Assembly: GCA_016874935.1 (NCBI GenBank)
Contig: VGSS01000016.1
Span: 1-37,142 of the forward strand
Source: Deltaproteobacteria bacterium
GTDB taxonomy: Bacteria; Desulfobacterota; BSN033; UBA1163
DNA length: 37,142 nt
Direction: 5' to 3'
The first letter of the stretch is position 1. Every line of letters starts with the position of its first letter. The position numbers and the translations under genes were made by a program. Below the pieces are notes generated by a model that was not told the origin of the DNA, did not search any database, and was given only the letters and a program-made list of their open reading frames with translations. Shown here piece after piece: positions 1 to 37,142 of this stretch.

Positions 1-400
1 TGATGAGTTTGGCGATCAATTCCACGGAGTTAATTCCGCGGCTTGACATCTCGCCAAAGGTCTCCCCGTCTTTAAGAATTTCTGAGCCCAATTCATTCAC
101 ATTCTCTATCAGCCCTGCCACGACAATAGCGAAATTGCCGAACCTGGATGCGATGATGAGTGGCTGGGGATCCCTATCGCTGATCACCCCGATCCCCAGA
201 GGGCCTTTCATCGTTTTATAGTCATCATAAAACTTGGATTTGAACTGACTCTTACTGATGTCATGGATAGAGCGGTGGAACTGTCTGCCCATGACTGCCA
301 TGCCTCCATATTCGGTCCCCATGTGGGAATGATAATCAATCCCGTAGAGGAGCATGTCAGCGCAGTTTTTTTTCGAGACGATGCCAAAAATTCCGCTCAT
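1..400 (-). CDS. PurF-like amidophosphoribosyltransferase paralog, Ser at nucleophile position (partial)
   Basis: The first 133 residues are present; the gene runs off the left edge. The N-terminus reads MSGIFGIVSKKNCADMLLYG and continues with a YHSHMGTEYGGMAV segment, which matches the class II glutamine amidotransferase (Ntn-hydrolase) domain of PurF. Canonical PurF exposes Cys as the first residue after Met to hydrolyse glutamine; here that codon is AGC, Ser. PurF paralogs lacking this Cys are known in several anaerobic bacteria and their role is unclear, so this is unlikely to be the ordinary purine-pathway enzyme. The start has a strong ribosome site (AGGAGGA, 6 nt upstream). It is the third gene of a minus-strand run after ubiE and the rimI-like gene, 57 nt from the latter. 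Whether the phosphoribosyltransferase half is intact cannot be seen here. Confidence 0.8.
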   Translation of the reverse strand, partial: MSGIFGIVSKKNCADMLLYGIDYHSHMGTEYGGMAVMGRQFHRSIHDISKSQFKSKFYDDYKTMKGPLGIGVISDRDPQPLIIASRFGNFAIVVAGLIENVNELGSEILKDGETFGEMSSRGINSVELIAKLI

Positions 401-432
401 AGATCCTCCTCTGGGTTCGATTTTCCATTAAC

Positions 433-461
433 CCAATAACAGAGAGTCCCACTCTTGTCAA
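433..461 (-). promoter_or_regulatory. Possible internal promoter before the PurF-like gene
   Basis: On the minus strand a perfect TTGACA (461-456) overlaps the stop codon of the rimI-like gene. A weak -10 (TATTGG at 438-433, spacer 17) lies about 35 nt before the PurF-like start. The -35 is exact but the -10 matches only three of six positions, so this is tentative. Confidence 0.3.
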
Positions 462-904
462 TGTGATTTGGGAACAGAGGGCGTCCATTGAATGATGAGG
501 GCATCCTCGTTTCCATAGTAGTTCGAGACAGCGCCGACGATCCGGAATCCCATACGTAAGTAAAATGCCCGTGCTCCGAGATTGCTCCTTCTCACCTCGG
601 CCTGCAACCCTTTCAGATGAGGAACCTCCATCGCCCTCCGGAGAAGTTGTTTCCCGACCCCCTTTTTTCTCTGCCCGGGGAGAACGGCAAGAGAGATGAT
701 ATGCCCCTCCGGAGAGAAGATGATATAACCCCAGATCCGGTCTTCTTTGCCACTGGTGGTTCCGGTATAGACAAAAAAATGTTCAGGGTAAAGGGAGTGG
801 AGGTGGATGAAGGTCATACGGTCGTAGGGGGATTTCGGGAAGGATTCTCGTTCGATTTTGAGAATGGCGTTCAAGTCTGAGAGGGAAAAATGGCGAATCA
901 TCAA
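458..904 (-). CDS. GNAT acetyltransferase, RimI-like
   Basis: A 148-residue GNAT protein. It resembles ribosomal protein S18-alanine acetyltransferase (RimI), which acetylates protein N-termini with acetyl-CoA. The acetyl-CoA-binding motif appears as PGQRKKGVGKQLLRRAM (about residues 76-92), followed by the RimI-typical AEVRRSNLGARAFYLRMGF segment and a C-terminal YYGNEDALIIQW strand. The start ATG overlaps the upstream ubiE stop as ATGA, implying translational coupling; a second in-frame ATG directly follows. Length fits RimI (about 150). Other GNAT substrates cannot be excluded because the family is broad. Confidence 0.8.
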   Translation of the reverse strand: MMIRHFSLSDLNAILKIERESFPKSPYDRMTFIHLHSLYPEHFFVYTGTTSGKEDRIWGYIIFSPEGHIISLAVLPGQRKKGVGKQLLRRAMEVPHLKGLQAEVRRSNLGARAFYLRMGFRIVGAVSNYYGNEDALIIQWTPSVPKSH

Positions 905-1614
905 TCTTTTTTCATTCCGGAAATAATGGAGGCAACCCCTCCTGTCAGCGGCCGGGAGAGTACATTTGCCAATCCGGATTTCCTCATCAATCCCTCATAC
1001 TCTTCGGCATATCGAAAATGGAGGACAGATTCGGGGAGATAGGCATAGGCGCTCCTATCGCCGGAGATCAACCCGCCAATCCCCGGAAGGATCCTTTTAA
1101 AATAGACGGGATAGAGCCTTCTCATCAGCCCTTTCTGAGGGAAGGTAAATTCAAGGATGACGACCTTCCCGCCCGGCCTGACCACACGGACCATCTCGGA
1201 GAGAGACTGTTCCTTCTCCGCCATATTTCTCAGACCAAAAGCAATCATCGAACCGCTGAAGGTGTTTTCCCGGAAAGGAAGGGACAGGGCATCTCCAAGG
1301 CCGAGGCCGACTCTCCGGAGAAGCTCTTTCTTCGAAAGTTTTTCCCGGGCCCTTCTGATCATCGGCTCTGAGAAGTCAATCCCGAAGACCTTTCGTTCGT
1401 GATCCTCCTGTCGGATCATTTCAATCGCCGCATCTCCTGTGCCGGTCGCAATATCGAGCATCCACCCATTGTATCCCCTGAACTCCCGGACCGCCATCTT
1501 CCTCCAGTAGAGGTCTCTCCTCAGACTGAGAAGGCGATTGAGAAGATCATAAGTGGGAGCGATGTTGTTAAAGAGGTTTTGAATCGATTCGGGATGAAGC
1601 GAGTAGGGTTTCAT
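901..1614 (-). CDS. ubiE: Demethylmenaquinone/ubiquinone methyltransferase UbiE/MenG
   Basis: A 237-residue class I SAM methyltransferase. The SAM-binding motif is LDIATGTGDAA (about 53-63), with a second acidic strand at GIDFSEPM. The UbiE/MenG signatures are the N-terminal NNIAPTYDLLNRLLSLRRD and the central MIAFGLRNMAEKEQSLSEM. The enzyme C-methylates demethylmenaquinone (or the ubiquinone precursor) in the last steps of quinone synthesis at the membrane; in an anaerobe menaquinone is the likelier product. It leads the operon ubiE / rimI-like / purF-like. Its -10 box lies so close to the ATG that the message may be nearly leaderless. Confidence 0.92.
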   Translation of the reverse strand: MKPYSLHPESIQNLFNNIAPTYDLLNRLLSLRRDLYWRKMAVREFRGYNGWMLDIATGTGDAAIEMIRQEDHERKVFGIDFSEPMIRRAREKLSKKELLRRVGLGLGDALSLPFRENTFSGSMIAFGLRNMAEKEQSLSEMVRVVRPGGKVVILEFTFPQKGLMRRLYPVYFKRILPGIGGLISGDRSAYAYLPESVLHFRYAEEYEGLMRKSGLANVLSRPLTGGVASIISGMKKD

Positions 1615-1622
1615 TTAAAAAA

Positions 1623-1651
1623 ATTATAGCAGAAGAGACTGAAGACGGCAA
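1623..1651 (-). promoter_or_regulatory. ubiE promoter (TTGCCG-N17-TATAAT)
   Basis: Minus-strand -35 TTGCCG (1651-1646) and a perfect -10 TATAAT (1628-1623) with a 17-nt spacer. The predicted transcription start is about 1616, only about 2 nt before the ubiE ATG at 1614, so the mRNA would be leaderless or nearly so. No Shine-Dalgarno sequence is visible before this ATG, which fits. Confidence 0.65.
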
Positions 1652-1680
1652 TTGACAACTCCTTTTGTAGAAAGTAGAAT
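1652..1680 (+). promoter_or_regulatory. Protease gene promoter (TTGACA-N17-TAGAAT)
   Basis: Perfect -35 TTGACA (1652-1657), 17-nt spacer and -10 TAGAAT (1675-1680, five of six). Predicted start of transcription is near 1687. The TTG of this -35 is also the first possible start codon of the following reading frame. The promoter shows that the true start is the downstream ATG at 1700. Its -35 abuts the ubiE -35 on the other strand with no gap. Confidence 0.75.
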
Positions 1681-1699
1681 ATTTCAAACGGTTAGGAAA

Positions 1700-2575
1700 A
1701 TGAGAGCGAAAGGCTTTGTCCCCTCCCTTTTTATTTTAATCCTCTTGATCACTCCGTGTTATGGAGAAATGTTTCGGTGGGTGGATGAAAAAGGGACACT
1801 CCATTTTGCCGATGATCTTTCAAAGGTTCCGGAGAAATACCGTTCCGATGCTGAGATGCGGAAGGCTCCAAAAGAGATGAAAGAGGTCTCTATGCCCGAG
1901 ACTCAGGAGAGGCCCAAAACTGCTCCCGGGATCACTTTTCCTCCAGGGACAATCGAAACTCAGGGATATGAAGTGAATCTTTTCAGGCGACATGAGCTGT
2001 GGCTAACAGAGGTTGTTCTGAACGGAAGGGCGAAGCAATATTTCGTTGTGGATACAGGGGCAAGCTTTACCCTCATCAGCCGGCAGATAGCGAATGAACT
2101 GGGCATCCCAATTAACGACCAGACCCCTTTCATTCGTGTTGCAAGTGTGAGCGATGTCATGCTCACCCCGCTGGTGACATTGAGGTCAATCCAGGTGGGA
2201 AAGGCAGAGGTGGAAAATGTGGATGCCCTTATCTATACCATGCCTTCCTATCAGGGCTTGTTAGGAAACTCCTTTCTCAATAAGTTCAAGGTAGTGATCG
2301 ATTCCCTCAACGGAAAGATGACGCTCTTTTCCATGCAGGGAATACCGTCATCCGACCGCCCCGGGGGATATAGCCGGGATTACTGGATCGGTCAGTTCAG
2401 GTTTTATAACCGGAATCTGGAGGAGCTCAGAAGGTTTAAGGCAAATTATGAGAGCCGGGGATCACGAGCGGAACTGAACCGGATTCTTAATGCGATCCGA
2501 TATTTTGAGGGTCAACTGAGCGAATTGGAACGGAAGGCCTCCTTCGCAGGCGTCCCCAGAAACTGGAGAGAATAA
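1700..2575 (+). CDS. Secreted retropepsin-like aspartic protease with DUF4124 domain
   Basis: A 291-residue exported protein. Residues about 1-22 are a signal peptide (MRAKG, then FVPSLFILILLITP). A DUF4124-type segment follows (MFRWVDEKGTLHFADDLSKVP). A clan AA single-domain aspartic protease has its catalytic motif VVDTGASFTLIS at about 115-126 and the later LLGNSFLNKFKVVID strand. The C-terminal 60 residues are charged and helical (ELRRFKANYESRG onwards). Such proteases act as dimers, here presumably in the periplasm; the substrate is unknown. The start at 1700 is chosen over the in-frame TTG at 1652 because that TTG lies in the promoter -35; a weak AGGAA precedes the ATG. It stands alone, convergent with the XRE-cupin gene. 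Confidence 0.78.
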   Translation: MRAKGFVPSLFILILLITPCYGEMFRWVDEKGTLHFADDLSKVPEKYRSDAEMRKAPKEMKEVSMPETQERPKTAPGITFPPGTIETQGYEVNLFRRHELWLTEVVLNGRAKQYFVVDTGASFTLISRQIANELGIPINDQTPFIRVASVSDVMLTPLVTLRSIQVGKAEVENVDALIYTMPSYQGLLGNSFLNKFKVVIDSLNGKMTLFSMQGIPSSDRPGGYSRDYWIGQFRFYNRNLEELRRFKANYESRGSRAELNRILNAIRYFEGQLSELERKASFAGVPRNWRE

Positions 2576-2579
2576 TTCA

Positions 2580-2645
2580 ATTGCGGATTGCGGATTGGCG
2601 ATTGCGGAGTAAAGATTTTAATCCGAATTCCGCATTCCGAAATCG
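2580..2645. repeat. Tandem heptamer cluster (GCGGATT words)
   Basis: Between convergent gene ends, four heptamer units GCGGATT, GCGGATT, GGCGATT, GCGGAGT occupy 2583-2610. They are followed by the complementary words ATCCGAATTCCGCATTCCG at about 2625-2643, so the RNA can fold. Related words recur at 20188-20251 and 22989-23069. Confidence 0.7.
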
Positions 2646-2647
2646 AA

Positions 2648-3202
2648 TTAGGGTGTATACAGCACCACTAGAAGTTTGGCCTCCTCATCGCCCAGATTGC
2701 GAAGTTTGTGGGGAATGCCTGAATCGAAATGGAGGGTCTCCCCTTTCTTGAGATGATTCTGATTTTCGCCCACCCTGACCTCGACCTCTCCTTTTAAGAC
2801 ATAAACAAATTCCTCTCCCTCATGACGGTAGTCAACCATCCGATGATCCTGCCGGGGGTCAATGGTAACCAGAAATGCCTTCATGTGTTTTGACTCTGCA
2901 TCGGGAGTGAGAGTCTTGTATGAGTAAGTCTGGGTCCGTTTGTAAAAACTTTCTCTCCTCTTTTTGGCTAAGGCTTCCTGTTCCTCGGCGGAGAGAAAAG
3001 ACCCGGAGTCGATTGAAAGGGCTTTCGATATCTGAATGACCGCTGCAACGGGAGGGATCGTTTTTCCCTCTTCAATCTCACGGAGATAACGATGTGAAAG
3101 CCCGGTCTTATTGGCAAGGGTTTCAAACGAAAGCTTCCTCAGTTGCCGGAGTTGTTTCATCTTTGCCCCAAAAGATTTTTCATCCACCTTCTTCGTGGCC
3201 AT
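2648..3202 (-). CDS. XRE-family regulator with C-terminal cupin domain
   Basis: A 184-residue two-domain regulator. The N-terminal helix-turn-helix (about 12-68) contains LSFETLANKTGLSHRYLREIEEGKTIPP, typical HTH_3. The C-terminal cupin (about 105-182) has HEGEEFVYVLKGEVEVRVG and GETLHFDSGIPHKLRN, the two beta-barrel motifs that usually bind a small ligand or metal. This XRE-cupin layout usually senses a metabolite and controls a neighbouring gene or itself. A good ribosome site (GGGAGG) precedes the ATG. It is divergent from the DUF2007-like/ferritin-like pair, which are natural target candidates. The ligand is unknown. Confidence 0.85.
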   Translation of the reverse strand: MATKKVDEKSFGAKMKQLRQLRKLSFETLANKTGLSHRYLREIEEGKTIPPVAAVIQISKALSIDSGSFLSAEEQEALAKKRRESFYKRTQTYSYKTLTPDAESKHMKAFLVTIDPRQDHRMVDYRHEGEEFVYVLKGEVEVRVGENQNHLKKGETLHFDSGIPHKLRNLGDEEAKLLVVLYTP

Positions 3203-3240
3203 ATCGCCTCCCTGCTGCCGGATTAGATTTTTGCTCTTAC

Positions 3241-3268
3241 ATTATAATCCCAATTATATTTTTTTCAA
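3241..3268 (-). promoter_or_regulatory. Promoter of the XRE-cupin gene (TTGAAA-N16-TATAAT)
   Basis: Minus-strand -35 TTGAAA (3268-3263), 16-nt spacer, perfect -10 TATAAT (3246-3241), continuing as GTAA. The 10-mer TATAATGTAA recurs at the promoter of the divergent gene and may be part of a shared operator. Confidence 0.65.
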
Positions 3269-3339
3269 CTGAATTTTTCACGCTCGAATTGCGCTGTCAA
3301 GCCGGTCTCTGGATTAAAAAGACCGATCGAAAAATATTC

Positions 3340-3372
3340 TTTGGATTATGACTCCTTCATTATATAATGTAA
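3340..3372 (+). promoter_or_regulatory. Promoter of the DUF2007-like/ferritin-like operon
   Basis: A perfect -10 TATAAT (3363-3368) lies inside the 12-bp palindrome CATTATATAATG (3359 -1 to +11) and continues as GTAA. The best -35 is weak (TTTGGA at 3340-3345, spacer 17), so it may need an activator. The Shine-Dalgarno AAAGGAG follows at once. Confidence 0.55.
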
Positions 3373-3384
3373 AAGGAGTTCGAG

Positions 3385-3636
3385 ATGGCACGCTGGGTTA
3401 AAGCAGGAGTGATTGAAAGCAGGTTTGAGGGAGACAGGGCATCTCAGGCATTGAAGGAGGCGGGGATTCCATATATGATCAACTCCTTTCTTGATACGGC
3501 TTATGACGGGCTTTACGTTCCCCAGAAGGGATGGGGAAGGGTGATGGTTCCGGAAGAATTTTGCGAAAAGGCAGAGAGGATTGTCGCTGAAGTAAAAATG
3601 TCTTTTCAGGAGGAGGAAAAAGGTGAGACTGAATAA
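3385..3636 (+). CDS. Small DUF2007-like protein
   Basis: An 83-residue soluble protein. The segment DRASQALKEAGIPYMINSF, then VMVPEEFCEKAERIV, matches the pattern of DUF2007 (putative signal-transducing, GlnB-like fold) proteins: a helix, an amphipathic strand and a final V-P-x-x-x-x-x-A motif. Its biochemical role is not established. The start has AAGGAG 8 nt upstream. Its end overlaps the next gene by 14 nt, so the two are coupled. The divergent XRE-cupin regulator is the obvious candidate controller. Confidence 0.65.
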   Translation: MARWVKAGVIESRFEGDRASQALKEAGIPYMINSFLDTAYDGLYVPQKGWGRVMVPEEFCEKAERIVAEVKMSFQEEEKGETE

Positions 3637-4072
3637 CCTAGAAGAGATTTTAAGATTTGCTATCCGGAAGGAGGCCGATACCGCAACCGCTTACAGAATC
3701 GCCGCAGACCGGGCGAGCCCCGGGGTCAAGAAATTCTTTGAAGAGTTGGCTGAAGAAGAGGAAAAACATAGGAAGAAGCTTGAGAAGTTTGATTTGAAAA
3801 AAATCGGCCCAATGAGATTGAAAGAAACTAAAGGACTGGGGATGAGCGAAAGAATGGATGATATCCCCTTCGGTCCGGGATTGACCTATGAGGAACTTCT
3901 CCGAATGGCAATTAAGAATGAGGAGAAGTCCCAGAAGCTTTATACCTCCACTGCAAAACTTGTTACGGATTCAAACCTGAAGAAGCTATTGCTGATTCTT
4001 GCCCAGGAAGAGTCCACCCATAAGGAGAGACTTGAGAAGATATATGATGATGAGATTTTAACGGAGTTCTAA
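3623..4072 (+). CDS. Ferritin-like (rubrerythrin-type) diiron protein
   Basis: A 149-residue four-helix protein of the rubrerythrin/ferritin-like family with no C-terminal rubredoxin domain. Metal-ligand motifs are repeated: RKEADTATAY, then EELAEEEEKHRKKLEKF in the first half, and KNEEKSQKLY, then LAQEESTHKERLEKI in the second. This gives paired Glu and ExxH motifs for a diiron site. Such proteins handle peroxide or iron in anaerobes. The start is GTG at 3623 with a strong ribosome site (AGGAGGAGG) inside the preceding gene. The overlap suggests a two-gene stress operon under the upstream promoter. Confidence 0.8.
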   Translation: MRLNNLEEILRFAIRKEADTATAYRIAADRASPGVKKFFEELAEEEEKHRKKLEKFDLKKIGPMRLKETKGLGMSERMDDIPFGPGLTYEELLRMAIKNEEKSQKLYTSTAKLVTDSNLKKLLLILAQEESTHKERLEKIYDDEILTEF

Positions 4073-4083
4073 ATTAAAATATA

Positions 4084-4167
4084 GGTTAAGGCTGAGGCTG
4101 AGGTTAAGGCAAAGGCTTACTGTATTTGTTGTATTAGTCTTGACCTCAACCTTGGCCTCAACCTTTG
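4084..4167. repeat. Tandem hexamers forming an imperfect inverted repeat
   Basis: Five hexamers (GGTTAA, GGCTGA, GGCTGA, GGTTAA, GGCAAA) at 4084-4113 begin 12 nt after the ferritin-like stop codon. The complementary words GACCTCAACCTTGG, then CCTCAACCTTTG, lie at 4142-4167, so the two arms can pair. No T-run follows, so it is not a standard terminator. Confidence 0.65.
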
Positions 4168-4182
4168 TTTTAGGGGCTTGGG

Positions 4183-4569
4183 ATGATATCGGGATTGATG
4201 GGAAAAGCTGAGATGATTGTGAAAGAAGAGGATCTGGTGAGACGGTTGGATGATCGTTTCGTAGATGTTCTCTCAACCCCGAGGCTGATTCAACTGATGG
4301 AGGAAGCGGCAGTTAACGCCATTCAGGATATTATCCCTCCTGACCAATTGAGCCTCGGAACACAGGTTAAAATCAAACACCTGTCCGCCACCCCTCTTGG
4401 CATGAAAGTGACAGGCAATGCTATCCTGAAGGAGGTTCATAAGAATCGACTCCTCTTTTTGGTAGATGCCTATGATGAGAAGGAGAAGGTTGCCGAAGGG
4501 GAGCATGAACGGGTTCTCGTTTCCAAAGAACATTTTAATCAAAAGGTTGAAAAGAAGAGGGCAGGGTGA
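4183..4569 (+). CDS. Hotdog-fold thioesterase, fluoroacetyl-CoA thioesterase (FlK)-like
   Basis: A 128-residue single hotdog domain. The family pattern is visible as VDVLSTPRLIQLMEEAAVNA (catalytic helix with Thr and Glu), GTQVKIKHLSATPLGMKVTG, and a C-terminal GEHERVLVSKEHF strand. In the FlK family Thr, Glu and His residues hydrolyse a small acyl-CoA; most relatives act on unknown thioesters, not fluoroacetyl-CoA. The start at 4183 gives the expected GLMGKAEMIV beginning; in-frame ATGs at 4198 and 4213 are less likely. It stands alone between two repeat blocks. Confidence 0.75.
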   Translation: MISGLMGKAEMIVKEEDLVRRLDDRFVDVLSTPRLIQLMEEAAVNAIQDIIPPDQLSLGTQVKIKHLSATPLGMKVTGNAILKEVHKNRLLFLVDAYDEKEKVAEGEHERVLVSKEHFNQKVEKKRAG

Positions 4570-4616
4570 TCTGCGGTTCAAGAGCAGTCTCAAAATTGAG
4601 TAGACATGACCATTGG

Positions 4617-4827
4617 AAAATCTCCCCTCCCCCCTGGTTTGCCAAAGAGGGGTAATTCCTCCCTTGGAGACTGTGTCGTAATTCCGTTCATGGTTCGAGA
4701 GCCTCACCACGAACGGAAAACGGCATGTTAAAAATCAACTACTTAGCCGTTCGCCCTGAGCATGTCGAAGGGTGAACGGGGAATTGTGACACAGCCTCTT
4801 TGGCAAAGGGAGGCCAGGAGGGATTTT
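4617..4827. mobile_element. MITE-like palindromic element A
   Basis: A 211-bp non-coding element. Its ends are inverted: AAAATCTCCCCTCC, then GGTTTGCCAAAGAGG at 4617-4650, against CCTCTTTGGCAAAGGGAGG, then AGGGATTTT at 4795-4827. An inner inverted pair (AGACTGTGTCGTAATTCC, 4668-4685; its partner at 4780-4797) matches 15 of 18 positions and is shared with element B at 11431-11610. Inside are two palindromes, CCGTTCATGG...GAACGG (4684-4716) and CCGTTCGCCCTGAG...GAACGG (4748-4780), the latter recurring at 33846-33878. There is no reading frame of its own, so it would need a transposase elsewhere. Confidence 0.65.
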
Positions 4828-4867
4828 AAAAATCGATGTCATTACCCTTTTAAGGTTGTCAATATAT

Positions 4868-5314
4868 ATGGATACAGGAGCAAAGGCCAAAAAGAAGAAA
4901 AAACGTTTTGAAATCCTGGACCACACGGCAGATATAGGGTTGATCGTGTATGGCGAGGACCTCAAGACGCTTTTTGAGAATGCGGCTGAAGCCTTCTTTC
5001 AGCTCATAACCGACTTGAAGAGGGTGAGGCAGAAGGAAGAAAGGAAGGTTGAACTACAAGGAGAAAGTCTGGAACGGTTGATGGTCGACTGGTTAAATGA
5101 ACTTCTCTATCTCCGCGATGTGGAGAATCTATTGTTTAAAAAATTTGAGGTAACAGTGGTTGGAGAGGAAGGATTGAAAGCAAAAGTTAAAGGAGAGGTT
5201 TTTAAAACAGGGGTCCATGTGATCAAAACTGGGGTAAAGGCAGTGACCCACCATCAGATTCAAGTAAAAAGAGAGGACGGAGGTTGGAAAGCACAGGTTA
5301 TCCTGGATCTATAA
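4868..5314 (+). CDS. Archease, RtcB activator
   Basis: A 148-residue archease (SHS2 fold). The hallmark RFEILDHTADIGL, with the conserved Asp of the metal site, lies at about 14-26. It is followed by LFENAAEAFFQLITDL, RLMVDWLNELLYLRD, and the C-terminal VHVIKTGVKAVTHHQIQVKR and ending LDL. Archease speeds guanylation of RtcB and enables multiple turnover. The gene lies 33 nt upstream of rtcB, so the pair forms a functional operon. The in-frame TTG at 4856 would leave no spacing from the only AAGG, so the ATG at 4868 is preferred, though the ribosome site is poor either way. Confidence 0.88.
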   Translation: MDTGAKAKKKKKRFEILDHTADIGLIVYGEDLKTLFENAAEAFFQLITDLKRVRQKEERKVELQGESLERLMVDWLNELLYLRDVENLLFKKFEVTVVGEEGLKAKVKGEVFKTGVHVIKTGVKAVTHHQIQVKREDGGWKAQVILDL

Positions 5315-5347
5315 ATAGATCACAATGAACAATAGGGAGAAACCTCG

Positions 5348-6802
5348 ATGACATCAGAAAATAAGATTAAGATTCAGAAGATAGACGATTACCGCTGGAG
5401 AATCCCTCGCGAGGGGAAGATGAAAACCGATGGGATCATCTATGCCGATGAACGGATGTTTGCGGATATCCGAAAAGATCAGAGCCTCGCCCAAGTGGCC
5501 AATGTCGCCTGGCTTCCGGGCATCATGGGCCAATCCCTGGCAATGCCGGATATCCACTGGGGGTATGGTTTTCCCATTGGCGGTGTGGCTGCCTTCGATT
5601 TGAATGATGGGATCGTCTCTCCGGGAGGGGTCGGGTATGATATCAACTGAGGCGTCAGGCTGATGCGCTCAGGTCTGAGCCGCAAGGACATTCAGGGAAG
5701 GATGAAGGATCTGGTGGATGGACTTTTCATCAACATCCCCTCGGGTGTGGGTTCCCATCGAAAAGACCTGAAGCTGAATAGAGAGGAGCAAAGGCAGGTT
5801 CTGAAAAAAGGGGCGAGGTGGGCAGTTGAGAGGGGTTTCGGCACAGCAGAGGATATCGAACATATCGAAGAACTGGGTTGCATCGAAGGGGCTGATCCGG
5901 ACAGTGTCTCAGAGAAGGCGATGGAAAGAGGGAAAGGACAGCTGGGCACACTCGGTTCAGGGAATCACTTCGTTGAGGTGGGCTATGTGGCCGAAGTATT
6001 TGATGAGGACATTGCCCGGGTATTGGGTTTATGGAAAGATCAGGTGACTGTCCTCGTCCATACAGGGTCAAGGGGTTTTGGACACCAGGTGTGCGATGAT
6101 TATATACGTGTGATGATGAATGCCGCCCGGAAGTATCAGATTGAACTTCCGGATCCTCAACTCTGCTGCGCTCCGGTCTCTTCCCCGGAGGGAGAGCGAT
6201 ATCTAGAAGCAATGGCCTGTGCGGCGAACTATGCCTTCACGAACCGGCAGATGATTTCCCACTGGGTGCGGGAAACATTCGAACAGGTCCTTAAGAAGAG
6301 GCCAAGGGATCTTCAACTCGATTTGGTCTACGATGTCTGTCATAATATTGCAAAGGTCGAAACGCATACGGTCAACGGGGAGAAAAAGAAACTCTGTGTC
6401 CATAGAAAGGGAGCGACCCGAGCCTTTCCTCCAAACCATCGGGATATTCCGGAAGATTACCGGTCCATCGGCCAGCCTGTCCTCATCCCTGGTGACATGG
6501 GCAGGTGTTCCTATGTTTTGATCGGGACGGAAAAGGCGATGAAAGAGACTTTTGGCTCCACCTGTCACGGAGCAGGAAGGGTGATGAGCCGCCATCAGGC
6601 CATCAAGATGGCAAAGGGAAGGGCGGTTGTGAGGGAGATGGAGGATAAGGGGATCATCGTGAGGGGAGCAAGCCGGGGGACGATAGAGGAAGAGATTCCT
6701 GAGGCCTATAAAGATGTCAATGATGTGGTGAATGTGGTTCACCATGCAGGCATCAGCCTGAAAGTGGCCAAACTGGTGCCGATGGGAGTGATCAAAGGAT
6801 AG
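5348..6802 (+). CDS. rtcB: RtcB RNA ligase, predicted selenoprotein (in-frame UGA = Sec101)
   Basis: RtcB joins RNA 2',3'-cyclic phosphate or 3'-phosphate ends to 5'-OH ends, using GTP and Mn2+. Reading through the TGA at 5648-5650 gives one 484-residue protein, the normal RtcB length (Pyrococcus horikoshii about 481). The TGA replaces the Cys of GVGYDIN-C-GVRL, the conserved metal ligand (Cys98 in Pyrococcus). All other key residues are present: Asp98, Asn206-His207 (GSGNHFVEV), His238 ([12 protein letters not shown]), His332 ([10 protein letters not shown]), the guanylylated His407 (CHGAGR) and the C-terminal Lys483. Offsets from the Pyrococcus numbers stay at 3-4 throughout. A SECIS-like hairpin lies 21 nt after the TGA. 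GGGAG precedes the ATG. The alternative is a nonsense mutation or sequencing error. Confidence 0.85.
5664..5684 (+). promoter_or_regulatory. Predicted bacterial SECIS element in rtcB
   Basis: RNA stem-loop inside the coding region. UGCG (5664-5667) pairs with CGCA (5681-5684), and CUCA (5668-5671) pairs with UGAG (5676-5679). C5680 is bulged and the apical loop is GGUC (5672-5675). The loop begins 21 nt after the UGA, within the usual bacterial range. The loop and closing sequence CAGGUCUG are the same as in the E. coli fdhF SECIS, where the loop Gs and a bulged base contact SelB; there the bulge is on the 5' side, here on the 3' side. Confidence 0.78.
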
Positions 6803-6890
6803 GGTTCAAGGGACCAAGGGTTCCAGGGTTCAAGTGAGAATCTCAAATGAAAAAACCTTGAATCCTTGAACCCTTGAATCCTTGAACCCT
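6801..6890. repeat. Long inverted repeat of octamer words after rtcB
   Basis: Two 34-nt arms (6801-6834 and 6857-6890) match in inverted orientation at 29 of 34 positions, around a 22-nt loop. The right arm is four alternating octamers (CTTGAATC, CTTGAACC, CTTGAATC, CTTGAACC). The left arm starts in the rtcB stop codon. The hairpin could stabilise or end the archease-rtcB message, but no T-run follows. Confidence 0.7.
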
Positions 6891-6903
6891 GATTGTACAA
6901 AAA

Positions 6904-7950
6904 ATGAAGATACTGGCGATTGATATTGGGGCAGGGACACAGGACATTCTCCTTTTCGATTCCGAGAAGAAGATCGAAAATTGCACCAGCCTCGTTCTGC
7001 CAACACCATCGAAAATCCTTGCTGAAAAATTAAAAAAAATAGATGGCAATCTCTATGTGTGCGGGGACACGATCGGAGGGGGATCGCTTTCACGGGCTAT
7101 TCTACGCCACCTCAAGAAGGGTTATCGAGTGTCGATGGAGGAATCCGCCGCCTATTCGATTCGGAATAATTTAGATGAGGTCAGATCTATGGGGATCGAA
7201 GTGGGAAGTAATCCTTCCCCCGGCCATTTTCAGGAATTGGAAATCTGTGAGATCGATCTGCCACTGCTTCGCCAATTCCTTACCCAATTCGGAGAGGATT
7301 TTAACTTTGATGTCATCTCAGTAGCCGTTCAGGACCACGGCGTGGCTCCAAAAGGGGTTTCAGACCGGACGTTCCGTTTCGAAAAGATGGAGGAAATGCT
7401 ACGAAAAGATAACAGGCCCGAGTCATTTCACTTCACAGAAGATTCCATCCCGGACTATTATCTCCGGATGAAATCAGCAGTAAAAGCGGTGAGGAGAACC
7501 TTCTCATCTCCTATCGTGGTTATGGACACTGCCTTCTCCGCCATATCAGGTTGTTTGGACGAAGCAGAAGGGCCGTCTCTGATCGTCAATGCAGGAAACG
7601 GACATACCATTGCCGCCCTCCTGATCAATAGAAAGATTGAAGGGCTCTATGAACACCATACCCATGAGTTGACTCCGGAGAAATTGGAGAATCACCTTCG
7701 CCTCTTCGTTCGGGGTGAATTGAACAGGCAGAAGGTCTTTGAAGATAATGGCCATGGAGTCATCACATTGGCTCCGTTTTTCGGAGAGATATCCATACGG
7801 GTCACCGGCCCCAACCGCGACCTCTTCAACGGAACGTCCCTCCAATTTACTTATGCTGCTCCGGCCGAGAATACCATGATGACCGGCCCGATGGGACTGA
7901 TCAAAGCGGCCCTTTATAGATTCCAGAAAGCAGGAAGCAGTGGGCAGTAG
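6904..7950 (+). CDS. DUF1786 family protein (ASKHA-like N-terminus)
   Basis: A 348-residue protein beginning MKILAIDIGAGTQDILLFDS, the characteristic start of DUF1786 proteins, which are sometimes named putative pyruvate formate-lyase activating proteins. The start resembles the phosphate-1 motif of the actin/HSP70/sugar kinase (ASKHA) fold, and LIVNAGNGHTIAALLINR at about 223-240 resembles a second phosphate motif. No radical-SAM CxxxCxxC is visible, so the activating-enzyme name is not supported by the sequence. Role unknown; nucleotide binding is inference. No clear ribosome site precedes the ATG. It follows rtcB across the long inverted repeat. Confidence 0.7.
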   Translation: MKILAIDIGAGTQDILLFDSEKKIENCTSLVLPTPSKILAEKLKKIDGNLYVCGDTIGGGSLSRAILRHLKKGYRVSMEESAAYSIRNNLDEVRSMGIEVGSNPSPGHFQELEICEIDLPLLRQFLTQFGEDFNFDVISVAVQDHGVAPKGVSDRTFRFEKMEEMLRKDNRPESFHFTEDSIPDYYLRMKSAVKAVRRTFSSPIVVMDTAFSAISGCLDEAEGPSLIVNAGNGHTIAALLINRKIEGLYEHHTHELTPEKLENHLRLFVRGELNRQKVFEDNGHGVITLAPFFGEISIRVTGPNRDLFNGTSLQFTYAAPAENTMMTGPMGLIKAALYRFQKAGSSGQ

Positions 7951-7980
7951 ACAGGAAAAATAGATGTCAGGGAGGAGAGA

Positions 7981-8487
7981 ATGGGAAAAGTCTATTATGC
8001 TTCATTTGAATCGCCATGGTTGGGGAAGGTGTTTGTTGCCTCTACAGAGAAAGGGGTTTGTATGGTCGATTTTTTAACTTCGGAGAAAGGTTTTCTGAAA
8101 AAACTTAAAGAACAATTTCCCGAAGGGTCCATTCAAAATAACCGAAAAAACAGGGGAATCCTCTTTCAATTGAAGAAATACTCAGAGGGAAAGCTGAAGC
8201 GGTTTAATTGCAAGCTTGATTTAAGAGGGACGCCTTTTCAAAAAAGGGTCTGGTCAGCGCTGGCCAGGATCCCGTATGGCGAAACACGATCCTATCAGGA
8301 TATTAGCCGGACGATTGGTCATTCCAAAGCCTTCCGGGCTGTTGGAAATGCAAACGGGAACAACCCCATCCCCCTGATCATTCCCTGCCACCGTGTGATC
8401 GAAAGCAACGGCGGACTGGGTGGTTTTGGCCACGGGCTTAAGGTCAAAAAGCAATTGCTGGATTTCGAAAAGGCCCATGTCCTTTGA
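7981..8487 (+). CDS. ogt: Methylated-DNA-protein cysteine methyltransferase (MGMT)
   Basis: A 168-residue suicide repair protein that moves the alkyl group from O6-alkylguanine to its own Cys. The active site PCHRVI has Cys136; the DNA-binding helix-turn-helix is at ARIPYGETRSYQDISRTIG (about 95-113), and the Asn-hinge and Arg finger lie in FRAVGNANGNNP. GGGAGGAGAG precedes the ATG. No N-terminal Ada metal-binding domain is present, so this is the Ogt-type protein. The gene overlaps cheR by 11 nt. Confidence 0.92.
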   Translation: MGKVYYASFESPWLGKVFVASTEKGVCMVDFLTSEKGFLKKLKEQFPEGSIQNNRKNRGILFQLKKYSEGKLKRFNCKLDLRGTPFQKRVWSALARIPYGETRSYQDISRTIGHSKAFRAVGNANGNNPIPLIIPCHRVIESNGGLGGFGHGLKVKKQLLDFEKAHVL

Positions 8488-9283
8488 TGAATTTCTGAAA
8501 GAAGTTGCCCCGCGCCTTGGCCTTCAGTGGCGGCCCTTTCAGCGGAGAGGGGTCAAACGAAAAGTTGAGCGGAGAATCATTGAACTTGGGTTTTCTCGTT
8601 TTGATGAATATCTCTTAAGGGTTCAAAAGGACCCCGAGGAAAAGAGTCGTCTCTCCAAAATCCTCACCGTCACCATTTCACGATTTTTCAGGGATAAAGA
8701 AGTCTTTGATACCCTCGAAACCTCTGTCCTTCCGGCGGTCCTTAAAAACAGAGAAAAAAAGGAGTTGAATGTCTGGTCGATCGGTTGCGCCAGCGGTGAA
8801 GAGCCATACAGCGTCTCTCTATTATGGAAAGAAAAGTTTAAAAAGGATTTTCCGGGGGTCCGTCTTTCCATTTTAGCGACGGATATTGATGAGAAGATGC
8901 TTCGAAGGGCGGAAGAGGGGAGATATAAAAAGAGCAGTTTGAGAGAGACGCCCCAGGAGGTTCTCGAAAATTTTTTTAAGAAAGAGGATGGTATTTTGAT
9001 TCTCTATCCATCTGTCAAAAAGAGCGTTGGGTTCAAAAGGCATGACATTCTCCGTGAAGAACCCTTTCCCGGAATGGATATCATCTTCTGTCGAAATTTA
9101 ACCTTTACTTATTTCTCAAAAGAGTCTCAGATGAAGGTGCTCAAGAAGATTTTCTCCAGTTTAAAAGAGAAGGGGTATCTGGTGATCGGAAGGGATGAAT
9201 CTTTGCCTCTTACTTTTCCTACCTTATTCATTCCAATCTTTCCAACACAAAAAATTTATCGGAAGTTTAACCCGAATCGTTAG
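8477..9283 (+). CDS. CheR-type protein-glutamate methyltransferase
   Basis: A 268-residue CheR. It uses SAM to methylate glutamates of chemoreceptors. The N-terminal helical domain has LSKILTVTISRFFRDKEVF, the SAM motif is VWSIGCASGEEPYSVSLL, and the second motif is ILATDIDEKMLRRAEEG. The late FCRNLTFTYFSKESQ corresponds to CRNVLIYF of classic CheR. The start at 8477 (MSFDEFL) is chosen because the longer frame back to 8420 lies within MGMT; AAAAGG precedes it. No other chemotaxis gene is in the window, so it may serve a dispersed or non-flagellar system. Confidence 0.85.
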   Translation: MSFDEFLKEVAPRLGLQWRPFQRRGVKRKVERRIIELGFSRFDEYLLRVQKDPEEKSRLSKILTVTISRFFRDKEVFDTLETSVLPAVLKNREKKELNVWSIGCASGEEPYSVSLLWKEKFKKDFPGVRLSILATDIDEKMLRRAEEGRYKKSSLRETPQEVLENFFKKEDGILILYPSVKKSVGFKRHDILREEPFPGMDIIFCRNLTFTYFSKESQMKVLKKIFSSLKEKGYLVIGRDESLPLTFPTLFIPIFPTQKIYRKFNPNR

Positions 9284-9291
9284 GTCAAATT

Positions 9292-9321
9292 ACCCTATTT
9301 TTTTCAATAAACCCATAGGGT
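9292..9321. terminator. Weak inverted repeat between convergent genes
   Basis: ACCCTAT (9292-9298) and ATAGGGT (9315-9321) can pair around a loop holding a T-run, between the cheR and SCP-2-like gene ends. No T-run follows the stem on either strand, so terminator function is uncertain. Confidence 0.3.
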
Positions 9322-9746
9322 CAGTCCCTTATGACGGAGAAAATTTTGGTCAGTTTAACAAGGGTGGGAAAGTGGCGAAGCAACCCTTTGATGATAAGTT
9401 CCCTGGCTAAAAGTTTTTTGAGAACCTTAAAACCTGCCCCATCAAAGAAATAAGGAAGGCCAAATTTGATCTTCAGGAGGCATAAGTCAAGAATCGTTGT
9501 CGAATCGGCAATAATATGTAAGTCGGGTTTAACAGAGAAACCCTCTGAAACAGTGAGTCTTTCCTGTTTGAATTCGAGCCCCACGGTGATCTGAATGTCC
9601 CGGGCTTCTATCAGCACCTTTGCATCTAACGAACTGAAGAGTTTTATCTTCTCCGGAGCCTGATCCAGGTTTTGCCGGATGAGGTCGGAAAGCATAACGG
9701 CCAGACCTATTTCGTTTGCTTCTTTTAGAATCGTTATTTCTGCCAT
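9321..9746 (-). CDS. Small SCP-2-like protein, last gene of the aldehyde oxidoreductase operon
   Basis: A 141-residue protein I cannot assign firmly. The middle (KLFSSLDAKVLIEARDIQITVGLEF, then VKPDLHIIADSTTILDL) looks like the beta-sheet and substrate-anchoring strand of the SCP-2 lipid-binding fold. The C-terminus (LIIKGLLRHFPTLVKLTKIF) is basic and helical. It begins 10 nt after the alcohol dehydrogenase stop, so it is in that operon, which holds a clearer SCP-2 gene further upstream. Binding of a lipid or acyl group is inference from context and weak pattern only. Confidence 0.5.
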   Translation of the reverse strand: MAEITILKEANEIGLAVMLSDLIRQNLDQAPEKIKLFSSLDAKVLIEARDIQITVGLEFKQERLTVSEGFSVKPDLHIIADSTTILDLCLLKIKFGLPYFFDGAGFKVLKKLLARELIIKGLLRHFPTLVKLTKIFSVIRD

Positions 9747-9756
9747 TTGCGTTAAT

Positions 9757-10920
9757 TCAAAATGCTTTCTGATATACTTTTAGGATCTCAGCCGGATGGA
9801 AGATCGGCCTTGGATTGTAAACGATCGCTCCGTCCATTAAAGCGTCATTCGCACATTGCTCCAGTACGGATTCCTCCACATTCACTTCTCTTAAGGTCTG
9901 TGGCATTCCAATGGCTTTCGTAAATTCCCACATGGCTATGGCTGCTTGTTCCCCTGCCTTCAGAGGCTCCATCCCTTTTATCTCTTTGCCCATGGCTTCA
10001 GCGATCCGGGAATATCGGTCGGGACATGCGTCGAGGTTGTACAGGATACAGTGTGGCAAAAGGATGCTATTGGCAATGCCATGAGGGACGCCGAATCTTG
10101 CGCCGATGCAGTGGGCAAGGGCATGAACCATTCCCACCTGGGAATTCGAAAAGGCCGCTCCTGCAATGGTGGCAGCAATGAGCATCTGACCCCTCGCGAT
10201 AATATCTTCCCCATTTTCAACAGCCCTTGGGAGAAATTCTCTTATCATCCTGATTCCATGAAAGGCGAGACCATCTGCGATCGGCTCCCTTTGCATGGAG
10301 TGAATCGCTTCGATGCAGTGACTCAGCGCATCCATTCCCGTGGCGGCGGTCAGCCTTTTGGGCATCCCGATTGTCATCTTCGGGTCGAGTATTGCAACAT
10401 TCGGAACAAGGAAGTTATCCGCAAACAATAATTTTCTCTTCTGCTCATGATCTTTTATCACCGCAGCGTAGGTGACCTCACTTCCGGTTCCGGCAGTTGT
10501 CGGTATGACGATGTGAGGCATAATGGGACCGTCGAGAAAATTGAGGCCGGTATGGTCTTCCAACCTGCCGCCTTTGGTCAAGCAGATTGCCATCCCTTTT
10601 GCCGTATCGATGGCGCTTCCTCCTCCCACACTGACCAATACATCTGCGCCAATTCTCCTTCCGTATTCGGCTCCGGCATTTACGATATGTACGCCTGTAT
10701 CAGGGGTGACATCAGAAAAGACGCCCACGCATTTGGCTCCCAGGGCATTTCGTACAATTTTAACGAGATCTGTCTTGACGAGGTCCCGGTCCGTCACGAT
10801 CAGCGCCTTTATTCCCTTTAACTCATCCACCTCCATTCCCACTTCCTTTGCGGCGCCGGGTCCGAACAGGATCTTCGTCGGGAGCCTGAAAACGAAATTG
10901 AGGGTTTTAGGGTAGTCCAT
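9757..10920 (-). CDS. Iron-containing (group III) alcohol dehydrogenase
   Basis: A 387-residue NAD(P)-dependent alcohol dehydrogenase that interconverts alcohol and aldehyde. Family motifs in order: nucleotide-binding SVGGGSAIDTAKGMA (about 96-110), IPTTAGTGSEVTYAAVI, the metal-binding region TGMDALSHCIEAIHS with the first His, and HALAHCIGARFGVPHGIANS with two further metal-ligand His. GGGGGGAA precedes the ATG. It lies 24 nt after the SCP-2 gene and in the same direction as the aldehyde:ferredoxin oxidoreductase. The pair could link acid, aldehyde and alcohol. The natural substrate cannot be read from the sequence. Confidence 0.88.
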   Translation of the reverse strand: MDYPKTLNFVFRLPTKILFGPGAAKEVGMEVDELKGIKALIVTDRDLVKTDLVKIVRNALGAKCVGVFSDVTPDTGVHIVNAGAEYGRRIGADVLVSVGGGSAIDTAKGMAICLTKGGRLEDHTGLNFLDGPIMPHIVIPTTAGTGSEVTYAAVIKDHEQKRKLLFADNFLVPNVAILDPKMTIGMPKRLTAATGMDALSHCIEAIHSMQREPIADGLAFHGIRMIREFLPRAVENGEDIIARGQMLIAATIAGAAFSNSQVGMVHALAHCIGARFGVPHGIANSILLPHCILYNLDACPDRYSRIAEAMGKEIKGMEPLKAGEQAAIAMWEFTKAIGMPQTLREVNVEESVLEQCANDALMDGAIVYNPRPIFHPAEILKVYQKAF

Positions 10921-10944
10921 TTGATGGTTCCCCCCTGAAGTTAT

Positions 10945-11367
10945 TCATTCGTCCATGAATTGGGTATCGACTTTCGATGCACATTGAACCAGATCCTGGG
11001 ATGCCCTTACGTACCGGACGATGGTGGGTAGGTCGCCCTTTAATTTGAGTTTGCCCTGCATCATGCCCTGCACAGGGTCGAGTTCGCCGAGGACGACCTG
11101 TTTCCATCTCGAATAGTCACCCATGATGACAAAAGGGGCCTTTTGGGCTTCCTCCAGGGGAACGAGCTTGATTTCCTCGCAAACACCTTTATGGAGGCCC
11201 AACCAGATCCCCACATCTTTCTCTATACCCACAGAAGGGTTTGCCGTAACGACCAAGCAGACAGACCCTGCTGTCCAGGTGGCTCCCGACTGCTTATAGT
11301 CCTCGCTCGTATTAATCGCTTTTTGATATTCCTTGATCCAATCCTCGCTTGGAAACTTGTATGGCAT
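10945..11367 (-). CDS. SCP-2 sterol/lipid-transfer domain protein
   Basis: A 140-residue single-domain protein. The C-terminal half, FVIMGDYSRWKQVVLGELDP, then VQGMMQGKLKLKGDLPTIVRY, is the typical SCP-2 strand and helix that close over a bound hydrophobic ligand. In bacteria such proteins present acyl chains or hydrophobic aldehydes to partner enzymes. It sits between the aldehyde oxidoreductase and the alcohol dehydrogenase, which suggests that it carries their substrate. A ribosome site (AGGAGGTGCG) precedes the ATG. MITE-like element B separates it from the oxidoreductase gene. Confidence 0.8.
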   Translation of the reverse strand: MPYKFPSEDWIKEYQKAINTSEDYKQSGATWTAGSVCLVVTANPSVGIEKDVGIWLGLHKGVCEEIKLVPLEEAQKAPFVIMGDYSRWKQVVLGELDPVQGMMQGKLKLKGDLPTIVRYVRASQDLVQCASKVDTQFMDE

Positions 11368-11430
11368 ATCGCACCTCCTGAGTGAGATTTTTGGTGAGAT
11401 TTATCTCCTTTCCACAAATCTTTTATATCC

Positions 11431-11610
11431 ACCCCCAATTCCCTCCCCCATAAAAGGCTGTGTCGCAATTATTATTTTGTCACCCTGAATTTATTTCAGG
11501 GTCTCGTAACTATTTGATTCTATTAGATGCCGAAACAAGTTCGGCATGACAATTTTTACCATTTCCCCTATTGCGACACAGTCTCTAAAGAGGGGGAGGA
11601 AATTGGGGGT
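11431..11610. mobile_element. MITE-like palindromic element B
   Basis: A 180-bp non-coding element inserted between two operon genes, 8 nt past the oxidoreductase stop. Its ends are inverted (ACCCCCAATTCCCTCCCCC at 11431-11449 and its near-complement at 11592-11610). So is a sub-terminal core (AGGCTGTGTCGCAAT, 11455-11469; partner at 11570-11584). The core matches element A at 4668-4685. The centre holds two hairpins, CACCCTGAAT...TTCAGGGT and ATGCCGAAAC...TTCGGCAT. No reading frame. Confidence 0.65.
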
Positions 11611-11618
11611 TAGAGCTT

Positions 11619-13460
11619 TTAAATTAAATCTTTTAATCCAGCCGCCTCGAGAGTCTCTCTTTTGGGCCGGCCTGTTTCGTCCAACCCGCGCAGCGCATAA
11701 TATTCTTTTAGCATAAGGTCTATGTCAGGGGCATTTCCCTTAGGGGAGAGTGGGGTTAATATTCTCTTTGGCAACCGGTCATCTTCTCTCTTCATCCCGA
11801 GTATGGAGTTTATCGTCCGTTTGAGAAGATTAATGCGTTGCCCGGATTTTAACAGTCCCTGAACATCAAAATCCTTGTGCCCTGTCGTCACCCTCAACAT
11901 TTCAGAAAAGTCCGTGGCCGAAAGACATCCCAGAACGAATAAACAGAGACAGGCTGAATTGCAAGGGCCCCCAAGGTCTTCCGAAATCAGGTACATCTCC
12001 GCTTTCTCTTCGCTCTTGGGGCCTTTGAAGTTTGCCTTGAGTCCTGTTTCCGGGTAAGCTGACATTCCCTGCTCTATATAGAGCGTCATATGCTGGAGGT
12101 GGCACGCTCCCCTCGTTGAAACAGCGTAGCCCAGACCCATGCCATGCCATCCTCTGGGGTCATGCATGGGAGCCTCAAGCCCCTTCACTTCAACCAGGAA
12201 TTCATCCGTTCCCTTGCCGAAGAGCTTTGCAGCCTCCCTTGTCCCCTCCGCTAAAATGGCGCCGATGCCTTTCCTTTCGGTGATCATCTCAATCAGTTTC
12301 AAGGCGGCGTCAATGTCTCCCCATCTCAATTCAAGGCCATCGGTATCTTGTTTTGTGATGGTTCCTTTTTCATAGCATTCGTAGGCAAAGGCGATGGCCG
12401 CCCCACCAGAGATGGTATCGATACCTGCCCTGTTACAGAGTTCATTCGCCTTGATGACGCCTGCGAGATCCTTATTCATGATCATCGTGCCAAAGGTGCA
12501 GCAAGTTTCGTACTCGGGTCCGGGCCCTTCCTCTGTTCTGTAAGGACCATCGGCCACCCTGACAACACGTTTGCATGCAACCGGGCAGGCATAGCATGAG
12601 TGAACCTTTGTGAGATATTTCTCGGTAAGGGTGGGGCCTCCGAGATTTGACGACAGGTCAAAATCCTGCGGGTAGGCCCAATTCTTTATGGGCACATCAT
12701 TTGTCATCATCCCGAGATCCATGCCGGAATCTGTTCCCATCTGCCTCAGGGCCTGGGCAGGTACGGAGTCGCTCACCTTTGCGATCAGCGTCCGCCTGAG
12801 TGTATTGTATTCGTCAATCATCGCTGGCTCGCATACCCCGCTTCCACGTACAACAATCGCTTTGAGTTTCTTTGAACCCATCAAAGCGCCCATTCCGGTT
12901 CTTCCTGCAAAATGGGCTTTATCATTGCCAATCCCTGCAAACCTCACCCGGTTTTCTCCTGCCCTTCCGATGGCGAAGACCTTCATCTGTTTTCCATCTT
13001 TGTGTCTGGCTTTAAGGATGTCCGTTACCTGGTAAATGTCCTTTCCCCAGAGGTCGGAGCCATCGAGGAGCTTGCAACGGGAGTCTTCTATGAGAAGATA
13101 GCAGGGTTTTTCAGATGCGCTCTTGAATATGATCCCATCCCAACCAGCCATTTTCAGTTCGGCTCCGAAGTTGCCTCCGCAGGCTGATTCGCCCCAGATG
13201 CCGGTAAGCGGAGACTTCCCGCAGGCCACGAATCTCGATGTGCCAGGCAAGGTCGTACCGGTGAGAGGTCCATTCATCACGATGAGTGGATTGTCCGGTG
13301 ATAGAGGGTCTGCACTAATATTAAATCTATCGAGGAAGAGTTTTGCCGCCACCCCGCTTCCACCGATGAATCGCTTTTTATCCTCATCAAGGATGTCGAT
13401 CACATCCATTTTGAAATTCGACAGATCCACTTCGAGAATTTTGTTCTTATAGCCCTCCAT
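11619..13460 (-). CDS. aor: Aldehyde:ferredoxin oxidoreductase (tungsten-type)
   Basis: A 613-residue AOR-family enzyme, which oxidises aldehydes to acids with ferredoxin (reversible) using tungstopterin and one [4Fe-4S] cluster. The N-terminal pterin-binding domain shows GPLTGTTLPGTSRFVACGKSP, then GESACGGNFGAELKMAGWDG. The cluster Cys are CYACPVAC (about 288-295), plus a distal Cys in GGPCNSACLC (about 500). The motif GPEYETCCTFG follows the first cluster Cys. AOR length is normal (about 605-620). The ribosome site is AGGAGGAAGAG. It heads the operon with the SCP-2 protein and the iron alcohol dehydrogenase. The substrate is not deducible. Confidence 0.93.
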   Translation of the reverse strand: MEGYKNKILEVDLSNFKMDVIDILDEDKKRFIGGSGVAAKLFLDRFNISADPLSPDNPLIVMNGPLTGTTLPGTSRFVACGKSPLTGIWGESACGGNFGAELKMAGWDGIIFKSASEKPCYLLIEDSRCKLLDGSDLWGKDIYQVTDILKARHKDGKQMKVFAIGRAGENRVRFAGIGNDKAHFAGRTGMGALMGSKKLKAIVVRGSGVCEPAMIDEYNTLRRTLIAKVSDSVPAQALRQMGTDSGMDLGMMTNDVPIKNWAYPQDFDLSSNLGGPTLTEKYLTKVHSCYACPVACKRVVRVADGPYRTEEGPGPEYETCCTFGTMIMNKDLAGVIKANELCNRAGIDTISGGAAIAFAYECYEKGTITKQDTDGLELRWGDIDAALKLIEMITERKGIGAILAEGTREAAKLFGKGTDEFLVEVKGLEAPMHDPRGWHGMGLGYAVSTRGACHLQHMTLYIEQGMSAYPETGLKANFKGPKSEEKAEMYLISEDLGGPCNSACLCLFVLGCLSATDFSEMLRVTTGHKDFDVQGLLKSGQRINLLKRTINSILGMKREDDRLPKRILTPLSPKGNAPDIDLMLKEYYALRGLDETGRPKRETLEAAGLKDLI

Positions 13461-13484
13461 GCTCTTCCTCCTAAAGGTGTAGCT

Positions 13485-13512
13485 ACCATACCAGAAACGC
13501 CACGTTTGTCAA
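13485..13512 (-). promoter_or_regulatory. Promoter of the aldehyde oxidoreductase operon
   Basis: Minus-strand perfect -35 TTGACA (13512-13507), 16-nt spacer and -10 TATGGT (13490-13485, four of six). Transcription would start near 13478, giving a short leader with the AGGAGG site. The RAYT element's outer repeat ends only 9 bp upstream of the -35. Confidence 0.6.
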
Positions 13513-13521
13513 TCTGCTCAC

Positions 13522-14531
13522 GGGGTCAGGCTTGACTTATTGATATTCAGAGCAAATCTGACTTCAGGTTTGTCATCCTTTCCCGTAAACCGGGGTCACT
13601 CTTCGATTTTTCCACCAGACGCTTTGCCGCAACGCTCAAAGTTGACAGATCTCGGTTCAGTTGCCTGCTGAGTTCCGTTAAGGAAAGGTGCCTTGCCTCT
13701 CGTACCAACCAGCAGATCATACCCCTCGCTTGAGATGGGCCCCGTTCGTTTCCAGCGGCAATAACTTCTTCTACCGAGATTCCATAGGCACTACATACCT
13801 TCTCCAGAACTTCGTCGAGGGTCAATTTCCGCTCTTTCCCCTCTTGCGTGTTCTTGAGAATTGCCTCTGCGAACATATCATCTCCCAAAATCCTGGTGTC
13901 TCTCGGTCCTCCATAAAATTCTTCCCGCTTGCTTTGTTCCATCTCCTCGTCAATGAACTCTCGATACCTTCGCTGCGCCGAAATCCGACGGCTCGAAAAC
14001 TGTCCCAACATCCAGTCTGTGCTCAACCATGGGATATTTTCTTTTCCTAGGTAGGCTCTGTGGCTGCTCCATCGGTAGTCTTCAGCCCGTTTCACAATAC
14101 CGGCACGAACCGGATTCAGATGGATGTAGCGAATCAGTTCCAGAAGGTACGTATCGGCATCAATCAAAACAGCTTTATAACGACCCTGAAACAAATGTCC
14201 CCTTCGTCCTTCTCGCCAATTTACCCAGTTCGTGTAACGCTGACTGAGGTTCTGAAGAATTCGAGAGAGCGAAATCTCTTGCACCTGCAAGATGAGATGA
14301 ACATGGTTTGTCATCAGGCAGAAGGCATGGATGAGATGGGCAAATTTTTCTTGGCCCTCCTGAAGAAAGAGGTAAAACCGGTAGCGATCTTGATCACTTA
14401 AAAAGATATCCTGTCCGGCATTTCCACGAACGATGACATGATAGATAGCGCCAGGATAATGAATACGCGGCTTACGTGCCATAATGAAATAGAATGATAT
14501 CACAAAATATCAATATGTCAAGCCTGACCCC
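13522..14531 (-). mobile_element. RAYT-type (IS200-like) element with 26-bp inverted ends
   Basis: A 1010-bp unit bounded by inverted repeats. The left end is GGGGTCAGGCTTGAC then TTATTGATATT (13522-13547); the right end (14506-14531) reads on the other strand GGGGTCAGGCTTGAC then ATATTGATATT. They differ at one position of 26. The only gene inside is the Y1 transposase. Such near-perfect ends suggest a recently mobile or mobilisable unit. Confidence 0.8.
13547..14482 (-). CDS. REP-associated tyrosine transposase (Y1/HUH family)
   Basis: A 311-residue single-strand transposase. The N-terminal start MARKPRIHYPGAIYHVIVRG is typical. The HUH metal motif is HVH in CLMTNHVHLILQ, and the catalytic Tyr is probably in LSQRYTNWVN. 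The family box RYIHLNPVRAGIV is intact. The C-terminal 90 residues (TLDEVLEKVCSAYGISVEEV onwards) form a DnaA-like helix-turn-helix domain common in long RAYTs. The frame can be extended to 14503 but the ATG at 14482 gives the conserved start. No sign of decay. It lies between the inverted ends and is convergent with nothing. Confidence 0.88.
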   Translation of the reverse strand: MARKPRIHYPGAIYHVIVRGNAGQDIFLSDQDRYRFYLFLQEGQEKFAHLIHAFCLMTNHVHLILQVQEISLSRILQNLSQRYTNWVNWREGRRGHLFQGRYKAVLIDADTYLLELIRYIHLNPVRAGIVKRAEDYRWSSHRAYLGKENIPWLSTDWMLGQFSSRRISAQRRYREFIDEEMEQSKREEFYGGPRDTRILGDDMFAEAILKNTQEGKERKLTLDEVLEKVCSAYGISVEEVIAAGNERGPSQARGMICWLVREARHLSLTELSRQLNRDLSTLSVAAKRLVEKSKSDPGLRERMTNLKSDLL

Positions 14532-14598
14532 ATGATCCTTCAAATTGGAATATTGGAAAGATGGAATAATGGGTTCGAAGGGGGCAGGGGGTGTCCAA

Positions 14599-15078
14599 TT
14601 AAAAATTTGCAGAAAGGGCTAAGATAACCACTCCCTCGCCATGCTTTGGGCCACCGATGAGGACCGTTCTTCCCGGAGAGAGCCTGACCTGAGTGTTGAG
14701 CAGATCCGTTCCATCCCGTCTTATCCTCACTCTTAATTCAACCAGATTAGCCTGAAGTCCGACCTGGGTGATCTCTATGGATCTTCCCTCATGAACTGGA
14801 ATCGAGGCAGGTTGGTTGGAAGAAAGGTTTAATCTCTCATCCCTCAGGAGGCGATAGGAGGTATACCTGAAGAGGGACCCTAATTGACCATGCAAATCCC
14901 TTAAGGAGGGATCGATGGTGCTGCCGACATTGGAAGCTTCAATCACCCTTAAGCGGGTCTGAACCTGGGCAGGCGCCATGGATGGAAGTGCAAGCGACAG
15001 GATGAAAACCGGGAACAAGAAAAGAGCCAATTTTTTTATGAAGCCGGAGATTCGTTTTGCGGTCCCTCGAAGAGCCAT
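14599..15078 (-). CDS. Secreted protein encoded with an ECF sigma/anti-sigma pair
   Basis: A 159-residue exported protein with no family name I can give. A basic start (MALRGTAKRISGFIKK) and hydrophobic ALFLFPVFILSLALPSMAPA form a signal peptide to about residue 37. The mature part is beta-rich (LRVIEASNVGSTIDPSLRDL, then LVELRVRIRRDG, then TVLIGGPKHGEGVVIL). It overlaps the anti-sigma gene by 43 nt and has AAGGTGA upstream, so it is translated with it. It is probably a periplasmic or surface part of the same response; function unknown. Confidence 0.65.
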   Translation of the reverse strand: MALRGTAKRISGFIKKLALFLFPVFILSLALPSMAPAQVQTRLRVIEASNVGSTIDPSLRDLHGQLGSLFRYTSYRLLRDERLNLSSNQPASIPVHEGRSIEITQVGLQANLVELRVRIRRDGTDLLNTQVRLSPGRTVLIGGPKHGEGVVILALSANF

Positions 15079-15548
15079 ATGACGGTCACCTTTGCCTTTT
15101 CTGATTCATAGACCATGACATTGTAAACCCCACTTTCAACATATTCTACTACAGATCGCTCCGAATAGGAAGGGGTTTTTTTAAAGAGAAGGGGTGAGGT
15201 GACCAGGGCAAGGACGATTGCAATCGCCACCGCAGGAATCCACACTTTCTTCCTGGAGAGAGGAGAGAGGTCCAGCCATGATCGAAAGGATTCCTGCCAG
15301 GAAGGTTTCTTCTCAAGCCGGATTCCCCTCTCGATCTTCTCCCATACCCAGGGGAAGGTCTCTTCCTTCAGGGCTTCATCGACAGGGGCTTTTATTGCCT
15401 TTCTCAACCCCTCCAGCACCCTCAGCCTTTCATGGCAGGTTTGACAAACAGGAAGATGTCTTTCAACAAGAGACCTTTCTTCATCAGTGGCCTGCCGATC
15501 GAAATATCTTTCCAAGAGTTGTGAGATGGATGAACAGGAATCTTTCAT
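15036..15548 (-). CDS. Membrane anti-sigma factor with zinc-finger (ZAS) motif
   Basis: A 170-residue anti-sigma factor. The N-terminal cytoplasmic domain has the ZAS motif HLPVCQTC (His-x3-Cys-x2-Cys, about 30-37), the sigma-binding module. One membrane helix follows (VWIPAVAIAIVLALVTSPLLF, about 102-122), then a periplasmic tail of about 45 residues. It should hold the ECF sigma inactive at the membrane until an envelope signal arrives. Its start overlaps the sigma gene stop by 4 nt (ATGA), so the two are coupled. Confidence 0.85.
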   Translation of the reverse strand: MKDSCSSISQLLERYFDRQATDEERSLVERHLPVCQTCHERLRVLEGLRKAIKAPVDEALKEETFPWVWEKIERGIRLEKKPSWQESFRSWLDLSPLSRKKVWIPAVAIAIVLALVTSPLLFKKTPSYSERSVVEYVESGVYNVMVYESEKAKVTVIWLFEGPQNESPAS

Positions 15549-16114
15549 TCGCTTCCTCTCCCTTTAACCATATCCTTCAACAGATCCTGGAGTTTTTTCC
15601 TTCCGTAATGGAGACGGGACATGACTGTTCCGATCGAACATCCCATGGCCTCGGAAATCTCCTGGTAGGAGAGTTCCTCAATCTCCCTGTAAATCAGGGT
15701 CGCTTTCTGATCCTGAGGAAGTTGATCGATCGCCCATCTCACCTTTTCCTCCAGCTCCTTTTGGGCTGCGATATGATCAGGCCTTTTTTCATATCCATCG
15801 GCCGGCTGGAAACCTCCCTCCTCGTCCAGGCTCAAAAAAGTGGTCTTTTTCTTCTTCCGGGAGTGGTCAATGGCGGTATTCATGGCCAAACGGTAAAGAT
15901 AGGTATAAAAAGCTGATTTCCCTTTAAAGTTTTTAATCGAACGAAAAAGTTTGATAAAGACCTCTTGAACCACATCGAGAGCATCTTCCCTCTGCCTCAC
16001 CACTCCATAGGCAATTCGATAGACCTTCTTATGATACTGATCGAAGATCTCTTTCAATGCGTCCTGATCGCCCCTCTGACACCGGGCAATTTGATCCGCC
16101 TCCCTATCGTTCAC
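15545..16114 (-). CDS. ECF-type RNA polymerase sigma factor
   Basis: A 189-residue sigma factor with only regions 2 and 4. Region 2 is about 25-95 (DALDVVQEVFIKLFRSIKNF, then YLYRLAMNTAIDHSRKKKK); region 4 is about 132-183 (LPQDQKATLIYREIEELSYQ, then SIGTVMSRLHYGRKKLQDLL, the -35 recognition helix). The start is GTG at 16114 with a weak GGGCGG upstream. It leads a three-gene operon with its anti-sigma and a secreted protein, and probably regulates itself. The subfamily is near RpoE/SigW; the signal is unknown. Confidence 0.9.
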   Translation of the reverse strand: MNDREADQIARCQRGDQDALKEIFDQYHKKVYRIAYGVVRQREDALDVVQEVFIKLFRSIKNFKGKSAFYTYLYRLAMNTAIDHSRKKKKTTFLSLDEEGGFQPADGYEKRPDHIAAQKELEEKVRWAIDQLPQDQKATLIYREIEELSYQEISEAMGCSIGTVMSRLHYGRKKLQDLLKDMVKGRGSE

Positions 16115-16171
16115 CGCCCGTTACCCTTTTAGACGAAAAATAGGAGTAAATATTCAATTGCTTAGAAAATA

Positions 16172-16285
16172 GAAATGAATAGCACGAATAACAACGAATG
16201 ACACGAAAGGGGGACCATTCATCATTCATCACTATTCGTGAAATTCGTTCGTACTAATCATTTTCATCATTCGTGGGTGACGAAC
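16172..16285. repeat. CACGAAT-word repeat block between divergent genes
   Basis: The gap between the sigma factor and the small membrane protein holds GAATAGCAC, GAATAACAAC, GAATGACAC words (16176-16207), then inverted ATTCGTG/ATTCGTTCG words to about 16285, so the arms can pair. It may cover the ECF promoter; I could not identify a clear -35/-10 pair here. Confidence 0.5.
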
Positions 16286-16351
16286 CCGTCATGAAGGATC
16301 GCCTTGATTTTATTTATCTATTAGTGTAAAACTTTCGGTCAGGTTGAGCAA

Positions 16352-16597
16352 ATGGAAGAGTTTAAAAGAATTGGAATTCTCATCATCGGATGGTTCTTCG
16401 TCGGATTAGGTGTTTTGGGCCTCTTTCTCCCTGTTCTTCAGGGGATCCTTTTCATCATGATCGGTCTGGCCATCCTATCCACACGAAGCGAAATGGTGAA
16501 GCGGTGGTTAAAACATCTTGAAGAACGTCACCCCCACCATCATGAACGAATGGAGAAGTGGAAAGGGAGGATCAGGAATTGGTTTAAAAAGGATTGA
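16352..16597 (+). CDS. Small membrane protein, DUF454/PGPGW-like
   Basis: An 81-residue protein with one long hydrophobic stretch, probably two tight helices (IGILIIGWFFVGLGVLGLFL, then LQGILFIMIGLAILS). A basic His-rich tail follows (WLKHLEERHPHHHERMEKW, then FKKD). The arrangement matches small inner-membrane proteins of the DUF454 or PGPGW type, whose function is unknown. AGGTTGAG precedes the ATG. The next gene starts on the base after its stop, so the two share translation. Confidence 0.6.
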   Translation: MEEFKRIGILIIGWFFVGLGVLGLFLPVLQGILFIMIGLAILSTRSEMVKRWLKHLEERHPHHHERMEKWKGRIRNWFKKD

Positions 16598-17755
16598 ATG
16601 GAGAAGAAAATGGCCAACAAGAATCACCAGAATAAAAATGTGAACCTGAATGGATGGATGAACAAATTCAAACGGATTGAGGAGAAAACCAAAAAGCTGG
16701 CGCTTCTGTCACGATTGGGTCAAATCCTAAATTCCACACTGGATCATAAAGACGTCCGGAGAAGGGCGATGGAGGCTGCCACCCAGTTGATGGAAGCAGA
16801 GGCGGGATCTCTCCTCCTCTTCGACGAAGAGAAGAACCAGCTCTACTTTGAGGTGGCCCTGGGAGATCAGGAAGAAGCGATCAGGAAGATCCCCCTTAAT
16901 ATAGGAGAAGGAATTGCGGGATGGGTGGCACAGAAAGGGGAACCATTGATCGTAAACACCCCCGAGAAAGACACGCGTTTTTTTAAGGGGGTGGATGATA
17001 GGACGGAGTTTAAGACGAGAAACATCATCTGTGTTCCTGTTAAAGTCAAAGAGAAGACGATCGGGGTTCTGGAGGCGATCAATAAAAAGAAGGGGGAGGA
17101 GTTTAACGAGGAGGACCTTTCCCTCTTAACCTCCCTGGCTGACCAGGTGGCCATTGCACTGGACAACGCCCGGCTCTACCAGGAACTGGAAGAAATGTTC
17201 TTTCAGACGGCTGAATCTCTTGCCGATGCGATCGAAAAACGGGATCCATATACCGGAGGGCATACTCAGAGGGTCACGAAATACAGTCTGACCACAGCGA
17301 GGTATCTTAAAAAGAAACCCGTGGAGATGAAGTGGTTGAAGATCTCCGCCGTGCTTCACGATATCGGAAAGATAGGAATCGATGATCAAATCCTCAGGAA
17401 ACCGGATCGATTGGACCCCGAAGAGTACAATGCGATCAAACAACATGCCGATATGGGAGCGGAGATCATCGACCATATCAAGCAACTGAAAAATATCATT
17501 CCCGGGGTCAAATACCATCATGAACAGTTGGATGGCACAGGATATCCAGAAGGTCTGAAAGGGGAGAAGATTCCGATCATCGCAAAGATCGTGGCGGTTG
17601 CCGACACTTACGATGCCATGACCACGGACCGGCCCTATCGAAGGGGCTTGAGCAAGGAGTTGGCGATCAAAGAATTGAGGAGGTGTTCGGGAACACAGTT
17701 CGACCAAGAAGTGTTCGAAGCCTTTGCCAAAGCCTACGAGAAAGGGGAGATATGA
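16598..17755 (+). CDS. GAF domain HD-GYP cyclic-di-GMP phosphodiesterase
   Basis: A 385-residue signalling enzyme. A GAF sensor (about 38-190; EAEAGSLLLFDEEKNQLYFE, then NIGEGIAGWVAQKGEPLIV) is followed by a short coiled linker and an HD-GYP domain (about 205-380). The catalytic HD is His254-Asp255 in VLHDIGKIGID, with YHHEQLDGTGYPEGL carrying the GYP signature, and the usual VAVADTYDAMTTDRPYR. HD-GYP enzymes cleave cyclic-di-GMP and so favour motility over biofilm. Key residues are all present. AAAGGA in the previous gene's end serves as ribosome site. Confidence 0.9.
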   Translation: MEKKMANKNHQNKNVNLNGWMNKFKRIEEKTKKLALLSRLGQILNSTLDHKDVRRRAMEAATQLMEAEAGSLLLFDEEKNQLYFEVALGDQEEAIRKIPLNIGEGIAGWVAQKGEPLIVNTPEKDTRFFKGVDDRTEFKTRNIICVPVKVKEKTIGVLEAINKKKGEEFNEEDLSLLTSLADQVAIALDNARLYQELEEMFFQTAESLADAIEKRDPYTGGHTQRVTKYSLTTARYLKKKPVEMKWLKISAVLHDIGKIGIDDQILRKPDRLDPEEYNAIKQHADMGAEIIDHIKQLKNIIPGVKYHHEQLDGTGYPEGLKGEKIPIIAKIVAVADTYDAMTTDRPYRRGLSKELAIKELRRCSGTQFDQEVFEAFAKAYEKGEI

Positions 17756-17757
17756 AA

Positions 17758-17792
17758 GTTCGGAGTTCGGAGTTCGGGGTTCGGGGTTCAAA
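17758..17792. repeat. Tandem heptamers (GTTCGGA/GTTCGGG)
   Basis: Five consecutive heptamers (GTTCGGA, GTTCGGA, GTTCGGG, GTTCGGG, GTTCAAA) start 3 nt after the HD-GYP stop codon. TTCAAACTTCAAGCCTTCAAG words follow to 17818. Confidence 0.75.
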
Positions 17793-17835
17793 AATGTTCA
17801 AACTTCAAGCCTTCAAGTGACCTGGAGAACACCGG

Positions 17836-20187
17836 ATGTCGATCGAAGAGATCATCCAATCCTGGAAACGTTCAAAAAATATTTCGCCTTGTCTCACCGA
17901 CCTGCGCATTTTTAAGAAAAGGGAGGGTCGATATCAACCTTTTCCGGACTTCCTCCATCCCCTTCTGAAAGAGGCGTTAAGATCGGATGGGATCGAATCT
18001 CTCTACTCTCACCAGGCTGAAGCCATTAAACATGTCCAGGAGGGACAGGATGTGGTGGTGGTAACTCCCACCGCATCCGGAAAGACCCTCTGCTACAACC
18101 TTCCGGTTTTAAACAGAAAACTTTCTGATCCCTCATCCAAGGCATTCTATCTTTTTCCCACCAAAGCCCTTTCTCAGGACCAGATGTTCGAACTCCAGAA
18201 CCTGACGAAAAGGCTCTTGAAACCGATCCGTATCTTCACCTACGACGGTGATACTCCCCAGGATGCACGGCAGGCGATCCGGACGCAGGGAGATGTGGTC
18301 ATCACCAATCCGGATATGCTCCATACGGGAATCCTTCCCCACCATACGAAATGGGCGACCTTCTTCCAGAATCTAAAATTTGTGGTGATTGACGAACTCC
18401 ATACCTACCGGGGCGTCTTCGGGTCGCATATGACCAATGTGCTGAGGCGGCTGAGTCGGATCTGCCATTTTTATGGATCGAAGCCCCTATTCATCTGCTG
18501 TTCCGCAACGATTGCCAATCCGAAGGAACTGGCTGAAAGGCTTCTGGAGAGGGATGTTTTTCTGGTCGATCAGAATGGAGCCCCTTCTTCGGAGAAGATC
18601 TTCATTTTCTATAACCCGCCCGTGGTGAACAAAGAGCTGGGCATCCGGGGGAATCATATCCATGCGGCAAGGCGGCTGGTCTCGCCCTTCATCAAGCAGG
18701 GAATCCAGACCATTCTCTTTGCCACCAGTCGTCTTAATGTTGAAGTCCTGACCAAGTATTTGAAGGACCGTTTCGAGAAGAGGTTGGAGGAGAAGGGAAG
18801 GATCAGGGGATATCGGGGGGGCTATCTTCCGGAGGTCCGTAGGGAGATCGAGAAAGGATTGCGGGAGAAAGAGGTGAAGGCTGTTGTATCCACCAATGCC
18901 CTTGAACTCGGAATCGATATCGGAGACCTGGATGTCTGTATGATTGCAGGCTATCCCGGAACCATTGCCAGCACTTATCAGCAGTCAGGAAGAGTTGGGA
19001 GGCGAACGGATAAGTCGCTGGTGGTTCTCATTGCACGGAGCCAGCCCCTGGATCAGTTCATCGTCGAAAATCCGGACTATTTCTTCGGAAGATCGCCCGA
19101 ATTCGGATTGATCAATCCGGACAATCTCCTCATCCTTCTCAGTCATATCCAGTGTGCAGCCTTCGAACTTCCCTTCCGGGACGGAGAACGGTTTGGCCGA
19201 GAAGATCTGGGCGAGATATTGCGTTATCTCGAAGAGAAGGGAACCCTTCACTATGTGGACCGGCACTGGCACTGGACAAAAGATGCCTATCCGGCGGAGA
19301 AAGTGAGCCTCCGTTCGACCTCCGAGGAGAACTTCGTCGTGGTCGATACGACGAAGAAAAAAGAGGAGGTGATCGCAGAGGTGGATTTCACCGCCGCCCA
19401 TACTACGCTCTATGAGGGAGCGGTCTATCTCTGCGAGTCGGAGCTTTTCGCGGTGGAGAAACTTGATTACCAGAATCGAAGGGCCTATGTGAAGAAGACG
19501 GCCGGAGACTACTACACCGATGCCATCGATTACACCGATGTCTCCATCCTAGAGGGTTTTGAAAGGAAGCAAACAGAGGGAATCTTCTACGAACATGGCG
19601 AAGTGAGGGTCACCACACGTATTGTCGGTTATAAGAAGATTAAATTCTACACCCTTGAAAATTTGGGGTACGGAAAGATTGAGCTTCCCGACCTCCAGTT
19701 TCATACCACTTCTTACTGGATCACGTTCAAGAAGGAATTGCTGGATCGACTTTCCTATCCCAGGCTGGAGGCGATCGAAGGCATCCTGGGGCTTGGCTAT
19801 GCCTTCCATTCAATGGCCGCACTTCACCTGATGTGTGATCCTCATGATCTGAACCGTTGCGTGGGAGACCGGGGCGCAAAATGGTTCATCAGGCTTTCGA
19901 GGGATTCGAAGGGAATTTACTCCTCCTTCAGCTCTCCGGAAGAGATTACGAATGAGAAGATCGATCTCTTTGAGCCCACACTCTTCATGTATGATAATTA
20001 TCCGGGAGGAATGGGATTCAGCCACCAACTCTTCGATGACACCCTCCCTCTCCTTGAGAAGACGATGAGGCTCATTTCAAAATGCGAATGCACCTATGGG
20101 TGCCCCTCCTGCGTGGGTCCCGTCAAAGAAGTGGGCGAGAAGTCAAAGGAAGTGGCATTGGCGTTGCTGAAGGAAATTTTAAAATAA
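17836..20187 (+). CDS. mrfA: MrfA-like DEAD/DEAH helicase with DUF1998 domain
   Basis: A 783-residue superfamily 2 helicase. Motif I is TPTASGKTLCY (about 77-87), motif II is DELH in FVVIDELHTYRGVF (about 184-190), motif III is CSATIANP, and motif VI is QQSGRVGRR. The C-terminal DUF1998 region ends with a four-Cys cluster CECTYGCPSC (about 750-760). This matches MrfA (YprA) of Bacillus subtilis, which unwinds DNA in a UvrA-independent pathway for mitomycin C damage. An MrfB-like exonuclease follows 70 bp downstream, reinforcing the call. The start at 17836 has GGAG 11 nt upstream. Confidence 0.85.
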   Translation: MSIEEIIQSWKRSKNISPCLTDLRIFKKREGRYQPFPDFLHPLLKEALRSDGIESLYSHQAEAIKHVQEGQDVVVVTPTASGKTLCYNLPVLNRKLSDPSSKAFYLFPTKALSQDQMFELQNLTKRLLKPIRIFTYDGDTPQDARQAIRTQGDVVITNPDMLHTGILPHHTKWATFFQNLKFVVIDELHTYRGVFGSHMTNVLRRLSRICHFYGSKPLFICCSATIANPKELAERLLERDVFLVDQNGAPSSEKIFIFYNPPVVNKELGIRGNHIHAARRLVSPFIKQGIQTILFATSRLNVEVLTKYLKDRFEKRLEEKGRIRGYRGGYLPEVRREIEKGLREKEVKAVVSTNALELGIDIGDLDVCMIAGYPGTIASTYQQSGRVGRRTDKSLVVLIARSQPLDQFIVENPDYFFGRSPEFGLINPDNLLILLSHIQCAAFELPFRDGERFGREDLGEILRYLEEKGTLHYVDRHWHWTKDAYPAEKVSLRSTSEENFVVVDTTKKKEEVIAEVDFTAAHTTLYEGAVYLCESELFAVEKLDYQNRRAYVKKTAGDYYTDAIDYTDVSILEGFERKQTEGIFYEHGEVRVTTRIVGYKKIKFYTLENLGYGKIELPDLQFHTTSYWITFKKELLDRLSYPRLEAIEGILGLGYAFHSMAALHLMCDPHDLNRCVGDRGAKWFIRLSRDSKGIYSSFSSPEEITNEKIDLFEPTLFMYDNYPGGMGFSHQLFDDTLPLLEKTMRLISKCECTYGCPSCVGPVKEVGEKSKEVALALLKEILK

Positions 20188-20251
20188 CAATTTCGGATTT
20201 GGGAATGCAAATTTCGGGTTTAATTCCGCACTCCGCAATCTAAAATCCGCA
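20188..20251. repeat. TTTCGG/TCCGC word block between the two repair genes
   Basis: Words ATTTCGGATTT, AATTTCGGGTTT and ATTCCGCACTCCGCAATC fill the gap, starting right after the helicase stop. They belong to the same word family as 2580-2645 and 22989-23069. Confidence 0.55.
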
Positions 20252-20257
20252 TTGGGA

Positions 20258-21547
20258 ATGATGGATTTTAAAGAACGTCTTCGACAACTTTCCTCTATAT
20301 CCAAAACTCCTACCGCCTCAATCGAGAGTGAGGAAGGGGGAGACCTGAGGGGGCGTCTTGATCGTCTTCTCCGGCCGGAGAAGGTCCATCGAAAGCGAGA
20401 ACTCTTTCCCATCGACAAACTGGTTGACGGAAAAGTCGTCTCCACGCCTGAAGGGGAGACCTTCCAGACAGAGGAGCATTTCCCCTCTCACTTTCGGTAC
20501 GGAGAGATGACCCTGACCGAGATCCGCGACATCCCCACTTATCCAGCTCATCTCCTCTTGAGAGACGACCGGTTGAAGGAGCTCGATTTCAGGAAGGCCC
20601 TCTTTCTTGACACGGAGACGACCGGCCTTTCGGGCGGCACCGGCACCTTTGCCTTTATGGTGGGACTGGGGTTCTTTCAGGGAGATGGGTTTGTCGTCCA
20701 CCAGCTCTTCATGAGAGACTATTCAGAGGAGAGAGCTTCCCTTTCCATTCTGCAGGAGATCCTCGATTCCTTTCAGTTCCTGGTCACTTTCAATGGCAGG
20801 CATTATGACATTCCGCTCCTCGAAACTCGATTCATCCTCTCGCGGAAGCGTTCAAAGATCAAGGAGATGCCCAACTTCGACCTCCTCTATCCATCGCGAA
20901 AGATCTGGAAAGGGGCTTATGAGAACTGCCGTCTGGTCACACTGGAATCCAGGCTCCTTGGAATGGAGAGAGAGGATGATATTCCATCGGAGTGGATTCC
21001 CTCCCTCTATTTCGACTATATCCAGACGGGAGATGCGAGAAAGATCCACCGGGTCTTCTACCACAACCGGATGGATATCCTCACGATGGTGGCCCTGGCA
21101 GGAAGGATTCATCTCATTTATCATGATCCGCAGGCGGCACGGCCCAGGAAGGGAGTGGAACATTTTTCTCTCGGGAGGCTCTTCTGGGATCATGGAGATC
21201 GTCAGAAGGCGATCCCCTGCTTTGAGATTGCCCTGAAGCGTTGCAACGACGAGCTTGCCTGGGAGGTGATGAAGTGGCTCTCCATGGCTTTCAAAAAGAC
21301 TGGAGAGAATGAGAGGGCCCGATCCCTATGGGAGGAGATGATGAGCTGGCCCTATAGAAAGGATGCTTATCCCTACATTGAACTGGCAAAATATCATGAG
21401 CACCGGCTCAAGGAGTTTGAAAAGGCGATTGCCTATGTGGATCAGGCATTGGCCATGACCCTCTCCCATCGGGAGAGGGAGGTGGAACTTCTCCTGGAGA
21501 GGAAACAGAGATTGCTGAAGAAAAAGGTCGGAAATGAAGATCGATGA
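20258..21547 (+). CDS. mrfB: MrfB-like DEDDh exonuclease with TPR tail
   Basis: A 429-residue protein. The RNase H-like exonuclease core has its first acidic pair in FLDTETTGLSGGTGTFAF (about 116-133), a second motif in FNGRHYDIPLLETRF, and a final acidic motif in VFYHNRMDILTM (about 267-278). The C-terminal third has TPR-like helices (KAIPCFEIALKRCND, then YVDQALAMTLSHREREVEL). This is the architecture of B. subtilis MrfB (YprB), the nuclease partner of MrfA. The start is the ATG at 20258 (GGGA upstream; another ATG directly follows), not the in-frame TTG at 20252. Its end overlaps the decayed transporter by 14 nt. Confidence 0.8.
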   Translation: MMDFKERLRQLSSISKTPTASIESEEGGDLRGRLDRLLRPEKVHRKRELFPIDKLVDGKVVSTPEGETFQTEEHFPSHFRYGEMTLTEIRDIPTYPAHLLLRDDRLKELDFRKALFLDTETTGLSGGTGTFAFMVGLGFFQGDGFVVHQLFMRDYSEERASLSILQEILDSFQFLVTFNGRHYDIPLLETRFILSRKRSKIKEMPNFDLLYPSRKIWKGAYENCRLVTLESRLLGMEREDDIPSEWIPSLYFDYIQTGDARKIHRVFYHNRMDILTMVALAGRIHLIYHDPQAARPRKGVEHFSLGRLFWDHGDRQKAIPCFEIALKRCNDELAWEVMKWLSMAFKKTGENERARSLWEEMMSWPYRKDAYPYIELAKYHEHRLKEFEKAIAYVDQALAMTLSHREREVELLLERKQRLLKKKVGNEDR

Positions 21548-22018
21548 TCGGTTCCGATGGCTGATCTGGCTCTCTCTCGCTGAGATCGGCACAATGCTTG
21601 TCTTTAATAACTATTCCGCCCTCCTTCCCATCCTCCAGAAAGAATGGTCCCTCACCAATAGCGAAGCAGGCTGGATCTTCTCTTCCTATCAGATCGGTTA
21701 TGTCCTGGCAGTTGTCCTCCTCACCTCGATGACCGATTATATCAACACGAAATATATCTACCTTGTCACCTCTTTCTGGGCAGGGATCGCCCCATATGTG
21801 GGAGATGTTCGGGATGAGGGCATGGATCGTTGCTTTCGTCCATTGTCTTCGGATATGTATTGGATCTTACCAATCCAACTGATGCGTTGACTCGATTCGG
21901 ATATGTTCCCAATTGGGGCTGGGCGTTTGTGATTTTGGGTTTGGGCGGATTGATGGGCCCCCTGATCATCTGGAGGCTGAGGAAAGAAGTTTCCTATGGA
22001 ACCCCAAAATTCTCTTGA
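21534..22018 (+). pseudogene. Decayed MFS transporter with internal deletion and frameshift
   Basis: Two pieces of one major facilitator transporter. The first (21534 to about 21785) holds the start and helices 1-2 (RFRWLIWLSLAEIGTMLVFN, then SSYQIGYVLAVVLLTSMTDY). The second (about 21830-22018, different frame) holds a penultimate/last helix region and end (SSIVFGYVLDLTNPTDALTR, then WAFVILGLGGLMGPLIIWRL). Roughly 250 middle codons are missing and the frames no longer match. The loss looks like one internal deletion, not scattered decay; function is certainly lost. Confidence 0.75.
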
Positions 22019-22094
22019 AATCTGACTCCGGTTTGATTAAATTAATCTGATAATTTTGCTACATGAAACACGTTTAACCCAAAGGATAACCCTG

Positions 22095-22142
22095 TTTACC
22101 CCGTTAGAAATTCCAGCGGGGCATTATTTCTAACGGGGTAAA
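22095..22142. repeat. Perfect 17-bp inverted repeat before the GAF-Fis gene
   Basis: TTTACCCCGTTAGAAAT (22095-22111) and its exact complement (22126-22142) flank a 14-nt loop. It lies 26 nt before the start codon of the GAF-Fis gene, between it and the decayed transporter. It may be a transcription stop for the upstream unit, an operator, or a mobile palindrome; no T-run follows. Confidence 0.75.
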
Positions 22143-22168
22143 GATTTTATAGGATTGAGGAGTCAAAA

Positions 22169-22981
22169 ATGTCTTCTACATTCTTTGCCAATCTTCGAAA
22201 CAATCCCGAATTGAAAAGCCTCTACGAGATCTCCCTGCTCTCTCCCCAGATTCAACTCCAGGAATATTTTCTTGAGGTAATGACCACACTCTCTAAATAT
22301 TTTCCCATCGGTTATGCGGCGATTATCCTACAGGACGCAAAGAAAGGTTCTCTTCATGTGGAAGCCCTTTATGGAACCGAAATGGAAAACCATCCCCATC
22401 ATTGTCAGAGCAGGAAAGGGATCATCGGTGAGGTCCTTCAATCCCGGCAACCCATGCCCATTCAGAATGTGAACCAGGAACCCCTTTATGAGGAGGCCAT
22501 CAAGAGTCCGAAACAGACGGATAAAATGCAGCCGCCGTTGCTCTGCATCCCTCTCATCGACGAAAGCGAAACCATTGGAGTCATGAATATCAATCCTCTT
22601 TATGGATCCAGAGATGAATTCGCCCAAGACTTTCATTTCCTCTCTATTCTTTCGGCTATTCTCTCCCCCACGATCAGAAATTATCATCTGAAGAAAGCGG
22701 AACTTCATGGAGGATCGAGAAGAGCAAAATTAAAAACTTCTTTATTGGAAGAGATACTCGAAGAGAGATTGACAGAGGTTTTAAACAAGATTGATCCCTA
22801 TGTGGAGTCGAAGAGCAGGACCGGCCTCCTCGACGATATCACTTCGCTCGTGGAAAAGATCCTGATCAAATCGGCGATGAAAAAGGTGGGCTATGTTCAG
22901 ACCTCTGCTGCTAAGCTTCTGGGGATCAATCGCAACACCCTCCGAACGAAGATGAAAGAGTTGAAAATTAAACCACGTTAA
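22169..22981 (+). CDS. GAF-domain regulator with Fis-type DNA-binding tail
   Basis: A 270-residue regulator. The N-terminal GAF domain (about 30-170) shows LSKYFPIGYAAIILQD, then RKGIIGEVLQSRQPMPIQNV and LCIPLIDESETIGVMNI. The C-terminus (about 215-268) is a Fis helix-turn-helix: LVEKILIKSAMKKVGYVQTS, then AAKLLGINRNTLRTKMKEL. NifA/NtrC-type activators have these two ends with a sigma-54 AAA+ domain between them; here that central domain is absent, so it cannot open sigma-54 promoters itself. GAGGAG precedes the ATG. Targets unknown. Confidence 0.78.
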   Translation: MSSTFFANLRNNPELKSLYEISLLSPQIQLQEYFLEVMTTLSKYFPIGYAAIILQDAKKGSLHVEALYGTEMENHPHHCQSRKGIIGEVLQSRQPMPIQNVNQEPLYEEAIKSPKQTDKMQPPLLCIPLIDESETIGVMNINPLYGSRDEFAQDFHFLSILSAILSPTIRNYHLKKAELHGGSRRAKLKTSLLEEILEERLTEVLNKIDPYVESKSRTGLLDDITSLVEKILIKSAMKKVGYVQTSAAKLLGINRNTLRTKMKELKIKPR

Positions 22982-22988
22982 CCCAATT

Positions 22989-23069
22989 GCGGAGTGCGGA
23001 GTGCGGAGTGTGGAATTTACTCCGAAATCCCTGCCTGCGGCAGGCAGGCGCATTCCGAATTCCGAAATC
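22989..23069. repeat. Tandem heptamers (GCGGAGT) with palindromes
   Basis: Three exact GCGGAGT heptamers and one GTGGAAT (22989-23016) start 8 nt after the GAF-Fis stop. They are followed by the palindrome CCTGCCTGCGGCAGGCAGG (23030-23048) and ATTCCGAATTCCGAAATC, which can pair with the heptamers. Confidence 0.72.
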
Positions 23070-23114
23070 AGATGCCCTTGCAAAGAATCCAACGAAAAGT
23101 CACAATTTACATCG

Positions 23115-23792
23115 ATGACAAACCCAAAAGAAAATATGGAAGAGATAAGGACTCTGTGCCGCAAGTGGGGCGCCTCGCTCTTTGGGGTTGCCGATCTTAG
23201 TTTTTTGAAAAAAGAAGAGATCCTTCTTCCCTCCGGCACCATCGACCGTCTCCCTTTTGCCATCTCTGTGGGGTATCCTCTCTCCGACTCGATTCTCGAA
23301 GGAATCGAGGGTGCCCCCTCACCTCACTACTTTCATCACTATCAGAGGGTCAATATTCTCCTCGATACGATCGGCCTCGTCGTTTCTTCAACCATTCAGG
23401 AAAAAGGATGCCGGGCCATGCCCATTGCAACCTCACAGATTGTGGACTGGAAGAACCAGAAAGGCCATCTCTCGCACAAACATTTGGCCCGTTGGGCAGG
23501 GTTGGGTTGGATTGGCAGGAATAATCTCCTCGTCAATGAAAAGTTTGGCTCCAGGGTTCGCCTCGTCACCATTCTTACTGATCTTCCTCTTGAGGCCAAT
23601 TCTCCTCTTGGGAAGGATTGTGGTTCCTGCCGGGCCTGCATAAAAGTCTGCCCGGCGGAGGCCATTAAAGAAAGACCGGAAGATTTCGATCACCTCCGAT
23701 GCTACGAACAACTGAAGGCCTTTTCAAAAACTCTCCATTTCAGCCATCATATCTGTGGCATCTGTGTGAAAGCCTGCCGAGGACCTAAATAG
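23115..23792 (+). CDS. Double [4Fe-4S] cluster protein, short QueG-like
   Basis: A protein of about 225 residues. Two ferredoxin-type Cys sets lie near the end (CGSCRACIKVCPAEAI, then HHICGICVKACRG with an earlier Cys at RCYEQL). Before them comes a QueG-like segment (HLARWAGLGWIGRNNLLVNE, then FGSRVRLVTILTDL). It resembles the N-terminal half of epoxyqueuosine reductase QueG but lacks its C-terminal HEAT repeats and is much shorter, so tRNA modification is possible but unproven. The longer frame back to 23001 runs through the heptamer block and is unlikely. ATG at 23115 or 23136 is the true start. Confidence 0.7.
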   Translation: MTNPKENMEEIRTLCRKWGASLFGVADLSFLKKEEILLPSGTIDRLPFAISVGYPLSDSILEGIEGAPSPHYFHHYQRVNILLDTIGLVVSSTIQEKGCRAMPIATSQIVDWKNQKGHLSHKHLARWAGLGWIGRNNLLVNEKFGSRVRLVTILTDLPLEANSPLGKDCGSCRACIKVCPAEAIKERPEDFDHLRCYEQLKAFSKTLHFSHHICGICVKACRGPK

Positions 23793-23818
23793 CATAGAGC
23801 ATGGAGCATAGCACATAG
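23791..23818. repeat. Tandem heptamers (AGCATAG)
   Basis: Four heptamers AGCATAG, AGCATGG, AGCATAG, CACATAG begin inside the stop codon of the preceding gene. ATTGGTTATTGG-type words follow to about 23900. Confidence 0.72.
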
Positions 23819-23935
23819 CGAATAACCAAAACCAATGATCAAACTTTTTTAGTCATTGGTGATTGGAATTTATTTGGAATTTGGTTATTGGTTGTGGGGA
23901 ATTGGTTTAGCGGAGGACAACTTATTCTCGCGTTG

Positions 23936-25816
23936 ATGAGTAATATGGCAGTTATCAAAGACTACGATGTGATTGTGGTGGGGGGAGGCCATGCGGGCAT
24001 TGAAGCCTCCCTGGCTTGCTCCCGGATGGGACACCCTACCCTTCTCATCACTCAGAATATCGATCAGATCGGCTACCTGTCCTGCAATCCTGCCATTGGC
24101 GGCCTGGCCAAGGGCCACCTGGTGAAGGAGATCGATGCCCTGGGCGGGGATATGGCCAGGGCTACGGATGAGACGGGAATCCAGTTCAAGCAACTCAACA
24201 CCACCAGGGGACCGGCGGTTCGTTCCTCAAGGGCACAGGTGGATCGTCAGACATACCGGCTCCGGATGATAAACGCGGTGGAGGGTCAAAAAGATCTCAC
24301 TGTCAAGCAAGCCACCGTTGAAGAGATCATCCTTGACGGGAATAAGGTCATTGGAGTGAGGACAGAGGCAGACGATATGATTCAGGGGAAAACCTTGATT
24401 CTTGCCCCGGGAACCTTTCTCAATGGTCTTGTTCATGTCGGCCTGACCCATTTTCCCTCCGGCAGGATGGGGGACCCTCCTTCCATAGGCTTATCCGAAT
24501 CGCTCAAAAGATTGGGATTTCGAATAGGAAGGCTTAAGACCGGGACCACGCCAAGGCTCGATGGCAACACCATCGACTTTTCAGAACTCACTCCTCAATA
24601 TGGAGATGAACCTCCGATCCCTTTCTCTTTTTCAACTGAAAAGATCGAAAGGCAGCAGCTCCCCTGCTACATCACCTATACCAACCTGACCACTCACGAG
24701 ATTATCAAGAGCGGCCTTGACCGGTCCCCTTTATACCGTGGAATTATCAAAGGGATCGGTCCCAGATATTGTCCTTCGATTGAGGATAAGGTGGTTCGCT
24801 TTGCCGAGAAGAAGAGGCACCAGATTTTTCTCGAACCTGATGGAAGAGATACGAAAGAGATCTACCCGAATGGAATCTCCACCAGCCTTCCACTCGATAT
24901 CCAGATAAAGATGCTGAGATCGATTCAGGGTCTTAAGAATGTGGAGATCATCCGGCCAGGTTATGCCATTGAATACGACTTTGTCGATCCGACAGAACTG
25001 AAACCCTCCCTCGAAACAAAAAAGATCAGTGGACTCTTTCATGCCGGACAGATCAACGGAACATCGGGCTATGAAGAGGCTGCCGGACAGGGGTTGATGG
25101 CCGGAATCAATGCCGCTCTTTATATCCGGGGAAGAGAGCCTCTCGTCCTAAAACGCTCTGATGCCTATATCGGCGTATTGATCGATGACCTGGTCACAAA
25201 AGGGACCTCGGAGCCATATCGAATGTTTACCTCCAGGGCAGAATATCGTCTCCACTTAAGAGAAGATAATGCCGATCTGAGGTTGAGAGAAATAGGCTAT
25301 CAAATCGGATTGGTAAAAGAAGAGGATTATCGGATTTTTTTAGAGAAAAAGTCTGCAATCGAAAAGACCCTTCTTAGAATTTCAGAATCGAAAATCACCC
25401 CCGCCAGGGAAAACAATGAAATCCTCCATCGTTGGGGATGCACTCCTCTGAAGAAAGAAGCTTCCCTCCGGGAATTATTGAAAAGGCCTGAAATTCATTT
25501 TTCGCACCTTTCAAGTTTTGATCGAGACTTGGATAGCCTCAGAAAAGAGGTTTGCGAGCAGGTCGAATTTCAGGTCAAATATGACGGTTATATCAAGAGA
25601 CAGATGGAACTGATCGAGAGATTTAAAAAACTGGAGGAGGTAAACTTTCCTGAGAATTTTGATTTTCATTCGATCATCGGCCTCTCCACAGAAGTGTCGG
25701 AGAAACTCATCAAAATCAGGCCCATGACCCTCGGTCAGGCCTCAAGAATTTCAGGCATCACTCCCGCCGCCCTTTCCATCCTCACGATCCATCTGAAAAA
25801 ACAGGGATATTTATGA
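23936..25816 (+). CDS. mnmG: tRNA uridine 5-carboxymethylaminomethyl modification enzyme MnmG
   Basis: A 626-residue FAD enzyme. With MnmE it adds the carboxymethylaminomethyl group to wobble uridine 34 of certain tRNAs. FAD motif VVGGGHAGIEAS is near residue 13; SCNPAIGGLAKGHLVKEIDA and ALGGDMARATDETGIQFK are the classical conserved blocks, then GTTPRLDG, AGQINGTSGYEEAAGQGLMA and FTSRAEYRLHLREDNADLRL. The C-terminal helical MnmE-binding region ends in LGQASRISGITPAALSIL. The start at 23936 gives the usual short leader before the FAD motif; the GGAGGA at 23911 is rather far away. It stands alone here. Confidence 0.95.
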   Translation: MSNMAVIKDYDVIVVGGGHAGIEASLACSRMGHPTLLITQNIDQIGYLSCNPAIGGLAKGHLVKEIDALGGDMARATDETGIQFKQLNTTRGPAVRSSRAQVDRQTYRLRMINAVEGQKDLTVKQATVEEIILDGNKVIGVRTEADDMIQGKTLILAPGTFLNGLVHVGLTHFPSGRMGDPPSIGLSESLKRLGFRIGRLKTGTTPRLDGNTIDFSELTPQYGDEPPIPFSFSTEKIERQQLPCYITYTNLTTHEIIKSGLDRSPLYRGIIKGIGPRYCPSIEDKVVRFAEKKRHQIFLEPDGRDTKEIYPNGISTSLPLDIQIKMLRSIQGLKNVEIIRPGYAIEYDFVDPTELKPSLETKKISGLFHAGQINGTSGYEEAAGQGLMAGINAALYIRGREPLVLKRSDAYIGVLIDDLVTKGTSEPYRMFTSRAEYRLHLREDNADLRLREIGYQIGLVKEEDYRIFLEKKSAIEKTLLRISESKITPARENNEILHRWGCTPLKKEASLRELLKRPEIHFSHLSSFDRDLDSLRKEVCEQVEFQVKYDGYIKRQMELIERFKKLEEVNFPENFDFHSIIGLSTEVSEKLIKIRPMTLGQASRISGITPAALSILTIHLKKQGYL

Positions 25817-26058
25817 GTTTAGGCCCTTAGGAAATCGATATCGACAAAAGATTGTCGATGATTTGGGAAAAACAAATGGTAGCCGAAGGCTTTAGCCTGC
25901 GTATCGGCCTCCAATGTAATACCGGCCCTGAAACGCAACCCGAAGGTTGCGGCTACCAGGAAATAACCGCCCCGAAGGGGCCACCTCTTCCGGGCGAAGT
26001 CCCGGATGAGGTTTAGATTCTTACACATAAAGGTCTGAGAATTTATCTCTAACACTTT
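25817..26058. repeat. Hairpin-rich non-coding block after mnmG
   Basis: No convincing gene. GGTAGCC (25878-25884) and GGCTACC (25951-25957) bracket a region with the hairpin CGCAACC-CGAA-GGTTGCG (25934-25951), then CGCCCCGAAGGGGCC and TCCGGG...CCCGGA (25989-26006). These are multi-copy palindromic words of unknown role. Confidence 0.55.
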
Positions 26059-26352
26059 TCATGCAGCCGAAAGATCAATGGTTTCTTGAATAGCTTGATC
26101 CGTTTTATGAAACACAGCTTCTAATTTGGATTTTGAATGACCATTCAAAGACGGTCTGAACTGGAAAAGAGAATTGGCCATGGGGCCACGGATGCGTTTA
26201 TGAAAGAGAAGAAATAAGAGGGATGTCTTAATCCCTTTTTCGGGGAGGCGATAGCAATCGTGTTGAGGGTCTCGTTGAATTAAGCCATGGGGTTTCATTT
26301 TGCGTAAGTCATAACGGAGTTGAGCAAGGGGATGGGAATGGGGTAGGAGGCC
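26059..26352 (-). pseudogene. C-terminal remnant of a multi-copy winged-helix protein
   Basis: About 97 residues with an intact stop but no proper beginning. Segments LAQLRYDLRKMKPHGLIQRD, then CYRLPEKGIKTSLLFLLFHK, RGPMANSLFQFRPS and KLEAVFHKTDQAIQETIDL recall the conserved end of a family I have seen repeatedly in many genomes, but cannot name with certainty. They look like a winged helix plus a helical tail. The frame opens at 26376 inside the ABC exporter gene's last codons, so only the tail survives. It is probably debris from an insertion. Confidence 0.45.
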
Positions 26353-26362
26353 ATATGTTTGG

Positions 26363-28480
26363 CTAGGATCTTCCATATTGGAGTTGATAAAGCCTGTAGT
26401 ATAGGCCCTTCTTTGCCATCAACTCAGAATGGGTGCCGATCTCCCGGACCCTTCCCTTGTGGAGAACGATGATTCGATCCGCATATTGGATGGTTGAGAG
26501 GCGGTGGGCAATGACAATGGCCGTTCTCCCCTTGAGTAACCGTGTCAATCCTTCCTGAATGAATCGCTCTGTTTCCGGATCGACATGGGAGGTTGCCTCG
26601 TCAAGGATGAGGATCTTCGGATTGGCATAGAGGGCTCTTGCAAAGGCTAAGAGTTGTCTCTGCCCTGCGGATAATACTTCTCCTCCCTCTCCTACCCTGG
26701 TTTGATATTGATTGGCCAATCGCTCAATAAACTTATCCGCATTCACCACACGGGCCGCTTCCTTTACCCTTGCTCCATTTGCCCTCTGGTCTCCCAGCCT
26801 GATATTCTCCTCAATATCCCCTGAAAAGAGAAACGTGTCCTGCGTCACCAGGCCGATCTGTGACCGGAGATTGGACATATCTCTCTCTCGAATATCGATC
26901 CCGTCGAGCAGAATTTTCCCTTCTTCCAGTTCGTAAAACCGTTCGAAAAGAGAGAGGAGCGATGTCTTTCCAGCTCCAGTGGCTCCCACAATAGCGATTG
27001 TCTCTCCTTCGCGTACGGAAAAGGAAACTTCGTTGAGGACCCGGTCCTTTCCATTATATGAGAAGGAGACCTGTTGGAATTCGATATTCCCCTTGATCGT
27101 CCCTCTGATCGGTGAAAGGGACGGATGAATCTTCTCCTCCTGGCCGAGTAATCCGAAAATCCTTTCCAGTGAAGCCATGGCCGATTGCATAATATTATAT
27201 TTTTCGGAGAGGTCCCGGATAGGCTGAAAGAACATCCGGATATAAGAGAGAAAGGCGACGAGAACGCCAAGGCTGATGGCCTCCTGGATCACCTTGCCTC
27301 CTCCATACCAGATGATTAGCCCGATGGCTCCGGAGCTAAGAATTTCGACAAATGGAACAAAGAAGGCATAGATGGAAATCTGTCTCATATTGGCCAGGTA
27401 ATGAGCCTCATTGATCTTCTGGAATCGCTTCCCGTTCTCTTCTTCCCTCCTGAAGAGTTGAACCACCTGAATCCCTGCGAAATGTTCCTGGAGAAAACTG
27501 TTCATCTGGGCGATCTTGAATCGAATCTCACGAAAGGCATCCCTGGCCAGACGGCTGAAAAAGAGAGTGGTGATGAAGATCAAGGGAACGACCGAAAAGG
27601 AGATCAGGGCCATCTCCCGATGGAGGTGGAGAAGGATGATGACGATTCCGATCAGGAGGACGACATCTCTGAAAAGGTTGATGAGAACGGAGGTGAACAT
27701 TTCATGGACATTCTGAATATCATTGGTGAGGCGTGTGACGAGCCTTCCCACAGGATTCCTGTCGAAAAATGAGACCGGAAGATTCTGGAGATGGGAAAAG
27801 ACTTTCATCCGGAGGTCATGCATCATCTTTTGACCCGCCACCTCCATGGCATAGACCTGAAAAAAATTCAAACCGAAATGGACGGCCAGGATGAAGACGA
27901 TGAGGAGGGCGAGGTGAAAAACTCCTTCGATATCCCTTCCCCTCAGGTTGAGGCGATCCTCTCTTTCTAAGTCTTTCATCCGGTCCAAAGAGATGAAACA
28001 GTAAGGGCCGCTCCTTTCAAAAAAGGAGGGATATTTTTTGAGCAGGGCCTCCTCTTCCGGCTTTCGGGGCATAAAGAGGTAATATCGATTTTCCGAGAGC
28101 AAGCCGGCCTTCTGAAAGAGGGCCGCCTCTTTGCGTTCCATGGAACTTAAGGCATCCGGCGGAAGGAGAAATCCCCCTCCCCTCATGGGGATGAGATCTT
28201 TTTCAAATTCCCGGAGGAGCCTTCTCTCTTCCGGTGATCCGTCCCCGCGGAGAACCACCTCCCTCGCAGAGGTAATGATGTAACGGTCAATCGCCTCTTT
28301 GGTCAGGTAGGGAATGACCAGGTCAAGCACAGCCATGACCAGGACGAAGAAGAGGGAGAGGCCCATCAGAAGCCAGTAACGTCTGAGATAGGCCCCCAGC
28401 CGAACCATTAGTTTCAGGTCGTAGGGTTTTCCCAGTTTTCCCTCTTCCATATATCCAAAATCAGCGTACATAATTAACAA
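26363..28480 (-). CDS. ABC exporter subunit with large extracytoplasmic insert (canonical ATPase)
   Basis: A 705-residue fused membrane-ATPase half-transporter, about 120 longer than usual. The excess is a hydrophilic insert between membrane helices 1 and 2 (about 70-190; VVLRGDGSPEERRLLREFEK, then PSFFERSGPYCFISLDRM), facing the periplasm. The ATPase shows Walker A GATGAGKTS (about 495), signature LSAGQRQ (about 600), Walker B ILILDEATSHVD with catalytic Glu, and switch AHRLSTI. The signature Gly-to-Ala change is typical of one half of heterodimeric exporters. The partner is the upstream gene at 28596-30359. Substrate unknown. Confidence 0.88.
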   Translation of the reverse strand: MLIMYADFGYMEEGKLGKPYDLKLMVRLGAYLRRYWLLMGLSLFFVLVMAVLDLVIPYLTKEAIDRYIITSAREVVLRGDGSPEERRLLREFEKDLIPMRGGGFLLPPDALSSMERKEAALFQKAGLLSENRYYLFMPRKPEEEALLKKYPSFFERSGPYCFISLDRMKDLEREDRLNLRGRDIEGVFHLALLIVFILAVHFGLNFFQVYAMEVAGQKMMHDLRMKVFSHLQNLPVSFFDRNPVGRLVTRLTNDIQNVHEMFTSVLINLFRDVVLLIGIVIILLHLHREMALISFSVVPLIFITTLFFSRLARDAFREIRFKIAQMNSFLQEHFAGIQVVQLFRREEENGKRFQKINEAHYLANMRQISIYAFFVPFVEILSSGAIGLIIWYGGGKVIQEAISLGVLVAFLSYIRMFFQPIRDLSEKYNIMQSAMASLERIFGLLGQEEKIHPSLSPIRGTIKGNIEFQQVSFSYNGKDRVLNEVSFSVREGETIAIVGATGAGKTSLLSLFERFYELEEGKILLDGIDIRERDMSNLRSQIGLVTQDTFLFSGDIEENIRLGDQRANGARVKEAARVVNADKFIERLANQYQTRVGEGGEVLSAGQRQLLAFARALYANPKILILDEATSHVDPETERFIQEGLTRLLKGRTAIVIAHRLSTIQYADRIIVLHKGRVREIGTHSELMAKKGLYYRLYQLQYGRS

Positions 28481-28595
28481 TCACTCCGCTTTAGGACCGC
28501 TTCGCTCAAGGAGCACTATCGTTTTAGGTTAGAGGCAAAATCTATTGGCCTCAAACCTCAAGTCTTGCTATGCGAGACGCTCCTCTTCCCTCTAT

Positions 28596-30359
28596 CTACC
28601 TCTCCCTTTCCAGTTCTTCTTCCATCTCTCTCTCCCGGTAAAGCTTCGCGTAGATTCCCCCTCTTGAGAGAAGGGCTTCATGATCTCCCGCCTCCGCCAC
28701 CCTTCCCTTCTCGAGGACGACGATCCGGTCGGCCTTCCGGAGCGGAGCAATTCGATGGGTGACAAGGATGCTTGTCTTTCCTCTGAGAAATCTTTCTAAT
28801 CCGTCAAGAATCCGCTCTTCCGTCTGGATGTCCACCGAGGAGAGTCCATCATCAAGGACAAAGACCGGTGGATTCATCAAGACTGCCCTCGCAATGGCAA
28901 CCCGCTGTCTCTGTCCGCCGGAGAGGGTGATCCCCTTCTCACCGATCACCGTATCCAGGCCCGCGGGAAATCCCATAACCTCATCATGAATCTGTGCAAT
29001 TCGCGCTGCCTCTTCGATCTCTTCCAGGGTGGCGCCGGGTTTTCCAAAGGCAATATTCTCCCTGATCGTGTCGGAGAAGAGAAAGGTTTCCTGAGGGACA
29101 TAGCCGATCTCCCCCCTCAATCTCTTCAGGGGAAAGCAATGAATTTCAATTCCATCGAAGAAGATAGACCCTTCCGGAGATTCCATCATTCGAACCAGCA
29201 GATGACATAAGACGGTCTTGCCGGCCCCGGTCCTTCCAACGATGACCACCCTTTCCCCTTGATGGATGTCTAAATGGATGTCCTCAAGAAGCGGATCTTC
29301 TCCATTTCCTGATGAAACGGTCAGACCCCTGATCTCAATCCTTCCTTTCATAGAACCGGTGGCAATAACTTGCGGAGCGTCGAAAATTTCGGGCGCCTCC
29401 CCGAGTATCCGGTTGATACGGCCCATCGAGGCTGCTCCTCGTTGAATCATATTGATCGCCCATCCCAGGGCCATCATTGGCCAGGCGAGCATTCCCAGAT
29501 AGCTCATGAAGGCCACAAAATCGCCGGTGGAAATCGATTGAAGGATGGTTAATTTTCCGCCCAGATAAAGGACAATGGCCATGGAGAGGTTGGAGAGAAA
29601 GAGGAGAATGGGGAAAAACATCCCCCATATCCTGGTGATGCCGACATTCTTTTTGATATAATCCTGGCTAACGCGGGAAAGTTTATCTCTCTCTGCCTCC
29701 TCCTGGACATAGGCCTTGACGACACGGATTCCGGCAATCGACTCCCTCACCCTTTCGGTAAGCTGGGAAAAGGTTTTTTGAAGCGCTTCATAGCGCTTGT
29801 GAATCGTCCGGCTAAAGAAGAGGGTGATCACCGTGATCAACGGCATGGGAAGAACCGCGTAGAGGGTTAACAGGGGGTGGATATAGACCATGAAAAAGAG
29901 GGTCAGTATTCCCAGGATGATCGTATCGACGACGAACACCAGACCCAGAGCCATCGCCATCCGGACAGATTCAATGTCATTGATGGCATGGGCCATTAGA
30001 TCGCCTATCTTTGTCCGGGAGAAATAAGAAGGAGAGAGGGTTTGCAAATGGAGGAAGAAGCGGTCTCTCAGGGCTTTCTCCATTCGCCGTGAGGCCCCTA
30101 ACAAGAGATATCTCCAGACATAACGGAATCCGCCGATGCCAAAGGCCAGGATAAGGATCTGGGTTGCGTAAAGGAGAAGACCGTGGGAGGCGATATCGCC
30201 TGAAGTGAGATCATCGATGGCATGCTTCACCACCCTCGGGATGAGAAGCTGGAGGACATCGACGACGAGTAGCGCCGCAAGTCCTGTCAGGATTCGCCAT
30301 CGGTTCTTGATAAGGTCTTCTTTGAGGGTTTTGAAAGATTTGATTCCCTCCGTTTCCAT
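28596..30359 (-). CDS. ABC exporter subunit with degenerate Walker B (partner half)
   Basis: A half-transporter of about 587 residues. Membrane helices occupy 1-310; Walker A is GRTGAGKTVLCHLL (about 370), signature LSGGQRQRVAIARAV, Walker B VFVLDDGLSSVD with Asp in place of the catalytic Glu, and the switch His THRIAPL. This Asp marks the degenerate ATP site of heterodimeric exporters (TM287/288, BmrCD type). The start at 30359 (METEGIKSF) is preferred over a TTG at 30461, which would add 34 unlikely residues. It lies 115 bp upstream of the other half on the same strand. Confidence 0.88.
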   Translation of the reverse strand: METEGIKSFKTLKEDLIKNRWRILTGLAALLVVDVLQLLIPRVVKHAIDDLTSGDIASHGLLLYATQILILAFGIGGFRYVWRYLLLGASRRMEKALRDRFFLHLQTLSPSYFSRTKIGDLMAHAINDIESVRMAMALGLVFVVDTIILGILTLFFMVYIHPLLTLYAVLPMPLITVITLFFSRTIHKRYEALQKTFSQLTERVRESIAGIRVVKAYVQEEAERDKLSRVSQDYIKKNVGITRIWGMFFPILLFLSNLSMAIVLYLGGKLTILQSISTGDFVAFMSYLGMLAWPMMALGWAINMIQRGAASMGRINRILGEAPEIFDAPQVIATGSMKGRIEIRGLTVSSGNGEDPLLEDIHLDIHQGERVVIVGRTGAGKTVLCHLLVRMMESPEGSIFFDGIEIHCFPLKRLRGEIGYVPQETFLFSDTIRENIAFGKPGATLEEIEEAARIAQIHDEVMGFPAGLDTVIGEKGITLSGGQRQRVAIARAVLMNPPVFVLDDGLSSVDIQTEERILDGLERFLRGKTSILVTHRIAPLRKADRIVVLEKGRVAEAGDHEALLSRGGIYAKLYREREMEEELERER

Positions 30360-30472
30360 AATAAGTAAATTTAATCGACCCTTCTCAGAAAAGTCAACGG
30401 AACAAGCGACTAAATTTCTTGTCTTGACAACCTTTTCAGTTTTTGTGAAATTAAGGTTCAAAGGAAAAGAGA
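30360..30472. promoter_or_regulatory. Divergent promoter region, ABC exporter / HEAT protein
   Basis: Plus strand: perfect -35 TTGACA (30424-30429) with only a poor -10 (GAAATT, about 30447). Minus strand: TTGACT with an 18-nt spacer to TAAATT, just before the exporter ATG. Both are incomplete matches, so coordinates are approximate. Confidence 0.35.
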
Positions 30473-32620
30473 GTGCCCCTTAAGCCAAATCCCATTCTTG
30501 AAAAAAAGCCCCCTGGAATTCCGGAGGGCCTTCCTCCGGAAGAGGTCGAGCGTCTACAGAAACTTCAGATCAAGCTCACCGACTTTGTCCTTCATCTCAT
30601 CCAGGCCTTCCTGAGGACAGGATATTATACGTCTGATCATCCTGAATCCAAAAAAGCAAAGGAAGGCCTCTACCAGAGGTTCAAAGAACTTTTTGAAGAA
30701 GAGGATGAACTGGCCTTTCTCGTGCGGGAGGAACAGGAGGGACAGGAGGTTTTTGTCGAGGGCGTTCTGCCCGAAGCGCAGAAATTGAGCAGGATGATGA
30801 TAAAAGGAATGGGGGAACTCTATGTCCCGAAATTTGCCAAATATATGGAGCGTAAAGACCTGATCAGTTTGACCCTCAAAAGCCGGATGAAACAGGGCGA
30901 ATTCAGCTCATTCGTAGATATCATGAGCGAACCCACCCTGGTGGACACCCGTCGCAAACAGGATCAGGACCGATTTGCGCAGGCCCTTTACAGCCGTGGA
31001 ATCTTTAACATCTCCTATATCTTCAATGAAGAATTCCTTGCCCTCGAACGGGAGATGCCCTGGAGGGCCCGGCTCACCCTCTCCCGGATGAGGAAGGACC
31101 TCCAGATGATTCCCCTCTTCCAGAAGATGATGGGACAGGACATCCAGCAGATCCAGACAAGCCTTCTCCGGGATGCCCTCCGGCCGATTCGTCAATCTGA
31201 CCTGCTCTGCGCCATTCTGCGAAATAGCGATCTTGCCACCACCTCCGAAGGTCTTGAGGAGATGATGGAGGACGAAATCGTTTCTTCCTTGAAGAAACAG
31301 TACCTTCTTAATACCTCTAAAATCTTTTTACGCGAACATCTTGACCTCAAGAAACTTCAGAAGCAGGATGGTTTTGAGAAAAAATCGGACCGTCTCGTGA
31401 AGAAGCTCTCCAGCCGCCTGAAAGAGGTTTCCACCGGGGAGACGGAAAACCTTCTCGAGGAATTTTTCAGGCATCAACTCATCGGCCTCGAAGACCTCCC
31501 CCCGGCCCTGAAAGATAAGATCCTTCTGGAGAGGTTGACCGACAAGTTTCTCAACTATACGGATCAGTTCTTTCAGCAACTCGAACAGGCCAGAGATAAG
31601 GAGGCCTTTCTCAACGTGGCCAGCTCCTTTATCAGGATGATTCCTGAACTGATCCATAGGGACCGTTATCCGGAGATTCTTCGGATATTTGAAGCCCTCA
31701 AGGGTTATTTTCACCAGAAGAGGATGTGGTCTCTTCTCGCAGGCCAGATCATCGAGGAGATCGGAACGGGTGCCATCCCCCAACTTCTTAAAGAAAAATT
31801 CCTTAAAGGGAAGAAAGAAGTCCGGGCCGCCGTTATTCCCCTTTTCGCCGCGCTTGAGATCGGGGCTATTCCTGTCCTCATCGATATTTTGAAATCGAGT
31901 GAGGATCAGTGGGTGAGGAAGAATGCCTGCGAAGCTCTGATTCAAATCGGACTGGTCGCCGCCGTCCATCTTCTGAAGGAACTCGAGCGACAGCAGACCT
32001 CTGTCGATACGACCTGTGATATTCTCAGGGTTCTTGGAGAGATCAAATCTCGCGAGTGGCAGGCCCCCCTGACGAAGATCGCAAAGAGCTTTGCCACCCA
32101 TGAACATTCCAGATTGAGGGAACAGGCCATTCACACCCTGTGCCAGGTCGGAGGCCCTGAGGGAGAGGAAATCTATCTTTCATCCCTGAATGATCCGGAC
32201 CTGGAGGTGAGAAAAAGAGCGGTCTGGTGCCTGGGCATGACCAAAAGCGCCCGGGGCATCGGAAAGATGGTCGAAATGCTCAAAGAACTATCCGACCCCC
32301 CCTCCCCGCAATCCGATAAACTCGAAACCCATATCTATCTCGCCTTTGGCCTTTCCGGAAATATTTCCATGGAGGGGAGGACCTCGGAGCAGATTCTCAT
32401 TGAGGTCCTGGAGAAAAGGGGGATCAAGGGATTACTGGGCTTTCTTCAGAAGAATCCCCTCACCGATGCCTCCCTTGCCGCAATTTGTGATACTCTGGGG
32501 AAGATCGGGACCGGGGAATCGGTGAAAGTTTTAACCCGATTTGAGAAATCTCAAAAAGGATCATTGGTTCCAAAAATTAGAGAGGCGATAAAAAAGATTG
32601 AAGACCGTATTCAAAAATAA
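30473..32620 (+). CDS. HEAT-repeat protein, function unknown
   Basis: A 715-residue soluble helical protein. The N-terminal 400 residues are helical and charged, with no family I recognise (QIKLTDFVLHLIQAFLRTGY, then YMERKDLISLTLKSRMKQGE). From about 430 to 700 there are HEAT repeats: GAIPVLIDILKSSEDQWVRK, then SRLREQAIHTLCQVGGPEGE and DPDLEVRKRAVWCLG. Such scaffolds usually bind proteins. No signal peptide. The GTG start at 30473 has a good AAGGAAAAGAG upstream. It is divergent from the ABC exporter, but a link is unproven. Confidence 0.72.
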   Translation: MPLKPNPILEKKPPGIPEGLPPEEVERLQKLQIKLTDFVLHLIQAFLRTGYYTSDHPESKKAKEGLYQRFKELFEEEDELAFLVREEQEGQEVFVEGVLPEAQKLSRMMIKGMGELYVPKFAKYMERKDLISLTLKSRMKQGEFSSFVDIMSEPTLVDTRRKQDQDRFAQALYSRGIFNISYIFNEEFLALEREMPWRARLTLSRMRKDLQMIPLFQKMMGQDIQQIQTSLLRDALRPIRQSDLLCAILRNSDLATTSEGLEEMMEDEIVSSLKKQYLLNTSKIFLREHLDLKKLQKQDGFEKKSDRLVKKLSSRLKEVSTGETENLLEEFFRHQLIGLEDLPPALKDKILLERLTDKFLNYTDQFFQQLEQARDKEAFLNVASSFIRMIPELIHRDRYPEILRIFEALKGYFHQKRMWSLLAGQIIEEIGTGAIPQLLKEKFLKGKKEVRAAVIPLFAALEIGAIPVLIDILKSSEDQWVRKNACEALIQIGLVAAVHLLKELERQQTSVDTTCDILRVLGEIKSREWQAPLTKIAKSFATHEHSRLREQAIHTLCQVGGPEGEEIYLSSLNDPDLEVRKRAVWCLGMTKSARGIGKMVEMLKELSDPPSPQSDKLETHIYLAFGLSGNISMEGRTSEQILIEVLEKRGIKGLLGFLQKNPLTDASLAAICDTLGKIGTGESVKVLTRFEKSQKGSLVPKIREAIKKIEDRIQK

Positions 32621-32649
32621 CCGCCAAATCAAAAATCTGCACAAAACCC

Positions 32650-32772
32650 AATACAAACGCAATTAATTTTTTGTCATTCCCAAATTCGAGATTCCGAAAC
32701 AAGTTCGGAATGACAGACTTTTTCTTGTCATGTTGAACTCGTTTCAAGATCTTATTTAATGCGTTTGTGTTA
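32650..32772. repeat. Palindromic intergenic element with TGTCATTCC words
   Basis: Outer arms ACAAACGCAATTAAT (about 32653-32667) and ATTTAATGCGTTTGTGT (about 32755-32771) are roughly inverted. Inside, TGTCATTCC (32672-32680) and GGAATGACA (32707-32715) are exact complements, followed by TGTCATGTTGAACTCGTTTC. These resemble the central hairpins of element B. Confidence 0.55.
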
Positions 32773-32777
32773 ATTTC

Positions 32778-33674
32778 CTAACCCTTCCCCGAAAACCTTC
32801 GCGATGCTGAATGCGTTGCCAGAAAAACCCCGCACAAAATCAATCCTCCGCCTATCATCGTGATCCACCGGATCTCTTCACCCAGCAGGAGATAAGCTCC
32901 GATCAGGGTGGCGAAAGGCTCCAGATAAAGATACATTCCGACAACTCCGGAATCTCTCCTTTCAAGAGCCAAATACCAGAAAAGGTACCCCAGGCCTGAA
33001 CAGAAGACTCCCAGAAAGAGGATGCCAATCCAGGCAGTGAGAGATAAATGAATGAGGTTGCTCCATTCTCCTTTCAAAAGGCTCAGGGGAAGGATGATCA
33101 GACATCCCGAGAGCATGATGGTCGTCACTGTGGCTAATGGAGGAAACCGTAAGAGAAAACCTTTCCCTCCGATGGTAAAACCGGTCCAGGCCAGCGCGCT
33201 CGCAAGCACAAGGAGATCTCCATAGGTGGAGGCAAATTGAAACAGCGAAAGCGAAAAGACCCCCTTTGAGATGATGAGAAAAATTCCGCAAAAACCCATG
33301 ATGATCCCTGATACCTTTCTGGCCGTGATCGCCTCGCCGAGAAAGAAACGGGCGGAAAGGGTGATCAGGATGGGATTGATCGCAATGATCCATCCCGTAT
33401 TGATGGCAGTCGTGTAGAGGAGGCCATAGGCCTGAAGAAGGCCAAGGCCAGAAACCCCAACAGCGGCGAGGATGAAAATGTGAATCCAGTCCAGCGGGGA
33501 AAATATTTTTAAAAAAGCCCTATCCCGTCCCATTTGGACAAGAAGAAGCAGTAGCGCTCCGATCGCATAACGGAGCGTCAGAAGGGTGAAGGGATGGACT
33601 TCTTTTAATGCCATTTTCGTGGCAATGAATGAAAACCCCCAGAAGATAACCGCTAACAACGCTTGCCAGGACAT
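32778..33674 (-). CDS. EamA/DMT-family membrane transporter
   Basis: A 298-residue inner-membrane protein with about ten helices in two EamA repeats. The first repeat runs from VIFWGFSFIATKMAL to IMGFCGIFLIISKG; the second from LLVLASALAWTGFTIGGKGF to LGEEIRWITMIGGGLILCGV. The repeated LGE and GxxLIxxG motifs fit the drug/metabolite transporter superfamily, whose members export amino acids and other small metabolites. The cargo cannot be told. GAGGAG precedes the ATG. Not obviously part of an operon. Confidence 0.88.
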   Translation of the reverse strand: MSWQALLAVIFWGFSFIATKMALKEVHPFTLLTLRYAIGALLLLLVQMGRDRAFLKIFSPLDWIHIFILAAVGVSGLGLLQAYGLLYTTAINTGWIIAINPILITLSARFFLGEAITARKVSGIIMGFCGIFLIISKGVFSLSLFQFASTYGDLLVLASALAWTGFTIGGKGFLLRFPPLATVTTIMLSGCLIILPLSLLKGEWSNLIHLSLTAWIGILFLGVFCSGLGYLFWYLALERRDSGVVGMYLYLEPFATLIGAYLLLGEEIRWITMIGGGLILCGVFLATHSASRRFSGKG

Positions 33675-33845
33675 GGTGAACTCCTCTATTTTCTTTCGCC
33701 GTCTTTATCTTTATCATAAAAAAATAAAAAATTCACTTGACCTCTGCCAAATAGTTTGATAACCATTCAATCTAAAAACTCATAATGAAGAGAGTTGAAG
33801 TCTAAGCCGGCCGATGCCTAAGCCAATCCTTTACCCTTCGACATT

Positions 33846-33878
33846 CCGTTCGCCCTGAGGCTCTCGAAGGGTGAACGG
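33846..33878. repeat. CCGTTCGCCCTGAG palindrome (copy 2)
   Basis: A 33-bp palindrome with arms CCGTTCGCCCTGAG and its complement ending GAACGG. It nearly repeats 4748-4780. Palindromes of this type are spread widely across bacterial genomes, often between genes. The rest of the gap (33675-33966) shows no gene. Confidence 0.7.
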
Positions 33879-33966
33879 TTCCCTCAGGAGAGGCTTATCG
33901 AAGCATGAAATCGGTTTGAGCAACAGCCGGCAAAGTTCACTATCACACAACAAAAGGAGGAAAATC

Positions 33967-34308
33967 ATGGAAGTTCAAAAAGGTAAGACGACACTGGGTA
34001 TTGATGAGAACATAGAGGCTTTGCTCTGCTATGTTTTAGGATGGGTGACTGGAATCGTTTTTCTGGCTCTTGAGAGAGAGAATAAATTCGTCCGATTTCA
34101 TGCCGCTCAATCCCTGGCTGTCTTTCTGCCACTCTTCGTGGCTGTGATCATTCTTGGAGTCATCCCTTTTATCGGATGGATTTTATCCCTCATTCTTTCA
34201 ATCCTGACCCTGCTCCTCTGGCTATTCCTGATGTTCAAGGCCTTTCAAGGGGAGAAATACAAACTGCCCATCGCCGGTGATTTCGCCGAAAAACAGAGCG
34301 GTATTTAA
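33967..34308 (+). CDS. Tic20/DUF4870-like membrane protein
   Basis: A 113-residue protein with about three membrane helices (LLCYVLGWVTGIVFLAL, then LAVFLPLFVAVIILGVIPFI and ILSLILSILTLLLWLFLMFK). The segment REKNKFVRFHAAQSL type (here ERENKFVRFHAAQS) between helices 1 and 2 is the hallmark of DUF4870/Tic20-like proteins. Role unknown. The start at 33967 has a strong AAAGGAGGA; the frame extends to 33871 through the palindrome, without a ribosome site. Confidence 0.78.
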   Translation: MEVQKGKTTLGIDENIEALLCYVLGWVTGIVFLALERENKFVRFHAAQSLAVFLPLFVAVIILGVIPFIGWILSLILSILTLLLWLFLMFKAFQGEKYKLPIAGDFAEKQSGI

Positions 34309-34343
34309 TTCGGCAGAAAATGGGGTAAAATTTAAAGTTTTTT

Positions 34344-34371
34344 GGAGGGTGAATATTTCTATTCAGCCTCC
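34344..34371 (+). other. Hairpin in the OmpA-gene leader
   Basis: GGAGG (34344-34348) and GAATA pair with TATTC and CCTCC (34367-34371), with a UUUC loop and one internal mismatch. It lies 49 nt before the OmpA start. It could stabilise the leader; no T-run follows. Confidence 0.4.
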
Positions 34372-34419
34372 GACTAATGAATTATTAACTTTCTGTTTGC
34401 GTGGTAAAAAGGGGGGCGC

Positions 34420-35241
34420 ATGGAAAAGTTAAAATTTTTAGGGTTGGTTATGGTTACACTTCTTCTGATCTCAGCAGGAATAGGCTATGCCAAGGATGAT
34501 CCGGGGTGTAAGGATCATCCACTTCTTACCCGGATGCCCAATTTTTACATCGACTCATGCGAGGAGAATGAATTTGATCAATATCAGTTTAAAGACTCTC
34601 AGGGAAATTGGGTGACCGTTGAGGGCGCTTATTACTTCATCAAATACGCGCTGAAAGATGGAGCAAAGGCTCCGAGTGAACTCCAGATTGTGCGAAACTA
34701 TTCCAATGCCATCCAGAAGGCAGGAGGCAAGGCTGCCTTCGAAACCCGTGACACGGCTTATTTAAAAGTGGAGAAAGGGGGAGCGACCACATGGGTTCAT
34801 GTGGAGGCTCACAGTGTGGGTACCGCGTATAATGTAGTCTTCGTCGAAAAGAAGGCGATGGCTCAGGAGGTCACGGCCGGAGATATGCTTTCCGCTCTGA
34901 ACAAACAGGGCTTCGTGGCTCTCTATATCAACTTTGACACGGATAAATCAACGATCAAGCCTGAATCGAAACCCATCATTGATCAAATGGTCAAACTTCT
35001 AAAGGATAACCCAGGGCTGAGGGTTAGTGTCGAAGGTCACACGGACAGCACCGGAACACCGGCCAGAAATAAAACCCTCTCCCAGCAACGCGGAGAATCC
35101 GTGGTCAGCGCCCTGGTCAAAGCCGGAATTGATGCGAAACGATTGGAGGCCAAAGGCTGGGGACAGGACAAACCCATTGCCGACAATAAAACCGAAGAAG
35201 GTAAAGCCAAAAACCGCCGTGTCGAAATTGTGAAGAAATAA
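34420..35241 (+). CDS. OmpA-family outer-membrane/periplasmic protein
   Basis: A 273-residue exported protein. A signal peptide runs to about residue 25 (MEKLKFLGLVMVTLLLISAG, then IGYA). The middle domain (DDPGCKDHPLLTRMPNFYID, to about 150) contains two Cys that may form a disulfide and resembles DUF4892-type domains seen with OmpA. The C-terminal OmpA/MotB domain (about 165-273) has LYINFDTDKSTIKPES, VSVEGHTDSTGTPARNKTLS and KNRRVEIV, the peptidoglycan-binding motifs. It should tie the outer membrane to the wall. It is followed 24 nt on by a secreted protein and then a terminator, so the two form an operon. Confidence 0.88.
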   Translation: MEKLKFLGLVMVTLLLISAGIGYAKDDPGCKDHPLLTRMPNFYIDSCEENEFDQYQFKDSQGNWVTVEGAYYFIKYALKDGAKAPSELQIVRNYSNAIQKAGGKAAFETRDTAYLKVEKGGATTWVHVEAHSVGTAYNVVFVEKKAMAQEVTAGDMLSALNKQGFVALYINFDTDKSTIKPESKPIIDQMVKLLKDNPGLRVSVEGHTDSTGTPARNKTLSQQRGESVVSALVKAGIDAKRLEAKGWGQDKPIADNKTEEGKAKNRRVEIVKK

Positions 35242-35265
35242 TTTTTAAAAAGAAAGGAAAAATCA

Positions 35266-35718
35266 ATGCCTTTGGGAAAAAGAATAAGAATGGTTATGGT
35301 GTTTGGGTTACTACTCTTGTTGGTCCTTTTCAATCTTCCCGATCTTGTGGCTGCAGACCCCATCGTAGGAACCTGGAGCTACACAACATCCAATCACTGG
35401 GCAAAAGGTCCTGTTCCGGCAGGGAAACCCAGTAAGGGAGAGGTCGTCATTACTCAAAGTGGCAGCCAATTGAAGATGGAATTCAAGTCAGGGATGGTTT
35501 TTAACCCTCCACAATTGAAGTATTTTGAAGGTCAGAAAAAAGATAAGGAATATATTTTTTCAAATAGTGCGAAAGTGGACAATGAAGGAGGGGTCGCTAA
35601 AAACATCTGTAACATGAAGGCGAAGGGCAACAACCATTTCGAAGGCAAGTCCCATTCCGAATATCGTCAGGGTGAAATCACCTTCACCTGGGGATTCGAT
35701 ATTGAATTGAAAAAATAG
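35266..35718 (+). CDS. Secreted protein of unknown function, co-transcribed with OmpA
   Basis: A 150-residue exported protein. The signal peptide is RMVMVFGLLLLLVLFN to about residue 29 (cleavage near LVAA-DP). The mature part begins PIVGTWSYTTSNHW and ends ITFTWGFDIELKK, a pattern of strands with an N-terminal G-T-W motif seen in small lipocalin-like barrels; that is only a resemblance. AAAGGA precedes the ATG. It ends just before a strong terminator. Confidence 0.65.
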   Translation: MPLGKRIRMVMVFGLLLLLVLFNLPDLVAADPIVGTWSYTTSNHWAKGPVPAGKPSKGEVVITQSGSQLKMEFKSGMVFNPPQLKYFEGQKKDKEYIFSNSAKVDNEGGVAKNICNMKAKGNNHFEGKSHSEYRQGEITFTWGFDIELKK

Positions 35719-35725
35719 GGTATAT

Positions 35726-35780
35726 GGGTCGGGAGTTGCTTCGGGCTCTCGTGTGAGAGGAACAACACTCGACCCTTTTT
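35726..35780 (+). terminator. Rho-independent terminator of the OmpA operon
   Basis: GGGTCG (35726-35731) and CGACCC (35770-35775) form the base of a hairpin extended by GAGTTG/CAACACT, followed by TTTTT (35776-35780). It lies 7 nt after the stop codon. Confidence 0.8.
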
Positions 35781-35782
35781 AT

Positions 35783-36535
35783 TCAGTCACTTTTCTCCTT
35801 TGCCTTCTCCATCTGTTTCTGCAACTCCTCAAGAGCCTTGGTAGCTTCTTCTATATTCTTTTGCATCTCCTTGGTGGCATCCTCTGTCGCCTTCTGCATC
35901 TCCTTGGATACCCCTTCCATCTGTTTCTGCATCTGTTTGGAAGTATCTTCCATCTGTTTCTGGAACTTACCCGCTTCCCTCGCCATCCTCCTTGAACTGA
36001 TCTCTCCGGTGATCGTCAGGAGAATCAATAGGGCTCCGATAATTCCGAAAACAAGCCATGCTTTTTGAGAGGGAATCCGGTGAACCACGATGGTTGCAAT
36101 GATCGTGAAATAGATCGCCAGAGCAATGCCCACCGCTCCTCCGATATACGGAATAATTCCAAGGATACAGGTGATTGGCGTCAGGGCTGAAATGTAGGCA
36201 GTGCATCGGTAAGCCGTCTCGTATTCTTCCTGAGAGCCCATTAGCTTCCATATCAAATAGAGGATGGCCGCGCCGACAAACCCGAATATCCCCACGATAA
36301 TAGGCACTAAAATAATTGAAGCCAAACCCATCGCTAGTCCTGTGGCAACCTTCAGGCCAATAATACTGAATATGCTCTGGACCAAGCCCCCGATGACACC
36401 CATCACTACCATAAAGATCAGCGGTTGGACATACCCGCCTGCCTTAGGCATCTCCTTAAAAAAGGCCCGGGGTGAGGTTAATACTTTGATTGCGGTCTCT
36501 TTGATTTCATTTAAATTGATGCTCTCCTTTTCCAT
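35783..36535 (-). CDS. Yip1-domain membrane protein with coiled-coil tail
   Basis: A 250-residue inner-membrane protein. A Yip1 domain with about five helices (PLIFMVVMGVIGGLVQSIFS, then VPIIVGIFGFVGAAILYLIW, IALAIYFTIIATIVVH, FGIIGALLILLTITGE) is followed by a tail of about 70 residues. The tail has regular KQMQKQMEGVSKEMQK repeats, a cytoplasmic or periplasmic coiled coil in steps of 11 residues. The N-terminal LTSPRAFFKEMPKAGGYVQP is the usual Yip1 start. Function in bacteria is unknown. GGAGGAG precedes the ATG. Confidence 0.8.
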   Translation of the reverse strand: MEKESINLNEIKETAIKVLTSPRAFFKEMPKAGGYVQPLIFMVVMGVIGGLVQSIFSIIGLKVATGLAMGLASIILVPIIVGIFGFVGAAILYLIWKLMGSQEEYETAYRCTAYISALTPITCILGIIPYIGGAVGIALAIYFTIIATIVVHRIPSQKAWLVFGIIGALLILLTITGEISSRRMAREAGKFQKQMEDTSKQMQKQMEGVSKEMQKATEDATKEMQKNIEEATKALEELQKQMEKAKEKSD

Positions 36536-36583
36536 ATCTCCTCCTTTCCGCAGGTTTTCAAAACGCTTCTAAGATATTGGAAT

Positions 36584-36611
36584 ATATTATTAAAAATTCA
36601 CAATATTTCAA
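36584..36611 (-). promoter_or_regulatory. Possible promoter of the Yip1 gene
   Basis: Minus-strand -35 TTGAAA (36611-36606), 16-nt spacer, -10 TAATAT (36589-36584) in very AT-rich DNA, about 50 nt before the start codon. It would separate this gene from the toxin-antitoxin pair. Confidence 0.4.
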
Positions 36612-36624
36612 GCGAAAAAACGGA

Positions 36625-37014
36625 TCAATAGAGTGAAAAACCCTGATCCTGAAAATCCGGATCGAAAGCGAATACCTTTTTCACGCCTCTTCGCCTCATC
36701 ACCACAAAACTCGTGCAATCCACTAAACTGGTCCCCCTCTTCCCGATCCTTTCCAGTTCATGTTCAGCCTCCTCATGCGAATCCCGATCAATCCACTCTA
36801 TCTCAAACGATTTGGCGTTTCTTAAAAAGAGAACCGCTGAAGGAAGCCCTAATCTTGCTTGCAAGAGAGCAACGCTTTCCAACAGGATATAATTGTGCAG
36901 GAGAAATATCTCTCCGGACTTCAAAATATTTTGAAATTTGTCATATGCAGTGGTATGGTTAGGGTCTGATTTATCCGCCAAGGCATAAATGGCCGACGTA
37001 TCCAGGAAAATCAT
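36625..37014 (-). CDS. PIN-domain ribonuclease toxin (VapC-type)
   Basis: A 129-residue PIN nuclease. The acidic metal-binding residues are Asp5 (MIFLDTSAIYAL), Glu46 (ILLESVALL), Asp99 (SLVDCTSF) and Asp118 (FAFDPDF), all present. VapC-type toxins cut tRNA or rRNA when the antitoxin is lost. Its ATG overlaps the antitoxin stop by 4 nt (ATGA), the standard tight coupling. Confidence 0.88.
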   Translation of the reverse strand: MIFLDTSAIYALADKSDPNHTTAYDKFQNILKSGEIFLLHNYILLESVALLQARLGLPSAVLFLRNAKSFEIEWIDRDSHEEAEHELERIGKRGTSLVDCTSFVVMRRRGVKKVFAFDPDFQDQGFSLY

Positions 37015-37142
37015 TTCTGGAAAGCCTCCTCTAGGGCTTCGTCATGTCGTTCTGATATGGGTTTAAGACGACCTTGCTTTGAATGACCTGAACCGATAAA
37101 TGTAAAATCTTTGACTGAAGAAGTCTGCTGAGGATCAGATTT
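37011..37142 (-). CDS. Antitoxin partner of the PIN toxin (partial, C-terminal part)
   Basis: The last 43 residues of a reading frame entering from the right edge (KDFTFIGSGHSKQGRLKPIS, then ERHDEALEEAFQK). The ERHDEAL-type end with an F-I-G-S-G lead-in is seen in antitoxins paired with PIN toxins, often with an N-terminal ribbon-helix-helix that is not in the window. It overlaps the toxin start by 4 nt. Confidence 0.7.
   Translation of the reverse strand, partial: KSDPQQTSSVKDFTFIGSGHSKQGRLKPISERHDEALEEAFQK

Follow-up and report, generated by a model that had tools for sequence, protein, structure and literature searches.

A predicted selenocysteine form of the RNA ligase RtcB, encoded beside archease in the Desulfobacterota

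What is the meaning of a stop codon that lies inside an otherwise intact gene for an RNA ligase, at the position of its active-site cysteine? The question is raised by a gene in contig VGSS01000016.1 of a Deltaproteobacteria bacterium (GenBank assembly GCA_016874935.1), from which a stretch of 37,142 nucleotides, referred to here as the window, was analysed. RtcB joins RNA ends with GTP, and an earlier note, made from the letters of the window, had proposed that its rtcB gene specifies selenocysteine (Sec) at this position. We consider it very probable (roughly 0.95) that the locus encodes a natural selenoprotein form of this ligase, Sec-RtcB, which would constitute a new selenoprotein family encoded beside archease. 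We favour this reading because both sides of the UGA are conserved, because UGA and Cys exchange at this one site, because a hairpin is tied to the UGA and because Sec machinery is present.

The reading frame and its neighbourhood

The features needed here are the following.
4856..5314, forward strand: archease, the RtcB activating factor (PF01951, 157 bits), 33 nt upstream of rtcB
5348..6802, forward strand: rtcB, 484 codons followed by a TAG stop, reading through a single in-frame TGA
5648..5650, forward strand: predicted selenocysteine codon 101 (TGA), equivalent to Cys98 of Pyrococcus horikoshii RtcB (PhRtcB) and shared by 34 of 395 genomes

When TGA is read as Sec, the only internal stop of the frame is codon 101, and residues 49-484 of the 484-residue product match the Pfam RtcB profile (PF01139) with 601 bits, against a cut-off of 27. 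The solved homologue 1uc2 matches at an E value of 6e-179 and places the residue in question: in the alignment with the PhRtcB chain (1uc2/4dwq), Cys98 lies opposite codon 101. Likewise, His207, His238, His332, His407 and Lys483 align with His203, His234, His329, His404 and Lys480 of PhRtcB, the offsets having been read by hand. Hence the metal-binding histidines and the guanylylated histidine of the family are in register, given the roles that we take these PhRtcB residues to have (metal-site histidines, guanylylation of His404, a C-terminal Lys). What is absent is the active-site Cys that normally marks the family, codon 101 being TGA; the window gene is, by its sequence, a Sec variant of the RtcB family and no ordinary member. 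The description in the earlier note, namely one TGA in an otherwise intact gene of 484 codons, its position on the Pyrococcus Cys98, the five further residues at offsets of 3-4 and an archease gene directly upstream, thus agrees with the alignments and profile matches in each of these respects.

An intein was considered separately and rejected, as the NCBIfam model for intein-containing RtcB gives 772 bits where 1150 are required, and there is no insert relative to 1uc2.

The portion of the gene 3′ of the TGA appears to be under purifying selection. Specifically, dN/dS values for this portion are 0.082, 0.092, 0.088, 0.064 and 0.047 between the window gene and the TGA-containing (Sec) genes L117, L118, L120, L119 and L022, respectively, and 0.030 against the Cys gene L158; the comparison with a sixth near Sec gene, L021, is saturated. 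No second RtcB match occurs in the draft genome of 3.05 Mb.

Other observations concern the surroundings of the locus. The next gene after rtcB (6904-7950) encodes a DUF1786 protein, and short repeated, partly inverted motifs are visible by eye in the gaps that follow rtcB (6803-6903) and precede archease (about 4570-4850). At 21534-21890, a 118-codon open reading frame matches just positions 2-75 of the 347-position MFS_1 profile and is possibly a truncated transporter gene. Further in-frame TGAs, each flanked on both sides by 80 or more open codons, occur at 1369, 16595 and 17818 on the forward strand and at 30910, 24229, 19812, 18987, 10947 and 4737 on the reverse strand; none is proposed as a Sec codon. 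Scans of the window by Rfam and for tRNAs gave no match.

Recurrence of the TGA form and its hairpin

The earlier note had suggested that RtcB homologues be searched for TGA at this codon, and such genes are readily found. Relatives were collected by a pattern-based search of species genomes, and among the best 80 of at least 582 stretches encoding one, codon 101 is TGA in 7 and Cys in 73. Among 395 genomes sampled evenly across the phylum, the TGA-form pattern matched 34 (22 of 245 genera), compared with 0 of 395 for a reversed-pattern control; judged by this control, the recurrence of the TGA form is not due to chance. The corresponding Cys-form (TGY) pattern matched 165 of the 395, and no genome had both forms where 14.2 would be expected (hypergeometric P = 3e-9, ignoring kinship; the two lists were compared by eye for the 34 TGA genomes). 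The 196 genomes that match neither pattern may be without RtcB or may have another motif. Furthermore, none of the seven TGA relatives tested has an RtcB match besides its TGA gene, and the same holds for the window genome, making eight of eight.

The gene comparison covers 145 RtcB readings: 80 from the relatives, 30 + 4 from loci hit by the TGA pattern, among which is the place of the window itself, 30 from loci hit by the TGY pattern and one from the window. The site is TGA in 42 and Cys in 103 of these, or 35 and 100 once identical copies are removed. No TGA reading has a further stop within the matched stretch, and the Cys readings have none at all. Of the 42 TGA readings, 38 run into a stop codon directly past the matched stretch (15 TAG, 14 TGA and 9 TAA), and because TGA terminates 14 of these 42 genes, UGA still means stop in these organisms.

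Just downstream of the predicted Sec codon lies the fourth feature.
5664..5684, forward strand: SECIS-like hairpin, stem 5664-5671 with 5676-5684, loop GGUC at 5672-5675, one bulged C

The loop begins 21 nt past the UGA, and a similar loop is present in E. coli fdhF. At least six of the seven stem pairs can form in 33 of 35 TGA genes versus 10 of 100 Cys genes. Among the Sec genes the best register is bulged in 23, continuous in 8 and has a 5-nt loop in 4; the genes with the 5-nt loop have C-G in place of the innermost A-U, a partner strand displaced by one and, at amino acid +10, Glu or Val where Ser would otherwise stand. When compared with shuffles that keep the protein and the codon usage (p ≤ 0.05), the hairpin is better than expected in 27 of 35 Sec genes (window, p = 0.02) versus 8 of 100 Cys genes, with the remaining 8 Sec hairpins failing to beat their shuffles at 0.05; the same test at seven other segments of the Sec genes succeeds in 0-3 of 33-35. 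All 35 Sec genes use CGC for the Arg at +6, compared with 33 of the 67 Cys genes that have Arg there, the latter drawing on six codons, and codons +6 to +11 show little variation among Sec genes, with neighbours on either side that vary normally. The alignment columns that go with Sec are likewise in or beside the hairpin codons (residue 111 most strongly, then 109 and 106), with weaker differences at 432, 470, 55, 46, 212 and 139. In longer folds from the UGA onward the window favours a competing structure (z = -0.86), the 5′ part of which a ribosome standing on the UGA is assumed to cover. The window scan gave no Rfam match for the hairpin. Taken as a pattern of conservation, these observations indicate that selection acts for read-through of this UGA and for the hairpin.

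The Cys relatives are informative in this light. In a quick tree of 132 proteins, made with the site masked and with two Sec and one Cys short rows omitted, all 33 Sec rows fall in one group of 78 that also holds 45 Cys rows, and the Sec/Cys label needs 10 changes, at least 7 of them forced by well-supported branches. Two Cys genes are nested among Sec genes and retain the full stem: L158, which belongs to the same family as the window gene, and L153, in family f12. These positions fit a loss of Sec, recent in the case of L158, that left the hairpin behind as a fossil. Whereas the earlier note would have counted close relatives with plain Cys and no conserved hairpin against its reading, we find a hairpin tied to the TGA form and one close Cys relative, L158, that still carries it. 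The tree as a whole suggests an old Sec form that was repeatedly lost to Cys. A tree-corrected test with seven independent pairs finds hairpin and Sec in agreement in about 3.7 of them and in opposition in 0.1; the direction is the expected one, but the events are too few (median p = 0.125).

The association with archease is also consistent across the Sec genes. Archease is present at the locus in 35 of 35 (directly upstream in 33), compared with 81 of 100 Cys loci (directly upstream in 75), the latter having flanks of differing length.

Selenocysteine machinery and other ways to read the codon

Other contigs of this genome contain matches over the curated cut-offs for SelB (371 bits), SelA (626 bits) and SelD (388 bits), and the selD gene is in turn interrupted by an in-frame TGA, at the GUAAK motif, with a strong hairpin behind it. 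The earlier note had proposed looking for selA, selB, selC and selD; three are thus present, whereas selC, the gene for tRNA-Sec, was not found in this 206-contig, 90.9%-complete draft with the Rfam model or by BLAST with a relative's tRNA-Sec. A weak match (L110) contains no tRNA, and the best 8 of 13 tRNA-Sec-like Rfam matches are, according to ARAGORN, other tRNAs with normal anticodons, none of them for UGA. The likeliest reason is a gap in the draft. A tRNA-Sec with anticodon TCA is present in six of the seven TGA relatives, one of which (G002) is evidently the same as the same-genus genome G068, with an identical rtcB and the same selB place.

The presence of selB does not separate TGA genomes from others. 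Among 23 genomes it is over the cut-off in 6 of 7 with TGA versus 14 of 16 with Cys, and in the phylum, with genomes matched by hand, in 31 of 34 versus 322 of 361 (Fisher p = 1), because 353 of the 395 have selB and Sec users abound in the phylum. A selB over the cut-off is missing from three TGA genomes, G032, G136 and G309, and G032 evidently equals G003, which has tRNA-Sec.

As a side observation, three extra tRNA-Sec-like genes exceed the Rfam cut-off: L108 (G002 C36:25300-25389), L107 (G004 C38:5754-5845) and L109 (G005 C239:1908-1995). ARAGORN assigns L108 the anticodon GCA (Cys) and L109 TCA; L107 reads as GCA (Cys) in its sequence, and ARAGORN found no tRNA there. L108 and L109 each adjoin an additional selB, and a normal tRNA-Sec is encoded in their genomes as well; recoding of Cys codons by these extra genes is possible.

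The missing tRNA-Sec invites the idea that UGA is read here as a standard amino acid (Cys, Trp or some other), through a suppressor tRNA or a change of code; UGA-reading Trp tRNAs in bacteria are reportedly the topic of PMC13092985. We consider this very unlikely. UGA stays a stop in these organisms, as the 14 of 42 TGA genes that terminate with it attest; Trp in particular is hard to reconcile with Cys at the site in 103 of 103 other relatives; the eight tRNA-Sec-like loci include no anticodon for UGA; and the hairpin and the Sec machinery would be left without a reason.

It is also worth considering that the UGA is mainly a selenium-controlled stop that regulates the amount of RtcB, with Sec being chemically neutral. 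The Sec gene is the sole RtcB match in all eight genomes, so that Sec supply would set RtcB output, and, to judge from the repeated Sec/Cys changes on the tree, the enzyme seems to work with either residue. However, such an arrangement has a cost and no clear gain, and Sec lies exactly on the catalytic metal ligand; regulation in the absence of any useful Sec protein therefore strikes us as extremely improbable. A regulatory stop in the wider sense does not conflict with Sec insertion and is counted within the odds of Sec-RtcB. Lastly, the idea that the TGA is an assembly error or a disabling mutation of a pseudogene, although the window does come from a 206-contig draft, is contradicted by the same TGA in 35 distinct genes whose matched stretch is otherwise free of stops, by the purifying selection past it and by a genome with no second RtcB match, which exclude it for the family, save for the single base call of this assembly.

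Sec-RtcB, which had been put forward as a Cys-to-Sec exchange of the kind seen in selenoproteins, is supported by the recurrent TGA, the TGA-tied hairpin and the presence of SelA, SelB and SelD.

Predicted mechanism and relation to known systems

In bacteria the insertion of Sec is SelB-dependent. A SelB-type elongation factor carrying Sec-tRNA(Sec) would recognise the hairpin just 3′ of the UGA and put selenocysteine in at residue 101, giving the full 484-residue ligase; with selenium or SelB missing, translation would stop after 100 residues. A selenolate would then stand where other RtcBs have a conserved thiolate as ligand of the catalytic metal ions, and activation by archease would proceed as usual. 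We infer Sec insertion at codon 101, metal binding by Sec and some benefit from it, and the replacement of Cys by Sec may alter the chemistry of the metal site.

What that benefit is can be suggested only tentatively. According to the accessible text of PMC12263435, the equivalent residue of human RTCB, Cys122, coordinates a metal ion, is sensitive to oxidation and is guarded by PYROXD1, and in that of PMC13188914, the Sec of [NiFeSe] hydrogenase is credited with guarding Ni from over-oxidation. Because of these two precedents we lean, at somewhat less than even odds, toward reversible oxidation: an oxidised Sec can be re-reduced, which would shield the most oxidation-sensitive residue of RtcB. 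We give odds just as close to even to the wider idea that Sec is functionally superior at the RtcB metal site, through changed metal use or recovery from oxidation, so that RNA repair would be selenium-dependent in these organisms.

Compared with Cys-containing RtcB (P. horikoshii PH1602, PDB 1uc2/4dwq; human RTCB), the window gene shares the fold family, the in-register metal-site His, His404 and Lys, and the archease partner, and differs in having a Sec codon at Cys98 and a hairpin inside the coding sequence. It resembles [NiFeSe] hydrogenase and formate dehydrogenase, as these are described in the accessible parts of PMC13188914, in placing Sec at a catalytic metal, in UGA decoding by SelA, SelB and SelD and in the downstream hairpin; those are redox enzymes, unlike RtcB. 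The closest precedent is an engineered Pyrococcus RtcB with Sec98 (accessible text of PMC4150793), that is, with Sec at the same residue. However, that protein is artificial (UAG, EF-Tu system) and underwent spontaneous cleavage, whereas the form described here would be natural, with UGA, its own hairpin and occurrence in many species. Natural Sec-RtcB must escape such cleavage, or else the effect is peculiar to the Pyrococcus protein.

A 2026 inventory lists 119 prokaryotic selenoprotein families and subfamilies, most of the uncharacterised ones being expected to be redox proteins, and its Table 1, as far as accessible, contains neither RtcB nor an RNA ligase (PMC13188914). The word "ligase" has no occurrence in PMC13188914, PMC12013277 or PMC9312934, and a natural Sec-RtcB is not reported in the accessible portions of PMC4150793, PMC1586002, PMC12013277, PMC8318568, PMC9312934, PMC12263435 and PMC13188914; PMC8318568 does point to unconfirmed new Deltaproteobacteria selenoproteins in a supplementary table. 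Nor was one found in the main text of openly accessible papers pairing RtcB with selenocysteine or selenoprotein, and the earlier note likewise named no described Sec-containing RtcB. Automatic gene callers are likely to truncate such genes at the UGA. Sec-RtcB would be a known enzyme in a new form, produced by a known decoding system. To our knowledge, it would be the only known natural selenoenzyme of RNA ligation.

A direct comparison of Sec-RtcB with natural Cys relatives and with a Cys mutant of its own offers a natural experiment on the oxidation of the RtcB active-site Cys, a live question according to the accessible text of PMC12263435. If Sec is indeed superior at the metal site, Sec-RtcB would be a built-in counterpart to the protection of human RTCB by PYROXD1. 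An RNA ligase that binds its catalytic metal through Sec would carry the use of selenium into RNA repair.
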